Shown: positions 1 to 64,000 of the stretch, in pieces
How positions within the stretch are numbered: position 1 is the first letter of the stretch
Layout: every line of letters begins with the position of its first letter
IMG/VR virus record: IMGVR_UViG_3300040801_003690
Location: 1 to 64,000 of that record
Direction: 5' to 3' (one strand)
From: a virus
DNA length: 64,000 nucleotides
Program-made: the position numbers and the translations under genes
The notes under the pieces: generated by a model
Told to the model about the DNA's origin: nothing
The model's input: the letters and a program-made list of their open reading frames with translations, nothing else
The model's database searches: none

Positions 1-113
1 CCGGTGGGACGGGTATACCAAAATCAATAACCTGTACCTTTAATATCCGCAAGGACGGTGGATCGGTGATAGATTCTGCTTCATTCACATGTACCGCAAC
101 GTCAGAACCATAA
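1..113 (+). CDS. C-terminal end of a structural protein (partial)
   Basis: An open frame enters from the left edge (first full codon at base 3) and stops with TAA at 111-113, giving 37 visible residues. The segment is rich in Gly, Ser and Thr, with a TCTFNIRKDGGS stretch, like the beta-rich tail or fibre proteins that fill the first 8 kb. It is on the plus strand, as is the next gene, so the transcription direction switches at about 0.5 kb. Too little is visible to name it. Confidence 0.5.
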   Translation, partial: GGTGIPKSITCTFNIRKDGGSVIDSASFTCTATSEP

Positions 114-138
114 TTTTAATTATCATTAACTACGGTAT

Positions 139-146
139 AATAAATA
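139..146 (+). promoter_or_regulatory. late-promoter-like box (AATAAATA)
   Basis: AATAAATA lies 29 bases before the ATG at 175. It is a one-base variant of the GATAAATA box seen upstream of many genes here and of the T4 late consensus TATAAATA. An AAAGGA Shine-Dalgarno sits between the box and the start codon. Confidence 0.45.
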
Positions 147-174
147 TATATATTAACAATTAAAGGACACAACA

Positions 175-504
175 ATGGCAATTACTTTGACTACCCCGAT
201 AGCTATTCCTGACGTCGCACAACAGGGTATTGTGAAAATAGACTTTTCATTCCCACATTACACTGATGCCGGAATTATGAAGCTTAATAAAAATGAAATA
301 ATGGTCGTTTTCTGGGTACATACTTGGGCTGGCGACGGTACACTGATATCTGAAAACAGATATGTAGCACGTTTTGATGATTGGCCCCCTGCATTCACAA
401 ATGATGTTAGAGATGTTTATGATAAAATAGAACAATATGCTATTTCTCAGGGTTATATTAGTGACGGAATCGGAGAAATTGTAGAGCCGGATTCTGTTCC
501 CTAA
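175..504 (+). CDS. hypothetical protein, 109 aa
   Basis: The 109-residue product is mostly predicted beta-strand, with a FWVHTWAGDG segment. I do not recognise a family. The start is supported by AAAGGA about 10 bases upstream and by the late-type box before it. It is convergent with the minus-strand gene ending at 558, and a strong palindromic hairpin separates them. Position next to structural genes and a late-type promoter suggest a small virion or assembly protein, but this is inference. Confidence 0.7.
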   Translation: MAITLTTPIAIPDVAQQGIVKIDFSFPHYTDAGIMKLNKNEIMVVFWVHTWAGDGTLISENRYVARFDDWPPAFTNDVRDVYDKIEQYAISQGYISDGIGEIVEPDSVP

Positions 505-510
505 TAAAAA

Positions 511-532
511 ATGGCCGCTATATAGCGGCCAT
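511..532 (-). terminator. rho-independent terminator for the minus-strand structural genes
   Basis: A perfect 22-base palindrome (ATGGCCGC, TATATA, GCGGCCAT) lies between convergent genes. Read on the minus strand the stem is followed by TTTTTTATT, a classic intrinsic terminator. On the plus strand it is followed by A-rich sequence, so it should mainly stop minus-strand transcripts. Confidence 0.8.
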
Positions 533-557
533 AAAAATTAAAAATATTTTATTTTTA

Positions 558-1004
558 TTAACTTAAGCTAAAGATTCTATTTTGTGTAGCTTCCGGCGTC
601 CACGTAATGTCTCCATCTTGTAAACTAATCGCTGTAGTACCATCGGACGTGAAGTCTATAAAACAAACCGCTGCATTGGTGACAGCCGAACTGGTATTAT
701 AAATTATTCCGGCCTTAATGTTTGTCGGACCAGTTCCGTTTTGACTCCATGTAATTGTGCCGCCGGTATGCTTGAAGTCGGCTGTACCTCCGGCTTCTGT
801 CCACGTGGTAGTCAATGTTTGACCTCCACCAGTATAGCCTCCTCCAGAAACTTCGGTATAATCGCCAAGTGCTGGGGTAGCGTCGGCGGCAGTAGGGATG
901 GTAGTAATTAGCGCTATTTTAAAAGTATCGCCATCTAGATCGTGGGTACCGTCGCCAATATTTTTAGCGAACTCCTCAAATAATGTAAGTGTACCTTGTG
1001 CCAT
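558..1004 (-). CDS. structural (tail-associated) protein, 148 aa
   Basis: The 148-residue product is rich in Thr, Gly and Ala and mostly beta, with no enzyme motif. The N-terminus has the form seen in phage virion proteins, a short helix followed by DGDTFKIALITT. The start is well supported: AAAGGAG lies 9 bases upstream and a GATAAATA box at 1034-1041 precedes it. It is the last gene of the minus-strand tail/fibre block. Probably a tail or decoration protein expressed late; the exact role is unknown. Confidence 0.65.
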   Translation of the reverse strand: MAQGTLTLFEEFAKNIGDGTHDLDGDTFKIALITTIPTAADATPALGDYTEVSGGGYTGGGQTLTTTWTEAGGTADFKHTGGTITWSQNGTGPTNIKAGIIYNTSSAVTNAAVCFIDFTSDGTTAISLQDGDITWTPEATQNRIFSLS

Positions 1005-1033
1005 TTTTTAAAACTCCTTTAAATTTATAAAAC

Positions 1034-1041
1034 TATTTATC
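1034..1041 (-). promoter_or_regulatory. late promoter box GATAAATA
   Basis: Minus-strand GATAAATA lies 30 bases before the start of the gene at 1004. It matches the T4 late -10 octamer at seven of eight bases and recurs upstream of most structural genes here. Confidence 0.65.
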
Positions 1042-1049
1042 TTTTTTTG

Positions 1050-3551
1050 TTAACCCGTTAATCTGAATTCTATTACACAAGTAGCAGATCCTGTAGTGCC
1101 AGCAGTAGCCACGGTTGCGTTTGCAGTTACACCGGCACCGCCATTTGCAAGATATGTGTCTGTAATGTATGTGTCTGTTGCTTCCGGATCGTTTTCGATT
1201 GCCGCCATATATGCTGCCGCACCGTTCGTTGGATCTCCTACGGTGACCGTTGTGGTAGTATCTGAGGCAGTATCAACATCAAGCAAGGTCCGTAAAATGA
1301 CTGCATTGGCGGGAATAGTACCTATGGACTGGGCAGTCGCTGAAGTCAGGTCAACCGTACCTGAAATACTATCGACATTACCTCCAGCTACCGTACTAAT
1401 TTGGTCATCTACGTATTTTTTATTAGGTATATCATCGTCTGCCGTTACATTATCTTCATAATTTCCAGTACCCGCAGTAACGGCAATAACGCCCGTGCCG
1501 TTTAATGTGAAGTTAATATCTACGTTGGTCTCGGACCCTGTACCCAATCCTATGGTAGGTGCTACTCCAGTAGCACCTGCTATAATAGACAGGCCGTTTA
1601 TTGCGCTTGCTGTGTCTTGTAACTCAAGAACTTCTTCGCCACTGCCATTAGCTAATGTTATTTGTCCCGTTCCATTTGGCTGAATAATTAAATTGCCGTT
1701 GGTATCAGTAATAGACAATGTATTACCATTTAAATTAATATTATCTACGTCTAGGTCGCCGGTAACGTCTACCCCACCAGTTATTGCTAAAGCCGAACCA
1801 CTCCAAGTAAAGTTGCCATCTCCTTCAATATTTGTCCCAGAAGTAAAAACAGCTACCCTGTTATCTACACCATCAGACGAAGTTACAGTACCGGTAGTAG
1901 TGCTATAGTTATAACTAAGAATTCTATCATCGATTGCTGCAGAGGTCATAATTGACGTATCGTTGTCAGCAAAACCTTCCCCACTGGTTTGAACTGCAGT
2001 TAGCGAAACACTATCCAGCCCCAAGGTAGTCAACCCAGTCATTGACCCAGCGTCAACTATTATAGTGCCGTCTAATACGAGCTGTTGCCCGGCCAATGGA
2101 GTTATATTAAGGTCTGTTCCTGCAGTACTCGAAATGGTGTTTCCATTGATGTTGATGTTGTCAACATCTAAATCACCGGTAATATCGAATGCCCCGGTTA
2201 GGGCCAAGGTTGTTCCATTGAAAGTAAACAGTCCGCCACTATCTTCTACTAATCCGCCTGTCCCTGCTATGAGAACATCGTTATTAGTGAGATCTGCCAC
2301 TGTTAATGTGTTTCCAGTGCTAACCGTTACATTATTATTGAATGTTGAGCTAGCTGCTGTAATTACAACGTCGCCAGTGCCACCATCAAAATCAAATGAT
2401 ATTTCCCCCGTTCCCGCATCAGTGACTTGCAAGGTGGTGTCGCCGTCCGTAATGCTGCTTGACGAAGTTCCCGCAGTCATATACGACTTTAGTTTGGCAG
2501 CAGTTATTGCATAGTTGCCTATTCCCTCGGTACCGCCAGCAACAGAATGATAAATCAATAATTCATCTGCATCATCGACACTGTCCGTGGTCAGGTTAGA
2601 CTGACCCACAATGTCTATTCCAATGGTAGGATTGCCCCCAGTACCATTTCCGTTAGTAACGCTGATTCCTTCATCTCCAGCAACCGATGATGCGGTAATG
2701 GTAACATTGGTCGGAGCAGAAGATCCGTTACCAACAACAATGCCAGTACCCAAGTTGGAACCTGTTTCTGTAACAATTCCTAAGTCTGCGATAACTTCAC
2801 TCAACGTTGCTTCATACGTGTTATTGGAATCACTTACATCTTTGACAACAATTGTATCAGTGGAAACCAAGGTATCGGAATAATTGGGCACTGAATCAAT
2901 ATCCAATGCTAGTGTATTGCCAGATTTAGTTAAACCAGCACCGGCAATGACGTCGCCGCTTGCACTGAACAACGCCCAGACCAAATTATCAGAATTTAGG
3001 GTTAGTATTCCGTCTCCCTGCAACACCCACCCAGTATTAGCATTGTCAGTGCCTTGTTCAACGAACACATAGTTACCGCTAGATACTTCGCCTGCGGGGG
3101 AACCGTCATGATCTTCTGCACGTTCCCATACGCCATTTGCTCCGGTACCCACGGTTGTCACCACGTATATGCCATTTTGCGTTTGTGTTGTGTCGTCTTT
3201 AACTAGAATGCGGTCATTGAGAGCCAAGCTAACACCGTCTATCGTGTTTGCCATGGCTGTGAATTCGCCGGTACCTCCGGTCCCGCCGGAAGAGTTATAA
3301 GATCCGCCCGGATCGGCAGTGGTTGCTACTCTAACAGATTCTTTGGGGTCTAAACCCGCAGATACACCATCGACATATGCTTTTGTAACGGCATCGTCAT
3401 CGTTTACCGGAGTGGCGACTTGTAAGGTTTCCAAGGTAGAGCCATCGGATTCGGTTAACTTAAACAAACTCCCCGAATAAAGAAGCCTGCCACCGGCTTT
3501 TCCTAACTGAATATCTGGTCCAACACCAGAAATACCATAATGTTTAGTCAT
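1050..3551 (-). CDS. tail fibre-like protein, 833 aa
   Basis: A long low-complexity beta-structured protein rich in Gly, Thr, Asp, Asn and Val. The N-terminus (HYGISGVGPDIQLG, then AYVDGVSAGLDPKESVRVAT) is of the type seen in phage fibre and tail-spike proteins. An internal repeat is visible: a GDLDVDNIN(I/L)NGNT block followed by a PNGTGQ or PLAGQQ block occurs twice at about residues 455-500 and 600-650, typical of beta-helical fibre shafts. The C-terminus has a TATV(A)TAGTTGSATC-like strand pattern. It sits in a run of late, virion-type genes. Likely a host-recognition fibre or appendage; no catalytic domain seen. Confidence 0.75.
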   Translation of the reverse strand: MTKHYGISGVGPDIQLGKAGGRLLYSGSLFKLTESDGSTLETLQVATPVNDDDAVTKAYVDGVSAGLDPKESVRVATTADPGGSYNSSGGTGGTGEFTAMANTIDGVSLALNDRILVKDDTTQTQNGIYVVTTVGTGANGVWERAEDHDGSPAGEVSSGNYVFVEQGTDNANTGWVLQGDGILTLNSDNLVWALFSASGDVIAGAGLTKSGNTLALDIDSVPNYSDTLVSTDTIVVKDVSDSNNTYEATLSEVIADLGIVTETGSNLGTGIVVGNGSSAPTNVTITASSVAGDEGISVTNGNGTGGNPTIGIDIVGQSNLTTDSVDDADELLIYHSVAGGTEGIGNYAITAAKLKSYMTAGTSSSSITDGDTTLQVTDAGTGEISFDFDGGTGDVVITAASSTFNNNVTVSTGNTLTVADLTNNDVLIAGTGGLVEDSGGLFTFNGTTLALTGAFDITGDLDVDNININGNTISSTAGTDLNITPLAGQQLVLDGTIIVDAGSMTGLTTLGLDSVSLTAVQTSGEGFADNDTSIMTSAAIDDRILSYNYSTTTGTVTSSDGVDNRVAVFTSGTNIEGDGNFTWSGSALAITGGVDVTGDLDVDNINLNGNTLSITDTNGNLIIQPNGTGQITLANGSGEEVLELQDTASAINGLSIIAGATGVAPTIGLGTGSETNVDINFTLNGTGVIAVTAGTGNYEDNVTADDDIPNKKYVDDQISTVAGGNVDSISGTVDLTSATAQSIGTIPANAVILRTLLDVDTASDTTTTVTVGDPTNGAAAYMAAIENDPEATDTYITDTYLANGGAGVTANATVATAGTTGSATCVIEFRLTG

Positions 3552-3576
3552 ATTGAAAATCTCTCTTTGTTGTTAT

Positions 3577-3584
3577 TATTTATC
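3577..3584 (-). promoter_or_regulatory. late promoter box GATAAATA
   Basis: Minus-strand GATAAATA lies 26 bases before the 833-residue fibre gene. Confidence 0.65.
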
Positions 3585-3596
3585 TAAATAACCAGA

Positions 3597-5579
3597 TCAT
3601 TGATAACTCAGGATTATTTCTATATCTCCTTGACTTGAACCACCCGGATCAAAATACGCATTTATACTAACATCCGATCCAGTATCATAGAGGTGGTCGC
3701 TGTGTATAACATACGTGCCTGTAGCAGACAAATCGTGAATTTCATTATCCATTAATCTTTCATTATCTCCGACATCTCCTATTGTTAGTGTAGGGGATCC
3801 GTCAAAACTATTATTGACAACCACAGTTATTAACGTAATTCGTGAATTATTACTGATTTTACCTATTTCGTAGGTATTACTACTATATGTATAATTCAAT
3901 AACAGGTGTATAGTGTCTGCGTCTGTTTTAGCTGAATCCTGCGTTGCTATGACAACCCACGAACTTCCATCCCACAAGTATTGTGCCCATTCTCCGTTAC
4001 CACTATCAACCACAAATACCTGATCTCCTATAAGCGGAGATAATGCATCCCTGCCGGGGATATCGCCGACTACCAGTAGGCTAGCTTCTCGTAATGTTTG
4101 TTCGACGGTAAGGGCAGCAGCTTTTTGTCCATTTTCACAGGAAAAAATTCCAAAATCTTCTAAAACAGTACCACTAATATTACGTAATTCTATGGAACGA
4201 GCGTCGTCTGCTTCTAATCTTAAATTGACTCCCGAAACCGACGATACAGATAGGGGGAGTCCTGATCCGGAGTTCCCTCCCGCAAACCCAACTCCATTAG
4301 CATCCGTTGTGCCGTTGGTTATGGTGAGCGCGTTGCCATTTAGACTTTGTATTCGAATAGCATTCGATGACACGACGTCGGCAACTATGTCGGTGTTACC
4401 AGCTCCCAACATATCTCGATTTATAGCTTCAACCATGTCTTCCTCAACCGCAATATTAAGACCAGTTTCTAGTAATCCTTGTGTGTTAATGTCAAACACA
4501 ACAGTTATTCCATTTATAATAGCAGTCGGAGATGTGCTTGTATATAAACCGGGCTGGCCGTAGAATAGGGACGAAACTGCTGTTCTCATTTCGTTGGGTA
4601 CCGGCTGGGATGAGGCACTAACTCCAGTAATACTTTGTATTGCATTGATATCATTGGTAATATCAGCGATTGTTCCAGTTCCAGACACTACTATCAGTTC
4701 GTTGTTTAGCTCAAATGTATATCCAGCAGTGGTGCTTGGGTTAATAACCGTACCGACATTATATGATAGAGTATTATTTCTTAGTTTTACATAAACTATT
4801 TTTTTGGAACTAGAGCTTAATGTGAGTTTTCCGGGTGACGACCCATCGATATATAAATCATCACATTTGTCTCCAACCAAATAATCGAAATCATCTTTGA
4901 CTTTCTGTGGTGGTAATACATAAAAATCATTTGGTGTTGGGCCTATCATAACGACTTCACCAACTACGCGACTGTTGGTCTGATCAGCCAAGACGAAGGA
5001 ATTCGTACTGGAATCAGCCGCTACAATGTCTCCAATTTCAAAAGAATGTCCTTCTTCCGTGAGATTAAAGAAAAACTGATCGTTAAACGAAAGAAACCTG
5101 CTCGAAATATTGGCGTAAAATGTCTTCGATACTCCGCTAGGCACAATTGGGTCTAAACCCGGCATACCCTCCTCATTGAGGCCGAAGATAATAGCTTGTC
5201 CAACACCCAGCGCCCCGTCGCCGGATCCCCCCGGATCACGGAAGGTGTTATATCGCATGATATCTTCTACAATAACGGTGGCGCTTGTTCGTGTTTTTCT
5301 TTCCACGGATATAATCTGCAGACTCAGGCCACTGTTGTTATTGGATATCCAATCCCCCACATTTATATCATACCCAGAGTATTCATAGGGCTGTCGTGTC
5401 AAATGGCTACTGTGAGTTTGGGGACTAATCGACAGCTCCAGTTGCCACGTATAATATTTGGGTGATATACCACCCTGCCACCATGGGTCGCCCGTGCCGT
5501 CTTCGTATGGCCAAGTATCCATGCCCGTCTGCGTCCGTATAGAGGTGGATATAACTTTGTTAGGACGATTCAAGGACAT
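3597..5579 (-). CDS. structural protein, 660 aa
   Basis: The 660-residue product starts with a Trp-rich segment (TWPYEDG, WWQGGISPKYYTWQLELSISP) followed by beta-rich sequence and Asn/Ser/Gly-rich repeats. The C-terminal third holds a segment resembling fibre-attachment modules (GDQVFVVDSGNGEWAQYLWDGSSW) followed by a short beta domain. No enzyme signature is visible. Its start abuts the stop of the upstream 812-residue gene (4-base gap), so the two are co-transcribed. Probably a tail fibre or baseplate-attached protein. Confidence 0.7.
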   Translation of the reverse strand: MSLNRPNKVISTSIRTQTGMDTWPYEDGTGDPWWQGGISPKYYTWQLELSISPQTHSSHLTRQPYEYSGYDINVGDWISNNNSGLSLQIISVERKTRTSATVIVEDIMRYNTFRDPGGSGDGALGVGQAIIFGLNEEGMPGLDPIVPSGVSKTFYANISSRFLSFNDQFFFNLTEEGHSFEIGDIVAADSSTNSFVLADQTNSRVVGEVVMIGPTPNDFYVLPPQKVKDDFDYLVGDKCDDLYIDGSSPGKLTLSSSSKKIVYVKLRNNTLSYNVGTVINPSTTAGYTFELNNELIVVSGTGTIADITNDINAIQSITGVSASSQPVPNEMRTAVSSLFYGQPGLYTSTSPTAIINGITVVFDINTQGLLETGLNIAVEEDMVEAINRDMLGAGNTDIVADVVSSNAIRIQSLNGNALTITNGTTDANGVGFAGGNSGSGLPLSVSSVSGVNLRLEADDARSIELRNISGTVLEDFGIFSCENGQKAAALTVEQTLREASLLVVGDIPGRDALSPLIGDQVFVVDSGNGEWAQYLWDGSSWVVIATQDSAKTDADTIHLLLNYTYSSNTYEIGKISNNSRITLITVVVNNSFDGSPTLTIGDVGDNERLMDNEIHDLSATGTYVIHSDHLYDTGSDVSINAYFDPGGSSQGDIEIILSYQ

Positions 5580-5583
5580 TCTA

Positions 5584-8022
5584 TCAACCTGCCATCAGAA
5601 ACCTCAGGAATAAATTAGCTCTACTTGAAAAAGCTGCTGATGCTCCTGTATCTGATTGACGTAACTGCAGTTCTATACTAGGCGTACCTGTAGCCGGATT
5701 AATCAAGTCAGGATTGTTTGCATCTCCGCTGGTATCATCACTTATAGCCCTAGAACCTATAAAACTAGAAGCGTCTCGTATATTCCACTGGTTGTTTTCG
5801 TGATCTTGCCCATATGACATTATCGATACTGGTGGGAAAGCATATCCAGAAAAGGTAAATTCAACAACGCAATTCACTCCGTCAATCACGGTTGCCGTTA
5901 TTCCGGCGGTTTCGGACACTACAGCATCGATGGCAGACAGGTCTCCTCCAGCTCCGGCAGTATATTTTAAAACAACATCTTCTGAAGTTGGCTGGGGGGA
6001 TGGGGTCCAATTGGCACCATCGTAAACTAAAGCGTCATTGGTTACTGGCGCAGTAGTCGTCAGATCAACGTCCGTGAGGTCATCTAAGCTAACAGGAACA
6101 TCCTGTGTACCAAAATATAAATTTCCGGACCCGTCTGTCAATAGGGCACTTCCATTGGCACCATCGGCAGCTGGCCACACAAACCCATCCAATACTAAGC
6201 TTCCGGTGCCATCAGGAGTCAATATTATATCTCTGTTTGTTGTGCTTACAATTGCATAATCAGAAACATCCAAATCACCACCTAATTCTGGTGTTAAATC
6301 ACCGGCTAACTCTGTCAAACCAGTGCCAATGGATACTTCCGTCGTAAACCATTCGGTCCCATCAGTATATAACCTTACCGAGCCACCGTTGTCCGATATT
6401 TGTATAGAGCCAGCACCATTTATAAATTGGCCACCAAACCCACTGATCGTTATTGGATTACCAGATGCGGCATCGGTTTCGTCTTTAATAACCAAATTTT
6501 TACCTTCACCAGACAGCCCGGCGTCGGGCAGCGTAATTGTTCTCTCGGCAGTTGTGTCGGCAACTCCAACCACTGCGTCATCGCGCTCCACAGTGTAGTC
6601 ATCGATGATCTTGACGTAATTGCCCCCATTAGCATCCGCAATAACAATGTCATCGTTAACGGTGGTGATTGTTATTCCGCTTCCTTCCTTGATGGTAAAC
6701 AATTCAAAAGTATTGTTACTATATGCTGAACCCTTCTTAATAACACTTTCACCAGTACCACCCGATGCAGCCAGAATAGTTGTTGCGTATGAAGAGGCAC
6801 CAACCCCACCTAGAAAATCCGCATCTCCATCAAATGCAATATCAATTGTTTCTGCATTTTCAGTCAGAGTAATGCCATCTCCAGCATTTAATGTCCGATA
6901 AGTTACCCCGGTAACAACGGGTTCTATGAGAACCTCTACGCCACCGCCTAAATTAGAAAAAGAACTAACATCGCTTAGAGAAGCAATCGTTATGTCATTG
7001 TCAGTGGATGTTAAATTAATCCCAGTCCCGCCGATTAGAGTTTTGAAGTCTAGTGTAGTAATACCATCTGCTTCACTCGCAGAACTATAAATACCTTCGC
7101 CAATGATACTTAAGTTGTTGCCAATTACACCACATGTTTCGCACAAATCTGAGTCAAAACCAGTGTACCCAATAATTTCTATATTATCCGGATATGCGGG
7201 TGCAGTAACAAAAGATACAGTAGTTGATGCTTCTGTCAATGGAGTTACGGTATACAGATCTGAGTGTTGTTTCACGCCGTTTATTGTAATCAAAAGGCTC
7301 CCGCATGAAATGGCATACCAAGGAATAGTATAGTTCTTAGTTGCATTGTCTCCGGTGGCTACAAAAATTCGATACGTACTGGCCCCAAATCCCCGTATGC
7401 CTATAACTTCTACCTCTTGGTTAATTGATGGGAGGACGTTGAAAGTCAGAACAGTAGCACCACTGGGGGTGTATGTTATAGTATATTCTGCGCTTCGCTT
7501 GATTACACCATCTATACTGACAACCAAACTATGTTTACTAACAGCAGTCCAATTTAGAGTTATTGAACTACCGGAACCATCTGCAACCCATTCATATCGC
7601 TTGATGCGATCACTATCAGTTACTTGAAATCCTGTTATTTCTATACTAACGTCTAGAGCGGGTGCTGACGCAAACGTAACTAATGTTGATTCAGTACCTA
7701 CAGTAATGGCGTAATCATCATCGTATTGCTTAATTCCATCTAATGTAACTATTAAAGATTGTTCATTTATGGCGCTCCATGGTATAACAAACCCGGCGGT
7801 GGTGCCGTCTCCAGTGGCGTTATAACAGTTTATCATGTCTGCCGAACAATCGGCAGAATCGGTACTGTTGGTCGTAGTAGAACAGCCGTCAGAACTAGAT
7901 TCCGCTTCTACAAAACAATTGGAATCAGTGTCATACACATATCCTTGTGTTTGATCTCCTGTTAAACAAATTTTTGGAATAGTCTGACCGTATAGAGTGG
8001 TCGAAGTTGCTATAATAGCCAT
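5584..8022 (-). CDS. tail fibre-like protein with three N-terminal repeats, 812 aa
   Basis: Residues roughly 60-300 contain three divergent tandem repeats of about 75-80 residues. Each has the pattern tyrosine/phenylalanine, x-x-IPW or LNW, AI/AV, S-L-(I/V)-V-(T/S)-(I/L)-(D/N)-G-(I/V)-K, then a strand ending in (I/V)E(I/V)xG(F/I). The rest is Gly/Thr/Asp-rich beta sequence. The region near residues 525-620 (GTGLTEL, PELGGDLDVSD) resembles repeated fibre-shaft motifs also found in the 833-residue protein at 1050-3551. A GATAAATA box precedes it. Probably part of a long or side tail fibre. Confidence 0.72.
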   Translation of the reverse strand: MAIIATSTTLYGQTIPKICLTGDQTQGYVYDTDSNCFVEAESSSDGCSTTTNSTDSADCSADMINCYNATGDGTTAGFVIPWSAINEQSLIVTLDGIKQYDDDYAITVGTESTLVTFASAPALDVSIEITGFQVTDSDRIKRYEWVADGSGSSITLNWTAVSKHSLVVSIDGVIKRSAEYTITYTPSGATVLTFNVLPSINQEVEVIGIRGFGASTYRIFVATGDNATKNYTIPWYAISCGSLLITINGVKQHSDLYTVTPLTEASTTVSFVTAPAYPDNIEIIGYTGFDSDLCETCGVIGNNLSIIGEGIYSSASEADGITTLDFKTLIGGTGINLTSTDNDITIASLSDVSSFSNLGGGVEVLIEPVVTGVTYRTLNAGDGITLTENAETIDIAFDGDADFLGGVGASSYATTILAASGGTGESVIKKGSAYSNNTFELFTIKEGSGITITTVNDDIVIADANGGNYVKIIDDYTVERDDAVVGVADTTAERTITLPDAGLSGEGKNLVIKDETDAASGNPITISGFGGQFINGAGSIQISDNGGSVRLYTDGTEWFTTEVSIGTGLTELAGDLTPELGGDLDVSDYAIVSTTNRDIILTPDGTGSLVLDGFVWPAADGANGSALLTDGSGNLYFGTQDVPVSLDDLTDVDLTTTAPVTNDALVYDGANWTPSPQPTSEDVVLKYTAGAGGDLSAIDAVVSETAGITATVIDGVNCVVEFTFSGYAFPPVSIMSYGQDHENNQWNIRDASSFIGSRAISDDTSGDANNPDLINPATGTPSIELQLRQSDTGASAAFSSRANLFLRFLMAG

Positions 8023-8048
8023 AGTAAATATCCTAGTTCATTTTTATA

Positions 8049-8056
8049 TATTTATC
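8049..8056 (-). promoter_or_regulatory. late promoter box GATAAATA
   Basis: Minus-strand GATAAATA lies 27 bases before the start of the 812-residue fibre gene. Confidence 0.65.
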
Positions 8057-8084
8057 TAAAAATATAAAGAACTAAGATATCTGG

Positions 8085-8522
8085 TTATATGCTGAGTAAA
8101 ACCTTGTTAATTTTCCCAACATCTAGGCTCATGATATCTTCGTTTGAAGCTGGGGCGCTTCCAAGATAATCACGAACCAAAACTGCCCGAAGAAAAGTAA
8201 AATTGCCTACAAAGGTAAAGGCATCTGATCCACTATCTCCCCCATTTGTTCCAGTGGGGTTTAGTGGGTCGACTGGATAACGAATTTCTGGGCCAACACT
8301 GTTGCTGCTTAATGAACCCAATCCTATATCAAACCAATCGTCTTCGGATGGGTCTAGAGAAAGGGTTCCTTGAATTCTAAACCCGCCATAGAAATTGGTG
8401 TAATGAACGCTTACGGTGTGTATCCCATCGGTGTTACCAAACCAACTATCAGCCCTAACTTTATCACCAGTTACTTCCCAATATTGGGAAGTATCCGATA
8501 ACATGATCTGTGTCATTCTCAT
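8085..8522 (-). CDS. structural protein, 145 aa
   Basis: The 145-residue product is beta-rich with a Ser/Gly/Pro-rich middle loop and ends in a DVGKINKVLLSI strand; no known enzyme motif. It lies between a late-promoter box (8549-8556) and the fibre genes, so it is most likely a small tail or fibre protein. The first codons include a 20-base perfect palindrome (8473-8492) centred on the TSQYWE codons. Two ATG codons lie close together at 8522 and 8516, so the exact start is uncertain by two residues. Confidence 0.62.
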   Translation of the reverse strand: MRMTQIMLSDTSQYWEVTGDKVRADSWFGNTDGIHTVSVHYTNFYGGFRIQGTLSLDPSEDDWFDIGLGSLSSNSVGPEIRYPVDPLNPTGTNGGDSGSDAFTFVGNFTFLRAVLVRDYLGSAPASNEDIMSLDVGKINKVLLSI

Positions 8523-8548
8523 ATATAAAACCCTTACATGTTTCTATG

Positions 8549-8556
8549 TATTTATC
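8549..8556 (-). promoter_or_regulatory. late promoter box GATAAATA
   Basis: Minus-strand GATAAATA lies 27 bases before the 145-residue structural gene, in the short gap after the clpA stop codon. Confidence 0.65.
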
Positions 8557-8561
8557 AAATA

Positions 8562-10784
8562 TTACATATCAATTGCTGGTAAGGAAACATCATCATTGAG
8601 AAGGGTAATGACAAACTGGCCTTTCTGAAAATCTACTTTGGCCGTACCGCCATCGTTCAGTTCACCGAAGAGAATTTCACGGCTTAGCGGCTTTTTAATC
8701 TCATTTTGAAACAGTCGATTAAGCGGCCTTGCCCCCATCTGGTCATCGTAGCCGCTGACCATGAGTTCTTCCCTAGCCGCAGGGGTAATCATGATATTGA
8801 CATTTTTGTTCTTTAGCATCTGATTGGTTTCGTCTACAATAGCAGATACTATGAGGTCCATTTCAACCATGGTCAATTTATTGAACTCAATCGTAGCATC
8901 TAAGCGATTACGAAATTCGGGTGTGAAAAATTGTTTAATGGCTTTAGAAACTTCTCCTGCTCGTTCTTGAGATCCAAACCCGATACTAAGTTTTTCTGCT
9001 TCTGATGCCCCTAAGTTGGAAGTCATCAATAATACGACATTGCTAAAATTGACTACTTTACCTTTGTTAGAAGTAAGATGCCCGTCGTCCATGATCTGCA
9101 AGAGAACTTGTAACACGCTGGGGTGGGCTTTTTCAACTTCATCTAAAAGCAAAACTGCACTTGGATTTTCTTCTATTCTAGCAATCAACTGTCCTTGGCC
9201 CATCTGCCCCTCATCATGTCCAACGTAGCCGGGAGGAGCGCCTAACAACTTAGACACAGAATGTTGTTCGGAATATTCTGACATATCAAACCTAACTAAC
9301 TCCACTGACATAAGTTCAGCGAGCTTTTTAGCCATCCAAGTTTTACCCGTACCGGTGGGACCAACCATTAGCGCGGAAATAATTGGCTTGTTAATGTCTC
9401 GTAGGCCAGATTTAGAAATCATAACGGCATCTGTTACGACGTCGATTGCTTCGTCTTGTCCAAACACACGGTCTTTTAGACGAATATTGAGATTCTTGAT
9501 CATGGTGTTCTCTTTCAAATCCACCATATCAATGGAAATTTTAGCTAACTTTGCTAATCTATCCTGAATATCATCAATAGTGACTGTTTTGTCGTTTCTA
9601 AGCTTTACCTTCGCACCAGCGGCATCCATGATATCAATCGCTTTGTCTGGGAGAAATTTATTGTGCATATATCGAACGCTCAAATCTACCGACATATCTA
9701 ATGTTCCGTCAGCATACTCAACGCCATGGTACTCTTCGTAATATTTACGAAGTCCTTCGAGAATTTTCTTGGTATCTTCGGGTGAAGGAGGAAGAATATC
9801 TAATTTCTGAAAACGTCGCTGAAGTGCCTTGTCTTTTTCAAAATGCTGATGGTATTCATCATAAGTAGTAGCACCTATGCATGAAATATTGCCATTAGCT
9901 AACATGGGCTTAAGTAAATTTGCAGCATCCATGGTACCATTAGACGTAGCGCCTGCTCCCATGAGCATATGCACTTCATCTATAAAAAGAATAACATCGT
10001 CTCGGTTTTCAATTTGTTTAAGAATAGCTTTCAGCCTTTCTTCAAAATCTCCCCGGAACCTAGTACCAGCTAGAAGAGAACCTAAATCCAGAGAATAAAC
10101 CTGTTTGTTTTTTAGAAGATCTGGCACTTCGTTTTCGACAATCATTCGGGCAAATCCCTCGGCAATGGCTGTTTTCCCAACACCTGCCTCTCCAACCATA
10201 ATTACGTTATTTTTCTTCCTTAACGCTAAAATGTTTATGAGGTCAATAATCTCGTTTTCGCGCCCAATAACCGGGTCAATTTTTCCTTCTTTGCAGGTTT
10301 CGTTAAGATTCTTGCAAAAGGTTTCAAGAGCATCACCACCTTCGGTTCCGGTCTGACGCTGAGATTCCATTTCTTTGTTGATTTTATCCAGCGTAACGCC
10401 GTGCTTTTCAAAAATCTGCTTGGAAACGGAATTCTCCTCATGCAAAATACTCACCAAAATCATGACAGGACTGGGTTCTGGAGAATCAACAAAATGGGCC
10501 TTCACAACTGCGCGTCCCGATACCCTACGTACAGCGGTGGTGTCTTTGGGGTATCCACCAGCAGGATCATCCTGCGCGAGTTCAGGACGAGAAAGATATT
10601 GCTCTAATTTGTTTTTAATGTGATTGGGACTCCCCCCTACTGTCTCAATCATAGAAACTACTTCGGGATTTTCCATCAGCACTAACGCCAAATGTTCGGT
10701 CGTAACATATTTGTGATTTCTATGAGAGGCCAAAGTTGCGGCTTTTTTGATGATTTTTTCAAATTCCGGCATATCTGCTGACAT
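8562..10784 (-). CDS. clpA: ClpA-type AAA+ unfoldase
   Basis: The 740-residue product has the full ClpA layout: an N-terminal Clp_N domain (residues 1-140), a first AAA+ module with GEAGVGKT Walker A and LFIDEVH Walker B, then a second with GPTGTGKT and LLLDEVEKAHP. The long coiled-coil middle domain of ClpB is missing and the length matches ClpA rather than ClpB. An IGF tripeptide at residues 601-603 occupies the ClpP-docking loop position, so it can be expected to feed ClpP. GGAG lies upstream of the ATG. dnaJ lies immediately upstream with a 13-base gap, forming a chaperone operon. Known role: ATP-driven unfolding for ClpAP and N-degron substrates brought by ClpS. Confidence 0.93.
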   Translation of the reverse strand: MSADMPEFEKIIKKAATLASHRNHKYVTTEHLALVLMENPEVVSMIETVGGSPNHIKNKLEQYLSRPELAQDDPAGGYPKDTTAVRRVSGRAVVKAHFVDSPEPSPVMILVSILHEENSVSKQIFEKHGVTLDKINKEMESQRQTGTEGGDALETFCKNLNETCKEGKIDPVIGRENEIIDLINILALRKKNNVIMVGEAGVGKTAIAEGFARMIVENEVPDLLKNKQVYSLDLGSLLAGTRFRGDFEERLKAILKQIENRDDVILFIDEVHMLMGAGATSNGTMDAANLLKPMLANGNISCIGATTYDEYHQHFEKDKALQRRFQKLDILPPSPEDTKKILEGLRKYYEEYHGVEYADGTLDMSVDLSVRYMHNKFLPDKAIDIMDAAGAKVKLRNDKTVTIDDIQDRLAKLAKISIDMVDLKENTMIKNLNIRLKDRVFGQDEAIDVVTDAVMISKSGLRDINKPIISALMVGPTGTGKTWMAKKLAELMSVELVRFDMSEYSEQHSVSKLLGAPPGYVGHDEGQMGQGQLIARIEENPSAVLLLDEVEKAHPSVLQVLLQIMDDGHLTSNKGKVVNFSNVVLLMTSNLGASEAEKLSIGFGSQERAGEVSKAIKQFFTPEFRNRLDATIEFNKLTMVEMDLIVSAIVDETNQMLKNKNVNIMITPAAREELMVSGYDDQMGARPLNRLFQNEIKKPLSREILFGELNDGGTAKVDFQKGQFVITLLNDDVSLPAIDM

Positions 10785-10797
10785 TAAATTTTCTCCA

Positions 10798-11583
10798 TTA
10801 TACAGTGTATTGTTTGGGCGAATATATGTTGGTTATAATAACTTGTTTTTGCTCTTCTGTCAAGTCTGCAGGAACATAAATTTTACAAACAACATACAAA
10901 TCCCCCACAGCATTATTTATTTCTGGGTTAGGCATACCCTTTCCTTTTATCCTGAGCATTTGTTCTGGTTGCGTTCCCTGAGGAACCTTTAAGGTGTATT
11001 TATCTCCATTCAAATGCCTGATGTCTGCGGTCGTCCCAAGCATAGCATCGAATACGTTGATGTGTAACTCAATATACAAATCATCATTTTGTCTATGAAA
11101 ACGCTCATGTGGAACAACAGATACCTTAAATAACGTATTGTTGGCTTGAAACAAAGTACCATGCCGCGTACCTGCGGGTATATTAACAAGCTTGCCGTTG
11201 ACGTTTTTTTGTACGCCCCCATAGACATCTTCCAATGTACATTGAACGCTGAACACATTCTGTTGCTGTCGCCTCGGTCTACGAAAACCACCACCAAAAA
11301 TGTCACCAAATATAGACCCCAAGTCATCGGTGTTGAACGGTCCAAATCCAGAATCTTGATGCTCGAACACAGATCCAAAGCGACGTTGTGTGTCGTATTC
11401 CTGTCTTTTTTGGCTATTAGACAAGACGGCATTGGCTTCGTTTATTTCTTGAAATTTTTCTTTGGCTTGTGGATGATCAGAACGATCTGGATGCCACTCC
11501 TTCGCTAATGTTCTATAAGCCTTTTTTATTTCGGCTGTTGTAGCGTCTTCTGAGACGCCCAAAATCTCATAATAATTTTTCAC
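10798..11583 (-). CDS. dnaJ: DnaJ/CbpA-type co-chaperone (class B J-protein)
   Basis: The 261-residue product begins with a complete J domain (residues 1-70) with the HPD tripeptide that stimulates DnaK ATPase. A Gly/Phe-rich linker (about 85-105) and two beta-barrel substrate-binding domains follow. The CxxCxGxG zinc repeats of DnaJ proper are absent, making it CbpA-like. The start codon is GTG without a clear Shine-Dalgarno, so translation may be coupled to the upstream o-spanin gene 18 bases away. It is the natural partner of the phage DnaK at 24-26 kb; no GrpE gene is present here. Confidence 0.9.
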   Translation of the reverse strand: MKNYYEILGVSEDATTAEIKKAYRTLAKEWHPDRSDHPQAKEKFQEINEANAVLSNSQKRQEYDTQRRFGSVFEHQDSGFGPFNTDDLGSIFGDIFGGGFRRPRRQQQNVFSVQCTLEDVYGGVQKNVNGKLVNIPAGTRHGTLFQANNTLFKVSVVPHERFHRQNDDLYIELHINVFDAMLGTTADIRHLNGDKYTLKVPQGTQPEQMLRIKGKGMPNPEINNAVGDLYVVCKIYVPADLTEEQKQVIITNIYSPKQYTV

Positions 11584-11601
11584 AATAAGGTATTTTACGT
11601 A

Positions 11602-11952
11602 TTATTTGTCTTCACCGTCGGGTTCGGGTGGGAAAAGCATCTTGTAGTACAACAACATTACGTTTTGTTGTTGGATATATCTTTTCATTTCTTCGTTGTT
11701 GAGTATATATTTTTCAAAATTTTCTATTGGAGTCGTAATCACAACAAAATCATTATTCTCTGGATCAAGTTGTTGATAAACTTCCCTAAGTTTGGCGTAA
11801 TCCCATATTTCCCACTCAATGTCATATAATTCCAATGGATCGGGTGCGGTGGGGTGCATAACTAGCGGATCACGAACTTTAGTTTTAGTTGCAGTCATGG
11901 AACATGCGCTTAAAAAAAGAACGGCCAGTGCTATAGAAAATATTTTAATCAT
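11602..11952 (-). CDS. outer-membrane spanin lipoprotein (Rz1-like)
   Basis: The 116-residue protein has a 14-residue hydrophobic signal ending in a lipobox LSAC, so Cys17 should be lipidated after signal peptidase II cleavage. The body is helical with Gln/Asn-rich segments and no membrane span. The gene immediately upstream encodes a one-span coiled-coil protein, the i-spanin layout. Spanin pairs fuse inner and outer membranes at the last step of lysis, so the host is Gram-negative. No Shine-Dalgarno is visible; a consensus sigma70 promoter ends 5 bases before the ATG. Confidence 0.75.
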   Translation of the reverse strand: MIKIFSIALAVLFLSACSMTATKTKVRDPLVMHPTAPDPLELYDIEWEIWDYAKLREVYQQLDPENNDFVVITTPIENFEKYILNNEEMKRYIQQQNVMLLYYKMLFPPEPDGEDK

Positions 11953-11957
11953 ACTTA

Positions 11958-11986
11958 ATTATACCGTTATTTCTCTTTCTTGTCAA
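11958..11986 (-). promoter_or_regulatory. sigma70 promoter for the o-spanin gene, predicted leaderless
   Basis: Minus-strand TTGACA (11981-11986), 17-base spacer, TATAAT (11958-11963). The -10 is only 5 bases from the o-spanin ATG at 11952. The -35 overlaps the 3' end of the i-spanin gene, so the o-spanin can be transcribed separately. Confidence 0.7.
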
Positions 11987-12392
11987 TGTTTTTGGGGTCC
12001 CAATCTTTCTGAGTAATAGATCGTAAATCTTGTAATTGTTTTTTAGCTATATTGTTGATAATATATTCGGTGTCGTTTGGATTTCTCCTTGCCGTCGTGG
12101 GTATATCCAATTCCGCAAGCATAGTTTTTAGCTGTAAAACCTGAGATTCTATTTCATCACTTCGTTCTTCTACTTTTGCTATTCCGCGTTGGCTTTTACC
12201 AAAAGATTCAGCCAATTTGTTCAATTCTTTTCGTTGTTCGTTGACCGCGTTGACTAGTAATTTTTTTTCTTCCGCATCTTTTTTCCAATTTTCCCAACTC
12301 TTAACAGCAACAATGCCCAATGCTCCTACCAAAAAAGGAATTGCAATCATAGATATTAAACTAATTTGTCCAAAGCCTTTATGTTTTTTCAT
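11967..12392 (-). CDS. inner-membrane spanin (Rz-like)
   Basis: The 141-residue protein has an N-terminal membrane segment (about residues 9-29) followed by a long charged, heptad-like coiled coil (about 30-105). This is the usual topology of i-spanins. It is paired with the lipoprotein gene downstream, with only 14 bases between stop and start. The start overlaps the IF-1 stop codon (ATGA type), so it is translationally coupled to IF-1. The identification rests on topology and neighbourhood, not on sequence identity to lambda Rz. Confidence 0.68.
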   Translation of the reverse strand: MKKHKGFGQISLISMIAIPFLVGALGIVAVKSWENWKKDAEEKKLLVNAVNEQRKELNKLAESFGKSQRGIAKVEERSDEIESQVLQLKTMLAELDIPTTARRNPNDTEYIINNIAKKQLQDLRSITQKDWDPKNIDKKEK

Positions 12393-12619
12393 GATTTATG
12401 CCTATATACTATTCGTCCCTTGGTCAGATCATATACACTGACTTCAACATCTACCGAATCGCCCAAAAGAACCCTAATATTATTTTTTCTAATCTTACCA
12501 CTTATGGTGGCTATTAATTCATACTTTGGCTCTTCTATTTCAACCACGAACATACCAGATGGTCGGCATTCCACAACTACTCCCCTCAAAGACAACAGAC
12601 TGCCGCTGTCTTTAGACAT
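12389..12619 (-). CDS. infA: translation initiation factor IF-1
   Basis: The 76-residue protein is a clear IF-1 OB-fold: GVVVE near residue 13, ATISGKIRKNNIRVL in the middle, GDSVDVEVS and the C-terminal YDLTKGRIVYR signature. Bacterial IF-1 is about 72 residues, so it is full length. IF-1 binds the 30S A site and works with IF2 and IF3 in start-codon selection. It overlaps the upstream conserved gene by 8 bases and the downstream i-spanin by 4, so it is embedded in a phage operon and is not a recent insertion. I know of no common phage IF-1; a second infA would let the phage bias initiation. Confidence 0.93.
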   Translation of the reverse strand: MSKDSGSLLSLRGVVVECRPSGMFVVEIEEPKYELIATISGKIRKNNIRVLLGDSVDVEVSVYDLTKGRIVYRHKS

Positions 12620-13385
12620 ATCTATCCAAGATAATCATTTCCTTGTTGACGTCATTGCTAACGTATACGAGATTTCTTTCTACCATCACAGTATATGACT
12701 GGCCCAGCCACTTATCCAAAACTCGGGCCTCTCGTGGTACAAAATCTAAATCTACTCCAAGCAAATCTACTTTTTCCATCAAGGGGGCCTCTTTTCCATA
12801 GTCTATTACCTTGAAACACAGAGAACTACTGTGCCCCTCGAACGTTAAAATATTTCGGTATATATTATAATTATTGATCGTAGAATCTGCCAAAAATTCA
12901 TTCAAATATTGCTCTATTGTTTTGGTGTCTTCTTTTATATTTTTTTTGTTCATTCTTTGCAAGGCGTATCCAGATGGTTTCAGCGGTATAACATCCATTG
13001 CCTCTTCCATGGTTAATAGAGATTTTTGCTTATATGTCGATACCATCCAGTCTACGGAATGGCCTACCAGTCTTTCAATCTCGCTTGTTATATACTCCAT
13101 TTTGGCCCAAAATTCATTATCTCTTAACAATTCCACAAATACCAACCACTTACCATCTGGGTTAGGATTGGGCGAAACTTCTATGTCTTGTAAAACTGCA
13201 GTACCTCTTTCCACGAAGGCGCGTATATCTTCTGCCGCCGATTCTTCCAATACATGGAACCCCACTACTATTATTTTAAATTCATGGCCAACTTTTGGCA
13301 TATACTCGTCGATAGATATCATAGGATCTACCATGTCTCGAAGATCTCCTGACCTCGGCATACTTTCACACAAACGACGAATCAT
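12612..13385 (-). CDS. conserved phage protein, 257 aa, unknown function
   Basis: Starts RRLCESMPRSGDLRDMV, then SIDEYMPK and SPNPNPDGKWLVFVEL segments. I recall similar ones from T4-like marine phages with no assigned function. It appears to be two alpha/beta halves with no nucleotide-binding or catalytic motif that I recognise. Its start overlaps the upstream gene by 4 bases and its stop overlaps infA by 8, so the three form one translational unit behind the late box at 13985. A virion or assembly role is plausible but not shown. Confidence 0.65.
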   Translation of the reverse strand: MIRRLCESMPRSGDLRDMVDPMISIDEYMPKVGHEFKIIVVGFHVLEESAAEDIRAFVERGTAVLQDIEVSPNPNPDGKWLVFVELLRDNEFWAKMEYITSEIERLVGHSVDWMVSTYKQKSLLTMEEAMDVIPLKPSGYALQRMNKKNIKEDTKTIEQYLNEFLADSTINNYNIYRNILTFEGHSSSLCFKVIDYGKEAPLMEKVDLLGVDLDFVPREARVLDKWLGQSYTVMVERNLVYVSNDVNKEMIILDRYV

Positions 13386-13960
13386 GTTCGATCTCCTTCA
13401 TCACCGTTGAGCCAACTATCGTTAGAACCTTCCACGTCAAATTCGTCAGCTGACCCCATATCAATGTCATCGGTAGGAATATCATCGACGTATGCTGCAT
13501 CTAAATCATTGGTATCGACGCCTATATCCAAATCAGACAGCCCCATGTATTCTTCCATTTCTTGTTCTATAAGTCGTTTGGGAATTCTTATTTTTACTAC
13601 CCAAACCTTATGTGGTATTAGCTTGGCTTTTTTGGTATGTGGGTCCCTAATGTCTTCTGGGCCGTATACTCGCGTAGGCTCTTTGTATACGTCCTTCCCA
13701 AAAAACACCTTGCACCCTATCTTCACCAAACGCATGGCACCTTCAGGCTCGGGCATCTTCTTATATGGATACATCAGGGATACATCAACCCAGTGTCGTT
13801 CGATGACCGGACCGTCTATCACTTCGCCTAATTCCCAATTGGGGTACACATATAGCCCAGATTTTTCTAATATATCTTCAAACTGAAGCAATATATCCAG
13901 TGCGCCAATGTCTTCATATACGTATTTTATTGTTTTTTTAATATCATCGTGTTTGGGCAT
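13382..13960 (-). CDS. conserved phage protein, 192 aa, unknown function
   Basis: The product has a conserved-looking core (YPNWELGEVIDGP, WVDVSLMYPYKKMPEPEGAMRL, HKVWVVKIRIP) of a kind I associate with T4-like marine phages, and an acidic Asp-rich C-terminal tail (about residues 145-192). No enzyme motif is visible. It is the first gene of the 13.96-11.6 kb operon and has a GATAAATA box 25 bases upstream, so late expression is likely. Function unknown. Confidence 0.65.
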   Translation of the reverse strand: MPKHDDIKKTIKYVYEDIGALDILLQFEDILEKSGLYVYPNWELGEVIDGPVIERHWVDVSLMYPYKKMPEPEGAMRLVKIGCKVFFGKDVYKEPTRVYGPEDIRDPHTKKAKLIPHKVWVVKIRIPKRLIEQEMEEYMGLSDLDIGVDTNDLDAAYVDDIPTDDIDMGSADEFDVEGSNDSWLNGDEGDRT

Positions 13961-13984
13961 TTGTTAGATTCCTAAAGTTAATAG

Positions 13985-13992
13985 TATTTATC
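13985..13992 (-). promoter_or_regulatory. late promoter box GATAAATA
   Basis: Minus-strand GATAAATA lies 24 bases before the 192-residue gene. If active it drives the operon that contains infA and the i-spanin. Confidence 0.65.
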
Positions 13993-14159
13993 AATTATTA
14001 AACTATTACTCACATGTTAATGCTGTACTCAACTATGTTAAATATTAATGTATGGTAAATTTATTTATATTTCACTCCACCATATTATACAAGGCAACTG
14101 CCCTTTCGGTCAAGTTAGCCTACCTTTTTCTTTCACAACCAATACAGGAGATTTGAAAA

Positions 14160-14861
14160 TTGTCTAAAAAGAAAAAACAGGCAAGAATTATACCTATGCC
14201 AGAAACTAATTATAAAAACAAACCTCATAAAGTAGAAATAATTCCACGAAATACAACCCAAGAAGAATATCTTGGATATTTGTTGGATGAAAACAAAAAA
14301 TTAGTTTTTGCATTAGGTCCAGCAGGTACTGGAAAAACACTGTTGGCTACCTTGCACGCTATTCGTTTGTTTAAAATGGGTCACATAAATAAATTGTATA
14401 TAACTCGTCCCGCTCTGGGTGTTTCGGGAGAGCAACATGGTTTTCTTCCCGGAGGCATAAACGAAAAAATGGACCCATGGTTAAAACCTATTTTTGATAT
14501 TTTTGAGGAATATTATTCTCCTACCGAAATAAAAAAACTTTTAGAAGAAAATATAATTGAAATTGCACCCTTGGCTTATATGCGGGGTAGAAATTTCAAA
14601 AATTCAATCGTCTTATTTGATGAAGCCCAAAACACAACAGAAGATCAGATGAAAATGATATTAACTCGTGTCGGTGAAAACTGCCGGATGTTCATAACCG
14701 GGGACATACAACAGCGAGATTATAATCGCAATGGACTCAATAATTTTATAGAAAAACTCAAAACACATCCCAAAACAACCATTGGTCTAGTTGAATTTAA
14801 TTTGGCTCAAGTCGAAAGATCAGCGGTCGTTAAGGATGTTCTGGACATATACGATTCATAA
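14160..14861 (+). CDS. phoH: PhoH-like ATPase
   Basis: The 233-residue protein has the PhoH fold: a basic N-terminus, then ALGPAGTGKT Walker A (about residues 52-62), ITRPALG, GFLPGGINEKMDPWL, and a VLFDEAQN Walker B with the TGDIQQRD sensor region. PhoH proteins are ATPases often linked to RNA metabolism or phosphate stress, and are very common in marine phages. The start is TTG at 14160 with AGGAG nine bases upstream. It is one of few plus-strand genes, and its 3' end overlaps the convergent HAD gene by 55 bases. Confidence 0.9.
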   Translation: MSKKKKQARIIPMPETNYKNKPHKVEIIPRNTTQEEYLGYLLDENKKLVFALGPAGTGKTLLATLHAIRLFKMGHINKLYITRPALGVSGEQHGFLPGGINEKMDPWLKPIFDIFEEYYSPTEIKKLLEENIIEIAPLAYMRGRNFKNSIVLFDEAQNTTEDQMKMILTRVGENCRMFITGDIQQRDYNRNGLNNFIEKLKTHPKTTIGLVEFNLAQVERSAVVKDVLDIYDS

Positions 14862-15514
14862 TTATCATTAACAATCATATCATAAATCTCTTCCCATGAA
14901 TTGGCCCGTGGGAAGAGATCTGTCCTAAAGTGCTCATTATGTGAGTGATTCATCAATATGGATCGCAATCCCAGCTCATAGCCGCTTTCTGCGTGTCGAA
15001 AGTGGTCGTCTACCCACCAAAAGTTTTTTCCTTGCCATGTAGAAAGTGCATTGTGTTTCGAAGAACCAACCGACAAACATACCATGTGGTTGTGGTCAAA
15101 AACTCCCGGACCAAAAAGCGAATCTAAATTATATTTTCGGTGGTCTATGGCCGATTTATGTGAACTCATGGCTGTAATACAGACGAACTGGTAACCCAAA
15201 CCGTTTAATTTTCGTACATATTCAACCGCATCCTTCCATGGTGGAAGGTATCTTAAATAATCAGATTTGTTGAATTGATCAACCATGGTGTGAACCTCGG
15301 CATCATTTAGATCCGGATACCGTAAGCTTAATCTGTAATGATGACTGGTGTCTGGCAATGGACGATGGCCTCGGCGTTTCATGAACCGCTCAAACTCAGT
15401 TGACCAATCCAACAACACACCATCGACATCAGTCAGAATGGTGTTATGTGGCGTTTTGTCTATGAATTTTACACTAGTCTGTGTTTTCTTCTGTATCGTC
15501 TGTTGTATGTTCAT
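14807..15514 (-). CDS. HAD-family hydrolase / nucleotidase-like
   Basis: The 235-residue product carries HAD motif I as DVDGVLLDW, motif II near ITAMSS and the acidic motif IV as WWVDDHF. HAD phosphatases use the first Asp as nucleophile; related phage proteins are 5'(3')-deoxyribonucleotidase-like or polynucleotide 3'-phosphatase-like. The substrate cannot be read from sequence. A nucleotide-salvage role would fit GMP reductase, NrdJ and thymidylate synthase in the same window. It overlaps the upstream small gene by 41 bases and the convergent phoH by 55. Confidence 0.75.
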   Translation of the reverse strand: MNIQQTIQKKTQTSVKFIDKTPHNTILTDVDGVLLDWSTEFERFMKRRGHRPLPDTSHHYRLSLRYPDLNDAEVHTMVDQFNKSDYLRYLPPWKDAVEYVRKLNGLGYQFVCITAMSSHKSAIDHRKYNLDSLFGPGVFDHNHMVCLSVGSSKHNALSTWQGKNFWWVDDHFRHAESGYELGLRSILMNHSHNEHFRTDLFPRANSWEEIYDMIVNDNYESYMSRTSLTTADLST

Positions 15515-15797
15515 TTACTGTGTCCAATGCTTGTTCTACTATGACCATTAATTGTTTAAATTCATTGGGATAGGTGTCACGAAAGTGTTTTTCGCACGAG
15601 GCATATGTGGCCCTCCCAGTACGATCTTTTATTATTTTCTTGTGTAGAAAATCTATAATTATAGTTGATTCGCTCTGATGCCTACTCTTTATTCTATCAA
15701 CCATTTCACACTGTTCTTGGACCTGTACCTTTCCATCTAAAGTGGGCCTATAGATATGTGTAAATAATACAAATATTCCTTTGTTTTTGTATGTCAT
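15474..15797 (-). CDS. hypothetical protein, 107 aa
   Basis: A 107-residue protein with a beta-alpha N-terminus (GIFVLFTHIYRP) and an acidic Thr/Glu/Asp-rich tail. It lies directly after the gp44 gene (7-base gap). That is where T4 places gp62, but I see no gp62 motifs and do not make that call. Its 3' end overlaps the HAD gene by 41 bases. Function unknown. Confidence 0.55.
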   Translation of the reverse strand: MTYKNKGIFVLFTHIYRPTLDGKVQVQEQCEMVDRIKSRHQSESTIIIDFLHKKIIKDRTGRATYASCEKHFRDTYPNEFKQLMVIVEQALDTVNEHTTDDTEENTD

Positions 15798-15804
15798 CTC
15801 TGTT

Positions 15805-16743
15805 TTATTGTCCTATGGTTTCTAACTCTACAAACATGGCTGCTATATTAATTTCTATATCAGCACACAACGGGGCCTTCGCCATCGCATCCCTAATGTA
15901 TACAATTGCTTGATTTTCTTGTTCCGGGGTACTTGCCCAAAAATCGAGGTTATTATAAGCAAATCTAAAGACATCGTCTTGTTCTTCAATCCTCATGTTT
16001 TCGCAAATAATTGTTCTTGCTTCTTTGTATTTCTTGTCTCTAAATAAAGATATGGCTCTAATCAAATAATCTTCGGTAGAACTCAAATCACTTTCATCCA
16101 ACGGAACAAGTTTACCGTCTGTTATGGTTTGTTGTAAATTGTTAATGCACTTCCTCATGTCCGGGTATGCTGCTTTGATATGTGACTCTACAAGATTTAT
16201 ATCTTTTTCTTCTATCGTTACGCCCTCTGACACTAGTATATGTAAAATTCTTTCGGAGAAACTATTGCGATCCAGCTGACTAAAATTATAAACTTGACAT
16301 CTTGATTTTATACCGGCAATGACTTTGTGTGGGTAATTGCATGTGAAAATAAACCGGGTTACGTTACTGTATTTCTCAACTACATTACGCAACGCAGCCT
16401 GAGCGTTTATTGAAAGATAATCACACTCATCAATAATAATATATCTAAAATCCCCAGATGGAGTGAGAGAAGCAAATTTTACAATAGTATTTCGTACATC
16501 ATCTACTCCCGTACTAGTTGATCCGTTTATTTCAAGTATATCAGATTTGTGCACATTTAGCTCATTTAGTATTAACTTGGCCAATGTTGTTTTTCCTAAC
16601 CCAGCCTGACCACTCAGCAACAGATGTGGTATCCCCCCGTCTCTTATCCAAGACATCACTTGCTGTTTCTGATTATTATCACGAAATACATACCCATCCA
16701 CTGTGGTGGGGCGGTATTTTTCTGTCCACAAAATCTTAGCCAT
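15805..16743 (-). CDS. 44: sliding-clamp loader large subunit (gp44-like AAA+ ATPase)
   Basis: The 312-residue protein is a small RFC/gp44-type ATPase. It shows an N-terminal WTEKYRP motif, GQAGLGKTT Walker A (about residues 45-53), IIDECDYLS Walker B, a TCN sensor-1 strand and the IKSRCQ arginine-finger motif. The family loads the ring-shaped DNA polymerase clamp (gp45 in T4) with its small partner gp62. Length matches T4 gp44 (319 aa). It lies 2 bases after the GroES gene in the same operon. gp45 and gp43 are not in this window. Confidence 0.93.
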   Translation of the reverse strand: MAKILWTEKYRPTTVDGYVFRDNNQKQQVMSWIRDGGIPHLLLSGQAGLGKTTLAKLILNELNVHKSDILEINGSTSTGVDDVRNTIVKFASLTPSGDFRYIIIDECDYLSINAQAALRNVVEKYSNVTRFIFTCNYPHKVIAGIKSRCQVYNFSQLDRNSFSERILHILVSEGVTIEEKDINLVESHIKAAYPDMRKCINNLQQTITDGKLVPLDESDLSSTEDYLIRAISLFRDKKYKEARTIICENMRIEEQDDVFRFAYNNLDFWASTPEQENQAIVYIRDAMAKAPLCADIEINIAAMFVELETIGQ

Positions 16744-16745
16744 AA

Positions 16746-17066
16746 TTATTCGTTAAAATACTCGTCAGAGGGTTCTTCGTCTGATATAACTAAAATCCCA
16801 TCTGGGTAATCTACCCCCCACAAAACAAGATTTTCTTCTTTAACATTCAGTTCTCTGGACCATCTTCCATGCTCAATTAAAATCCATTCGTCGGGGTTAA
16901 CATCCACCACGCCATCACCAACCGCATATACTTTTCCCCACCGAGGACGAACACCAAACTCCTTCCCATCGTCTGATGGTACAACAATGCCGTTGATTAC
17001 TCTTTCGTCTTTCTGTATGTCGGTCACTAATACTCTATTTTTGAGGGGCTTAATCATTATCTTCAC
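16746..17066 (-). CDS. groES: GroES-type co-chaperonin
   Basis: The 106-residue protein starts IKPLKNRVLV as GroES does and has a mobile-loop region ending in GIVVPSDDG. Its hydrophobic tripeptide would bind GroEL. The Gly-rich GKVYAVGDG strand and a roof-loop region follow. T4 uses gp31 in the same role for folding the major capsid protein; here a recognisable GroES is kept. No GroEL is present, so host GroEL must be the partner. It overlaps the upstream Lys-rich gene by 17 bases. Confidence 0.88.
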   Translation of the reverse strand: MKIMIKPLKNRVLVTDIQKDERVINGIVVPSDDGKEFGVRPRWGKVYAVGDGVVDVNPDEWILIEHGRWSRELNVKEENLVLWGVDYPDGILVISDEEPSDEYFNE

Positions 17067-17457
17067 CGTTGTCCTTGATTTTGGTGCCCACGTCGGGCTT
17101 TACAATTTCATCTGGAGCTTTCTTTTTGGTTTTCTTTTTATTTGAGGTTTTAGTTTTATTCGTTGATTTCGGAACTTCACGAAGTTCTTCTAATTTTGCT
17201 TTTTCTTCTGCTTCCTTGGTCGGTGTTTGGGTAGCAGAAATACCAACCTTCTTCACGGACTTAGGATTATCTTTGTAATAAGCCCGTGCCTTATCAGCTG
17301 CTTTTTTAATAATTTCACCACCACGCCCTATTAAATCTCCCTTGGCGTTGTAATTGGCGTTTCCGGCAGCTATTTCCTTTTGGTGTCTAGACAAAATCGA
17401 AGACACGTCGAGTGTTTTGCCTCGTTTTGTTACATATGTACCTTTCTTTCTAGCCAT
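17050..17457 (-). CDS. basic hypothetical protein, 135 aa
   Basis: A 135-residue, strongly basic protein. The N-terminal half (RGKTLDVSSIL, NYNAKGDLIGRGG) looks conserved and folded. The C-terminal half is a Lys/Thr/Pro-rich low-complexity tail (runs of KKKTKKK) suggestive of nucleic-acid contact. I recall similar N-termini in T4-like marine phages without function. It lies between the DnaE-like fragment and GroES in one operon. Confidence 0.6.
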   Translation of the reverse strand: MARKKGTYVTKRGKTLDVSSILSRHQKEIAAGNANYNAKGDLIGRGGEIIKKAADKARAYYKDNPKSVKKVGISATQTPTKEAEEKAKLEELREVPKSTNKTKTSNKKKTKKKAPDEIVKPDVGTKIKDNGEDND

Positions 17458-17467
17458 GGTTGCGTTC

Positions 17468-17944
17468 CTATTTTAAAAATTCATGGATATCCAAATCATA
17501 TTTTATAGAGTTAATTCGATGCACCCCAATCAAGTAGAGTACATAAGAAGCCACGCTTGAGCCTCTCCCCACGCCCCACAAAACATTGTGTTCACGCATT
17601 GTGTCAACTATATATACCATTAATTTCAATATCATGTATAAGTTTTTTTCTTTAAACAGTTTTAATTCATATTCAACACGAGACCGCTCATCGTCTGAGG
17701 AACATTTATCAAACAAATATACTTCTATATCCATTGATTGATATTTCTCTGGTATGAACCAAAATTCTGCCAGATCGTCGTGTGAATCCGTACTCGTTCC
17801 ATTAAGCAAATATCCATTTTCTTTTAACACTCGCTCAGAACAAGCATTATATTTATTAAATTCGTTTTCTGGAATTTTAACCCCAGCCAAACGAAATCCC
17901 TTCAACAGAGATAATACCGCCTCGTCCGTGGTTATCTCAGTCAT
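17468..17944 (-). CDS. DnaE-like palm fragment A (GRGS segment), 158 aa
   Basis: The C-terminal 70 residues align by eye to the bacterial DNA polymerase III alpha palm: R-x-E-Y-E-L, then a hydrophobic helix, VGRGSSVASYVLYLIGV, and an I-x-x-(I/L)-K-Y-D-L-x-I-H-E-F-L block matching the DnaE YDLLFERFLN segment. The protein stops exactly where DnaE continues into its DxD catalytic motif. That continuation is the N-terminus of the protein encoded at 54942-55520. The first 85 residues are not clearly assignable and no PHP domain is visible. It overlaps the upstream gene by 8 bases. Homology is well supported by motif order; function is unknown. Confidence 0.75.
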   Translation of the reverse strand: MTEITTDEAVLSLLKGFRLAGVKIPENEFNKYNACSERVLKENGYLLNGTSTDSHDDLAEFWFIPEKYQSMDIEVYLFDKCSSDDERSRVEYELKLFKEKNLYMILKLMVYIVDTMREHNVLWGVGRGSSVASYVLYLIGVHRINSIKYDLDIHEFLK

Positions 17945-18713
17945 TGTTGTCCTTGTCTGTGGTATCTTTAGGAGGCATCACGGTGACATTATCGGGGTCA
18001 TCTATGCCGTCCTTTTCTGTATACCGCTTTATTATTGAATCCAAAACATCATTAGCTCCACCGCCAGCATACTGTGCTCTCAAAGATGACTCGTATTCAT
18101 ACAAGGGATCGTCTTCTTTGTTAACTTTCGTAAATAACGTAGTAACGTTGTCGTCTTCGTCCTCGTCAACTAAATCGTAGCAATCTGCGCTCTTACGAAA
18201 CCACCACGGAATACCATTCGTTGACTTATACGTTTCTTCGTCATGTAACACTGGCATTTCCTCCAAGCCAAGAGTTGTTTCTGCATCCATAAAATTATAT
18301 TGCATACCACCTCCATCGTCGGATTTAATTTTCGTCTGCACGATACACAGTTTGTCCTTAACAATTGAATTCATTTTATAATGTAATAATTTAACCAATA
18401 TATCGTCTGTAGGATAACCCGGTGTTGTCATGATAGGATTTGAAAACGACCCAATGGCGTTACGAGAATCTACGTCCGATGGGTCCAGCAAAACTAAGTT
18501 ATCCATGATATCGTTTAACCAAAAAGACAACACGTTGAACGCGATGGTCACGTCCATAGTACTGCTTTCTTCGGATTCTTCGTCCTCTGGGACCAAAGCA
18601 AAAAAGTCGATAGATACATCCCAATATGTTGGAATCAACGTACCCTGTATAGTTCGTATTCCCGTTATTCGGCCATCATAACTAATTAACAATTTTCCAC
18701 TTTTATTTGTCAT
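17937..18713 (-). CDS. conserved hypothetical protein, 258 aa
   Basis: A 258-residue acidic protein with a Trp-rich IPWWFRKSADCYDL motif near residue 170 and an Asp/Glu-rich C-terminus. The N-terminal part looks like a beta-rich domain. No recognised family or catalytic motif. It overlaps its neighbours by 8 and 11 bases in the unbroken 21-14.8 kb operon; the company of replication genes (DnaE-like fragment, gp44) suggests an early or middle role, which is inference. Confidence 0.6.
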   Translation of the reverse strand: MTNKSGKLLISYDGRITGIRTIQGTLIPTYWDVSIDFFALVPEDEESEESSTMDVTIAFNVLSFWLNDIMDNLVLLDPSDVDSRNAIGSFSNPIMTTPGYPTDDILVKLLHYKMNSIVKDKLCIVQTKIKSDDGGGMQYNFMDAETTLGLEEMPVLHDEETYKSTNGIPWWFRKSADCYDLVDEDEDDNVTTLFTKVNKEDDPLYEYESSLRAQYAGGGANDVLDSIIKRYTEKDGIDDPDNVTVMPPKDTTDKDNND

Positions 18714-19005
18714 TGTTGTTGTTTTCTTCTCCTTCGATTTCGCCCAAGTTTATGGGATCCAATGAATATCTCCTTTTTAAATTAGCATCCATCTCCATAT
18801 CTTTTTGTTGCTTTTCAGACGACAATATAATCAACCGTCTATCATATTCGGCTATTAACGCATCCATATAGACATCCAGATCATGCGACATAGTTGTGTG
18901 GCCATACCGATCACTGTGATCTTTGTATTGCTGTACCTTGGTCAGTGTATCCTTGAGTTTATTATCTGACCAATTCTGTATGTCAAGCAACGGATAAAAC
19001 ATCAA
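18703..19005 (-). CDS. small helical conserved phage protein, 100 aa
   Basis: A 100-residue, mostly helical protein (NWSDNKLKDTLTKVQQYKD, then a heptad-like YMDALIAEYDRRL segment). I associate this short helical type with T4-like marine phage genomes; none has an assigned function. It overlaps both neighbours in a tightly packed operon. Probably a small accessory or structural factor. Confidence 0.55.
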   Translation of the reverse strand: MMFYPLLDIQNWSDNKLKDTLTKVQQYKDHSDRYGHTTMSHDLDVYMDALIAEYDRRLIILSSEKQQKDMEMDANLKRRYSLDPINLGEIEGEENNNNDK

Positions 19006-19208
19006 AGTATATCCTCAACGTGATCAACCTCATATCTAACCATGATATCTCTCACTCGGTTGATAAGTTCCACTTCAGTATCATACGATCCGGTCATATA
19101 ATATGATGAAAACATATCTTCTTCAATGTCATCGGGGTGGGTGGCAGGTACAAAAGACAACAAAAATGATATGTCATCTTTTACTTGATCAATATTTAAT
19201 TTTAGCAT
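19002..19208 (-). CDS. small hypothetical protein, 68 aa
   Basis: The frame is open to 19259, but the ATG at 19208 (KLNIDQVKDDIS start) is preferred because it reduces the overlap with the upstream gene to 20 bases. The 68-residue product is acidic and helical. No known family. Confidence 0.5.
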   Translation of the reverse strand: MLKLNIDQVKDDISFLLSFVPATHPDDIEEDMFSSYYMTGSYDTEVELINRVRDIMVRYEVDHVEDIL

Positions 19209-19590
19209 TGTTATACTCGTATTCGTGTAGTTCCTGTAACAACATGTCGTCGGCTTCAAATCTAACTTCCTGTTTATATGTTAGATAATTTATTTCTGTC
19301 CCGTTATATATAGTAAGCGGCTGATTAACAACTATAGTTACTACCTTATTGGGAGCAATGTCTATTATATCAAAAATACCGCAATAAAGCAAATCTACGA
19401 CAGTATAAATATCACTGAACATGGATCCATGATCAAGGCCCTTGTGGTTAAATTTTTCTACTAAAGATGCATTTTTTTTTGTTTCAAGTAACGCATCAAC
19501 CTCAACCTGCGTGCCTAGCATAAGATATATTGGGTGGTCAATGTCTATTAAAAACATTAATTCTTCGTAACGGTCTTTATCAATACTCAT
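19189..19590 (-). CDS. hypothetical protein, 133 aa
   Basis: A 133-residue acidic alpha/beta protein with no recognised motif. It overlaps the upstream gene by 11 bases and the downstream one by 20, so it is part of the same operon. Function unknown. Confidence 0.55.
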   Translation of the reverse strand: MSIDKDRYEELMFLIDIDHPIYLMLGTQVEVDALLETKKNASLVEKFNHKGLDHGSMFSDIYTVVDLLYCGIFDIIDIAPNKVVTIVVNQPLTIYNGTEINYLTYKQEVRFEADDMLLQELHEYEYNNAKIKY

Positions 19591-20029
19591 CGGTCTTATT
19601 TAGCTCCTGCGTCTGTCCACTTAGCTTTAAAAAAGTTAAAATACCATCTAATTTAGTGCGTACATCATTTACCCCTTCCTTTCCAATAGCAATGTATACC
19701 ACAGGACCATGGGTTAGGTTTTTGCGTATTTGTTCTATATTTTTCAAGTGCATGTGTATGTTGTTTTTTATAGATTTTTGTTTTTCTTGCCAACTGAACG
19801 GTGTCTGTATTCTTCTTTTAAATCGACAAAAATCTGCCATGGCTCTGGTATATCTATAACTACCCATGTGCCAATTTTTCTTACCATGGCCGAACTCACG
19901 GTTCATTTCCCTAATAAATGCATTATAAAACGCAATGTTCAGTCCAAGAGTCACCTTGGTTTTGTAAAACCGTATGGTTTCGTTTTTTACTGTTTTTTCA
20001 ACAACTTCTAAATTCATATCATTTTTCAT
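19580..20029 (-). CDS. hypothetical protein, 149 aa
   Basis: A 149-residue basic protein with a Trp/Arg/Tyr-rich middle (KKNWHMGSYRYTRAM). It starts directly at the stop of the upstream 289-residue gene. No known family or catalytic motif is visible; the basic character would allow nucleic-acid binding, but nothing shows it. Confidence 0.55.
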   Translation of the reverse strand: MKNDMNLEVVEKTVKNETIRFYKTKVTLGLNIAFYNAFIREMNREFGHGKKNWHMGSYRYTRAMADFCRFKRRIQTPFSWQEKQKSIKNNIHMHLKNIEQIRKNLTHGPVVYIAIGKEGVNDVRTKLDGILTFLKLSGQTQELNKTDEY

Positions 20030-20899
20030 CTAATCTGCTTGTTCGTTTTCGACATAATTGGTTACTAATTTTAATTGCCGTTTTTTCGCTTCACTTATTT
20101 TAGCCCCCCTCAGTCTATCCAAAACCATCGTTTGTTCCAAAAATGATGGAATGAATTTTGGAACATAAAACTGCTCTTTATTAATTCGATATTCTCTTAT
20201 CATTTCCATTAGTATACCAGTAATAGTAGTAGATGACAAGCCCAGTTTTATTAAATTGTTCTCAGTTAAAAACTTAATACTTCGGTTGCTACGTAATATA
20301 ATTTGCCTTTGGGTAAAATATGGCATCTGCATAGCTTCGGCGTGGTTAGCAAAATTGTCCATGTTTTGTTGGCTTGGATACCGTTGTAATAATTGTACCC
20401 ACGGAATCAATGGAAATTTTATGGTTGCCCATCTTTTGTTCCAATGATGATCGACGATGTCTCTGTCAATTAAATGTGATCCATAGCCTTTTAGAAAATA
20501 TTTTAACTTTGTATTCGAAATTACTTTTACACGCGAGTCTGATTGAATTTCGACAAACAAAGAACATACTTCTTTGGGTGAGGGCAAAAAAGTAAAAGCT
20601 TCTGCTATATTCAATATATCAATTTCAGTGAAAATATGATGTTTAAATGGCTGAAAAACAGGACCCCCAGCTTCTATATCATTCAGTGACTGATAAAAGA
20701 TATATTCTGCATAAATCGTTGCTCGTTTCTGTTTTGAATAAATGCCCCAATCGTCAATGTTTTTTTGAATGTCGGTGAAAGAAGAGGTAGACATAAAATG
20801 ATCATACATTTTTCGCCCCTGTTGCAGGTGAATATCTAACAGAGACTGCCCCTCTTTGATCGAACTGCCCGTCACATCCACTTCACACCTCCCTACCAT
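20030..20899 (-). CDS. hypothetical protein, 289 aa
   Basis: A 289-residue, largely helical protein rich in aromatic and basic residues with no recognised domain. It begins inside the last 17 bases of guaC, so it is probably translated by coupling from the guaC promoter at 21975-22003. Function unknown. Confidence 0.58.
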
Positions 20900-21944
20900 T
20901 TAGCGATGTATTAAGCTGTCGATTGACTCTTACGAACGTGGTCGCCCTAGAGACTTGCTTCAATTCACGAGCACCAATGTACGTCATCATGCTGCGTATT
21001 CCTCCTAAAATTTCCTGAACCGTGTTGTCAACGGGACCGCGATAGGGGACAACAACTGTTTTTCCTTCACTAGCCCTATACTCAGCCACGCCGCCGTTGT
21101 GGGCGTTCATTGCGGTGTCCGATGACATTCCGTAAAATTTCATGCCCTGTGGAGTGCCACCAGAATATATTAACTCTCCACCGCATTCGTCGTGACCCGC
21201 AAGCATGCCCCCTAACATCACAAAGTCGGCACCACCACCATATGCTTTGGCTACGTCACCGGAACTCACGCATCCTCCGTCAGCACACACTAGACCACCC
21301 ATTCCATGTGCAGCATCAGAGCATTCAATAACCGCAGATAACTGAGGGTAGCCCACTCCAGTGACTTTTCTGGTCGTACAAACGCTTCCGGGTCCAATTC
21401 CTACTTTAACTATGTCTGCCCCAGACAAAATAAGTTGTTCAGTCATTTCTCCAGTAACGACATTGCCAGCCATGAGTATGGAGTTGGGAAACATATTCCT
21501 AATTGTTGGGATATGATGATCGGAAAAGGCTTCAAAATAGCCATTTGCAACATCGATGCATATCATGGGATTTGCATCAGAATCTAGTTTTGAACGAAAT
21601 TCCCTTAGCCTTTCGTAGTCCCGTTCGCTGACACCGAAGGTATAGAATACGTTGTTCTGTAGTTCAGGATACGTCTCATAAAATTGAACCAAAACTTCAG
21701 CAGTATAATATTTATGCAAGGCGGTCACTGCGTTAAACTTCGCTAGCACCACCGCCATGTCTATAGTGCCAACAGTATCCATATTGGCTGCAATTATTGG
21801 ACTTCCCGTCCAAGAACCTTCGGCGTGTACAAATTTATTAAAAGTGCGTTCGACTTTTACAATTTCCCGAGAGGGGAGGGTTGATCGCTTGGGACGAATA
21901 AGAACGTCGCTATAGTCTAGTTTGATGTCTTCTTCTATACGCAT
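20883..21944 (-). CDS. guaC: GMP reductase
   Basis: The 353-residue protein matches the E. coli GuaC type (347 aa) from end to end: [20 protein letters not shown] start, AANMDTVGT, the loop [10 protein letters not shown] with the catalytic Cys, [14 protein letters not shown] and [14 protein letters not shown], and YGMSSDTAM. It lacks the CBS domains of IMP dehydrogenase. GMP reductase converts GMP to IMP with NADPH and so redirects guanine nucleotides toward adenine. A perfect-consensus sigma70 promoter stands upstream. It is a metabolic gene beside NrdJ and thymidylate synthase in the same window and is unusual for a phage as far as I know. Confidence 0.93.
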
Positions 21945-21974
21945 GGTGGGTGTGCTCGGTTAATAACAAATGTT

Positions 21975-22003
21975 ATTATACCAAGCTGCGTAATATATGT
22001 CAA
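21975..22003 (-). promoter_or_regulatory. sigma70 consensus promoter for guaC
   Basis: TTGACA (21998-22003), 17-base spacer, TATAAT (21975-21980) on the minus strand: both hexamers and the spacing are perfect. The -10 is 30 bases from the guaC ATG. Likely an early promoter read by host RNA polymerase. Confidence 0.8.
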
Positions 22004-22338
22004 CTAGATTGATTGTTTTGTGCTTTTATGATTTCTATAACGAGATCCCCCATTTTTTCTATTTTCTCGTCTATTTTGTTATGTACTTCTTGTACTATTC
22101 TAATATTTTCTTTGAATTCAATTTCCAAGTGATCACATTTGTAATCTGCAGTATCTATCTTAGACACCAATAAATCCAATTTTCGATGGACTTCGGTCTG
22201 CAAATCTAGCAGAGATCTTCTCAGTTTTTCAATTTCGGGGTTTTTCATGCCATAGATCCTAATTAATCCAGCTATGCCACCTAAAATGGTTCCCAGAATA
22301 ACGAATGCCTCTGGCCACCCCAACACTCCTGCAATCAT
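22000..22338 (-). CDS. small membrane-anchored coiled-coil protein, 112 aa
   Basis: The 112-residue protein has one hydrophobic segment (about residues 1-26, FVILGTILGGIAGLI) followed by a long helical, heptad-like charged region. One-span plus coiled coil would suit a second i-spanin, an antiholin or a membrane tether. Holin function is not supported by sequence. Its ATG overlaps the stop of the upstream gene by one base. Confidence 0.55.
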   Translation of the reverse strand: MIAGVLGWPEAFVILGTILGGIAGLIRIYGMKNPEIEKLRRSLLDLQTEVHRKLDLLVSKIDTADYKCDHLEIEFKENIRIVQEVHNKIDEKIEKMGDLVIEIIKAQNNQSS

Positions 22339-22808
22339 TACCGCATTCCTTGTATTTTTTGATTAGTTAAAGTGGTACTTCTGCTAAGTGTGTGTAATTC
22401 GTCGAGCAGTGTTTGAACTTTTTTCGATGTTCTGGTGTTTCTGTTTTTCAAACGACGCTCGTATTGCGCCCTCTGTAGCACCCAATATAAAAATTCTTCT
22501 AAATAAGCGGTCATAAACAGATCTTTAGGAATTTTATTAAGTGTTCCTGTTTTCAAATCCAATCCTTCGCCGTTGATCAAAACAACCGTGTTTTTGCTTA
22601 AAAACTTATCAGAATATTCTTTTTTGTGATCGAAATCAACCAAAACGATAGACACGTCGCCTCTTTTCGTATCAATTTTCTCGACATCATCTACCACAAT
22701 AATATTAAAAAAATCCGAGGATAGTTTTTTGACTCTATCAATTATGTATTGGTCGGACTTGGAACAGTAGATATCGATCATGTCTGGGTATGTATATTTG
22801 AATGGCAT
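22338..22808 (-). CDS. hypothetical protein, 156 aa
   Basis: A 156-residue protein whose first 90 residues alternate hydrophobic strands and helices (FFNIIVVDD, VSIVLVDFD, TVVLINGEG), a Rossmann or receiver-like pattern. The C-terminal 50 residues are basic and helical. I see no complete receiver motif set. A late box lies 43 bases upstream and the gene is coupled to the membrane coiled-coil gene. Function unknown. Confidence 0.55.
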   Translation of the reverse strand: MPFKYTYPDMIDIYCSKSDQYIIDRVKKLSSDFFNIIVVDDVEKIDTKRGDVSIVLVDFDHKKEYSDKFLSKNTVVLINGEGLDLKTGTLNKIPKDLFMTAYLEEFLYWVLQRAQYERRLKNRNTRTSKKVQTLLDELHTLSRSTTLTNQKIQGMR

Positions 22809-22851
22809 AGGGTTATCCTGCTAATTTAGAAAAAGCTTAACTATTTGTATA

Positions 22852-22859
22852 TATTTATC
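22852..22859 (-). promoter_or_regulatory. late promoter box GATAAATA
   Basis: Minus-strand GATAAATA lies 43 bases before the gene at 22808, directly after the clpP terminator hairpin. It starts a new transcription unit. Confidence 0.6.
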
Positions 22860-22868
22860 ATGGAAACT

Positions 22869-22902
22869 AAAAAATGGCCTGTACGATCACAGGCCATTTT
22901 TA
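22869..22902 (-). terminator. terminator downstream of clpP
   Basis: Arms AAAATGGCCTGT (22871-22882) and ACAGGCCATTTT (22889-22900) with a 6-base loop. Read on the minus strand the stem ends in a TTTTTT run. It ends the clpP unit just before the next late promoter. Confidence 0.8.
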
Positions 22903-22919
22903 TATACCCCCATCTGTTA

Positions 22920-23519
22920 TTAAGATTTACGTTCCGACCATATCTCGTCTACTAAACCAAATTCAAGGGCTTTTGTCGCACCCATAAAATTGTCTCTGTC
23001 CATTGCAGCTTCAAGTTCTTGGTAGGTTTTGCCTGCACTATTGTGCTTTATGTAAATCTGGATCAATCTTTCTTTTAATGCATTCATTTCTTCGACATGA
23101 ATGAGGGCGTCGCTTACTTGACCATGAAATCCACCCAAGGGTTGATGGATCATCACACGGGCTTCTGGCAGAATAAAGCGTTTGCCAGCCGCACCGGCCT
23201 GTGCCAAAACCGAACCCATACTACACGCTTGTCCAACTACATATGTAGCAACGTCGGGCTTGATAAACTGCATTGTATCATATATTGCCATTCCTGATGT
23301 AATTACGCCGCCGGGACTATTGATATATACATGAACATCTGCGTCGGGGTTTTCTGATTCCAAAAACAGTAATTGGGCAACAACCAAATTAGCCATGTTG
23401 TCTTCAATTTCGCCATTTAAAAAAATAATGCGCTCTTTGAGTAGCCGAGAAAAAATATCATATGATCTTTCTCCACGACTAGACTGTTCTACAACAACGG
23501 GTACTAAAGTATTATTCAT
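22920..23519 (-). CDS. clpP: ClpP serine protease
   Basis: The 199-residue protein, counted from the ATG at 23519 with GGAG seven bases upstream, is a full ClpP. It has [18 protein letters not shown], catalytic Ser100 in GQACSMG, His125 in MIHQPLGG and, by alignment, Asp176 in the MDRDNF motif. ClpP forms the 14-mer proteolytic chamber fed by ClpA or ClpX, both encoded in this window with IGF docking loops. A short N-terminal region is present as in bacterial ClpP, which may be auto-processed. The promoter is sigma70-type, so expression may be early. Confidence 0.93.
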
Positions 23520-23537
23520 TAAATTCTCCATATTTGG

Positions 23538-23545
23538 GATAAATA
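23538..23545 (+). promoter_or_regulatory. late promoter box GATAAATA, plus strand
   Basis: GATAAATA on the plus strand, 35 bases before the ATG at 23581. It overlaps the divergent clpP promoter region, so early minus-strand and late plus-strand transcription may interfere. Confidence 0.55.
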
Positions 23546-23573
23546 GTATATAACAAGAATTATCAATTGTCAA
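23545..23573 (-). promoter_or_regulatory. sigma70 promoter for clpP
   Basis: TTGACA (23568-23573), 17-base spacer, TATACT (23545-23550) on the minus strand, 25 bases before the clpP ATG. Confidence 0.7.
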
Positions 23574-23580
23574 GGTTATT

Positions 23581-23967
23581 ATGCGATTATTTGAATTTTA
23601 CGGAAAAAATACCTACACGACAGCCGACGACTTTTTCAAAACACAAGAAGAGGTGGAGAAAACATTTAATTATGAGGCTTATCGCGCACAGGAAGACCAA
23701 GCAAGATATTATGTTCAAAACAATATGATTGGCAACGTTCCTGTGTTTGAAAAGCCGCACAAAAACCCTGACGAAGAAAACTGGTCAAACCAGCCGAACG
23801 AAAACAATGTAGAATCCGCAGGATATAGGGGACTACAAAATGTGTTACGCCGATCAGGACACGAATATGACAAATCTGTGGATCATGAGGATCCACATGC
23901 GAACCCAATCTTATCCAAGGAAGAACAGGACTTGATCAAGGATGCTCAGCGAAGGCTAACTAGATAA
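23581..23967 (+). CDS. hypothetical protein, 128 aa
   Basis: A 128-residue acidic, Asn/Glu/Gln-rich protein beginning [18 protein letters not shown]. This short N-terminal type (M-R-x-x-E-F) occurs in several marine phage proteins of unknown function. It is a lone plus-strand gene with its own late box and ends at a bidirectional terminator shared with dnaK. Possibly a virion-associated protein; not shown. Confidence 0.6.
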
Positions 23968-23992
23968 AAAAGGGGCATAAAGCCCCTTTTTT
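23966..23992. terminator. bidirectional terminator between convergent genes
   Basis: AAAAAAGGGGC, five-base loop, GCCCCTTTTTT. The U-tract forms on either strand, so it serves both the plus-strand gene ending at 23967 and dnaK, whose stop codon lies inside the element. Confidence 0.85.
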
Positions 23993-25856
23993 ATTTTTCC
24001 TCAAATTCAGCATCAACAACATCGTCATCTACAGAAACATCTCCCTCTATGTTCATATTTTTAAACAAAGGGGCAGCATGTTCTGACAAAGCGGCCATGT
24101 ATTTGTTTATTGCCTCTTTGTCGTCGCCTTGCAGGGCCTTTTCTAGATCCTCAATGGATGTCTGAATGGCTTCTCTTTCTTCATCAGAAACAGCGTCCTT
24201 GGCCTCGTTAAGTTGCGTCTTGATGCTGTGCACTAATCCATCTCCGGTGTTCCTAAGTTTAACCAACTCTTCGAATTTTTTATCTTCTTCGCTATACATT
24301 TCTGCCTCACGAATAATTTTCTCGATCTCTTCGTCGCTTAACCCAGACCCAGCTTTGATTTCAATTGCTTGTTCTTGGTTGGTTTGCTTGTCAGTTGCGC
24401 TGACTTTAATGATTCCGTTAGCATCGATATCAAATTTAACTTCTATCTGTGGAATTCCACGAGGGGCGGGTTGTATGCCTGTTAAATCAAACCTCCCCAG
24501 TGATTTGTTTTCCAAAGCCTGTGGCCTTTCCCCCTGCAAAACATGAACCGTAACTGCAGGTTGGTTATCTTCTGCCGTTGAAAATATTTGGGTGGCAGAT
24601 GTCGGGATTGTAGTATTTTTTTCGATAAGCTTAGTCATGACCCCGCCCAAAGTTTCTATCCCCAAAGACAGTGGGGTGACATCGAGCAGCAGAACATCCT
24701 TGACGCTCCCACTCAAAACACCGGCCTGTATACTAGCACCTATTGCAACCGCCTCGTCCGGATTCACTCCTTTGTGTGGAGTTTTACCAAAAATTTTCTC
24801 CACTGTCTCTTGAACGAGAGGCATGCGAGTTTGTCCTCCAACTAACAACACATCGTCAATTTCGGGGGCGGTCAATCCAGCGTCCTGTAGTGCAATTTTA
24901 CATGGCTCAACCGATCTATCCACGAACTTTTTAACTAGCGATTCTAGTTTTTTTCTAGTTATACGGACCAACAGATGTTTTGGACCAGTATCTGTTGCAG
25001 TTATATAAGGTAGATTAACCTCGGTTTGCATTGTCGATGACAGTTCAATTTTGGCAATTTGTGCCGCTTCCTTGAGTCTTTGCAAGGCCAACGAATCCTT
25101 CGACAAATCGATGGCTTCTGCGTTTTTAAATTCAGATACCAAATAATCTACAATCGCATTATCAAAGTCTTCGCCTCCAAGAAAAGTATCACCATTGGTA
25201 GAAAGAACCTCGTATTGATAATCGCCATCTATTTCACTAATTTCTATTATAGAAACATCGAATGTCCCGCCGCCCATATCATAAACTGCAACCTTACGTT
25301 CACCTTTTTGCTTATCCATGCCATATGCTAACGCCGCAGCAGTTGGCTCATTGATAATACGCAATACCTCCAAACCAGCAATTTTACCAGCATCTTTGGT
25401 TGCCTGTCGTTGCGAATCATTAAAATAAGCGGGTACAGTAATTACTGCTTTAGTAACTTCTTCGCCCAAATAATCTTCCGCCGTTTTTTTCATTTTTTTA
25501 AGTATAATGGCCGACACTTCTTCTGGAGAAAGTTTTTTATCATCCACCTTAACCCAGACATCACCATTCTGCGATTCAATCAACTCATAAGGAAACAATT
25601 CTTTCTCTTTTTGTGATTCGGCATCAGTAAACTTACGACCAATAAGTCTTTTTATCGCGAACAGCGTATTTTTGGGGTTCGTTACTGCTTGCCTTGCTGC
25701 AGATTTCCCAACCAACGTATCATTTTCAGTAAATGCAACTATAGAAGGAGTCGTCCGATCTCCTTCAGCATTTTCAATAACTTTGGGTTTATCACCATCG
25801 ATGATGGCTATGCAAGAATTTGTAGTACCTAAATCTATACCAATACATTTGCTCAT
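23991..25856 (-). CDS. dnaK: DnaK (Hsp70) chaperone
   Basis: A full-length 621-residue Dna[12 protein letters not shown] phosphate loop, [29 protein letters not shown], the [10 protein letters not shown] loop, [10 protein letters not shown], the interdomain linker [17 protein letters not shown], a substrate-binding beta domain, a helical lid and a DAEFEEK tail. No key residue is missing. The J-protein partner is encoded at 10.8 kb; GrpE is not seen. The leader carries a late promoter and a ROSE-like hairpin over the AAGGAG ribosome site that is shared with hsp20. Phage-encoded DnaK is very rare as far as I know. Confidence 0.96.
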
Positions 25857-25862
25857 AATTTT

Positions 25863-25918
25863 ACTCCTTTATTCAAAGCAAGTTTTAAATGATTAACCCG
25901 CACCATGCAGCATTAACC
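25863..25918 (-). promoter_or_regulatory. two-hairpin dnaK leader with ROSE-like RNA thermometer
   Basis: On the minus strand, hairpin I (25918-25891) pairs UUAAU with GUUAA, then CUGC with GCGG around an AUGGU loop, with one bulged G. Hairpin II (25883-25863) pairs ACUUGCUUU with AAAGGAGU around a GAAU loop, with the central G bulged. This buries the Shine-Dalgarno AAAGGAG. A UUGCU strand facing AGGA with an unpaired or G-G paired guanine is the hallmark of ROSE thermometers. The same two-hairpin design occurs before hsp20 (29028-29083), with base changes that keep pairing. Temperature control is an inference from structure. Confidence 0.7.
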
Positions 25919-25924
25919 GTGAGT

Positions 25925-25932
25925 TATTTATC
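25925..25932 (-). promoter_or_regulatory. late promoter box GATAAATA for dnaK
   Basis: Minus-strand GATAAATA. A start about 6-7 bases downstream would place the first transcribed base at the foot of leader hairpin I, as for hsp20. Confidence 0.65.
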
Positions 25933-25939
25933 TACGATA

Positions 25940-26725
25940 TTAAAATTTATCGCTTAAATAATTTAAGACCGTTTCAGAAAAATCCAAATCATATTCAATC
26001 GATTCTGGATCAAATCGGGTTATATTATTTATCGCCCATTTCCAATATGACAACGGAACGTCTTCGATTTTTTCGCCCTTGTGTTTACCAAAAGGCATAA
26101 TTTCAATTTTAACAGGGGCTTTCAGCCATTCCTTGATCTGAGAATAATAATCTTTATTCGTGTCTATTATGCCTCTGGATTCCATTTCATCCAATAACAC
26201 TTCTAATACCAATCCAGTCAAGTAAGAATCATACCCAGCTCGGTGTGGATTTAAATTAGCATCATATTCTAATTCTAACCGATAAAATAAATATTGTAAA
26301 TTTAATTGTGTAAAACTGGGATCGTTGACAAATAATTTTTTAGCTACACGTAAAGTGCAAAACCATCTATCCTCTGTCCCCCGATACACATCGTCGGATA
26401 CATAATTTTTCAACATACGCAAGTCAAACGGAGCGTTGTGTGAACACATAATATCACGCTTGCTTTGGGTAAACGGATACCATAGCTCCGCCACAAACAT
26501 GGGATAATCCTTAATTTTTTTCTTAGTTAAATGATTACATGCTGATGTTTCTGGATCTATTTTATCCAATGAACAATCATGCAATTCTTCTGATAAAATT
26601 ACCCACTGGCCGTTTTCATAACCAACCGATGCTTGTTCTATAATTTCAGCGGATTCGGGGTCAAGGGCAGTTGTTTCAAAATCCAAACATATTAAGGAAT
26701 TCAAAAATTCTTCTCGTTTTGTCAT
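25940..26725 (-). CDS. DEDDh exonuclease with C-terminal DUF3820-like domain
   Basis: The 261-residue protein has the three exonuclease motifs of the DnaQ/RNase T superfamily: DFETTAL (Exo I), SHNAPFDLRML (Exo II) and HRAGYD (Exo III, HxAxxD). The C-terminal 60 residues (MPFGKHKGEKIEDVPLSYWKW) match the short DUF3820 type often fused to such nucleases. It likely removes 3'-terminal nucleotides from DNA or RNA; target unknown. A near-consensus sigma70 promoter ends 8 bases before the ATG, and no Shine-Dalgarno is seen. Confidence 0.85.
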   Translation of the reverse strand: MTKREEFLNSLICLDFETTALDPESAEIIEQASVGYENGQWVILSEELHDCSLDKIDPETSACNHLTKKKIKDYPMFVAELWYPFTQSKRDIMCSHNAPFDLRMLKNYVSDDVYRGTEDRWFCTLRVAKKLFVNDPSFTQLNLQYLFYRLELEYDANLNPHRAGYDSYLTGLVLEVLLDEMESRGIIDTNKDYYSQIKEWLKAPVKIEIMPFGKHKGEKIEDVPLSYWKWAINNITRFDPESIEYDLDFSETVLNYLSDKF

Positions 26726-26733
26726 AGTATAAT

Positions 26734-26762
26734 ATTATACTACCAAAATCGATTTAAGTCAA
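26734..26762 (-). promoter_or_regulatory. sigma70 promoter, predicted leaderless, exonuclease gene
   Basis: TTGACT (26757-26762), 17-base spacer, TATAAT (26734-26739), minus strand. The -10 ends 8 bases before the ATG at 26725. Confidence 0.7.
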
Positions 26763-26770
26763 GTAAAGTA

Positions 26771-27547
26771 TTACTTTTGTTGAAGTTTTGCTAGCAACGC
26801 ACCTTGTTCGTCACTGCTCATAGCTAAAAATGTTCCTCGACTGACCGGTCTCTTGCCCCCATTATACTTGTCACAAACGGCAATATATTTGTCGCATTTT
26901 TGAACATCTGATTCCCCGTCGCTGGGCGGCTCCTCAGTAAGAACTTCGTCATCGTCTACATTCGCGCTCAACCTAGCGTGTATTCTACGTATACCTTCAT
27001 CTGAAATTTTATACAAAGATTCTCGACTATAGTTAGACGAAATGATACCAGATTCTTGCCAATCCATTATATCTGCAATCATCAACGATATATCTTCTTC
27101 TCCAGAAACATCCAGATCATAATAATCATCTTCAGAATTATTGTTAAGAAAATTTGGTACAATCAAATCGTCGGCTGTTTCAAAATCATCGCTCGGAAAT
27201 TCCAGTTCATCTTCTTCCCGCAATAATTCAATATCTGAAACATGCAATAACAAAGAGGCTGCTCCATTCCGAACCACACTAACAAATTCTCCGGTTATGC
27301 TCTCTACTATTCCAGATCCTCCACCAGCAAACGAAGATATTAAAACAGAATCACCAGCTTTGTATTTGTTATCATATATTTTAGTATTGGTGGTTGTCGT
27401 GCTAAAATTTTCCGGGAAACATTCGTCGCACGTATAAAGCTTACACCCACATGGCTTTTTCGTAGCTGGCTTGGCCTCATCAAGTTCTTTTATTGTTTTG
27501 GCGGCTTCGGGCGAAGCTACCAAATCCATCCATTTGCGAATATTCAT
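26771..27547 (-). CDS. hypothetical protein with Cys cluster, 258 aa
   Basis: The 258-residue product has a Cys-rich segment near residue 33 (PCGCKLYTCDECF) that could bind zinc. A small beta-barrel-like stretch follows (GDSVLISSFAGGGSGIVESITGEFVSVV), resembling an SH3/KOW-type fold, then an acidic region and a basic C-terminus. The N-terminus RKWMDLV is of a type common in T4-like marine phage virion or scaffold proteins. A late box at 27577 precedes it. Function unknown. Confidence 0.6.
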   Translation of the reverse strand: MNIRKWMDLVASPEAAKTIKELDEAKPATKKPCGCKLYTCDECFPENFSTTTTNTKIYDNKYKAGDSVLISSFAGGGSGIVESITGEFVSVVRNGAASLLLHVSDIELLREEDELEFPSDDFETADDLIVPNFLNNNSEDDYYDLDVSGEEDISLMIADIMDWQESGIISSNYSRESLYKISDEGIRRIHARLSANVDDDEVLTEEPPSDGESDVQKCDKYIAVCDKYNGGKRPVSRGTFLAMSSDEQGALLAKLQQK

Positions 27548-27576
27548 ACGATAGTATCCTATAAACTAGTTTACTA

Positions 27577-27584
27577 TATTTATC
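27577..27584 (-). promoter_or_regulatory. late promoter box GATAAATA
   Basis: Minus-strand GATAAATA lies 30 bases before the 258-residue gene at 27547. Confidence 0.62.
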
Positions 27585-27604
27585 AATTACTATTAAAATA
27601 AGAA

Positions 27605-27910
27605 TCAATATGGTATAAGATCACCGGCCTTTATATCAAACATATCTGGATTATCGTAAGAGCCGTCTTCAAGTTTATACATGATGTTGGCTACATTATC
27701 AGCCAATTCGGCACGATTCATGGCTTCGTACGATGATTCTAACGGAATGACCATTAAATTTACCTTTTGCCACTCACCTGTGGTTTTTTCCAACAGTTCC
27801 TTGAACATTTCAGCAGAAGATTCAGCGGAAGTGCTTTCCAACACTATGCAAGTGTAATCCCCATTTTTATCTACCCAGCCAATAATAGCTGGAAACGCTT
27901 TAGTCATCAT
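27605..27910 (-). CDS. hypothetical protein, 101 aa
   Basis: The frame opens at 27940, but the paired ATG codons at 27910/27907 (TKAFPAIIGWV) overlap the upstream stop codon and are the likely start. The 101-residue alpha/beta product has no recognised motif. It is translationally coupled to the acidic zinc-type protein upstream. Confidence 0.55.
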   Translation of the reverse strand: MMTKAFPAIIGWVDKNGDYTCIVLESTSAESSAEMFKELLEKTTGEWQKVNLMVIPLESSYEAMNRAELADNVANIMYKLEDGSYDNPDMFDIKAGDLIPY

Positions 27911-28154
27911 ATGGCTCATCCTCATCGTCTTCTTCTTCATCAGAATGTATTACCGACAAGTCCATGTCTTCGAAAAAGTCTTCCAACCAATCGCAATCTT
28001 CATCTTCATCTTGTACAAAATCCGCATCAGTTGGTGTTTCAAACACAATCTTCCTGTGGTGGTCACACCACGGATGATCAATCTTTGTAGAGGCACCACA
28101 CATGTGGCCATCGTTGTCTATCCACTGACACGTGGTAGGAATGAAATCTAACAT
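27900..28154 (-). CDS. small putative zinc-binding acidic protein, 84 aa
   Basis: Taken from ATG 28154, the 84-residue product starts LDFIPTTCQWIDNDGHMCG and continues to HPWCDHHRK. This C-x(8)-C, W-C-x-H-H spacing recalls the zinc-type C-terminal motif of GcrA-like proteins and of several marine phage small proteins. The second half is almost entirely Asp/Glu. A DNA- or RNA-polymerase-interacting mimic is imaginable, but only the motif is seen. Confidence 0.55.
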   Translation of the reverse strand: MLDFIPTTCQWIDNDGHMCGASTKIDHPWCDHHRKIVFETPTDADFVQDEDEDCDWLEDFFEDMDLSVIHSDEEEDDEDEPYDD

Positions 28155-28203
28155 ATATTGTTCTCTCCCAGTTATAGTTATCAAAAAATGTCACGAAATA
28201 TGA

Positions 28204-28521
28204 CTATACGGCTTCCTCAAGAGTTACTTTTAATGGAAATCCATTTGCAGCTGCTGCGTTGATTACTTCTTCTGCCTTGAATTCCGCAATTTCGAAGGTA
28301 TAACTACCAGCTACGCCCTTTCCGGAAGTATGAATATATAATGTTATTTCCAATGCATCATCGACTGTCTTTTCGAAAATTTCTAGCAAAACAGACACAA
28401 CGAAATCAAAAGTAGTAACATCATCGTTGTGCAAGATAACATTGTATATCTTTGGCACATCAATTCCGATTTCTTCGAAAATGTCTGTCGAAACGTCGGG
28501 GGTGGATATTGCACTGTTCAT
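28204..28521 (-). CDS. clpS: ClpS adaptor (N-degron recognition)
   Basis: The 105-residue protein (ATG at 28521) has the ClpS core: YNVILHNDD with the acidic NDD pocket (residues 32-34), FVV, His64 in YIHTSGKGVAG, EIAEFKAEEV and NGFPLKVTLEE. A 22-residue N-terminal extension, needed in E. coli for ClpA delivery, is present. ClpS hands N-degron substrates to ClpA, which this phage also encodes. The gate residue equivalent to E. coli Met40 is Phe38. No Shine-Dalgarno is visible: a 23-bp hairpin ends five bases upstream of the ATG. Confidence 0.9.
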   Translation of the reverse strand: MNSAISTPDVSTDIFEEIGIDVPKIYNVILHNDDVTTFDFVVSVLLEIFEKTVDDALEITLYIHTSGKGVAGSYTFEIAEFKAEEVINAAAANGFPLKVTLEEAV

Positions 28522-28525
28522 AATA

Positions 28526-28583
28526 AGAATACCGTGGGTTGTTTTAATCGTTATCGCTATTAAAACATAACCCACGGTATTCT
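28526..28583 (-). promoter_or_regulatory. long hairpin between hsp20 and clpS
   Basis: Arms of 15 bp (AGAATACCGTGGGTT against AACCCACGGTATTCT) continue, after a two-base bulge, into 8 more pairs (GTTTTAAT/ATTAAAAC) around a 10-base loop. It lies between the hsp20 stop and the clpS start. No U-run follows on either strand, so it is not a standard terminator. It probably controls clpS translation or mRNA processing. Confidence 0.7.
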
Positions 28584-28591
28584 GTCAAGTG

Positions 28592-29020
28592 TTATTTGAC
28601 TTCAATTTGCCTTGGTTTTTCTTCTTCGGGGATAATCTTTGCAATTTCAACCAAAAGTAAGCCATCTTTCATCTCTGCGGACTGTACTTCTAGTTTATTT
28701 GCCAGTTTTAATCTCCTAGAGAAATTTCGTGAGGAAATGCCCCTATGAAGATATGTGCTGTCTTCGTTCGTTTCTGTCGTTTTCGTGCCACTGACAATCA
28801 ACGAAGCTCCCTCTTGAACTACACTGATGTTATCGGGCGACCATCCCGCTAAAGCAAATTCCACTATGTACGTGGAATCATCTATGACCCGCACGTTATG
28901 CGGAGGATAACCGTCTGGAATGCTCGTGTTCATCGCTTCATGAAGAAGCTTGTCCATACCTACCCATGCTGGGCCTATACTATTTAAGAGACGCGAAACC
29001 GTCATGCTGTTTTCATTCAT
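28592..29020 (-). CDS. hsp20: small heat-shock protein (IbpA/Hsp20-like)
   Basis: The 142-residue protein has the bacterial class A sHSP layout: YPPHNVRVIDDSTYIVEFALAGW start of the alpha-crystallin domain, LHRGISSRNFSRRLKLA, the DGLLLVEI strand and a C-terminal RQIEVK with the I-x-V motif used for oligomer contacts. Such proteins hold unfolding proteins for DnaK/ClpB. Hsp20 genes are common in cyanophage-type genomes. The start at 29020 is fixed by AAAGGAG. Its leader is the sister of the dnaK leader, with late box and ROSE-like hairpin. Confidence 0.93.
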   Translation of the reverse strand: MNENSMTVSRLLNSIGPAWVGMDKLLHEAMNTSIPDGYPPHNVRVIDDSTYIVEFALAGWSPDNISVVQEGASLIVSGTKTTETNEDSTYLHRGISSRNFSRRLKLANKLEVQSAEMKDGLLLVEIAKIIPEEEKPRQIEVK

Positions 29021-29027
29021 GATATTT

Positions 29028-29083
29028 ACTCCTTTAATATAAAAGCAAGTTATATAAACAAACCCCGCCCTATGCGGCAATTT
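29028..29083 (-). promoter_or_regulatory. two-hairpin hsp20 leader with ROSE-like RNA thermometer
   Basis: Hairpin I (29083-29060) pairs AAAU with GUUU and CCGC with GCGG around an AUAGG loop. Hairpin II (29050-29028) pairs ACUUGCUUU with AAAGGAGU around a UAUAUU loop, masking the AAAGGAG ribosome site. Compared with the dnaK leader, hairpin I keeps its shape although bases differ (U-G in dnaK is C-G here) and hairpin II differs only in its loop. Hsp20 genes are the classical carriers of ROSE thermometers in bacteria. Confidence 0.75.
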
Positions 29084-29090
29084 GTATCTT

Positions 29091-29098
29091 TATTTATC
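29091..29098 (-). promoter_or_regulatory. late promoter box GATAAATA for hsp20
   Basis: Minus-strand GATAAATA within a GTAGATAAATAA context identical to that before dnaK. Spacing to hairpin I is the same as for dnaK within about a base. Confidence 0.68.
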
Positions 29099-29115
29099 TA
29101 CTTAATAAAAAAATA

Positions 29116-29370
29116 TTAAATAGATAAATTGGTATTGGCTTTTTTCTTAAGCCAACGTTTACGAGCCAACTGAGATTCTCGCTTACGCTTTGCTGTTGGC
29201 TTCTCGTAATGACTGGATTCCTTGACTAACCTAAGCCTCCCATCGTCTTGAACTTTTTTATTAAAAATTCGTAAGGCTTTGTTTAAATTATTGTCCCTAA
29301 CTTCCACTGATATTCCCTTAACCCTGATTGGTGGAGTGTGTTTTTGTGTGTCAGATTTTCTAAAGTTCAT
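29116..29370 (-). CDS. rpsU: ribosomal protein bS21-like
   Basis: The 84-residue basic protein has the bS21 pattern: IRVKGISVEVRDNNLNKALRIFNKKVQDDGRL, then the ESSHYEKPTAKRKRE segment and a Lys/Arg-rich helix. bS21 sits at the 30S platform near the anti-Shine-Dalgarno sequence. Phage-encoded bS21 is known from aquatic and huge phages, and is thought to exchange with the host protein and favour phage mRNAs. It starts 7 bases after the clpX stop, suggesting co-transcription with clpX. Confidence 0.88.
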   Translation of the reverse strand: MNFRKSDTQKHTPPIRVKGISVEVRDNNLNKALRIFNKKVQDDGRLRLVKESSHYEKPTAKRKRESQLARKRWLKKKANTNLSI

Positions 29371-29377
29371 ATGTTAT

Positions 29378-30598
29378 TCATTTCTCGCCGTTAATTTGTT
29401 TTTTCTGAACCACTTCCAACATGCCAGCGTCATCAATATAAATAGACTCTATGCCGTCTTTAGACATTTGTGGGAGTCGGTACTGTACTCCTAGCAAAGT
29501 TTCCTCTAACTTTGCTCTAAGCCCTCTGGCACCAATTTTTTGTTTAGCACATTCGGAAGCTATTTTATTTATATATTTTTCACTAAAGTTAATTATAACA
29601 TCATCTAACTCAAAAAGCAACTTATATTGATCGATTAAGTTATTTTTTGGTTCTTTTAAAATCCTAATTAAATCTTTTTCAGAAAGTTCGCTCAGTGATG
29701 TAAATACAGGGAATCTTCCTACAAACTCCGGAATCAACCCATAATCAATTAGATGTTGAGGTTTGGTTAGACTCAGTATGTCAGAAACCTCAGACGACAC
29801 CAGCGAAGCAAAACCAATTTGACTGGCTCCTCCAATGTCGCGACTGATAATCTTGTCTAAGCCAACAAAGGCCCCTCCACAAATAAACAAAACGTTAGAT
29901 GTGTCAAAATCCACTATTTCGGAGGATCCTCGTGACCCACTGCTTGAACGCAGGGGAACCTTAAGCACTGTTCCTTCTATCATTTTCAATAAACTTTGCT
30001 GTACGCCCTCTCCCGAGACATCACGGGAAGCGGAATTAGTAACAGATCGTGAAGCTTTTTTGTCTATTTCATCAATATAAATTATCCCTGTTTGTGCTTT
30101 TTCTATATCTCCTTCAGCACTATATATAAGCCGTTCAATTATACTCTCGACGTCTTCACCTACATAACCAGCCTCAGTCAGACTGGTAGCATCAGCGATT
30201 GCCATGGGCATATCGAGATATTGGGCAATAATTTTTACCATATATGTTTTGCCGACTCCGCTGGGTCCAACCATCAACACATTTGATTTATCTATTGTTC
30301 GATCTCCGACCCCCAACAACTTAATGGTTTTTATGTGGTTATACACGGCAACCGACAACACTTCCTTTGAATGGGACTGTGATATGACGTATTGGTCTAG
30401 GTATTCTTTTATTTTATTTGGGTATACTTTTGCTACTTCGGCCCTCGACTGTTCGGCGAATTCTTCTTCTACGATCTTAGAACATACCTCAATGCATTCG
30501 TTGCAGATATATGCAGGCTCATGTGTGGGGCTTTTGGGGCTAGAAATTAGTCTAGTAACATCTTTTTGTGATTTATGACAAAACGAACATATGATCAT
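29378..30598 (-). CDS. clpX: ClpX AAA+ unfoldase
   Basis: The 406-residue protein has the N-terminal C4 zinc domain (Cys4, Cys7, Cys32, Cys35), GPSGVGKT Walker A, IIYIDEIDK Walker B, the pore region EGVQQSLLKMIEGT, an IGF ClpP-docking tripeptide at 261-263, IPEFVGRFP and a GARGLRAKLE sensor-2 region. Bacterial ClpX is about 420 residues, so it is complete. With ClpP at 22.9 kb it can form a ClpXP protease. Its ATG directly follows the membrane-protein gene and bS21 follows it, giving one operon. Confidence 0.94.
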   Translation of the reverse strand: MIICSFCHKSQKDVTRLISSPKSPTHEPAYICNECIEVCSKIVEEEFAEQSRAEVAKVYPNKIKEYLDQYVISQSHSKEVLSVAVYNHIKTIKLLGVGDRTIDKSNVLMVGPSGVGKTYMVKIIAQYLDMPMAIADATSLTEAGYVGEDVESIIERLIYSAEGDIEKAQTGIIYIDEIDKKASRSVTNSASRDVSGEGVQQSLLKMIEGTVLKVPLRSSSGSRGSSEIVDFDTSNVLFICGGAFVGLDKIISRDIGGASQIGFASLVSSEVSDILSLTKPQHLIDYGLIPEFVGRFPVFTSLSELSEKDLIRILKEPKNNLIDQYKLLFELDDVIINFSEKYINKIASECAKQKIGARGLRAKLEETLLGVQYRLPQMSKDGIESIYIDDAGMLEVVQKKQINGEK

Positions 30599-31645
30599 TT
30601 AATCCTCTCTTTTTATGGGCTTTACTCGCAAGCCCCGTAACTTGTGGTGTTCTTTTTTTACGGAAGCATTGCCAGTTAAATTTATACTGCCATTACTAAC
30701 CACGCTAATATCAATCGCATCATCGTTGTTGGAACTAATAGAATTTATATCATATGTCAAATTGCTACTATTCAAAGATGATCGATTTTCTTCATCGTTT
30801 GTTATATTTTTTTTTTCAAGGGATCCGTCATGATCCTTTTCATTTTCTATATTTAGATTTTTTGAGTGATCTGGTGTATCTTTTTTTTTAGAAGAGAGAT
30901 CCATAAAACTTTGATTAGCAGCAATGAGCATCCACACCGCCAGAGGATCAAAAACGAATATTAAAATCAAAATAAGAATTCTAACCGCTTTCTCTAAGTC
31001 TGTTGCCGTGGGGCTTTCTTCCAAAAGAGCAGCGATATATTTTATGGGACCAACTTCGGTTTCATATGCCCTAACTTCCCCCTCTAATTTAAATTTTTGA
31101 TCCAATAAATTATCTATGCTTTCCTCGGAAGAATCAATAATAGAAGATAATTCCTCTCTCTGTGCCCGTTGCTGCTGTCTTACCGCTCTAGCACCATCTG
31201 GACCACTAATTTTATCGTAGTCTATTAATGTGTTGATAGTTTCATCTAGTTGATCGATGAGAATTTGGGCGTCATTGATTTCTTTTTGTTCTCTTTCTAT
31301 ACGCTGTTCTATTCGAACAATTCGAGCAGAATTATCCGCAATGGGCGCACCCTGTTCAACGTGTGCCTTTGATAATAGTCCAAAAATGCCAATGCTTGTG
31401 ATTAGCATTAAAAATGCTACTAAAAACACCCCAACTCCCTTGAACACAAGGGTAGATTCGGACCAAGATTGTTTTAGCCACGAAGCCGATACAAATTTAC
31501 CTGCTTCAAGTACCGCTCCCATCGCCAATGCGTGGACTTGTAACCCAGAAAAAATAGCCATTAAGCCTATGATAGAGAACCACGCTGCCGTGGTTCCTAT
31601 CGCAAGTGCTGTCACTAATGTAAGAATAGCAAGTATCCATTTCAT
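30599..31645 (-). CDS. multi-span membrane protein with periplasmic or cytosolic coiled coil, 348 aa
   Basis: Counted from ATG 31645. Hydrophobic segments are visible at about residues 3-35, 38-55 and 70-95, then a long Glu/Gln/Arg-rich coiled coil (about 105-205), another membrane segment near 225-245 (ILILILIFVFDPLAVWMLIAA) and a Lys/Asn/Ser-rich tail. The layout recalls DUF4407-type proteins and similar genes in marine T4-like phages. Role unknown; superinfection exclusion or lysis control are possible. A GATAAATA box ends only 5 bases before the ATG and no Shine-Dalgarno is seen. Confidence 0.65.
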   Translation of the reverse strand: MKWILAILTLVTALAIGTTAAWFSIIGLMAIFSGLQVHALAMGAVLEAGKFVSASWLKQSWSESTLVFKGVGVFLVAFLMLITSIGIFGLLSKAHVEQGAPIADNSARIVRIEQRIEREQKEINDAQILIDQLDETINTLIDYDKISGPDGARAVRQQQRAQREELSSIIDSSEESIDNLLDQKFKLEGEVRAYETEVGPIKYIAALLEESPTATDLEKAVRILILILIFVFDPLAVWMLIAANQSFMDLSSKKKDTPDHSKNLNIENEKDHDGSLEKKNITNDEENRSSLNSSNLTYDINSISSNNDDAIDISVVSNGSINLTGNASVKKEHHKLRGLRVKPIKRED

Positions 31646-31650
31646 TAATA

Positions 31651-31658
31651 TATTTATC
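31651..31658 (-). promoter_or_regulatory. late box GATAAATA, predicted leaderless transcript
   Basis: Minus-strand GATAAATA, five bases, then ATG at 31645. The usual late start site would fall at or next to the start codon. Confidence 0.55.
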
Positions 31659-32022
31659 AAATGGGGGGGCGCTTAGTGCCCCAATCTATGTACATGTCGT
31701 ATGCAGTTCTATTTTTTTCATCCAAATGTTCGATCATATGTTTAAGGTACATCTTAAGATCAGCAAGCTCTGCTGTATAAGAACGAATTTCTATTTGCTG
31801 CGCTTCAATAATATCGGTCAGGCGTTCGATCAGTGCCAATATTGAAAACTCACTATTCGCTTGTTCATTCTGCCCACCAGAAGACATTTTTTCATAAACC
31901 GTGGCATCTTCGAGCAATTTACTCAACTTAGATGTTGGGTTATCCATCTCTGACAACAAAAATTCCAGTTGTCTGAATTTTAAAATCACTTCCTCGGTAA
32001 CTAATTGGTTATACGTATTCAT
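31657..32022 (-). CDS. helical hypothetical protein, 121 aa
   Basis: A 121-residue, almost fully helical acidic protein with heptad-like segments (EVILKFRQLEFLLSEM, EAQQIEIRSYTAELADLKMYL), likely a coiled-coil oligomer. GAGGT upstream of the ATG supports the start. It lies 12 bases after the thymidylate synthase stop. Function unknown. Confidence 0.6.
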   Translation of the reverse strand: MNTYNQLVTEEVILKFRQLEFLLSEMDNPTSKLSKLLEDATVYEKMSSGGQNEQANSEFSILALIERLTDIIEAQQIEIRSYTAELADLKMYLKHMIEHLDEKNRTAYDMYIDWGTKRPPI

Positions 32023-32034
32023 GTTATCACTACC

Positions 32035-32937
32035 TCATACAGCCATTGGTACTTTGGGTAATTGTGGATGGGGATTATAATCAATTATTTCAATATCATC
32101 CCATTCCAAATCTAAATAAGTGTCTTCTGTTACTTTCTTCTTAAACCTCAACGTTGGCAAAGCTCTAGGCTCGCGCTTAATCTGTAATTTAGCGTTTTCC
32201 AACTGGTTAGTATATAAGTGAACATCTCCTCCCATATAAACTAATTCCCCAGACTTAACCCCCACTATTTCAGCAAACAGACGATTCAAGAACGCATATG
32301 ATGCAATATTAAACGGCAAGCCTAAATAAACATCATTTGATCTCATATAAAACATGCTGTTCAACTTACCATCCATAATCTGATATTGATGCATTACGTG
32401 ACAGGGTGGGAGAGCAGATTCACCAAGTTGCTGTGGATTCCACGCTGTTATCAAGTGTCGCCTTGAGTCCGGATCATCACGTAACCCTCTTATTACTTGC
32501 TCTACCTGATCCACCCCACGCGAAGGATAATAACTGGTTAGTTGTCTGAAAGGGGATTCAAAATTCATTTTGAAAATTTCATCTTCTGTGTACCCTCCAA
32601 AATGCCTCCATTGCCAACCGTATCCTTTGCCCATGTCCCCCTCGGGTAAATAATCTAATCCACGATTATCTAAAAATTCTCGGGTAGTATTTCCGGTCCA
32701 AATTTTAATATTTTTTTCTTCTAATTTCTTAGTGTCGGTTTCGCCTCTAAGAAAAAACATAGTTTCTTCAAAAGCAATTCGAAAGGGTACTGGTCGTGTC
32801 GTGAGTAGAGGGAACGTATCCGAAAGATCAAAACGCAAGGTTCGGCCCCAGACAGCCTTGGTACCAACACCAGTCCTATCTTTCTTCTCATACCCATTTT
32901 CTAATATGTCGTTAAGTAAATCCGTGTAATTTTTCAT
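32035..32937 (-). CDS. thyA: thymidylate synthase (ThyA type)
   Basis: Taken from ATG 32937 (KNYTDLLNDIL), the 300-residue protein is a ThyA: RTGVGTKAVWGRTLRFDL, YGWQWRHFGG, the SRRHLITAWNP arginines, the catalytic Cys in LPPCHVMHQ, SNDVYLGLPFNIASYA and a C-terminal PMAV. It makes dTMP from dUMP with methylene-tetrahydrofolate. Together with NrdJ it supplies dNTPs. A sigma70 promoter ends 6 bases before the ATG with no Shine-Dalgarno. The frame extends 22 residues further upstream, but that extension is hydrophobic, spans the promoter and is unlikely to be used. Confidence 0.93.
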   Translation of the reverse strand: MKNYTDLLNDILENGYEKKDRTGVGTKAVWGRTLRFDLSDTFPLLTTRPVPFRIAFEETMFFLRGETDTKKLEEKNIKIWTGNTTREFLDNRGLDYLPEGDMGKGYGWQWRHFGGYTEDEIFKMNFESPFRQLTSYYPSRGVDQVEQVIRGLRDDPDSRRHLITAWNPQQLGESALPPCHVMHQYQIMDGKLNSMFYMRSNDVYLGLPFNIASYAFLNRLFAEIVGVKSGELVYMGGDVHLYTNQLENAKLQIKREPRALPTLRFKKKVTEDTYLDLEWDDIEIIDYNPHPQLPKVPMAV

Positions 32938-32943
32938 TGCTAT

Positions 32944-32972
32944 ATTATACCAATTTTTATAAAAAAAATCAA
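32944..32972 (-). promoter_or_regulatory. sigma70 promoter, predicted leaderless, thyA
   Basis: TTGATT (32967-32972), 17-base spacer, TATAAT (32944-32949) on the minus strand; six bases separate the -10 from the ATG. Confidence 0.65.
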
Positions 32973-32992
32973 CAAACTTCCGGCATATAAAA

Positions 32993-33000
32993 AATAAATA
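32993..33000 (+). promoter_or_regulatory. late-type box AATAAATA, predicted leaderless
   Basis: Plus-strand AATAAATA, five bases (CATTC), then the ATG at 33006. This is the same five-base gap as at 31645 and 60490. Confidence 0.5.
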
Positions 33001-33005
33001 CATTC

Positions 33006-33350
33006 ATGAATAAATTAACTTTAGATGTTGCAATTTCTCCTGTCTTTAAAAAGGCATTTCAATCATTACTAGATAAGGAAGTTCCGTTACAGACTGCCAT
33101 TAATCTAATTAACATCAGTAACGCAGTTAACGAAGAATATGCTAAGTTTGAAAAAGCTCAAGAAAAAATCTTAGAAAAGGCTTCAGATGAAGAAAACCAA
33201 GATAAGATTGAGGCTAAAATAAAGAAGTTGCTGGGAACCACCATTGATGTTCCCGGCGTGACCTTAAACGAACTCAACGGTATAAAAATATCGGCTAATG
33301 ATTTATCAGTCTTGGCGCAATGTATAATTTCACAACCTAAACAAAACTAG
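33006..33350 (+). CDS. hypothetical protein, 114 aa
   Basis: A 114-residue helical protein (QTAINLINISNAVNEEYAKFEKAQEKILEKA) with a C-terminal alpha/beta segment, no recognised family. It is divergent from thyA and convergent with the repeat-protein gene. No Shine-Dalgarno is seen. Function unknown. Confidence 0.6.
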   Translation: MNKLTLDVAISPVFKKAFQSLLDKEVPLQTAINLINISNAVNEEYAKFEKAQEKILEKASDEENQDKIEAKIKKLLGTTIDVPGVTLNELNGIKISANDLSVLAQCIISQPKQN

Positions 33351-33377
33351 ACATCGGCAATGCCCCACTACGATGTC
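33350..33377 (-). terminator. possible terminator of the repeat-protein gene
   Basis: Arms GACATCG (33350-33356) and CGATGTC (33371-33377) with a 14-base loop. Read on the minus strand the stem is followed by TAGTTTTGTTT. The stem is short, so support is modest. Confidence 0.4.
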
Positions 33378-33432
33378 GTGAAAAGCATGGCTATTTAACT
33401 TTTCTAATACCCACCAACACTGCCAAAAAATT

Positions 33433-34692
33433 TCATTCTATACCGGCTTCGGGCCAGCGTCCTTTTATGACGTCTCTGGCATACAAGTATGCCCATTCGG
33501 GATCTTTCGCAATAAAAGGCTCTGCTTCGGGGAAACGCCCTTTTATGTGGTATCTGGCATACACGTATGCCCATTCGGGATCTTTCGCAATAACAGGTTC
33601 TACTTCAGGCCAACGTCCTTCCATGACGTCTCTGGCATACACGTATGCCCATTCGGGATCTTTCGCAATAAAAGGCTCTGCTTCAGGAAAACGCCCTTTT
33701 ATGACGTCTTTGGCATACCAGTATGCCAACTGGGGATCTCTCGCAATAGCAGATTCTGCTTCAGGAAAACGCCCTTTTATGGCGATTTTGGCATAATAGA
33801 ATGCCCAGAGGGGATCTTTCGCAATAACAGGTTCTGCTTCGGGGAAACGTCTTTTTATGACGTATCTGGCATACCGGTATGCCCATTCGGGGGCTTTAGC
33901 AATAACAGGTTCTGCTTCAGGCCAGCGTCCTTTTATGACGTCTCTGGCATACACGTATGCCCATTCGGGATCTTTCGCAATAAAAGGTTCTGCTATGGCT
34001 TCAAAATACCACCTAGCAGTAGGATAGTTCTTTTTCAGTGCAGGTACATCGGCTGGGTTGTTATTTTCGTTGCTAAATTCGAAGACATCTGCGTCATCTG
34101 AAACAAAAAATTGATATTTCCGTCCGTCTTTGGCCAAAAATATATATACCTCTCCTCTCGAATTATAGTCATTGAAATAATTTTTGGATTCAGTAGCAGC
34201 AGTACACCACTTGGTCCCTTTGCCATAATAACATGATGCCGCCTCGGTTTTGACGTGTATCAAGATGCCATCGCTGCCTTTCTTAACTACATCGATTCCT
34301 TCATGCTTCGTTTGTATTTTCTGCTGTCGCTTGCTTGTTACGTCAACTGCGGTACCCACCGCAGTACTTAAATCAGCTAGAGATGGATATTGATTGATGT
34401 CTTTTTTATCAAGAGATCGCTGTTTCTCAACGAATTGACTCAAGGTATTTTTGACATCAGGTGCATCTTCTACCTTAAAATCTCCTTTCAAGTACCGCTT
34501 GACTACCCATTGCAATAATTTGTTATTAGGTGTTGGGTCCATTTCAGATAAATCACGAACAACTGCTTCTGCCGTGTCGTCAGAGGGCGTGTAAAATTGG
34601 TCTTCTTTGGCTTTTTTCAGTAGCTTATCGCTGTATTGATTTGCCAAGTAATTAATCTTATCTTCTAATAGGATGTATTCTGTTAGTTTCAT
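33433..34692 (-). CDS. GKGTKWCTA-domain protein with seven 26-residue repeats
   Basis: The 419-residue protein has a helical N-terminal third, a middle domain (about residues 150-225) with CYYGKGTKWCTAATESKNYF and FLAKDGRKYQFF, and seven tandem 26-residue repeats (about 234-415). The repeat consensus is AEPVIAKDPEWAYxYARDVIKGR(W/F)PE. The middle motif occurs in many phage proteins of unknown function. The repeats are probably helical hairpins stacking into a solenoid, a binding scaffold. A late box lies upstream. The near-identical repeat DNA allows copy-number change by recombination. Confidence 0.75.
   Translation of the reverse strand: MKLTEYILLEDKINYLANQYSDKLLKKAKEDQFYTPSDDTAEAVVRDLSEMDPTPNNKLLQWVVKRYLKGDFKVEDAPDVKNTLSQFVEKQRSLDKKDINQYPSLADLSTAVGTAVDVTSKRQQKIQTKHEGIDVVKKGSDGILIHVKTEAASCYYGKGTKWCTAATESKNYFNDYNSRGEVYIFLAKDGRKYQFFVSDDADVFEFSNENNNPADVPALKKNYPTARWYFEAIAEPFIAKDPEWAYVYARDVIKGRWPEAEPVIAKAPEWAYRYARYVIKRRFPEAEPVIAKDPLWAFYYAKIAIKGRFPEAESAIARDPQLAYWYAKDVIKGRFPEAEPFIAKDPEWAYVYARDVMEGRWPEVEPVIAKDPEWAYVYARYHIKGRFPEAEPFIAKDPEWAYLYARDVIKGRWPEAGIE
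33448..33993 (-). repeat. seven tandem 78-bp coding repeats
   Basis: Seven in-frame 78-base units encode the 26-residue repeats. Units 1, 5 and 7 are nearly identical at DNA level, while the central units (about 33680-33915) have diverged, as expected when outer copies exchange or were recently duplicated. Confidence 0.88.
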
Positions 34693-34722
34693 TTAACAAC
34701 AACCTTGACTATCCATATGTGT

Positions 34723-34730
34723 TATTTATC
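34723..34730 (-). promoter_or_regulatory. late promoter box GATAAATA
   Basis: Minus-strand GATAAATA lies 31 bases before the repeat-protein ATG at 34692. Confidence 0.62.
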
Positions 34731-34740
34731 TACATATCTT

Positions 34741-35538
34741 CTAACAGTCTGGATAGATCTTTATGTCATTAACAGATAAAACCAAATTCTCTTGAAAGTT
34801 TGGGTTGATTTCGTTGGGGGCATACCCACGCGGATTACACACGACTGTCTTGCCATATACGTCTTCTAGATATACCGAGTCATGCATGTGACCGTGTATC
34901 CAGACATCAAACTCATATTGTCTGAATAAATGTTCTAGATTGCTATGAAACGCGCAGTTAAGTGGGTGACCACGAAACTTCTCCGAGACACATGCTGGCA
35001 ATGGTGCATGATGTGTGACAACGACGGTTTTTCCATCAAATGACTTTTTTAATACCATTTCTATAAAATTCACCGACACGGCATGTTCGTTTTTGGTATC
35101 AAGGGGAGTCAGGCGTCGGTAATTATCCTCGTCATCTTCAAACAAAATAATACTATAATCCGATATTCCGCTAGCCACTTTGAACCCCACGTAAGCGTCT
35201 GCCTCCATAAGATCAGTCCATAACGTGGCCCCAATAAACCTTACATCACCAAGGATCACCGTATCGTTGTCCAATACATACCAATTATCTATCTTATCGG
35301 CTTCTTTTTTCCAAAACCTACGGATGAAATTTATTTCTCCGTGGTAAAATTCGTGATTACCCAGAACATACACGACGTTCATAAACCGTTCACAAAGACA
35401 CTTAAACCAAGGCAATGATTCAGTGCCTACGGCAATGTCTCCAGCTAAAACGAGGGTTGTTCGTGAGTCTTCTGGTGTAACTGATACATCAAAAGGTTTA
35501 AACTCTGTGTGGAGATCACTAAGAATTCTGATATTCAT
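34741..35538 (-). CDS. calcineurin-like metallophosphoesterase
   Basis: From ATG 35538 the 265-residue product shows the metallophosphoesterase motifs in order: ILSDLHTEF (D-x-H), LAGDIAVG (GD), VLGNHEFYHG (GNHE), VVTHHAPLP (H) and HGHMHDS (GHxH). These bind two metal ions. Substrates in the family range from phosphoproteins to cyclic nucleotides and RNA 2',3'-cyclic phosphates; the true one is not readable. A second ATG at 35556 is possible. The promoter carries a striking palindrome over its -10 region. Confidence 0.87.
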   Translation of the reverse strand: MNIRILSDLHTEFKPFDVSVTPEDSRTTLVLAGDIAVGTESLPWFKCLCERFMNVVYVLGNHEFYHGEINFIRRFWKKEADKIDNWYVLDNDTVILGDVRFIGATLWTDLMEADAYVGFKVASGISDYSIILFEDDEDNYRRLTPLDTKNEHAVSVNFIEMVLKKSFDGKTVVVTHHAPLPACVSEKFRGHPLNCAFHSNLEHLFRQYEFDVWIHGHMHDSVYLEDVYGKTVVCNPRGYAPNEINPNFQENLVLSVNDIKIYPDC

Positions 35539-35561
35539 ATATCTAGCTCTGTGCATTAGTT

Positions 35562-35592
35562 GAGGCCAACGAGTATACCACGCGTTGGCCTC
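35562..35592. promoter_or_regulatory. inverted repeat overlapping the phosphoesterase promoter
   Basis: Perfect 10-base arms GAGGCCAACG and CGTTGGCCTC flank an 11-base spacer holding the -10 TATACT. Outside them GCATTAGT (35552-35559) and ACTAATGC (35603-35610) form a second pair of arms. No U-run follows, so an operator or cruciform is more likely than a terminator. Confidence 0.6.
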
Positions 35593-35601
35593 TCACGTCA
35601 A
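35572..35601 (-). promoter_or_regulatory. sigma70-like promoter of the metallophosphoesterase gene
   Basis: TTGACG (35596-35601), 18-base spacer, TATACT (35572-35577) on the minus strand, inside the inverted repeat. Confidence 0.55.
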
Positions 35602-35615
35602 GACTAATGCTTTTT

Positions 35616-35795
35616 TTATTTCTTCTGCGAAATGTCCGGTGAAGTTGAAACAAATTCGTTTAACCGTTCAGCGACCTCGATGATTTCCTTGACATCGGGA
35701 TTCCCCGGATCATTAACTTTACTGCGGTTTGTAGTACAAATAGTGTATGCCAGAGATAACAAATCTGATCTGACTTCATATGCTGTTTTACCCAT
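35616..35795 (-). CDS. small conserved-type protein, 59 aa
   Basis: An ATG at 35795 opens a 59-residue frame ending with TAA at 35616-35618. The start GKTAYEVRSDLLSLAY resembles the short helical proteins (x-x-YEVR-x-x-LL) found repeatedly in T4-like marine phages. AGGG lies about 10 bases upstream. It fills most of an otherwise empty 300-base gap, which supports it. Function unknown. Confidence 0.5.
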   Translation of the reverse strand: MGKTAYEVRSDLLSLAYTICTTNRSKVNDPGNPDVKEIIEVAERLNEFVSTSPDISQKK

Positions 35796-35853
35796 TATTT
35801 AATACCCTAAAATATTTTATATTATTTAGTAAAATTAGACAAAAACATCTAAT

Positions 35854-36192
35854 TTACGATTTTTGTATTTTGTGGGGATTTCCAGATACTATCTCAATCC
35901 CCGTTGTCAATCTAGTATACTCTACCTTGGAGTCTTCATTGCACCTGTAAGCAGAAATTATGTGTTTTTTGTCTATTGGAATATTAACCCTTACTGTAGT
36001 GTCTTGATCGATCACAAAAGAGAATGGGAACCAAGCTGGACCACGTTCCGTTAAATGAACCTTGAATGGGCGATTTAGAACAATTTCATTGTCGTATATT
36101 TCGACTATCTCCCCAACAATCTCATCCCCCGAATCTAAAGCAAATGCCATTACATCGCCAACATCATAGTTTGTTTGTTTATTTTTTAACAT
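35854..36192 (-). CDS. small beta-barrel-like protein, 112 aa
   Basis: A 112-residue protein with GDEIVGEIVEIYDNEIVLNRPFKVHL, a pattern of five strands like the Sm/Hfq-like small barrels found in marine phages. AGGAAA upstream supports the ATG. An RNA-binding role would be the family-level guess but is not shown. Confidence 0.55.
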   Translation of the reverse strand: MLKNKQTNYDVGDVMAFALDSGDEIVGEIVEIYDNEIVLNRPFKVHLTERGPAWFPFSFVIDQDTTVRVNIPIDKKHIISAYRCNEDSKVEYTRLTTGIEIVSGNPHKIQKS

Positions 36193-36227
36193 TATGTATT
36201 TTCCTGTGTGTTTATTGTTTTATAAAA

Positions 36228-38471
36228 CTAAAAATTTACTTCGCATGCTCCCCCAACACAAGATGCCGAGGCCAACGTATCCACCTCGATATAATTGGGA
36301 CTCAGGTTGGTTTCGTTCCAATCAATCTTACGTAAGTGTCGCATAATATGAACCCATTTGTGATAGTTGTGAATATCCTTCAGGCAATGCGTCATTTGCC
36401 CAACATCGCCATCAAAATAATTGTCGGCAAATTTTATTGATCGTCTTACCCAATCTTGTTGTTGGAAATTAACTTCTCCGTAATCATCGGGATCTGGTGG
36501 AAATAAAACCTTATCACAGGCTTCCCACAAGTTGTTGTTAAATGCATACATACCATCAACAATTAGACCCGATGCAAACAGAGCCGCATCTCCGTAAAAC
36601 TCTAATAGCTGTTCTTTAGAAAACACCTCGGTAAATGGTGCTTGAGCATAGGCTTTGTCTCCCATTATACCCAAAAGACTAATGCCAGCAAAATATTTTC
36701 TGTTTTCATAGATATAATCCGCCACTTCATCCCAATCACTGACTTGGATCGTATTAGATACGTTGTGGCGAGTGTCTGGGTGTACGCACAATTCTCTATT
36801 AGTACCATATTCCACCCAATTTTGCTGCGTCAATTTAACTAATTCGAGCTGTTTAACTCCGACTAAATCACGCTTAAATAACGAATCATCTTTAGCTACC
36901 ACTGGAATTGAAAATATCCAATCAGTTCCATTGGCGTTCCAAACACTTTCTTCAACCGCGCAGGGGTTGTGTTCAGCAAATATCTTGGCAATTTCATTAT
37001 CTTTGTTCATCTGCATGTTCCTGAAATACATCGGAGCATGTTCTCCGTGAATTCCAGACGCGGTTGATAACAACACCGATGCATTGCCACTGGGCTTAAC
37101 ACAAGTAGTACGAGCCGCCTGATTAATTCTAATCATGTCAGCAACACGCTTGTTGGTGGCCTTTACAATTTCGGCACCTTTGCGTTGAACTTCTGGATCA
37201 AAAAGAACATCAGGATTATTTGTCCATCCAGTAACACTTACTCCAATTAAAGCTTCTCTTTCAAAAATCTTTTTGGATGCTTTGCTAACATATTTAAAAT
37301 TGGTATACCCTGCCTGTAAAGTCCCCATAATAGATGCAGCTTCACATGCCGCATAGAATTTTTCCGGGGTAGTACAGAGGCTTCCGTTAATTTCAACTAA
37401 GTTGCAACCTTCAGCACCAGACTCCCCCTCTTCTGTTTGGGGGTACATGCCGATTTCCACACAAGGATTGTAAACTATGTCTTCTGATTCTGTAAACACA
37501 AAACCCGGCTCACCATATTCTCTTACACTTTCCATAATATTGTCGAACTGTTCTTTGGTAACACGATCTCTAATGAGGACAGCAGAGTTATTGCTACGCG
37601 CTCTTTGGGGGTTAGTTGCTAACCAATTGCCGGTCTTGGCTGTAAGCATTTCCTGATCATAGTGGCTAAAGAGACATATAGTGGCTGAACGCCTAACACC
37701 ACCGCTCAAAACGGCGTTAGACATGTGCATGACGATATCGTAAGCAATGATACTTGAGAATTTGGCATTTTGCTTTCGTCCAACATGGGCATTCAAAAGC
37801 TCTTCAATCTTTCCGATTGAATTTCTTAGACCATCTGGACCGGGAGCTTTGAAACCTCCCGAAATCTTTGAACCTTTGGGACGAATCTTACTATAATCGA
37901 ATGCTACGTGGTGTCCCTGATATTCCGGGAATGGCACTTCTCCGGTGGCATAGCTGCTTATCAATACCCCAATTGCATCTGACCACCCCTCGATGCTATC
38001 CGGTATAACAAACGTCTTTGCTTTTTTCTCACGCGCCCTCAGTGGCGGCAATTTATTCACATGTTTTCTCTGGACCGAAAACCCTACGCCGCACCCACAC
38101 AACAACCAGTACATGCATTCCTGAAAAAATTCCACTCGATCAACGTATGCCGAAACACAATTAAACATTTTAGCTTCATGTTTGAGCATAGGTGCCCCGC
38201 CAAATTGCAACGCTCTTTGCGATCCCAGTATTTCTTTATTCAAATATGCCTTTTTCGCAATTTCAAACTCTTTATTTAATTCATCATTACCGTCGAGCAC
38301 TTTTTTGTATTTCGTACGATGCATATTCATCACACGTTCAACACTGTCCTCCCAATTTTCTACTCTTTCTTCTTCCTCGATGTATCTTGCGTAATCTGTA
38401 TAAAATTTTATTTCTGATGCTAGTTGGCTCCCATCGTAAAGGTGGGTAGTGGCGGGGTTTTTCTTGGACAC
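36228..38471 (-). CDS. nrdJ: adenosylcobalamin-dependent ribonucleotide reductase (class II, monomeric type)
   Basis: The 747-residue protein has the single-chain class II RTPR layout: the redox Cys near FGGAPMLKHEAKMFNCVSAYVD, GCGVGFSVQ, the catalytic NPCVEIG (N-x-C-x-E) motif, a PSGNASVLL segment and a C-terminal C-x4-C pair (CVGGAC) that re-reduces the active site. It makes dNTPs from NTPs using B12 as radical source and needs no oxygen or NrdB. The start is GTG with AAGGAG upstream. It implies a host that makes or imports cobalamin. Its partner in dNTP supply is ThyA. Confidence 0.9.
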   Translation of the reverse strand: MSKKNPATTHLYDGSQLASEIKFYTDYARYIEEEERVENWEDSVERVMNMHRTKYKKVLDGNDELNKEFEIAKKAYLNKEILGSQRALQFGGAPMLKHEAKMFNCVSAYVDRVEFFQECMYWLLCGCGVGFSVQRKHVNKLPPLRAREKKAKTFVIPDSIEGWSDAIGVLISSYATGEVPFPEYQGHHVAFDYSKIRPKGSKISGGFKAPGPDGLRNSIGKIEELLNAHVGRKQNAKFSSIIAYDIVMHMSNAVLSGGVRRSATICLFSHYDQEMLTAKTGNWLATNPQRARSNNSAVLIRDRVTKEQFDNIMESVREYGEPGFVFTESEDIVYNPCVEIGMYPQTEEGESGAEGCNLVEINGSLCTTPEKFYAACEAASIMGTLQAGYTNFKYVSKASKKIFEREALIGVSVTGWTNNPDVLFDPEVQRKGAEIVKATNKRVADMIRINQAARTTCVKPSGNASVLLSTASGIHGEHAPMYFRNMQMNKDNEIAKIFAEHNPCAVEESVWNANGTDWIFSIPVVAKDDSLFKRDLVGVKQLELVKLTQQNWVEYGTNRELCVHPDTRHNVSNTIQVSDWDEVADYIYENRKYFAGISLLGIMGDKAYAQAPFTEVFSKEQLLEFYGDAALFASGLIVDGMYAFNNNLWEACDKVLFPPDPDDYGEVNFQQQDWVRRSIKFADNYFDGDVGQMTHCLKDIHNYHKWVHIMRHLRKIDWNETNLSPNYIEVDTLASASCVGGACEVNF

Positions 38472-38486
38472 TTTCTTTTCTTCTCC

Positions 38487-38927
38487 TTAATTAATATTTT
38501 TTATCTGTTTTTTAGGGTATATGTTGACAATTTTTAGTTCATCGTCTATGCTTATGACGTCCCCATAAGCTACATTGAGTACATATTTATTTTCTACTAC
38601 TGGAACAATATATTCACCTACAATGTCATCAATATGGTATATCTGTATTTCTTGATCAAATGAATCCAACAAATCTAGTGTGTAGAACATCATAAGACTT
38701 ATTGTATTCTCACAAAATAAATTATAATTTAGAATCTCCCATGGGGTTGGCCACGTATCGGGGTTATAAAAATCTAAACTTCTAGCTCCGCGAGGAGCAT
38801 TAGCCCAAAATTGAGCTACTTTACGCACAATATCTTTGTTACTCAGCTTATCACTGTCCAAAGTAAGTCGAAATTCGCGCCAACGCAAGATTCGGTCCTC
38901 AGGACGAAGACTGTTCCAATCTTGCAT
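38487..38927 (-). CDS. probable structural protein, 146 aa
   Basis: A 146-residue protein with SLDFYNPDTWPTPWEILNYNLFC near its middle and a beta-rich C-terminus. The TWPTPWE motif is one I associate with tail/baseplate-region genes of marine T4-like phages. It begins 3 bases after the stop of the fibre-like gene at 38931, so they are co-transcribed. No catalytic motif. Confidence 0.6.
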   Translation of the reverse strand: MQDWNSLRPEDRILRWREFRLTLDSDKLSNKDIVRKVAQFWANAPRGARSLDFYNPDTWPTPWEILNYNLFCENTISLMMFYTLDLLDSFDQEIQIYHIDDIVGEYIVPVVENKYVLNVAYGDVISIDDELKIVNIYPKKQIKNIN

Positions 38928-38930
38928 TTA

Positions 38931-39944
38931 TTAAAAACTAAGCCAACGTCTTGAAACCGCTTTGAACGTCACATCCATCGGAAAATCATGCTTATACTGA
39001 AGCTTCACTGTGTTCGAACTTATCGTTGGCATAAATTCTATGCTTCCTGCGACCGGTGCCGGATCTTCGCTGCGGGTAAACTCATTGACATGGGTAACCA
39101 CCTGAGGTGCTTCTATTGCAGACATTTTAATTGTACCAGTCATATGTACATAATTGGTCGTATCATCCCCGTAAACACTGTATTCTAAATGAAACGTATC
39201 TGCATCAGACACGTTATATTCCAAACCTAAGCCAGTAAAGTCAACGTACCCAACACTGGCTGGCAATACATACTCTGCTGGCTCGTAAACCAAATCGGTT
39301 ATTGCAACAGAATTGTCTGTAATAATTTCTATATTCAGATTAGTTGTTGCTATCCCTACTGGGTCATTTAGGTTGTTCAGAAGCGCAGACAAAATATTAG
39401 CTATGTCGTGGGTGGTTGTAGAAAACGTTCCATCCGAATCTATAGTAACTGAAAGCTGTGAGGCCACAATACCGCTATATGCTGCGGCATCGTTGATATC
39501 AGTAATATATGCTTCGGCTCCAGTGGTTGGGGAAGATCCAGACGAAGCCTGCAAGGCACTTAATCCAACATAAACTTTAGCATTATCTTCGTCGTAGAAA
39601 ATATTACCTACTTCAACTGCCGATTCAGTGGGGGTTATGATGGGATTTACTGTCGGGAAATTAGCGGAATCTGCCATGAAGATTGTAGAAAAATTGGTAA
39701 AATCAAAATCTACATCTCCGGCTACATTTATTTCCAGTATTTGTTCATCTAAAATCGTCTGTGCGGTGTTGATTAACCCGTTATATATTTTAACTCCGGA
39801 AGCAACACCCGTTCCTTCGTCGGAACCAATAAATAATCTACCAACATCCATACACCATCCCAGTTCGCCCGGTCGCAGTGGTTGTGGTAAATCAACTAAA
39901 TTTCCTCTTCTGTGTTGTATGCGTGAAACGATTAAGTCTGTCAT
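38931..39944 (-). CDS. tail fibre-type structural protein, 337 aa
   Basis: The N-terminus SRIQHRRGNLVDLPQPLRPGELGW followed by GRLFIGSDEG is the widespread phage tail-protein module (QHRRG ... L-x-x-GE-L-G-x-x-x-D ... LFIG). The rest is beta-rich with no enzyme motif. A variant late box (CATAAATA) lies 26 bases upstream. Likely a baseplate- or fibre-associated virion protein. Confidence 0.78.
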   Translation of the reverse strand: MTDLIVSRIQHRRGNLVDLPQPLRPGELGWCMDVGRLFIGSDEGTGVASGVKIYNGLINTAQTILDEQILEINVAGDVDFDFTNFSTIFMADSANFPTVNPIITPTESAVEVGNIFYDEDNAKVYVGLSALQASSGSSPTTGAEAYITDINDAAAYSGIVASQLSVTIDSDGTFSTTTHDIANILSALLNNLNDPVGIATTNLNIEIITDNSVAITDLVYEPAEYVLPASVGYVDFTGLGLEYNVSDADTFHLEYSVYGDDTTNYVHMTGTIKMSAIEAPQVVTHVNEFTRSEDPAPVAGSIEFMPTISSNTVKLQYKHDFPMDVTFKAVSRRWLSF

Positions 39945-39970
39945 GGGATGAATTTTCCTTGTTTTAAACT

Positions 39971-39978
39971 TATTTATG
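39971..39978 (-). promoter_or_regulatory. late-type box CATAAATA
   Basis: Minus-strand CATAAATA lies 26 bases before the gene at 39944, a one-base variant of the common box. Confidence 0.45.
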
Positions 39979-40025
39979 TGTTCTCTATTTAGCGTTATAC
40001 TGCGTGATAATGGAACAAAGTTTTC

Positions 40026-40688
40026 TTATTTGTAATATTGGTCTAGTCTGGCAAGCCACATGTCGACTGATTCTTTAAACAACTCCCCATCAATTAAAAA
40101 TTCAATGAATTCACACTCCCGAGTAACCATAAGAATCACCCCAGATTTAATATCTGTACCAAACATTTCGTTGTGAGCCAGTGCATATGCTGCCAACTGA
40201 CATCTATAATCTTTGATCCAATCTATTTTTTTCTTTTTTCTGGAATTTTTAAAATCTCCAATACAAGGAAGACGCTTGTATACGCCAACAAGATCAGCGG
40301 TTCCGGCATACAGCCCCTGTGTATACAAAGGACATTCTACACCCCACCACTCGTCCAAATTAGCAAGCCCTTTATTAATCATTATATTAGACATCAATTT
40401 AACCAACACCGATCCTTCTGGTTGAGTACCGTGTTTAATATAATTTTCCATATTATGATGAAACTTGGAACCAATGTCGGTTGATTCTTTGATAACCCTA
40501 TCGGCTTCCTCGTTCCCAACCTTGGCTCTCCATTTTGCCAGTGAAGCCCTATCCTGTGCCGACTTAGTTTGAGACAATATTGTAGTCACGGATGGTAACT
40601 TAACACCATCCACTTCATATACTCTGGATCCATCGGGAGAAGTAATGTCTTTGAGGGGTTTATACTCGAATTTTTGATTATATTTCAT
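40026..40688 (-). CDS. PD-(D/E)XK nuclease (RecB/Cas4-like exonuclease)
   Basis: The 220-residue protein contains the fold's motifs: SKFHHNMENYIKHGT, then GLYAGTADLVGVY with the catalytic Asp, IGDFKNSRKKK (D-x-K) and the RCQLAAYALA (QxxxY-type) motif. This type occurs in many T4-like marine phages and is thought to act on host or replicating DNA. A sigma70 promoter ends 6 bases before the ATG with no Shine-Dalgarno, so its mRNA is probably leaderless and early. Confidence 0.82.
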   Translation of the reverse strand: MKYNQKFEYKPLKDITSPDGSRVYEVDGVKLPSVTTILSQTKSAQDRASLAKWRAKVGNEEADRVIKESTDIGSKFHHNMENYIKHGTQPEGSVLVKLMSNIMINKGLANLDEWWGVECPLYTQGLYAGTADLVGVYKRLPCIGDFKNSRKKKKIDWIKDYRCQLAAYALAHNEMFGTDIKSGVILMVTRECEFIEFLIDGELFKESVDMWLARLDQYYK

Positions 40689-40694
40689 TGACTT

Positions 40695-40723
40695 AGTATA
40701 ACAAATATGCTACAAAAAGTCAA
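40695..40723 (-). promoter_or_regulatory. sigma70 promoter, predicted leaderless, PD-(D/E)XK gene
   Basis: TTGACT (40718-40723), 17-base spacer, TATACT (40695-40700) on the minus strand; six bases to the ATG at 40688. Confidence 0.65.
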
Positions 40724-40733
40724 TACAACCGTA

Positions 40734-41837
40734 CTACCAATATATATGCCATTGCAACGTATTACCGGTATCCGGGTTAACTTCGACGTCGAAGGTATAA
40801 CCCAAACAAGCAAAGTATTTTTGAATGTAATCAAGGTGGGCTGCAATGAGACGATCATCCTCCATACCAGCCCAAACCTGATAATATAGAAGGGTATCCA
40901 CCGATCCAACAACTTCTGAAACATTTAATGAAATACTGGCTCCAGAACCATCGTCCCCGAGAGCAGGTATAATTGTTACGGAATCAGTGTTAATGTATCC
41001 ACTCCCCCCATTAGTAACCGCGACGTCGCTAATGGCACCAGTATCTAAAGTAACTGTAAATTCTGCACCAGACCCACTGACACTGTCAATCAATAACGTT
41101 GGATATAAGTCTTCGTATCCACTGCCCCCGTTGATTATAGCAATGCCGGTTACAACTCCACTGTTGGTCGTTACCGTTCCACTAAAATAATTTCCGCTAG
41201 GGTGTGAAATAGCAATTTCTGCTTCAACCGGATCATAGCTTGAGCCGCCCGAATTTACCACTGTGGACAAAATCGACCCACTTCCGTTTACAGTCGCGAC
41301 CGACACAGAAGCCCCTGATCCACTTGGATGAACTATGGTGATAGTATCCCCCGCCAAGTACCCAGAACCACCGGACAACACGAATACAGACGAAACTCCC
41401 CCCTCAGATACGACCACCTCAAACACAGCGTCTTCATTACCAACACCAGTAGTATCGGCAGTGGCTCGTATTGGTTGATATCCAGATCCACCATTGGTAA
41501 TGGTGAAACTTGTTATCGTGCCGTTAGTAATTACTGGTATTGCGGTAGCATTTGTTCCAATGGGGTGAGTTATAGAGGCAGTAGCACTGACCACATCATA
41601 GTTTGTGCCGCCACTGTCTATAGTTACGCTTTCAATGCTGTTGGATGCGGTTATTGGGGTTGAATCAGATATTGTTATTTCTAACTCACAATTTTTTACT
41701 GCCGCTAAAATTGCGGCTTGTATGGCATGGATTTCCGCAAAAATAGTTTCTGGACAAAGAGAAGCGTCACGGGCTTGATCCGCAGTAATAAAAGTACAGT
41801 TCCCCGATGAAGTCTGTGTTGAACCGCATGCCGCCAT
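40734..41837 (-). CDS. structural protein with GGSGY repeats, 367 aa
   Basis: The first 40 residues are helical with a Cys pair. Residues about 65-310 contain about seven to eight beta repeats of some 35 residues, each with a (N/S)GG(S/T)xY turn followed by (A/V)-x-(I/V)-x-H-P-x-G or a similar strand. The C-terminal 60 residues form a separate domain (GSVDTLLYYQVWAGMEDDRL). Such repeats occur in phage neck, tail and head-fibre proteins. GGAG precedes the ATG. Likely a virion protein. Confidence 0.75.
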   Translation of the reverse strand: MAACGSTQTSSGNCTFITADQARDASLCPETIFAEIHAIQAAILAAVKNCELEITISDSTPITASNSIESVTIDSGGTNYDVVSATASITHPIGTNATAIPVITNGTITSFTITNGGSGYQPIRATADTTGVGNEDAVFEVVVSEGGVSSVFVLSGGSGYLAGDTITIVHPSGSGASVSVATVNGSGSILSTVVNSGGSSYDPVEAEIAISHPSGNYFSGTVTTNSGVVTGIAIINGGSGYEDLYPTLLIDSVSGSGAEFTVTLDTGAISDVAVTNGGSGYINTDSVTIIPALGDDGSGASISLNVSEVVGSVDTLLYYQVWAGMEDDRLIAAHLDYIQKYFACLGYTFDVEVNPDTGNTLQWHIYW

Positions 41838-42182
41838 TTATTTCATCTCCTTGTCTGTTACCCGTTTTGCCATATCGCTGACTTTTTCTTCGCTGTCTTC
41901 GCCGTCACTGTATGTAGTTCCGTCATCATCGTCATACTCCATGTTGCCGCCCGATACGTCTATTTTGTCGTCGTTAACGGCAGCAAAAGGAATGTCCTCT
42001 ATGATATTTCGGGCCAATTCTTCCGTAATGGAAAACCCACATGACACCATGTGATCTAGAAACGACTCCATACTAAATGGTTTTAACCCGGCTGCTTTGG
42101 CTCGGGTTAAAATAATTAACGCTTCACGCTCAATGTCCTGAGCATAGCTGGAATCTTCAAGCAATAAATCTACAGCTCTCAT
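41838..42182 (-). CDS. acidic hypothetical protein, 114 aa
   Basis: A 114-residue protein with a helical N-terminal half (RAVDLLLEDSSYAQDIEREAL) and an Asp-rich C-terminal half (YDDDDGTTYSDGEDSEE). N-termini of the form RxVDLLLE are common in marine T4-like phages near prohead genes. The stop directly adjoins the GGSGY-repeat gene. Perhaps a prohead-core or assembly protein. Confidence 0.58.
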   Translation of the reverse strand: MRAVDLLLEDSSYAQDIEREALIILTRAKAAGLKPFSMESFLDHMVSCGFSITEELARNIIEDIPFAAVNDDKIDVSGGNMEYDDDDGTTYSDGEDSEEKVSDMAKRVTDKEMK

Positions 42183-42191
42183 TAGATTTGT

Positions 42192-42782
42192 TTATTGCTG
42201 CTTTGCTTTATTCAAAGCGTTCATGAGGCGTTTTGCTTCCGCAATTCTAGATTTCAAATGCTGAACACTTTCTTTTTTAGTTCTACCCAGAGGTTCGTCT
42301 TCTGGACCGGCAGCAGCAACGTCTCCTTCAAAATCATCGCCCATGTCCAGTGCGCTATCGAGGTCGTCTAACCCGCCATCATCGGGCATACTCATTGGAT
42401 CAGATTCGGGGCCTAAGTCGGGTTTCATACCCATGTCGTCGTCCATGTCCACGCCTACGTCACTAGGCAACTTTCCTTGAGCGATGTCATTAACGGCATT
42501 GTTCATAACTTGCTGGGTTTCTTTCATATTATCTAATATGCCTTGTAATGAAGTATCTAATTGATTGTTGAACGAATCTGCAATTTCATTGCCATAGGTT
42601 TCGCGCATCTGATCTACAACAGGACCCAAATCTTCGTTCTGAAGACGGCCAACCTTTTCTATCATGGATTGCATTTCCTGAGCGAATCCTTTGGCGGCAA
42701 TCAATACTTCCGCTTGTTCTACTTCACTTTCCATAATTTTTCGAACGTTTTTTATATATTTTTTATAAGTTTCTTTATTCAT
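42192..42782 (-). CDS. probable prohead core/scaffold-type protein, 196 aa
   Basis: The 196-residue product is helical (KNVRKIMESEVEQAEVLIAAKGFAQEMQ) then carries an Asp/Pro/Met-rich acidic spacer (about residues 105-165) and a basic C-terminal helix. This alternation is typical of T4-like prohead core proteins and I recall similar N-termini in marine T4-like phages. No catalytic residues are apparent. The call is by composition and context. Confidence 0.58.
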   Translation of the reverse strand: MNKETYKKYIKNVRKIMESEVEQAEVLIAAKGFAQEMQSMIEKVGRLQNEDLGPVVDQMRETYGNEIADSFNNQLDTSLQGILDNMKETQQVMNNAVNDIAQGKLPSDVGVDMDDDMGMKPDLGPESDPMSMPDDGGLDDLDSALDMGDDFEGDVAAAGPEDEPLGRTKKESVQHLKSRIAEAKRLMNALNKAKQQ

Positions 42783-43401
42783 GGGGGTTTCCTAAAATTT
42801 TATACATTTCGTTGACCATACTGCGTTCATATTGTTTCAACAATTTCGATGACTTCGATTGAAAAAAATCATTAACAAGGCTTTCGCCATACAGCGACGA
42901 CGATGCGGATACGTGCGTTACATCAGACAACGTTTTGCCATAATTTTTTTCAAGTGTTGGGCTTACTGATTTCATAAAACCTTCAATTATTTTTTTCATC
43001 AACACGGTGTTGTATTTGTCATTACCAGTTGAAGTGTAAATTGAAACAACGTCCTCCACCAAAGGTAAATCTCCAGTCTCTTCGACTGTCTCGGCAATAA
43101 ATCCAGCCAATGCCACCAATACCTCCTCAAACATGCCGTCGTAGTGAGATTTTTCTTTCTCATTAATGAGCGTTGATAATCCTTCTATAATCAAAATATT
43201 TTGAGAATAGACAGGATTCAGGTGTGTTAGTTGGGTATCCTCCCGTATCACTTGGTTTCGTTTGATGACGCCAAAAAGAGCATCATACAAATCATTCAGA
43301 CTAGCATTTTCAGAAATACTAACGCTATAATTGTTCTTCAAAAACCCATTGATATTGGCTAATTTATGTTTACCGGTTTGGTTTAGATCACACAAAAACA
43401 T
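42775..43401 (-). CDS. hypothetical protein, 208 aa
   Basis: A 208-residue, largely helical protein with no recognised motif; it overlaps the scaffold-like gene by 8 bases and has a late box 29 bases upstream. Probably a head or head-completion protein by position. Confidence 0.58.
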   Translation of the reverse strand: MFLCDLNQTGKHKLANINGFLKNNYSVSISENASLNDLYDALFGVIKRNQVIREDTQLTHLNPVYSQNILIIEGLSTLINEKEKSHYDGMFEEVLVALAGFIAETVEETGDLPLVEDVVSIYTSTGNDKYNTVLMKKIIEGFMKSVSPTLEKNYGKTLSDVTHVSASSSLYGESLVNDFFQSKSSKLLKQYERSMVNEMYKILGNPHE

Positions 43402-43429
43402 ATAACTATATCCTTTATTAATTTAATAG

Positions 43430-43437
43430 TATTTATC
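43430..43437 (-). promoter_or_regulatory. late promoter box GATAAATA
   Basis: Minus-strand GATAAATA lies 29 bases before the ATG at 43401. Confidence 0.63.
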
Positions 43438-43460
43438 TTAAATGAATTATTTTTCAATAA

Positions 43461-43874
43461 TTAATCGTCGGCGTTGTCGAACGCAACTTTATATTTTATG
43501 TTCCAAAGGTGCTCTAGTGCATCTATTTTGGTTGATTCATATAAATCCCATTTGTTGGTGTTTTTATATACAACCATATCCATGTATTTCTTGGTAAAAT
43601 GCTTCTCTTCCGACAAAATATAATCAATCTGGTCTTTCGTATTTTTCTCCAAACACGACGCTACCGCATACGCCACCCCGAAAAATAAAATAGAATCACA
43701 TACCAAGTCATCATTCAAATAAATAGAATACAAGGATCCTTCTTTTCTGATAACGTATTTTCCAACACAAAAATTATGTACAATTCTAGCTGCAACTTGA
43801 TCAGTTATCTCATCAAATTTTTCTATAACATCTGCACGTGATAACTTTTTCTTGGTTTTAAACAAACTAAACAT
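43461..43874 (-). CDS. hypothetical protein, 137 aa
   Basis: A 137-residue protein (FSLFKTKKKLSRADVIEKFDEITDQVA) with an alpha/beta core including YSIYLNDDLVCDS and a helical C-terminus. It is of a type seen beside head genes in marine T4-like phages. It is separated by only 5 bases from the upstream gene. Function unknown. Confidence 0.57.
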   Translation of the reverse strand: MFSLFKTKKKLSRADVIEKFDEITDQVAARIVHNFCVGKYVIRKEGSLYSIYLNDDLVCDSILFFGVAYAVASCLEKNTKDQIDYILSEEKHFTKKYMDMVVYKNTNKWDLYESTKIDALEHLWNIKYKVAFDNADD

Positions 43875-43879
43875 GTGAT

Positions 43880-44497
43880 TTATTTCCTACGCTTGTGTAT
43901 TTTTCCGACCGGCTGGGGAGCAGATGCTACCGCCCCAGCGCCCGTACAACCACCAGAAGAAGTTTCATCAACTTCTTGTTCATCCTCTATCCCAGCCAAT
44001 TTTTTCAAACGACCCATTTCTTCTTGAACATCATCTTCTTCAACTGATTCGTTTTTTGAATTTGTTGTCCCTAAAGCATTAACTAAATTTTTACCTTTCT
44101 GGTATGAAGAAGACCCAGTGATGGCGTCTAATTTCTTCTTCAATTCATCCCAAGGAGTTGGCGTTTTTTCATCATCTCCCTTGCTCGGTGTGTTGGACTG
44201 TTGTGGAAGGGGAGAACTCCCGGAAGGACCGTCTACTTTGGACGCACTGTATGCGTTATCTTTTGGTCCCTGCCCAGTGTTTGTGGCATCACGTGAATTA
44301 TCGGCTTCTACTATAGATTTGAATAATCTACGCATGCGAAAATCATCTTTGTCGTTGTATGCTTCGTGCATAGCAATAAATTGAGTTAAGCTCATTTCAG
44401 AAATACGCCGATTAACTTCATTCTCTTTCATGGATGTCAGTTCGTTAATATACGTAATAAGTTCGCTATCAATTTCGTTTCGGTATGGTGCAGGCAT
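43880..44497 (-). CDS. hypothetical virion/scaffold-type protein, 205 aa
   Basis: The 205-residue product has a helical N-terminus, a Ser/Pro/Gly/Gln-rich disordered middle and a RLKKLAGI motif near residue 165. That motif recurs in marine phage head-region proteins. A basic KIHKRRK ends the protein. No catalytic motif. Its ATG nearly touches the upstream stop. Confidence 0.57.
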   Translation of the reverse strand: MPAPYRNEIDSELITYINELTSMKENEVNRRISEMSLTQFIAMHEAYNDKDDFRMRRLFKSIVEADNSRDATNTGQGPKDNAYSASKVDGPSGSSPLPQQSNTPSKGDDEKTPTPWDELKKKLDAITGSSSYQKGKNLVNALGTTNSKNESVEEDDVQEEMGRLKKLAGIEDEQEVDETSSGGCTGAGAVASAPQPVGKIHKRRK

Positions 44498-44498
44498 A

Positions 44499-44978
44499 TT
44501 ATAATAATTCCTTTCTGGTAAATTCTATATTTTTTGTTTGTCCGTTAGTTGACAGTATTGCTCCCGATGGAAGAATAACCCCATGCAATTCGTCAATTAA
44601 AAATCCTACTGGGCCAATTGATCCATTGGGTCCGTTGTTTTCAAATACATTTTCAAGTTCTACTGCAAATTTCCAAACGAATCCTTCCCCGGATAGTGTC
44701 GGTGCGGCCACATCTTCGTTACTCCGGACACTCAAATCTGCAACAGCAATTGGGTTAGTCATGATAACTGGCATTGCTCTCAGCCCAATAGACTGCAATA
44801 ACACTTCAAAATTCTTTTGGCTTACGTCCGAGTAATCACCAGTAACCCGTATATTAATACATTCGGCATTGTCTGGGTCCGAATAAGCATAGGAAGAACA
44901 CGCATACGCCGTATAGTATTGTAGGTTTCTAGACAAATTTTCATGGGCAAATGCTGCTCCATTAATACGCTGCGGCAT
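44499..44978 (-). CDS. virion-type protein, 159 aa (RINGA N-terminus)
   Basis: The 159-residue, beta-rich protein begins PQRINGAAFAHENL. The gene at 45078-45416 begins ATRINGAPQEGVWF, so the two look like diverged paralogues. Two late boxes and a strong terminator in this small region point to strong, separately controlled expression, as for abundant virion proteins. Confidence 0.62.
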   Translation of the reverse strand: MPQRINGAAFAHENLSRNLQYYTAYACSSYAYSDPDNAECINIRVTGDYSDVSQKNFEVLLQSIGLRAMPVIMTNPIAVADLSVRSNEDVAAPTLSGEGFVWKFAVELENVFENNGPNGSIGPVGFLIDELHGVILPSGAILSTNGQTKNIEFTRKELL

Positions 44979-45000
44979 AATAGTGTTCCTTTCTTTTTCA

Positions 45001-45008
45001 TATTTATC
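45001..45008 (-). promoter_or_regulatory. late promoter box GATAAATA
   Basis: Minus-strand GATAAATA lies 23 bases before the ATG at 44978 and directly follows the terminator of the upstream gene. Confidence 0.65.
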
Positions 45009-45028
45009 ACATATTAAAAATTAATCAT

Positions 45029-45060
45029 AAAAAAAACCCGGCAAGAGCCGGGTTTTTTTT
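45029..45060 (-). terminator. strong terminator between the two RINGA genes
   Basis: AAAAAAAACCCGGC, AAGA loop, GCCGGGTTTTTTTT. On the minus strand the stem is followed by an eight-base U-run. It isolates the gene at 45078-45416 as a single-gene unit. Confidence 0.9.
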
Positions 45061-45077
45061 TGATTCAATGGTTTCTA

Positions 45078-45416
45078 TTAACCAGCAGTAAAATCAGTAC
45101 CAACGTTAGAGAAGGTAGCACTAGACAAGCCAGCTAATGCATCAATCAACGCTTCTACTTCGGTAACTACAGCAGAATCGTCATATGCCTGAGCATAGTC
45201 CATAATCAATTCAATAACAGTTGCAGAGGTCACGCGCAGGCCAATAACCGTGCAGCGTGTTTGAACTGCTTCGATGACCATTTCCAATCCACTGTTAACA
45301 ACTTCGTTGTCAACGTCATTCTGAAAATCGCCGCCCGTAACTGTCAACGTTGCGAAACGTACGTCAGCCGAAAACCATACACCTTCTTGGGGTGCGCCAT
45401 TAATTCTTGTTGCCAT
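45078..45416 (-). CDS. virion-type protein, 112 aa (RINGA N-terminus)
   Basis: A 112-residue, Val/Thr/Ala-rich protein with its own late promoter and a strong terminator, a layout usual for a very abundant structural protein such as a tail-tube or head-decoration protein. N-terminal similarity links it to the 44499 gene. It is much shorter than T4 gp19 (about 163 aa), so I do not assign it. Confidence 0.62.
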   Translation of the reverse strand: MATRINGAPQEGVWFSADVRFATLTVTGGDFQNDVDNEVVNSGLEMVIEAVQTRCTVIGLRVTSATVIELIMDYAQAYDDSAVVTEVEALIDALAGLSSATFSNVGTDFTAG

Positions 45417-45453
45417 GTTTTAAATCTCCATGTATTTTAACATTGTTTGTATT

Positions 45454-45461
45454 TATTTATC
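45454..45461 (-). promoter_or_regulatory. late promoter box GATAAATA
   Basis: Minus-strand GATAAATA lies 38 bases before the ATG at 45416. Confidence 0.63.
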
Positions 45462-45497
45462 TTTTTCTACCAAAAATATATCATTTTACCGTAAATA

Positions 45498-46775
45498 TCA
45501 CTGACGAGGCATAACTGGGCGGTTATCCGGACGCCGATGTTGTGGGCGCATTCCTTTTGCCCCATTAATCTTATCCATCACCCCATCTTCAATTACGCCC
45601 TCGTCGGGGCCATTCTCGATATTATACATAAATATTTCAGATTTATCTAAATCATATTTTTCCGCGATATCCGCCAATTTACCTTCATAGGTATCGCCTT
45701 TATAAAAATAAAAAGTACCTAGTGTTTTCCACTCGCTGGGCCTGATTCCTTCTTCCTTTTTCTTCGCTACCCATTGTCCAATCATGTGATCTGTACTTTC
45801 TTTCATATCCCTACGATAAGCACCCAATTTAGCCCTAAGATCTGTCATTATACCTTCGGTGACTTTTAAATCCATTAACCTATCACGACACAGTTGCCTT
45901 AGTTTCTTTTCTTCTTCTTTGGAATCCAACTGATTAACAGTCCTCATATAAATAGAGCGAACTTCGTCTTTTGTCCGGGCATTAGTTAATTCGTACTCAT
46001 AATTTCTTTTTGGCAAAAACCCGTCATCTTCTGTTTCGTTTGTTTGACCGCCGTTTTCATCGGAATCATCACTAAATTGATTAACAACCTCATCGCCCAT
46101 ATCAGTGGCTACGTCGGCAACCGCCCCCGCTCCAGCAGCAGCCGCAGATCCAGCTAAACTTGCGGCTCCCTTTAACCCGGATCCAACAGCGGATACGATT
46201 GCCGGTGCTGCCATAGCCGCACCGCGAACTAGCCAAGGCCACAATTCGTATAATTTTTCTTCTCTCTTATCCATTTCTATAATATCCTCATTATGTTCGT
46301 CTACTTTACCACGGACGGTAGTTACTCTTCCTTCCCGATCCAAGCATAGTTTTGTCATATACAGTGCAATATCCGCCGCACTATGTTTCGACATAATTTC
46401 TCGCTCTTTTCTCATTTTTTCAATTTTAGAGTATCCTAGGCGTTGTAACAAATTCACAGCAGCTTTTTTGGCAACATCAGGGGCCATGTCTACCAGCTTA
46501 AACGCCATTTTCACAACGTCCCCTGCCTCGTTCAATAAATCGTCATCTTGGGCAAGAGATTCGCCCACTCCACCAGCACCACCAGCTCCACCATCGCCTC
46601 CTGCGGAAACACCTCCACCAGAAGGGCCAGCGTCACCCACTCCAACCCCACTATACGCCGGGTTAGTCATATATGGAACTGTTCCTTTGGCTTTGGATTT
46701 TTTGGTTTTATTGGACTTTTTCTTGCCCGATCTGGGCTTACCCGGATCTCCATACCAATCATATAACTCAGTCAT
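45498..46775 (-). CDS. probable virion protein with membrane-like segment, 425 aa
   Basis: The 425-residue protein has a basic N-terminus, a Gly-rich linker (about residues 45-70), helices, an Ala/Gly hydrophobic stretch (about 190-225, AAAMAAPAIVSAVGSG then GSAAAAGAGAV) and an acidic patch. The charged helical C-terminal half includes a segment resembling a LysM-like or structural module (GTFYFYKGDTYEGKLADIAEKYDLD). Such long Ala/Gly segments occur in injected internal virion proteins. Function unknown. Confidence 0.62.
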   Translation of the reverse strand: MTELYDWYGDPGKPRSGKKKSNKTKKSKAKGTVPYMTNPAYSGVGVGDAGPSGGGVSAGGDGGAGGAGGVGESLAQDDDLLNEAGDVVKMAFKLVDMAPDVAKKAAVNLLQRLGYSKIEKMRKEREIMSKHSAADIALYMTKLCLDREGRVTTVRGKVDEHNEDIIEMDKREEKLYELWPWLVRGAAMAAPAIVSAVGSGLKGAASLAGSAAAAGAGAVADVATDMGDEVVNQFSDDSDENGGQTNETEDDGFLPKRNYEYELTNARTKDEVRSIYMRTVNQLDSKEEEKKLRQLCRDRLMDLKVTEGIMTDLRAKLGAYRRDMKESTDHMIGQWVAKKKEEGIRPSEWKTLGTFYFYKGDTYEGKLADIAEKYDLDKSEIFMYNIENGPDEGVIEDGVMDKINGAKGMRPQHRRPDNRPVMPRQ

Positions 46776-47343
46776 ATTTCTTTTTTAGCTCGCTTATTTT
46801 GGTTAATACTTCTGATGAACTAGATATTCTTCGGATATGAGATTCCAAGGATCTAATAGTGTCTTTTTTCTTCTGGTCAGATATATCATCCCAAAGGACA
46901 CAATTTCTTCGTAACCCTCTATACCGACTGTCCCTCATTCGAATATCTCGCTCAATATCATAAAAAAATTGTCTACTATATGTATCAGTATAAGTATGTG
47001 ATCGTGATATTCTATCAATAAAAGTATTAAGCTTTCCTGTATTTATACGAATTCTTCTTTTTATCTCGTCGTTATAAGGATAAGATTCATGATTGCCTAA
47101 CAACAAATAAATTAAAAGATACAAATCCGTTTGCGAAGACCTAAAATAATCGTAATTATTAAATACTCGCGTACGTCGCAAATATGTTCTGCTCCATTCA
47201 ATATTTTCCAAATAATACAAATAATGGACCAACAACGAAAGATAAAACAGCGCAGTCGCATCATCGACACGAAATCGACGAAATGCCGTACCGGACGAAA
47301 AGGTTCTGCTTTCAGTCAATGTGTTTATGAGTTCATATGTCAT
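46768..47343 (-). CDS. Arg/Tyr-rich hypothetical protein, 191 aa
   Basis: A 191-residue basic protein strikingly rich in Arg and Tyr (ENIEWSRTYLRRTRVFNNYDYF). No recognised motif. It overlaps its neighbours by 4 and 8 bases. Its composition would suit a nucleic-acid-packing or internal head protein, but that is speculation. Confidence 0.55.
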   Translation of the reverse strand: MTYELINTLTESRTFSSGTAFRRFRVDDATALFYLSLLVHYLYYLENIEWSRTYLRRTRVFNNYDYFRSSQTDLYLLIYLLLGNHESYPYNDEIKRRIRINTGKLNTFIDRISRSHTYTDTYSRQFFYDIERDIRMRDSRYRGLRRNCVLWDDISDQKKKDTIRSLESHIRRISSSSEVLTKISELKKKYD

Positions 47344-48185
47344 TTTATATAAGGCCTCAGTTCGGGTGGATAATCCTCCACTCGATAATACACTTTGTAT
47401 TTGTCACTCAACGTTTTCATATTCCTAATCATCGCTTCATATATCCGTCTAGCTTTTACCGGATCATAGGTATCTCTAACTGAAGCTACCAAGGTTTCTA
47501 CGCTATCTAGCGAATATGGTCCGGTGTTAGAAGAAAATAAAGTTTGAGCTATTTGTGACGGATCTTTTATTCCTACGGATAAAATAGTAGTTTTCTGTCT
47601 TTGATTCCACTCGCCCGTTCGAACACTACGAACACTTTCTTTGCGAATTGGTACTAGACCGTCGGTAGAAGACCATCTCCAACATTCATGCCAAATTGGT
47701 CTACCTAGCGAATCCCTTTCATCGCTTTCTTTATAATGTAAGTTAGATGCTATTGCGCGAATTGCTGCATTACGATACATTCCCTTGAAACGCGATTCCG
47801 ACGAAGAATGGTAATAGACAGCTAACCACTGTGGTTCGCTTGATATCATTAGATCTACTTGAACAGACCCAGTTCTCCCATTACCTAACGAAGCATCATA
47901 ACTTTGTATAGGCACCAATAGAGATATCATTTTTCCATGTATTGAAATTTTACTGGCATCAAAAATTGCCTGAATTTTGTTCAAATAAAAATCAAAATCA
48001 TCCATACCTCTTTCTGGTATTGCAAAATCTAAATCACCAGAAAAGGTTACTTTTCCCGTAGATCCCAAAGGGTATCGACCCAAATCGGATATGCCCAATT
48101 TGGATTTCAAATACTCAACTGTGGGGGGTATTTCTGTGTAATGAATTTCACCGGCAAAATCAAATATATTGCCGCCTTCATTTAT
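47340..48185 (-). CDS. phage nucleotidyltransferase-like protein; start codon unclear
   Basis: About residues 35-50 carry LGSTGK followed by SGDLDFAI, the GS...DxD motif of nucleotidyltransferases and a family seen in marine phages. A conventional start inside the frame would be TTG at 48110. However the upstream 25 codons (INEGGNIFDFAGEIHYTEIPP) look like genuine family sequence and have no ATG. The frame instead runs back to an A10 run in the end of the upstream gene, where a -1 shift would join the two. I give the end at the ATA codon of INEGG as the minimal coding extent. Function of the family is unproven. Confidence 0.6.
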   Translation of the reverse strand: MNEGGNIFDFAGEIHYTEIPPTVEYLKSKLGISDLGRYPLGSTGKVTFSGDLDFAIPERGMDDFDFYLNKIQAIFDASKISIHGKMISLLVPIQSYDASLGNGRTGSVQVDLMISSEPQWLAVYYHSSSESRFKGMYRNAAIRAIASNLHYKESDERDSLGRPIWHECWRWSSTDGLVPIRKESVRSVRTGEWNQRQKTTILSVGIKDPSQIAQTLFSSNTGPYSLDSVETLVASVRDTYDPVKARRIYEAMIRNMKTLSDKYKVYYRVEDYPPELRPYIK

Positions 48186-48640
48186 TGTTTTTTTTTTATT
48201 TTGGATGGCTTTGGATATTTTTCACACAAATGTGCTTGAGCAATTTTCCAATATGACCCCGAATCACCACTTTCTTGTATTATATCGCCGTGAGGCCAGT
48301 ACACAGCCTCTAAAACCGCATCTTCGGGATATTTCCACCATTCTTCTTGTTTTATTTGACGATCTACTTCATGGAGGGTTTCCTTCAACAAACCACCGTC
48401 CGTTTCCTTTAAGCCTTTCAGAATGCGTTCGCGATGGCTAACTCCCTTGTTTTTCCAAAACTTAACCAGTTCGTCTTTAACAATTTTTTTTCTTTTTTCG
48501 CCCTTGACAACCCGGCGCTTGATGTTGGTCATTAGAGAACGCAAATCATTACCAGATAACTTGGTATTACCCGAAATGTCCGATGGACGGCTCAAGCGGT
48601 ATTCATTCAACTTCTTCGTAGATTTATCGTCTTTTTTCAT
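48182..48640 (-). CDS. basic hypothetical protein, 152 aa
   Basis: From ATG 48640 (GGAA upstream, late box at 48661), the product is a 152-residue Lys-rich protein with WWKYPEDAVLEAVYWPHGD near residue 110 and a PSKIKKKQ end. Its last codons form a run of ten A residues just before TAA, in the -1 frame relative to the nucleotidyltransferase-like gene. No recognised family. Confidence 0.58.
   Translation of the reverse strand: MKKDDKSTKKLNEYRLSRPSDISGNTKLSGNDLRSLMTNIKRRVVKGEKRKKIVKDELVKFWKNKGVSHRERILKGLKETDGGLLKETLHEVDRQIKQEEWWKYPEDAVLEAVYWPHGDIIQESGDSGSYWKIAQAHLCEKYPKPSKIKKKQ
48188..48197 (-). promoter_or_regulatory. A10 slippery run, possible -1 frameshift site
   Basis: The minus strand reads AAAATA then ten A residues then CAATAA. 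In frame zero it encodes KIKKKQ and stops. Slipping back one base after the AAA codons reads ACA ATA AAT GAA GGC and continues into the nucleotidyltransferase-like frame. A homopolymer sequencing error would look the same. Confidence 0.5.
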
Positions 48641-48660
48641 AATTAGCATTCCATATGGAG

Positions 48661-48668
48661 TATTTATC
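48661..48668 (-). promoter_or_regulatory. late promoter box GATAAATA
   Basis: Minus-strand GATAAATA lies 20 bases before the preferred ATG at 48640, which argues against the upstream starts of the open frame. Confidence 0.62.
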
Positions 48669-48673
48669 ACATA

Positions 48674-50830
48674 TTATAGAGAACCCTTTATGTACATTAA
48701 CACCGCGTATTCCCTTAAAATATTTTCTGATAAAAGGACTTTTGAATTAATTTTTCTATCCAGTCTGACTTTATTTTTTGACACCACAGTTGGTAAAATT
48801 TCCAAATCATTCCACGAATAGTCATTTTCAACAAGAAGATGGGTAATATTAGTGTACGTTTCCATTGTTATCATTTTTCCAGATTGTATATTCTGAGTGG
48901 CTTTTTTTATAAACTCCGGATCAGTTTGTGCCTGACGAATAATTTCGTTAACTTTGGGAACAAGTTCTTTCCATGCCCCGTCGGTTTTATTATCCGCCAT
49001 GATACTGGACATTTGTCTTATCAACGCCTTTCTATCTTCTTCCGACGGCAAAGTACTTATTTTTTCAGCCCAATCACCAATATAATCCATTAACCCGCGA
49101 TTGTTTAGTTTAGAATTTTGGGTTTTCAATTGCTTGGAAACATTAAAAAATATTCTTCTTAAATCACCATCAGAAAGTGTCTCGTTTTCACCTTCAAGCA
49201 TCAATGCACCAAAGTTATGTGAAGAATCCTGTAGATTCGTTTTGTTAGACAACCGACTGTAACGTTTTTTTAAAAAATTTATAACAATTTTTTCTAAACC
49301 AAACTGATATGTAATTTCTGCCAATCGAGAAATCTCATCTTTACGTGTATGGCGCACTAAGTTCAAAATTCGTCGTATAAAAGAATCATCGCGTTGTCTA
49401 AGTGATACTCCAGCATCATTGAATATCTTTCTAATTTCCCAAGCATTAAATCCAACAGAATTCAAAAAAACAATTAATCTATCGGAGTCGGTGGGTTTAC
49501 CAAATTCTTCCCAAGCCTGCCTAAATTCTTTAGAATTGGATGGTTTTGTTCCTCCCCTAAAAGTAACAAATTTTCCCATAGGGCTTATCTGCTGCATAAT
49601 ATTGCTTCTTCTACCAAGAACCTGCCGTGCATGTGCTTTGTTCTTGGCCTTGGCCGCACTAAATCCCTTGTCCAAATGTTTAAGATGTGCTGCCATATTG
49701 CCAACTGTACGCAAGGAAGGCATAGGCAACCATGCCTCCATCATCGGTTTTTTCAGTGATATTATGGAATCTGAAAGTTTATTTTGTTCGTTGACCAGCG
49801 CTGACATTGTGTTTACAATCCATGTCATTTTTAATAACGAAGAAACCTCTTCAGAAAAAAGTTTGTACGTAGTCAAAACAAGCACTATTATAAATTTTTT
49901 ATTCTGCACATCGGTATCGGCTGTTAGAATAGATTTACACTTGGTTTTGAAATGCTCAACATATTGGCTACCTGATATCTCACCGAAATCAATATCACCA
50001 AGAGCCTTTATGGTAACGCCAACTATATCTCTTCCATCATCTTCATCCATTTCAATTGAATCGCCTTCGGATTGCAACTTATCTAATATAGCCTGCATTT
50101 CCATATTTTCGGAATTTATGTTTTCGGAGCTACCTACGTCATCTTCGTCTGTCTGGTCGTCGTCAGAAAAACCCAGATTCTTCTCTGCAGTCTGCAGGAC
50201 ATCTCTTACTTCCCCTCCGCTTAACCTTGCTTCTAACAAAGCGCCAGCACAAAAAGTACTTATACTAAAAACTTCATTCATAAGTTTATGAGTTTTTTTT
50301 CTACGAGTAGTCAACAAAACCGCATCTTCAAACACCGAGTCATCTACCGGTATCCCCAGATCATATAAAAACGTTTTAACATCACCGGGCATGGGATCAG
50401 TTATGTTGTTATCTCTTCGATATTCCAGCCACTTGCGTATTAATTCTTTTGTTTTGTCATCTATTGCCCTAGGAACCGGAACTTCTGGGTCCGGAATTTG
50501 ATCATCTGGCGAGGAAGTAGCCGCCGCTTGGTGTGGATCAACATCATGCGAGGTCCGTTTCACTGTTCTTCCACGATGATAAGTTTTCCCCACAGTATAT
50601 CTTTGTAATTCCTGCATAAATAACTTAACATCTCTGCGTTTCATATCTCCCAACAGAGATATAATTTCTTCGTATAGTTGACGAGTTTTTGGAGGCAATT
50701 CTTCGATATTATCAAACGTAGAGGCATGGCGTTTTACTCCGTAATAGCCCCTATCGTTGTGTTTTGTCTCTCCATCTGCCGAGAGGTTTTCATTGCCTTC
50801 TTCGCTGAGATTTCGTATTTTATCAATCAT
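48674..50830 (-). CDS. large hypothetical virion-region protein, 718 aa
   Basis: The preferred start is ATG 50830 (overlapping the upstream stop by eight bases), although the frame opens at 50875. The product is largely helical, with a Pro/Asp-rich linker (residues about 105-130), a very acidic stretch near 225-270 and a basic central part (AKNKAHARQVLGRRSN). No enzyme signature is seen. Its size and late context suggest an internal head or tail protein; it could also be a tape-measure-like or ejected protein. Confidence 0.62.
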   Translation of the reverse strand: MIDKIRNLSEEGNENLSADGETKHNDRGYYGVKRHASTFDNIEELPPKTRQLYEEIISLLGDMKRRDVKLFMQELQRYTVGKTYHRGRTVKRTSHDVDPHQAAATSSPDDQIPDPEVPVPRAIDDKTKELIRKWLEYRRDNNITDPMPGDVKTFLYDLGIPVDDSVFEDAVLLTTRRKKTHKLMNEVFSISTFCAGALLEARLSGGEVRDVLQTAEKNLGFSDDDQTDEDDVGSSENINSENMEMQAILDKLQSEGDSIEMDEDDGRDIVGVTIKALGDIDFGEISGSQYVEHFKTKCKSILTADTDVQNKKFIIVLVLTTYKLFSEEVSSLLKMTWIVNTMSALVNEQNKLSDSIISLKKPMMEAWLPMPSLRTVGNMAAHLKHLDKGFSAAKAKNKAHARQVLGRRSNIMQQISPMGKFVTFRGGTKPSNSKEFRQAWEEFGKPTDSDRLIVFLNSVGFNAWEIRKIFNDAGVSLRQRDDSFIRRILNLVRHTRKDEISRLAEITYQFGLEKIVINFLKKRYSRLSNKTNLQDSSHNFGALMLEGENETLSDGDLRRIFFNVSKQLKTQNSKLNNRGLMDYIGDWAEKISTLPSEEDRKALIRQMSSIMADNKTDGAWKELVPKVNEIIRQAQTDPEFIKKATQNIQSGKMITMETYTNITHLLVENDYSWNDLEILPTVVSKNKVRLDRKINSKVLLSENILREYAVLMYIKGSL

Positions 50831-51095
50831 TTTTTGCTGTTTTCGAAATGGCTCTAGAAAATTTCTGTGGATCACCGGTTAGGATGCTGTTAAGAAATCT
50901 TCTTTTTAATTTTGTTGCTGTGTCAGGCTCATATGTTTCGTCAATTTTACGAAACACGTTAATGGCCGAGTGTATGATGTGATTTGCCCTTGAATCCAAC
51001 GCATCCGTGTCGTTCTCAGTCAATGAAATTGTTTTTATTTCTTCCAATATGGACTTCGGACGGCGGGGTTGCCCAACATCTGACATTTTCATCAT
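50823..51095 (-). CDS. hypothetical protein, 90 aa
   Basis: A 90-residue helical protein with GGAG 5-8 bases before tandem ATG codons (51095 and 51092) and a late box at 51118. It overlaps the 718-residue gene by eight bases. No known family. Confidence 0.55.
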   Translation of the reverse strand: MMKMSDVGQPRRPKSILEEIKTISLTENDTDALDSRANHIIHSAINVFRKIDETYEPDTATKLKRRFLNSILTGDPQKFSRAISKTAKND

Positions 51096-51117
51096 AGTAC
51101 TCCAAAAGATTTATATA

Positions 51118-51125
51118 TATTTATC
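51118..51125 (-). promoter_or_regulatory. late promoter box GATAAATA
   Basis: Minus-strand GATAAATA lies 23 bases before the ATG at 51095, just beyond the end of the helicase gene. It separates replication genes from late genes. Confidence 0.62.
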
Positions 51126-51130
51126 AAATA

Positions 51131-52531
51131 TCAGAGTTTCTTGAGCATTTCTCTAAGGTTGGATCCTCGCTCAACAATGTTTATTTCATTTTCGCGGGGT
51201 TCGGGGGGTTTCAGAACACTCTTCTTTTTCAGATTTTCAATGACTTTTTCTGTGTCGATATGATCTCCGGTTTCCTCGTTATCCCAATCTGTTATTCGCA
51301 TGGTTTTGATATTATATTTCAAATCAAGTTTAGCCCCAGTACCAGAACTAGAGCGAGTTTTCAACAACTGAACTTGGTATCTTCCGCCTTCTTTCATTGT
51401 CATTGTAGTGAAAATAGCGATAACATTGTCTGCCGTGTTTATTTTTGAAATACCACCAGAAATATGACTATGGTCGTAATCTATTTCATCATGACTTTGT
51501 CTATTAAGCTGTGAAGCCGTTCCCAAAACAACGTCGCAGTCGGTAGCAAGCTTGCGTAGTTCTTCCGAAACGTATTTGTCTTTTACAAACAAATCACTAG
51601 GCGTTATTCTCCTGTCGTATGGGATCATAAGATCTAAATAGTCTACCATTACTGCGTCAACCTTTAGACCAGTATTAATTTCGTATTCTTTGACATATGC
51701 CCTTATGTCTGTGGATGTGGTCGCGGCTGGAGGCATGTATTTGACCTGCATAGATCCCCCGTGCTCTTTAGAAAACTTATTGATACGCATTGCAGTATCA
51801 TCGGGGTCTTTCACCAGTTCTTGCGTGCCATACCCGCTCAGCATAGCGAACAAACGCAAGTTTATAAGGGCCTCACTCAATTCCAACGTAATATATAGGA
51901 CATTTAGCCCCTGTGCGACCAAATTTAAAGACCAGTTCTGTAAAAAAAGACTTTTACCAATGCCCGATTGTCCAGCAAATATATTGAGTGTTCCACGTTC
52001 GGTACCACCATATAATTTCCTGTCAATATCAGACCATCCAGTAGATATCATGTCCCCTTTTTCCAGCATTCGTCTTATTTGGTGCTCTGGATGATCAAAC
52101 ACGTCCGTTCCCAAGTCTTTTACCAGACCAATCTGAACCGCATTTTTGATATTGGCTTCAACCTCACCGTACCTCTTTTCCTGCAATAGGTCGGCTGACT
52201 TTAAGATTTCAATTTCTAACGCACGATGACGGCAAAACTGTTCATATTCACCAAGAAACCAATCTCCATGTGTTGCACAGTCTTTTGCATCCAACTGTTC
52301 GTATGCCGTCCCACATTTAGTATTAATAATTTCAATTGACGGTGCCATCGAATGATCGTTGGCATAAGACATGATAAATTTTATTGCTCTTTGTGCGTGG
52401 GGTGATTCGAAATACTCTGACTTTGTAATACTCATGCATCTGGTTAAAAGAGTACGATCTGTAATCAAGAACCGTATGAACAAATCTTCTAAGTCTGGGG
52501 TATAATCTTGTATTTCTTTACTTTTAGTCAT
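51131..52531 (-). CDS. 41: replicative DNA helicase (gp41/DnaB-like)
   Basis: The 466-residue protein has the DnaB-like helicase core: GTLNIFAGQSGIGKSLFLQNW (Walker A), LYITLELSE, VDAVMVDYLDLM (Walker B), LGTASQLNRQ and LLKTRSSSGTG with the conserved Arg. The N-terminal 150 residues form the helical collar. Length matches T4 gp41 (475 aa). It unwinds DNA at the replication fork with the primase. It overlaps the primase gene by 8 bases. Confidence 0.94.
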   Translation of the reverse strand: MTKSKEIQDYTPDLEDLFIRFLITDRTLLTRCMSITKSEYFESPHAQRAIKFIMSYANDHSMAPSIEIINTKCGTAYEQLDAKDCATHGDWFLGEYEQFCRHRALEIEILKSADLLQEKRYGEVEANIKNAVQIGLVKDLGTDVFDHPEHQIRRMLEKGDMISTGWSDIDRKLYGGTERGTLNIFAGQSGIGKSLFLQNWSLNLVAQGLNVLYITLELSEALINLRLFAMLSGYGTQELVKDPDDTAMRINKFSKEHGGSMQVKYMPPAATTSTDIRAYVKEYEINTGLKVDAVMVDYLDLMIPYDRRITPSDLFVKDKYVSEELRKLATDCDVVLGTASQLNRQSHDEIDYDHSHISGGISKINTADNVIAIFTTMTMKEGGRYQVQLLKTRSSSGTGAKLDLKYNIKTMRITDWDNEETGDHIDTEKVIENLKKKSVLKPPEPRENEINIVERGSNLREMLKKL

Positions 52532-53552
52532 ATTTTAGTAAATTTCTTTTTAATTGTATTTTTAGTTTATTATACTCGGCATGCTCTATGATAGACTGTA
52601 ATGTCGCGATACGACCGTATTTAGCCACCGCATCAGACGCGTCTCCGATATCTCTGTCCCACGGGGGGAACGACACGGCCCATCCATATTTAACCGCGTC
52701 ATCTACTAAATCCATACCGGCTTTGTCTCGGTGGGGGGTTAGTATAACCGTTTTGTCCATGGACAAAATCATTTTGGCTTGTTCCTCGTTAATACTATTA
52801 TGCAACGGGGAGACTCCTTTTAAACTATACGCATCAAAAACCCCCTCACACAAAATAAGATATTCATTGTCCGGATTCTGTTCATCTAAATTATAAAGAT
52901 AATTTGAAGGCATCACATTTATATATTTTGGCAAACTTTTTGGAAGTTTAGAAGAACAATATCGTGCAGTGTATCCAACTGTTTGACCACGATAGCTAAA
53001 AGGCAGCAACACTCTTCGATTATATTGTTTTTCTTTGACCGGAGTCCAATATAATGAGTCCAGATCATCAAATTCTCGCTCTTCTACAACATATTGCAAC
53101 ACTTTCAAGAAGTTTTCATCGTTACAATTCTCCTTAGCCCAAAACGACAGGGGTTTGGTATATTGTGGCAACTCTGTTGGGGTCCATCGGACAGTAATAT
53201 CACGTTCTATAGATATCAGCTGTACATCAATGTCGTTTCCTTTTTTCAATCGAAGCAGTTCGAATTGGATTTTTTTGATATCTTTGCTAGGAACGCCGAT
53301 GGTGGTTAGAAATTCAATAAAATTTTTACTTAATGGTGTTTTTCCATCCCATCTGGTTTTGAAATTACAATTAAAGCAATTCATCCCGATGGTTGAACCA
53401 TCAAATTTTATTCCAAAACGCTTCCGAGTATCTTTGTGTCCTCTGCCCGGACACATCATACAATTGCATCTCCGAAAACCCGACGGGGTATCTGTGAGAG
53501 GATCAATATATTGCAATATGACACTCGAAACTAAATCATATGGAGTTTGCAT
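52524..53552 (-). CDS. 61: DNA primase (gp61-like)
   Basis: The 342-residue protein has an N-terminal zinc ribbon (CNCMMCPGRGHK then MNCFNCNF) and a TOPRIM-type motif (YLILCEGVFDAYSL) with metal-binding acidic residues, followed by a TPHRDKAGMDLVDDA segment. Length equals T4 gp61 (342 aa). It makes RNA primers with gp41. A sigma70 promoter ends 9 bases before its ATG with no Shine-Dalgarno, so its mRNA may be leaderless. Confidence 0.93.
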   Translation of the reverse strand: MQTPYDLVSSVILQYIDPLTDTPSGFRRCNCMMCPGRGHKDTRKRFGIKFDGSTIGMNCFNCNFKTRWDGKTPLSKNFIEFLTTIGVPSKDIKKIQFELLRLKKGNDIDVQLISIERDITVRWTPTELPQYTKPLSFWAKENCNDENFLKVLQYVVEEREFDDLDSLYWTPVKEKQYNRRVLLPFSYRGQTVGYTARYCSSKLPKSLPKYINVMPSNYLYNLDEQNPDNEYLILCEGVFDAYSLKGVSPLHNSINEEQAKMILSMDKTVILTPHRDKAGMDLVDDAVKYGWAVSFPPWDRDIGDASDAVAKYGRIATLQSIIEHAEYNKLKIQLKRNLLKYD

Positions 53553-53561
53553 AACAGCACA

Positions 53562-53591
53562 ATTATATCAGAAAAGTATCCCAAATGTCAA
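53562..53591 (-). promoter_or_regulatory. sigma70 promoter, predicted leaderless or near-leaderless, primase/helicase operon
   Basis: TTGACA (53586-53591), 18-base spacer, TATAAT (53562-53567) on the minus strand; nine bases to the ATG at 53552. Confidence 0.7.
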
Positions 53592-53605
53592 TGACTTAGG
53601 CGCTG

Positions 53606-54454
53606 TTAAGATCTCCATTCTATCTTAGAAATCGATCCATTATCGTCAATGTCTAAATCAGGATCATATATTAGTTTAAATTTAACCCAGCATAAGTTTG
53701 TCTGTATAGTAAAGGCAGTTGTTCCGGTATAATCTTCCATCGTTATCGATGATATACCGGGACCCAAATCAACAACAAAATATTGCAAAATATCGGTCGG
53801 CGGAGTTGGATCTAGCGTACCCAAAACAACCAATTCTCCGCTAAAATTGGTAGCCGTTACTGAAAAGGTGTGGATGCTGTTCTTATGATTCCTTATGGCG
53901 TTGGCCGAAACAGCGGAACTATATAACGTATACGGCTCTTCTTGTGCGTTTAACGGAACCCATGTGTCCGGGTCCAAAACCACTGATTCCATTGGAACCG
54001 AGTATCCTTGGTTTGTTATTTCAACTTTATAAACAATGTTATCGGCTAAATCAGTATAAAATGGAAGATATTTTGCAGTTTCCGGTGCTTCACCATATAT
54101 TGGTTTCTCTTGCACTAAGACCATGTCGTAAAATCCCACAGAAAGATTTACTAAATCTCCCTCCAACACATTTAAACACAATTCCCCAGTGCACGTGCCC
54201 GTCGCCAAGCGCTTTTCTAACACAACTTCTTGGTTTTCCAAATTTACAAACTTTGCTCCCACATTCATATGATCAACAGGTATTCTTTTGTAGTCTTTAT
54301 CCTTAACGGTAAATTGTACAGAGTTATCAACACCCTTATGTATTTTGATCATTCGTGTATCCATTGGTTTATTCTCTTTACTACAGCATTTTAGCCTGTC
54401 GCCCACATAAAGCAATTGATATGCGTCTTCATATAGGTATGCGTTAACAAACAT
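53606..54454 (-). CDS. structural protein, 282 aa
   Basis: A 282-residue beta-rich protein with RMIKIHKGVDNSVQFTVKDKDYKRIP near residue 34, a start block found in tail/baseplate-region proteins of marine T4-like phages. The C-terminal domain (FVVDLGPGISSITMEDYTGT) looks like a separate beta module. A variant late box (AATAAATA, 54492-54499) is upstream. It sits alone among replication genes. Confidence 0.68.
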   Translation of the reverse strand: MFVNAYLYEDAYQLLYVGDRLKCCSKENKPMDTRMIKIHKGVDNSVQFTVKDKDYKRIPVDHMNVGAKFVNLENQEVVLEKRLATGTCTGELCLNVLEGDLVNLSVGFYDMVLVQEKPIYGEAPETAKYLPFYTDLADNIVYKVEITNQGYSVPMESVVLDPDTWVPLNAQEEPYTLYSSAVSANAIRNHKNSIHTFSVTATNFSGELVVLGTLDPTPPTDILQYFVVDLGPGISSITMEDYTGTTAFTIQTNLCWVKFKLIYDPDLDIDDNGSISKIEWRS

Positions 54455-54491
54455 TTGAGTTCCATTTAATAATTATGACTTAATCCTCTAT

Positions 54492-54499
54492 TATTTATT
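54492..54499 (-). promoter_or_regulatory. late-type box AATAAATA
   Basis: Minus-strand AATAAATA lies 38 bases before the ATG at 54454, with GGAAC as Shine-Dalgarno in between. Confidence 0.45.
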
Positions 54500-54567
54500 A
54501 AAATTCATCATTTTGTTTTGGGTCAAAATACTAAATAGATTTAAATAACAAACAACATTTCAATACT

Positions 54568-54945
54568 ATGACTTTTGAACATTATGCGGATATACAAAAA
54601 AAATTTCCGTTTTTATCAGGCATTGTCTTTCGCCAAATAGAATACATAGGAATTATACAAAACTCAGATGACAAAATATTGTCTTTCTACGATTACGAGG
54701 CCATTAGGGCAGAAGAAGATCGACTATCTTTTCTCTCCATGGGAGACACTTGGTGGTGGGAAAGCAATCGTCAAATTCCTATTAATATATTTTTACGAGG
54801 AGAAATGGAACAATTCCGGTATTGTCTCAAAACTGTCATACAAAAGGACACCGAAGTTGTCTTCGGTCCCGAAACTTCTTTAAACAACATCTACAACAAA
54901 CGAATAAAACGTCGCCAAATACAACTTATGCGTAAAATGGATTAA
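54568..54945 (+). CDS. hypothetical protein, 125 aa
   Basis: A 125-residue protein (FEHYADIQKKFPFLSGIVFRQIEYIGIIQNSD) with DYEAIRAEEDRL and a DTWWWESNRQIPINIFL segment and a basic Arg-rich end. I recall this type from T4-like marine phages without function. It is convergent with, and overlaps by 4 bases, the DnaE-like fragment B gene. Confidence 0.62.
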   Translation: MTFEHYADIQKKFPFLSGIVFRQIEYIGIIQNSDDKILSFYDYEAIRAEEDRLSFLSMGDTWWWESNRQIPINIFLRGEMEQFRYCLKTVIQKDTEVVFGPETSLNNIYNKRIKRRQIQLMRKMD

Positions 54946-55520
54946 ATTTCGTTTTTTAACATGTTCATTTGAACAACGACCGCCATTGCGTAAGCAAATG
55001 AGTGGGCCTTTTTGAAATAATACTCGTCTTTCTTTGGCGGAATCCAAACCTCCTTCATTATTTTGTCCCACGAGGCATTTTCTAAATATCGCTTAGCTGG
55101 TCGAATTATAGCCAACACTGCCGCTAACTGTTCTATTGATTTGGGCTTTAATTTGAAAACCAAATCATAATGTTTTCCTATATGGAATAATTTTTCTACA
55201 AATTCTCTGTCTTTCAACATTTCCCAAGGAGGCTCGGACTCTACCAATTCTTTTAACTGCCCCTCGTCAGTTATTTTTTCATATAACGAAACATTCAAGA
55301 AATCGATTTTAAAATAACCTTGTTTTTCAGCTTCCTTGTGGTCTATTGAGGATATATTACTCCTTACATCGTGGGGTATCGCCTGAAAATATACTCCAGT
55401 ATTATGTTTTTCTAAAGTACCGTCTCTATCTATAGATGCCACTATATGTGGGAATACTCCCAATGCTAATTTTCTATCAGCAACATCAATATCAATGTCT
55501 GTGTTAATTTTATTACTCAT
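54942..55520 (-). CDS. DnaE-like palm/finger fragment B (catalytic motifs), 192 aa
   Basis: The protein begins with TDIDIDVADR, matching the DnaE P-D-F-D-(I/V)-D-F-x-x-x-x-R catalytic motif (E. coli Asp401, Asp403). It continues with KHNTGVYF (KHxxGV), GYFKIDFLN (third catalytic Asp, E. coli Asp555), LAAVLAIIRPAKR (A-L-(V/I)-A-L-x-RP) and FKKAHSFAYA (FNKSHxxAYA). All are in DnaE order. The tau-, beta-binding and thumb regions are absent: the DxD to KxDFL distance is about 65 residues instead of about 150. It starts where fragment A (17468-17944) stops. Polymerase activity is unproven. Confidence 0.78.
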   Translation of the reverse strand: MSNKINTDIDIDVADRKLALGVFPHIVASIDRDGTLEKHNTGVYFQAIPHDVRSNISSIDHKEAEKQGYFKIDFLNVSLYEKITDEGQLKELVESEPPWEMLKDREFVEKLFHIGKHYDLVFKLKPKSIEQLAAVLAIIRPAKRYLENASWDKIMKEVWIPPKKDEYYFKKAHSFAYAMAVVVQMNMLKNEI

Positions 55521-56200
55521 AATCCTGCCTCTAATAATGTTTCTCTGACGCGTTCGGTATCTTCCCTTCTAGACATAAAAATAACCTGCCACTTAATGGG
55601 ATCTATTATTTGCTCTATTATTTTTATGTTATCTTCGTTCAAATTAGACATTATTCTGTCTGCCGATGGTGCCAAATAAAACACCCATGGACTTATCTTT
55701 CCACTTCTTATGAAATACACGACCTCATTGATGTTGGCTTTTTTAAAAAAATTAGAATATATGTCTGAATTTTCTTTAGCCCAATTTTCCATGGTTGCTA
55801 AAGACCGCTCTACCGCTCGGTAAACGGGTTCTGATTTCATTTTTTCTTCTAAATAACATGCATAAACATAAGCTTCCTTCCAATCCCTTAGCTTCACACC
55901 ATTCTCAATAAGATATGTTACAAAATCATCTGAATCTATTGGATCTAATTCTACTAAATATCTTCCAAATTTAACAAAATCAATATAAAAGCGGTTGTCA
56001 ATAAAATCTTCAAGTGTTTTATATTTTTTGGCCGAAGTTGTCCTATAATAGAATTCTTGAAACACTCTAAGCCCCAACCGAGAAGCAATGTTGTCCTTAT
56101 CAGCCCATCTTTTTTTCTTCACACACATATGGGATGCCAACGTGCGTTCTGAACTAAAGGCTTTTTTACAAAATTTACAAATTTTATCTGTCTTATTCAT
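55517..56200 (-). CDS. C2HC zinc-finger protein, 227 aa
   Basis: The N-terminus (CKFCKKAFSSERTLASHMC) is a C-x2-C-x12-H-x-C zinc finger. The remaining 200 residues are helical and acidic/aromatic. I recall this domain pairing from T4-like marine phages. It overlaps fragment B by 4 bases, so the two are co-translated, which suggests a shared role at DNA. A replication or transcription accessory factor is possible. Confidence 0.68.
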   Translation of the reverse strand: MNKTDKICKFCKKAFSSERTLASHMCVKKKRWADKDNIASRLGLRVFQEFYYRTTSAKKYKTLEDFIDNRFYIDFVKFGRYLVELDPIDSDDFVTYLIENGVKLRDWKEAYVYACYLEEKMKSEPVYRAVERSLATMENWAKENSDIYSNFFKKANINEVVYFIRSGKISPWVFYLAPSADRIMSNLNEDNIKIIEQIIDPIKWQVIFMSRREDTERVRETLLEAGL

Positions 56201-56659
56201 TCACTTGAATAATTTCTTTATTTCGTCGTCTGTAAATCCTCGGTCTTCAAAATAACCAATTATCTCATCTTTGGAATTTATCAACAGAAATGTATTAACA
56301 TCTTCCTGTTTCCAATGTCGGTTTAATTCTCTAAGTTTAGTAGACAACATATCATCTTTTTTTCCTTTAGGAGGAGCAACCCACGGATGGTAGGTTGATT
56401 CTCCGGCACCTCCCATAGAGAGCAACTTCCATAAAAAATCTGGATGCTTCTTAAATACATTAAAGTTGACGTTTACGAAATCATTGGTCATTAACAAATA
56501 ATATTCGGAATTTGTCTCTGAGGAACTCATGTATCTCATCAAAACCCAAAGAGACATTTCTTTCTTCTCATCGTCGCTAAGATTCAAATAGAAATCTTTA
56601 TTGTTTTTGTCCAATTCCCATAGAACCTTTTTTAAATCTATCTGATACTTAGAACCCAT
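56201..56659 (-). CDS. possible clamp-loader small subunit (gp62-like), 152 aa
   Basis: The 152-residue helical protein has MSLWVLMRYMSSSETNSEYYLLMTN, then LWKLLSMGGAGESTYHPWVAPPKGKKDD. This resembles the pattern I recall for the T4-like clamp-loader subunit A family (an aromatic helix, a G-x-G-x-x-x-x-x-H segment, then a basic loop). T4 gp62 is 187 residues. Identification is tentative. It lies in an operon with UvsW and the DnaE-like fragment B, far from gp44 at 16 kb. Confidence 0.4.
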   Translation of the reverse strand: MGSKYQIDLKKVLWELDKNNKDFYLNLSDDEKKEMSLWVLMRYMSSSETNSEYYLLMTNDFVNVNFNVFKKHPDFLWKLLSMGGAGESTYHPWVAPPKGKKDDMLSTKLRELNRHWKQEDVNTFLLINSKDEIIGYFEDRGFTDDEIKKLFK

Positions 56660-56668
56660 TATAATTCC

Positions 56669-57169
56669 TTAAAACAAGCTACCAATTTCTATTGTCTTTG
56701 GAAGTTTGTTGTAGTCTTTGACAAAAAAAGCGCATGGAGGTTTGTTTCGATCTACCAAGGGAGTAACCAACATACATCCGTTTTTGAGTTTTGGAAAAAA
56801 CCACTTAACTTCAGAATATATATTAGTCATCTCTATATCCACCGATCTCGGTGTGCTATCCGCGAACGGATTATAAACAAAAGCCCTGAAACCCCGATCA
56901 TTCAGTCGTGTCAATGGCATGACCTCTACCTCATTCATCTCGTCATCACACACCATTATAGACCAATCCAAAGGCATTTGCAACTCCATGTTGCCTATCC
57001 TCAATACAACTGCTGGGGCATAAAATGATTCTAGAAAAACCAAAGGTAAATAAAAATAATCAATGTGTTTGCTGTTGGTCATATCTAATACACAAAATCT
57101 AACATCCCCAATTTCTTCAGGAATACAGTCTATATTATATGTTCTATTCTCGATTGTTAAAATGTTCAT
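56669..57169 (-). CDS. hypothetical protein, 166 aa
   Basis: A 166-residue beta-rich protein with LNDRGFRAFVYNPF and VKWFFPKLKNGCMLVTPL segments that look well conserved. I recall similar sequences next to replication genes of T4-like marine phages but no function. It overlaps the upstream gene by 4 bases. Confidence 0.58.
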   Translation of the reverse strand: MNILTIENRTYNIDCIPEEIGDVRFCVLDMTNSKHIDYFYLPLVFLESFYAPAVVLRIGNMELQMPLDWSIMVCDDEMNEVEVMPLTRLNDRGFRAFVYNPFADSTPRSVDIEMTNIYSEVKWFFPKLKNGCMLVTPLVDRNKPPCAFFVKDYNKLPKTIEIGSLF

Positions 57170-57819
57170 ATCATTTCCGTAAATTTTTTATTTTCAGCTA
57201 TAGCAGCACTTATCTTCTCGTTAAATTCATCAATAGTGCCTTGTAATTTATGAAATACAAATGCATTCTCTATTTGTTCATAATCATTTTCAATTAAACG
57301 TAGTCTTATATAAAACCCACAATCCTTTCTATACAATGGATTTAATACAAGAACCAAGTCCCCCCTGCCATCATAGTGTGTTTTAATATAATCATCCGCA
57401 GATTCCAATATCTCTGGTGCTAGACCTTTCGTCCCATCACTTTTATAATTGTCATATTGGATTACACGTCGCAACGTATAATAATATTTTTCTCCAACTA
57501 GTAACGGAACACTTGTGTCGATTTTTTGAACATTCCCTAACCTACTGTCTTTGTGTACAAACACAGTCTCAGACGGTTCATCTAATTGGAGTAACAACTT
57601 AAATGCATCCCAATATACATCAAACGATCCATAATACCTATCTATAAGATATTGGTAACTTTTCTTAAGTTCCATCGTTATGACAACCTGTTGATCGCCC
57701 ACCGAATGGTCAACCATTATGTTTTTGCACATTTTAGACAAATAAGACCCGGTGTTTGTTGTCCGGTTGTACCTAATGTAATCGTGTGCGTCAACCACGA
57801 GTCTTGTCTTCTTCATCAA
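57166..57819 (-). CDS. hypothetical protein, 217 aa
   Basis: A 217-residue alpha/beta protein with no recognised domain. It overlaps both uvsW and the downstream gene by 4 bases; tandem ATG codons at 57819/57816 make the exact start uncertain by one residue. No motif supports a polymerase clamp or nuclease. Confidence 0.55.
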   Translation of the reverse strand: MMKKTRLVVDAHDYIRYNRTTNTGSYLSKMCKNIMVDHSVGDQQVVITMELKKSYQYLIDRYYGSFDVYWDAFKLLLQLDEPSETVFVHKDSRLGNVQKIDTSVPLLVGEKYYYTLRRVIQYDNYKSDGTKGLAPEILESADDYIKTHYDGRGDLVLVLNPLYRKDCGFYIRLRLIENDYEQIENAFVFHKLQGTIDEFNEKISAAIAENKKFTEMI

Positions 57820-59273
57820 TATTTTACCTTACGAACAGTGAATGGATATTTTTGTTCTTTATAAAACGCTTTTCGTTTGCTTAGATGCCGCTTGGAATAT
57901 TTCGCATTTGAAGTTATATCATATACATTTAAATGGTCTTTGTCTTTTCCAACCCGGATTCCACGACCAATACTTTGTATAACTCTCACAAAACTTTTGC
58001 CCGGCTCAATCAACACAAGGTTAAATATTCTAACAATATTAATTCCAGTACTCGCAACTCCGTATGTTGCTATTATAACTTTGTTATCCGATGTTTTGAT
58101 TTCATTGTATTCTTTGAATCTATCTGTACTTTTCAATGTGCCATGAACGAAGACCGAACCGGGTATAAGATCTTTTAACATGTTGCCGGTTTTTATCTTG
58201 TCAACCAATATCAATGTATTACCAGTTTCAGCTATTGTACTAATTTCTTCTGCTAAAAACTCAATACGTCGTTTGTCGGTTGTAAGCCACGTGTGCTCTG
58301 CTTGATAGTTAGTAAAGATACTGGCATAATCCTGCAACTGTAATACATTTATGTTCAAGGTAGCCAGAACACCTTTGTCCTGTAATTCTTTTGTTTCAAT
58401 GGTCCCTATCAACGGACCAACGACCGCTTCGATGGCAACTCCTTGATAATCTTCCTTTGGAATCGTGCCGGTTAGTCCCCACCGAATGGGGATACCACCA
58501 AAATTTCTCGACAGTAAATTACGCAAGACATCGGCCTTTGCTTTGTGAGATTCGTCCACTATTATCCCGGCAGTCCCATCAACCAACCATTCGAAACAAA
58601 ATTCAGGATCATAATACTTGCTTTTTTTATTTAAAACATCCAGACTTTGCCAAGTACATATGGTATGTTGTCGTCCAAATTCTTTTCTATCACCATAATA
58701 TACTCCAACATCTAGCCCGAAATTCACATAATCCTCTTCTGTTTGAACAACTAAGTCTTTTGTCGGCACAATCACGAGGGACTTGCCATACTTGCTAATT
58801 TTGTCCGACAATATAGCAGTCACAATCGTTTTTCCGCTCCCAGTGGGAGCTACTGAGACTCCCTGCGGAGATGCTAGAAAAGTATTAATATAGTCTACCT
58901 GATAATCCCTTAGTACAATGGGTTCTCCTTCCATCTGATGCCCTTCTGGCCACGTAAGATGGGAATACGAATGCTTGTCTACCGTTTCAAATTCGAAATC
59001 ATATTTTTCGCGTCGATCTTTAATATTGATATAATATCCAGCATCTTGTACTATTGGTATCAAACGATCCAATAAATGAAAATATGATCTAGAACCAATG
59101 TCACAATACCTAACAGTTCCATCCCATCTTCCCAACTTATATGCTGGGGTATGGACTGCGTGGGGTATGAAAAATTTTAATTTATCGGATAATTTTCTTC
59201 TTGTGACAACATCCAGCCCTATAAAACGGATATTAACCTCGTCAATTATTTCAAGAGTACATTCTTTGGACAT
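57816..59273 (-). CDS. uvsW: UvsW-type helicase
   Basis: The 485-residue superfamily 2 helicase shows VAPTGSGKT (motif I), IIVDESHKAKAD (motif II), WGLTGTIP (III), LILVDKIKTG, VASTGINI and QSIGRGIRVGKD (VI). The N-terminal 110 residues match the UvsW type rather than a generic DEAD-box protein. In T4, UvsW remodels recombination forks and removes R-loops. A perfect sigma70 promoter and AAAGG support the start. It heads the 59.3-54.9 kb operon that also holds fragment B. Confidence 0.9.
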   Translation of the reverse strand: MSKECTLEIIDEVNIRFIGLDVVTRRKLSDKLKFFIPHAVHTPAYKLGRWDGTVRYCDIGSRSYFHLLDRLIPIVQDAGYYINIKDRREKYDFEFETVDKHSYSHLTWPEGHQMEGEPIVLRDYQVDYINTFLASPQGVSVAPTGSGKTIVTAILSDKISKYGKSLVIVPTKDLVVQTEEDYVNFGLDVGVYYGDRKEFGRQHTICTWQSLDVLNKKSKYYDPEFCFEWLVDGTAGIIVDESHKAKADVLRNLLSRNFGGIPIRWGLTGTIPKEDYQGVAIEAVVGPLIGTIETKELQDKGVLATLNINVLQLQDYASIFTNYQAEHTWLTTDKRRIEFLAEEISTIAETGNTLILVDKIKTGNMLKDLIPGSVFVHGTLKSTDRFKEYNEIKTSDNKVIIATYGVASTGINIVRIFNLVLIEPGKSFVRVIQSIGRGIRVGKDKDHLNVYDITSNAKYSKRHLSKRKAFYKEQKYPFTVRKVKY

Positions 59274-59300
59274 ATATAAACCTTTGGCAATTGTGCAACA

Positions 59301-59329
59301 ATTATAACAAAATAAAGCAATTTTGTCAA
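59301..59329 (-). promoter_or_regulatory. sigma70 consensus promoter for the uvsW operon
   Basis: TTGACA (59324-59329), 17-base spacer, TATAAT (59301-59306) on the minus strand. The leader is about 20 bases and has AAAGG. Confidence 0.78.
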
Positions 59330-59365
59330 TGAAATCAGAAAGGTATATTACTTATGGAATCATCA

Positions 59366-60490
59366 TCAAACACTGGGCGGAGGTATGAATGATGGTAATG
59401 AAACGTTAGGAAGGTCAAATGTTTCCAATACATCTGTAGGAGCAAAATTCTCCGGCAACTGGGTATTTGAATTGAGCTTGGTTACGGTGTTGTTAGCGAA
59501 GTCTTTGACGAAGTCTACGCCCGGAGTCAAAATATTGTCATTTAGATAAGTAAATGCGCTTTGCGTAACGGTAACTACGGCACCTACTGCCGCAACAACC
59601 GCAAGTTTAACGTTTTGAGTGATAGTAGAAACCACATTACCTAATTCATCTATAAAGTCAAAGTCAGTCCCAACCTCTAGTGGAACACCATCCTTTACTA
59701 TTTCTATGGCACTGGCAATAACCGAATCTGCATCAGCCCCCGCTTCTATTGCGGCGTTGGCCAACTCAGCAATTTCATCTACTTCCATGGGTAACTCCAG
59801 CTCTTCTGTGGCCTCCTCGATGACCGTGGTGACTGATTTTGGCAAAACCTCTAACTCTGTCAACGGAGTGTCGCCAGCAAAACCGGTTATAGATTCAATA
59901 GGTGTTCCCACCGGAGGTGTAAGCTTTAGCGTTTGTCCAGAACCATGTATTTGTGGATTTGTCGGATACTTGGTATCCTGATATTCGCTTCCCTGATCGG
60001 TTGTGTAACTTCCAAAAACACTACCCCGTAAATCACCTTCTGTTACACTAACCTCACCTTGAATAATCACGTCCCCGAAAACCCATCCTTCCGTTTCCAT
60101 CGTGCTGTAAATATCGGCGAGACTCGATACAGTGGGGGAGCCAAAGACTTTGGCTTTATTAAATATAGATACAGTATCAGATCCATTGCCAATTGTTCCT
60201 GCGCCAAAAACAACGGCATTCCCATATATATTGCAATTACCCTCAATCACAACGTCTCCGAACACCTTGGCATTTCCAGATACTGAGGAACCGGCTTTCA
60301 TGACCACCGTGTCAGCCACGAACGCCGTATTAGCGACCCACCCACCAGACTCTCCTCCGCCGCTGTTGGGGTGAAGGTGGCCCAATGCGTTGCCTTCAGG
60401 AAAAGCAACTTCTATCGAATCGAACCAATTATGACGAGCGTCATTTTTGTTCAGTCCATATGTATAATTACCAAGAAAAGCTGGATGCAT
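59366..60490 (-). CDS. tail-associated protein with left-handed beta-helix repeats, 374 aa
   Basis: Residues about 50-150 carry repeats of the form (A/V)-x-V-x-x-x-A-x-V-x-G-(D/N)-A-x-V-(F/Y) typical of polymer-forming or left-handed beta-helix proteins. The C-terminal part is Ala/Val/Glu-rich and ends in Pro-rich strands (LPSFIPPPSV). The N-terminus HPAFLGNYTYGLNKNDARHNWF may attach to the baseplate. A GATAAATA box ends 5 bases before the ATG, with no Shine-Dalgarno. Likely a tail fibre or spike. Confidence 0.72.
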   Translation of the reverse strand: MHPAFLGNYTYGLNKNDARHNWFDSIEVAFPEGNALGHLHPNSGGGESGGWVANTAFVADTVVMKAGSSVSGNAKVFGDVVIEGNCNIYGNAVVFGAGTIGNGSDTVSIFNKAKVFGSPTVSSLADIYSTMETEGWVFGDVIIQGEVSVTEGDLRGSVFGSYTTDQGSEYQDTKYPTNPQIHGSGQTLKLTPPVGTPIESITGFAGDTPLTELEVLPKSVTTVIEEATEELELPMEVDEIAELANAAIEAGADADSVIASAIEIVKDGVPLEVGTDFDFIDELGNVVSTITQNVKLAVVAAVGAVVTVTQSAFTYLNDNILTPGVDFVKDFANNTVTKLNSNTQLPENFAPTDVLETFDLPNVSLPSFIPPPSV

Positions 60491-60495
60491 ATTAA

Positions 60496-60503
60496 TATTT
60501 ATC
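60496..60503 (-). promoter_or_regulatory. late box GATAAATA, predicted leaderless transcript
   Basis: Minus-strand GATAAATA, five bases, ATG at 60490. This is the same arrangement as at 31645 and 33006. Confidence 0.55.
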
Positions 60504-60512
60504 TACTTTCTA

Positions 60513-60977
60513 TTAGATATTGATGTCTTCGAGACCAGCCGCTCGTAATTTCACGATATGAGACAACATCCACCCCTTCTGTTCCAATCCTTTATACAAA
60601 CCTAGGTATTTGTTTCTCAGCAAGGCCACTTCGTTAACTAAGTAGGTCAAAGCTACAACATCTTCGTCGCCATCTGTATATTTTTCACAATCTCTAGATG
60701 ATAAAGAACGTGGATAATTTTCAAGATACTTCTTAAATACTGATGATCTTAATTTCCTAAGGCGTATATTCAGATATTCGAGAATACCCTCTATTTCTTG
60801 CAACTGAAGGTAACGGTGCTCGACAATACCGGGCAATTCAGAACCATGTTGTTCTATAGATTTCCCATTTTTCAAAGATAATTCCTTCTTTGCCTCCTGC
60901 AATTCCGATTCAAAATGTTCTACGCAATCGGGAATATTGCCTAAATCAGAAGATACTTTATAATACCATTCACTCAT
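60513..60977 (-). CDS. uvsY: UvsY-type recombination mediator
   Basis: The 154-residue helical protein matches the T4 UvsY pattern (137 aa): an N-terminal helix, YLQLQEIEGILEYLNIRLRKL, the LSSRDCEKYTDGDEDV segment (T4 has a D-R-Y-E-K-S-E/S-A-D-K-D-V counterpart), and a C-terminal KGLEQKGWMLSHIVKLRAAG like T4 SRGFAIKHIQDMRA. UvsY helps UvsX displace gp32 from single-stranded DNA. uvsX and gp32 follow within 3 kb. Confidence is good by pattern and position. Confidence 0.78.
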   Translation of the reverse strand: MSEWYYKVSSDLGNIPDCVEHFESELQEAKKELSLKNGKSIEQHGSELPGIVEHRYLQLQEIEGILEYLNIRLRKLRSSVFKKYLENYPRSLSSRDCEKYTDGDEDVVALTYLVNEVALLRNKYLGLYKGLEQKGWMLSHIVKLRAAGLEDINI

Positions 60978-61293
60978 CTTTGGGCATTACCCTAGAAACA
61001 CCATTTATCATAGCTTTAATGAAATAAACTGCTCTACGATGGAAATTTGGTATTCTAACACGTAATTGCATCGTTTTTCTGGGAACCCCAAGATCGGATT
61101 CTAATTTCTCGTGCATGTTGGTAATATTAGCCGGGTTAATTAGCCATTTTGCTAATTCCTTGCTTGTCAAACACATCTCATGCATATCTTCTAACAATGC
61201 ATGTGTTTGTTTAACGTCTTTATCTTCTATTGCACGATATAGTGCAGTTAATTTTAAATCAACCGCATCATTACCACTCTGAATATCCATCAT
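60970..61293 (-). CDS. hypothetical protein, 107 aa
   Basis: The frame opens at 61320, but the ATG pair at 61293/61290 follows a GAAGAGG Shine-Dalgarno and is preferred. The product (about 107 residues) is helical and basic (GVPRKTMQLRVRIPNFHRRAV). It overlaps uvsY by 8 bases and the upstream gene by 23. Possibly a DNA-binding accessory of the recombination operon; no family recognised. Confidence 0.55.
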   Translation of the reverse strand: MMDIQSGNDAVDLKLTALYRAIEDKDVKQTHALLEDMHEMCLTSKELAKWLINPANITNMHEKLESDLGVPRKTMQLRVRIPNFHRRAVYFIKAMINGVSRVMPKDE

Positions 61294-61498
61294 CCTCTTC
61301 GTCCTCTTCGTTAGTACCAAAATGAGAGAGCATAGCCGCGTCTATGAATTTATCCACGCCCACTGCCATGAGTTCACTGTCTATGTAACCATAATCGTCA
61401 AACACAGACACAAGGACATCAGCAGCATGCAATCTCTCTTTATTGGCAATGAAGGGTTTCAAACTTTCCCATATTTCAATCATTAAATCTGAAGACAT
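61271..61498 (-). CDS. small acidic protein, 75 aa
   Basis: A 75-residue protein: IEIWESLKPFIANKERLHAADVLVSVFDDYGYID, then an Asp/Glu-rich tail ending GYSEW. I recall a related small protein from marine T4-like phages near uvsY. GGAGG lies upstream of the ATG and the only exact TATAAATA late octamer noted in the window is 44 bases upstream. Function unknown. Confidence 0.6.
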   Translation of the reverse strand: MSSDLMIEIWESLKPFIANKERLHAADVLVSVFDDYGYIDSELMAVGVDKFIDAAMLSHFGTNEEDEEDDGYSEW

Positions 61499-61541
61499 TT
61501 TACCTCCAAAAAATTATATGTAATAGCACATGTCATGGGGC

Positions 61542-61549
61542 TATTTATA
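61542..61549 (-). promoter_or_regulatory. exact T4-type late promoter octamer TATAAATA
   Basis: Minus-strand TATAAATA lies 44 bases before the ATG at 61498, upstream of the small acidic gene and uvsY. Confidence 0.6.
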
Positions 61550-61579
61550 TAAAATATTATATAATTTTCTTCAAAAAAA

Positions 61580-62644
61580 TTATTCCTCATCGACTAATTC
61601 TGGGTCTTCGGGGACGAGGAGTGCTTTTTCATCATATTCCATCATGATTTTTGTAAGCATCTCTCCGGTCCAATTTTTTCTGAAATCTATCAATGTCTCC
61701 CCATCCTTAGTGGTATATTCCAGTCTATTGCCTTTTTTCTCAACAATTCCCACCTTTTCAAACATTTCTAGCAATCCAGAATATGGATCCATTCCTGTCT
61801 CATACGGAATTTTAACCTGTACGCTCTCAAATGGCTTACTATATCTGCTTTTCATAACTTTACATCCAGCCCGAATCCCCGTTACATCGGATATCTTATT
61901 TCCATCAGCATCTTCTTTCAACTTTAGCTTTTTCATAGCAACTACAATTGACGATGCGAAAATAAATCCACTTCCACCAGATATCTTGTCATCTGGATCA
62001 AACATGTCCTGTGACGCATAGGTGTGGTTTGTGCAAACTACCGCAATTGGGTGTGGTGCAATTCGATTAACAACATTTCTAACCAGCGCAGTTAGCATCT
62101 TGGCCTTACGACCCATGTCGCCTTTCATGTCGCCTTTTTTGAATTGGTCTTCGTCGGTGGGCGTTAATAGCATGCCCAACGAATCTACCACAAATAATAC
62201 TTTAGGTCGCTCATCATACTCCAAATCACCATAGTCGCTGTTATATTCTTCAACAAATTCATATATTGTTTTGGCTACGTCGTCAATCATGCTTACACCA
62301 ATTCGAGTCAACCGTTCCGGAGACACATCAACATCCAACGCTTCTAACCACGCCTTATCCAATGCATTTTCCGAGTCTAACAACACAACATATGCTCCCT
62401 CGTCCTGTGCATTTTTAGCTAAATTTCCAGAACACACAAATGATTTACCAGACCCCGATTCCCCAGCAAAAACCGCTACTTTTCCGAATGGCACGCCCTT
62501 AAAAAAATCACCAGATATCCTGTAATTTAAGGTATAATTGCCTGTCGAAATCCAGTATTTTGGGTCATTAAAACCCAACGACACTCCCTTGATATTTTTC
62601 GTAACTCCTTTACGAAATTTATTAAAATCTATTGCTCTTGACAT
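61580..62644 (-). CDS. uvsX: UvsX recombinase (RecA family)
   Basis: The 354-residue protein has the RecA core: VAVFAGESGSGKSF (Walker A), YVVLLDSENALD, VLFVVDSLGMLLTP (Walker B), AVVCTNHTYAS and a GSGFIFASSIVVAMKKL segment. Length fits T4 UvsX (391 aa) roughly. It catalyses strand exchange and recombination-dependent replication together with UvsY and gp32. A GAAGGG Shine-Dalgarno lies upstream of the ATG; the gp32 terminator precedes it. Confidence 0.92.
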   Translation of the reverse strand: MSRAIDFNKFRKGVTKNIKGVSLGFNDPKYWISTGNYTLNYRISGDFFKGVPFGKVAVFAGESGSGKSFVCSGNLAKNAQDEGAYVVLLDSENALDKAWLEALDVDVSPERLTRIGVSMIDDVAKTIYEFVEEYNSDYGDLEYDERPKVLFVVDSLGMLLTPTDEDQFKKGDMKGDMGRKAKMLTALVRNVVNRIAPHPIAVVCTNHTYASQDMFDPDDKISGGSGFIFASSIVVAMKKLKLKEDADGNKISDVTGIRAGCKVMKSRYSKPFESVQVKIPYETGMDPYSGLLEMFEKVGIVEKKGNRLEYTTKDGETLIDFRKNWTGEMLTKIMMEYDEKALLVPEDPELVDEE

Positions 62645-62694
62645 CTATATTTTCCCTTCATTATGATTATATTTTTTGAACTTTATGTGAAAAC

Positions 62695-62723
62695 AAGCAA
62701 GCGGCCAAAAAAGCCGCCTGCTT
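62695..62723 (-). terminator. terminator after gene 32
   Basis: Arms AAGCA-x-GCGGC and GCCGC-x-TGCTT with one mismatch and a 7-base loop. Read on the minus strand it is followed by GTTTTC. The U-run is short, so it may be leaky into uvsX. Confidence 0.65.
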
Positions 62724-62734
62724 TAGTCATTATA

Positions 62735-63706
62735 TTAAGAACCCGTTCTAGCCTTCAATTTAGCCAAAATATCTTGGGAACTCATTGGAGGAGGATTCTC
62801 TGAAGGAACTTCGTCAGATTTTGCTTCCACTGTAGTTTCGGTGGATTCCATCTTTACTGTGGGTGCAGAATCATTGCTTGTTATTTTCGTGGAATCCGAG
62901 TCAGTTGTTGTATTTTCGGCATTATAACCATACGGCTTATAAAACTTAGACCACTTTGCTGGGTCATACATTTGTCCATTGACACTGGCCTCAAACATGG
63001 CCACGATAGCTTCCAGCGCTTCTTCGTCTGGCTTCTGGGGCAGGAAATCGGACAAGTTAAATAATCCATATTCCTCTATAGCCTGTAGCTGTTCCTGCGT
63101 CAGGGCCGATTCACGACGCGCCCACGCAGAGGTAGTATACTCTGCATACTTGCCAGTTTTATTTTTAATAACTCTAAAATCGACCCCATTATCATAATCT
63201 GTGGGGATATCTTCCATTTCAGGGTCTAGCAGTGCTGCTTTAACTAACTTAAAAAGCTGAGGAGCTAACACAAATCTCCGGATTGGATTTTCTGGAGTTT
63301 CTTTCTCACCAAGGCCGTCTTTCTGGACAAACCCTTGAAAAAGATAGCTACGTTTTTTCCAATACCGCCTAGCCATTTCATCTAGTTCTGTACTAAACCA
63401 AGGACGAATTTCCGTTAAAATCGGGCACTGTTCCCCATACATTTCCATACATGGCACCGAAATAGTAACCGGCTTAACTTCGTCTTCCCCCTTGATGCCT
63501 TCAAATGGAAGCTTAATCATTTGTTTCTCGACCCAGAAAAACACATTGTCACTGTCGCCATCGGGAAGAAAACGTAACGTAGATTCTCCGTTATTGTCGG
63601 GCAGATTCCAATGCGGGTAAACGGTGTTGTCAAATTGACCGGCGTTTCCGAGTGCGGTGCGGTCTTGGGCCATAAGTTTCTTGCGAATTTCATCTAATCT
63701 GTTCAT
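62735..63706 (-). CDS. 32: single-stranded DNA-binding protein gp32
   Basis: The 323-residue protein has the gp32 layout: a helical N-terminus for self-assembly, the HWNLPDNNGESTLRFLPDGD core start, PFEGIKGE, a zinc-type region reduced to PCMEMYGEQCPIL, and a Ser/Thr/Glu-rich acidic tail (about residues 260-323) that recruits partner proteins. T4 gp32 is 301 residues. It coats ssDNA for replication, repair and recombination. The leader of nearly 90 bases suits autoregulation as in T4, but I could not show a pseudoknot. Confidence 0.9.
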   Translation of the reverse strand: MNRLDEIRKKLMAQDRTALGNAGQFDNTVYPHWNLPDNNGESTLRFLPDGDSDNVFFWVEKQMIKLPFEGIKGEDEVKPVTISVPCMEMYGEQCPILTEIRPWFSTELDEMARRYWKKRSYLFQGFVQKDGLGEKETPENPIRRFVLAPQLFKLVKAALLDPEMEDIPTDYDNGVDFRVIKNKTGKYAEYTTSAWARRESALTQEQLQAIEEYGLFNLSDFLPQKPDEEALEAIVAMFEASVNGQMYDPAKWSKFYKPYGYNAENTTTDSDSTKITSNDSAPTVKMESTETTVEAKSDEVPSENPPPMSSQDILAKLKARTGS

Positions 63707-63799
63707 TTTTTGTATCCTTATCTGTATTAAAATTATGTACTAATAAACTCAAATATCATACATAAGTACAATATCCAATGTATTTATTAATATGAACAG

Positions 63800-63828
63800 A
63801 TTATACGCTATTTTATGTTATTTGTCAA
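63800..63828 (-). promoter_or_regulatory. sigma70 consensus promoter for gene 32
   Basis: TTGACA (63823-63828), 17-base spacer, TATAAT (63800-63805) on the minus strand. A variant late box AATAAATA lies between it and the gene, near 63778-63785, so gene 32 may be expressed both early and late. Confidence 0.78.
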
Positions 63829-63832
63829 GTAC

Positions 63833-64000
63833 TTATGACTCTTCATTTAATTGAAACGCTTCTTCTTGGGCTTTATTGAAAATTTCTCGAACTACTTTTA
63901 TTTCAAATTCATCCAACGACTGCTGCGATGCTATCTTTTCGCTTATTCTTCCCAAAAAGGCAGACAACGATTCGCTTTTCAGTGCATCGGCGGTTTCCCG
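63833..64000 (-). CDS. C-terminal end of a hypothetical protein (partial)
   Basis: A minus-strand frame enters from the right edge and stops with TAA at 63833-63835, leaving 55 visible residues. The segment is helical and acidic (FLGRISEKIASQQSLDEFEIKVVREIF). T4 places gene 59 (helicase loader) upstream of gene 32, but the visible part is not enough to test that. Expression is upstream of the gp32 promoter. Confidence 0.55.
   Translation of the reverse strand, partial: RETADALKSESLSAFLGRISEKIASQQSLDEFEIKVVREIFNKAQEEAFQLNEES

Follow-up and report, generated by a model that had tools for sequence, protein, structure and literature searches.

Huge phages that encode IF1 and IF3 were described in 2020, together with the idea that host translation is redirected (PMC7162821). 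In Jug phages, IF-1 is a core gene under the name factor 1A (PMC12363816). In the literature searched, we found no functional test of a phage IF-1. Here, we describe an IF-1 (infA) gene in a window of 64,000 nucleotides, the whole stretch of DNA that was analysed, which belongs to a viral contig of 65,037 bases (Table 1).

Table 1. Position of the IF-1 gene, its neighbours and other features of the window.
Feature	Position	Strand	Basis
IF-1 (infA) gene, 76 aa, ATG start	12389..12619	-	ORF translation, profile matches, structure model
Codons of the 30S-contact loop S40-G-K-I-R-K-N-N-I-R49	12473..12502	-	translation and alignment; residue roles from PMC10913371
GATAAATA, late-promoter-like motif, 24 nt 5' of the operon's first gene	13985..13992	-	motif counts
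Virion structural protein, first gene of the operon	13382..13960	-	phrog_12928, E 1e-34
Virion structural protein, 8-nt overlap with IF-1	12612..13385	-	phrog_13138, E 7e-27
Rz-like inner-membrane spanin candidate, 4-nt overlap with IF-1	11967..12392	-	phrog_9841, E 4e-4 (weak)
Rz1-like outer-membrane spanin (lipoprotein)	11602..11952	-	phrog_812, E 3e-15
DnaJ-like chaperone	10798..11583	-	TIGR02349, E 1e-59, below equivalog cut-off
ClpA-like AAA+ protein	8562..10784	-	48% identity to PA5oct ClpA
PhoH-like protein, opposite strand, conserved block marker	14160..14861	+	synteny
Phosphatase, block marker	14807..15514	-	synteny
Clamp loader AAA+ ATPase, block marker	15805..16743	-	synteny
GroES-like co-chaperonin, block marker	16746..17066	-	PF00166, E 3e-7
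DnaK-like protein	23991..25856		
bS21 gene, separate cluster adjoining ClpX	29116..29370	-	PF01165, E 5e-17
ClpX-like protein	29378..30598	-	zf-C4_ClpX, E 1e-12

The window belongs to a jumbo myophage

The structural neighbour of IF-1, used as a tblastn query, matched sequences in Phosso, RaK2-like phages and PA5oct, while the ClpA query matched PA5oct, Atu_ph07 and Phosso. The order GroES, clamp loader, phosphatase, PhoH, two virion genes, DnaJ and ClpA is common to the window, Phosso, Atu_ph07 and PA5oct. This gene order and these matches identify the contig as part of the genome of a jumbo myophage, with Sinorhizobium phage Phosso, PA5oct and Atu_ph07 as its relatives. The IF-1 gene is flanked by phage genes, and the same contig holds virion, spanin, UvsX, SSB and DNA helicase genes (one of the DnaB type). 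The window also encodes a large set of chaperones and unfoldases, consisting of ClpA-like, DnaJ, GroES, DnaK-like and ClpX-like proteins.

A complete IF-1

The preliminary description, made from the DNA alone, claimed a full-length IF-1 with the signatures SGKIRKNNIRVL and YDLTKGRIVYR, and both motifs are indeed present in the minus-strand ORF that runs from 12619 to 12389. The protein matches the infA equivalog TIGR00008 of NCBIfam (E 3.2e-24, profile positions 5–69 of 69) with 84.7 bits, which clears the curated cut-off of 61.15 bits across the whole domain. It also matches PF01176 of Pfam (E 3.3e-19, 68.7 bits, cut-off 30.2), and is the sole match to this family within the contig. Its best relatives among solved structures are IF-1 proteins, with E-values up to 2e-19. 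The AlphaFold model (mean pLDDT 89.6) has the IF-1 OB fold, and IF-1 ranks first in a Foldseek search with this model. The rmsd is 0.8 Å to IF-1 of S. pneumoniae (4ql5) and 0.9 Å to the 30S-bound IF-1 of T. thermophilus (1hr0). In the model, a five-strand barrel is formed by residues 8–19, 23–28, 33–39, 55–61 and 64–73, with a short helix (41–45) in the loop between strands 3 and 4. Hence, the window protein shares with bacterial IF-1 (TIGR00008, PF01176) a full-length profile match, the OB fold, the 30S-contact loop and the C-terminal motif, but its hairpin joining strands 2 and 3 is one residue longer. These results confirm that the gene encodes a complete IF-1. Alphaproteobacteria supply most of the nearest cellular IF-1 proteins, which at ~50–53% identity are too distant to name a host.

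A conserved slot with patchy occupancy

Relatives of the window IF-1 are encoded in 385 viral stretches. A phage-database search with this protein, as the preliminary description had proposed, found phage relatives that include Phosso (55% identity) and Lak (47–48%). Most of the best-matching IF-1 loci that extend far enough have the same neighbours as the window. Loci were also sought by alignment of the first structural gene, so that their choice was not made by IF-1. A single-sequence scan of viral contigs with the second structural protein (12612–13385) found no relatives, whereas the alignment of the neighbouring gene did find them.

Among 66 loci with a complete interval from the first structural gene to ClpA, 26 contain IF-1 and 40 lack it, although this share of 39% is rough, since the search alignment consisted of IF-1-found loci plus Atu_ph07 and PA5oct, some loci are near copies, and every contig in the count may be a fragment. 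In all 26 IF-1-containing loci, the gene follows the second virion gene and precedes DnaJ/ClpA. For 22 of the 24 IF-1-lacking contigs that were checked, IF-1 was found nowhere in the record. Because 40 of the 66 syntenic relatives as well as PA5oct and Atu_ph07 do without it, IF-1 is dispensable in this clade. When mapped on an 82-row ClpA tree, the presence of IF-1 requires a minimum of 8 changes. Repeated loss from an IF-1-bearing ancestor would be the simpler reading of this patchy presence, because the slot is identical among the IF-1-containing loci.

Patchy presence might also be expected if IF-1 were a recently captured host gene, carried as a passenger without a role. However, diverged phages have the gene at one and the same place, and strong purifying selection (median dN/dS 0.068 over 20 unsaturated pairs) contradicts a passenger. 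Moreover, the nearest rows in the IF-1 tree are phages, on long branches away from cellular IF-1, with a weakly supported split between the two (52/72; 72 columns). We therefore regard recent capture as very improbable. In the ClpA tree, the window groups with L195, L034, L046, L027, L174 and other loci, and the IF-1 tree also places it near L034, L027 and L046, with weak support (89/64). The gene had been called a settled phage gene on account of its overlaps with the adjoining phage genes, 4 and 8 bases long, which are both present, the shorter with the spanin candidate and the longer with the second structural gene. The shared slot in many diverged phages, the low dN/dS and the agreement between neighbours in the two trees bear this out.

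Some records fall outside this pattern. The infA matches of Acinetobacter phage MD-2021a in INPHARED were set aside, because CAKLQH020000005.1 is a piece of bacterial chromosome with infA beside truA and leuBCD; CAKLQF020000005.1, which carries the same phage name, has the same infA match. The IF-1 proteins of viral contigs L035 and L048 group inside Acidobacteriota and Bacillota, and these contigs may stem from bacteria or have captured the gene recently.

A putative late operon

The octamer GATAAATA, which resembles the late promoter TATAAATA of T4, occurs 20 times in the window against 5.8 expected. All but one of these copies are on the minus strand, where most genes lie (e.g., at 1034, 3577, 8049, 13985 and 43430). 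It stands within 70 nt upstream of 13 genes, against 0.5 expected, as the octamer that precedes the most genes, and mostly lies 22–30 nt 5' of them. The T4 late consensus TATAAATA itself was not enriched in the window (8 copies vs. 7.2 expected). In PA5oct, GATAAATA is found 23 nt before the gene orthologous to the first gene of the operon. This motif looks like the late promoter of the window phage, and its presence 24 nt 5' of the first gene predicts late expression of the IF-1 operon. Counts of sigma-70-like promoters within the block were at chance level. A perfect sigma-70 match (TTGACA, 17 nt, TATAAT) is located at 11986–11958 on the minus strand, just 5' of the ATG of the outer-membrane spanin at 11952, and a transcript from this match would begin approximately at that ATG.

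What would a late IF-1 do? We consider it probable that the gene encodes a functional, vertically kept phage IF-1 that is made late and raises initiation capacity. The operon would begin at the GATAAATA late promoter and produce two virion proteins, IF-1, the spanins, DnaJ and ClpA in turn. As the third gene of this operon, IF-1 would be produced late in infection, with its translation probably coupled to the preceding gene through the 8-nt overlap. The phage protein would then bind to the A site of the 30S subunit in the manner of bacterial IF-1, raising the ratio of IF-1 to 30S such that initiation complexes continue to form fast enough for the burst of structural proteins. Possible precedents come from other systems. 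The phage bS21 of another jumbo group is transcribed late, together with structural genes (PMC9723584), and in the cold, E. coli increases its ratio of initiation factors to ribosomes about 3-fold, so that translation is biased (PMC6511846).

Divergence at the decoding-centre contact

In IF-1 of C. difficile, R46 contacts A1492/A1493 (PMC10913371). R44, R49 and N47 of the window protein correspond to R41, R46 and position 44 in C. difficile numbering, which is used below. The window IF-1 keeps K39, R41, R46 and the C-terminal YDLTKGRIxxR, and has Asn at position 44, two residues before R46.

IF1 of E. coli is also an RNA chaperone and antiterminator, and it can replace cold-shock proteins in B. 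subtilis (PMC3017892). The OB fold of our model would suit such activities, and the window IF-1 might chiefly be an RNA chaperone or transcription antiterminator that aids read-through of long late operons. Yet, such a role does not obviously need K39, R41 and the C-terminal motif, all of which the window protein keeps, and this makes the explanation improbable.

Of the 123 distinct cellular sequences that were scored, 115 have Arg and 8 have Lys at position 46 (one further cellular sequence with Arg at this position fell outside the pattern through a Val), and 121 have Tyr, Phe or Arg at position 44. In contrast, Arg46 is replaced in 45 of the 49 distinct syntenic phage proteins, by Asn (23), Gln (8), Lys (7), Thr (6) or Ala (1), and is kept in the remaining 4, while 38 of the 49 have Asn at position 44. 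R41 is invariant among the syntenic phage proteins. The Fisher p of 1e-27 for the residue difference is overstated, because the counts are not independent; the change is seen in several separate subclades. Judged by its R46 and its Asn at position 44, the window IF-1 is among the less altered members of the clade.

Since most syntenic relatives lost the Arg that touches A1492/A1493, the IF-1 of this clade may differ somewhat from the host factor in its action. A further step, which we regard as possible but doubtful, is that an old, clade-wide late-operon IF-1 has diverged at its decoding-centre contact (Asn at position 44; Asn, Gln or Thr in place of R46) into a phage-specific initiation factor. 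Its altered grip on A1492/A1493 would change 30S residence or the passage of late mRNAs at the subunit-joining checkpoint. The altered contact would also fit a role in counter-defence, in which IF-1 occupies the decoding centre and excludes nucleases or host factors with the same target, for example RsgA. The OB domain of RsgA is similar (structure matches 1u0l and 9evt, and a weak match to PF16745, RsgA_N), and RsgA is reported to inhibit T4 through ribosome inactivation (PMC10475562). A position in the late operon is late for a counter-measure, however, and counter-defence seems distinctly unlikely to be the main role.

Start-site selection

The preliminary description stated that many genes lack Shine-Dalgarno (SD) sites, and proposed that IF-1 and bS21 jointly shift start-site selection in favour of phage mRNAs that are SD-less or leaderless. 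A bS21 gene is indeed encoded, ~17 kb from IF-1 and beside ClpX, and the S21 proteins of phages have been suggested to give phage mRNAs an advantage (PMC7162821; PMC9723584). The SD core (GGAG, GAGG or AGGA at -20 to -4) is absent from the IF-1 gene itself and from the bS21 gene. Yet, the lack of SD sites is true of a minority of genes only, as 55% of the 62 curated genes of the window have an SD core, compared with 10% in shuffled upstream sequence.

Spacing of the late motif offers another point in favour of re-tuning. Across the clade, the distance from TAAATA to the ATG has a broad peak at 17–32 nt as well as two sharp ones, at 7 nt and at 5 nt, of which the latter reaches 41 over a background of ~4. 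The motif lies exactly 5 nt 5' of the ATG at the window starts 60490 (minus strand), 31645 (minus strand) and 33006 (plus strand), and likewise in loci L007, L022, L024 and L056. With the spacing of T4, a late promoter 5 nt before the ATG starts transcription at or beside the ATG. Hence, the 5-nt spacing predicts leaderless late mRNAs for these few genes.

The comparison of relatives speaks against re-tuning, however. SD use is the same with and without IF-1 (0.40 vs. 0.40, p = 0.94). Late motifs at leaderless spacing are no rarer without IF-1 (48/179) than with it (45/159; p = 0.81), and therefore leaderless candidates do not explain IF-1. Furthermore, bS21 does not track IF-1: it is present in 7 of the 13 IF-1-containing contigs of at least 100 kb, and also in PA5oct and Atu_ph07, both of which lack IF-1. 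With SD cores this common, these comparisons do not support the idea that initiation is jointly altered to the benefit of SD-less phage mRNAs, and we consider such re-tuning unlikely. Some relatives of the window phage encode IF-3, which was not seen in the window contig. In two of the relatives' contigs, IF-3 is directly followed by bS21, away from IF-1 (G024, the contig of L039, at 10952–11399; G004, the contig of L005, at 18648–19093).

Comparison with known systems

With a conserved late slot, a late promoter that can be named and a single altered contact residue, the loose hypothesis of a takeover becomes sharply testable. Such tests would show whether large phages manage initiation late, at the peak of virion-protein synthesis, rather than early.

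The IF-1 of Lak, Jug and Bacteroides DAC phages is phage-encoded as in the window. In the open literature searched, and in the parts of it available, the late syntenic slot, the late motif and the loop-residue signature were not found for the IF-1 of huge phages.

PA5oct (Arenbergviridae) has the block from ClpX-bS21 to ClpA, the PhoH inversion and the late motif as in the window. It differs in that IF-1 is absent, both from the slot, where there is no room for it, and from the whole genome. Phosso (PV764938) has an annotated IF-1 between the structural pair and DnaJ-Clp, in a block ordered as in the window. In contrast to the window, Phosso has ~7 kb of additional genes on either side of its IF-1, has Asn instead of Arg at position 46, and also encodes IF-3. 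The window gene is thus a further example of the phage IF-1 genes reported since 2020. As such, it is of a known kind, whereas the fixed place of IF-1 across many related viruses is new here.
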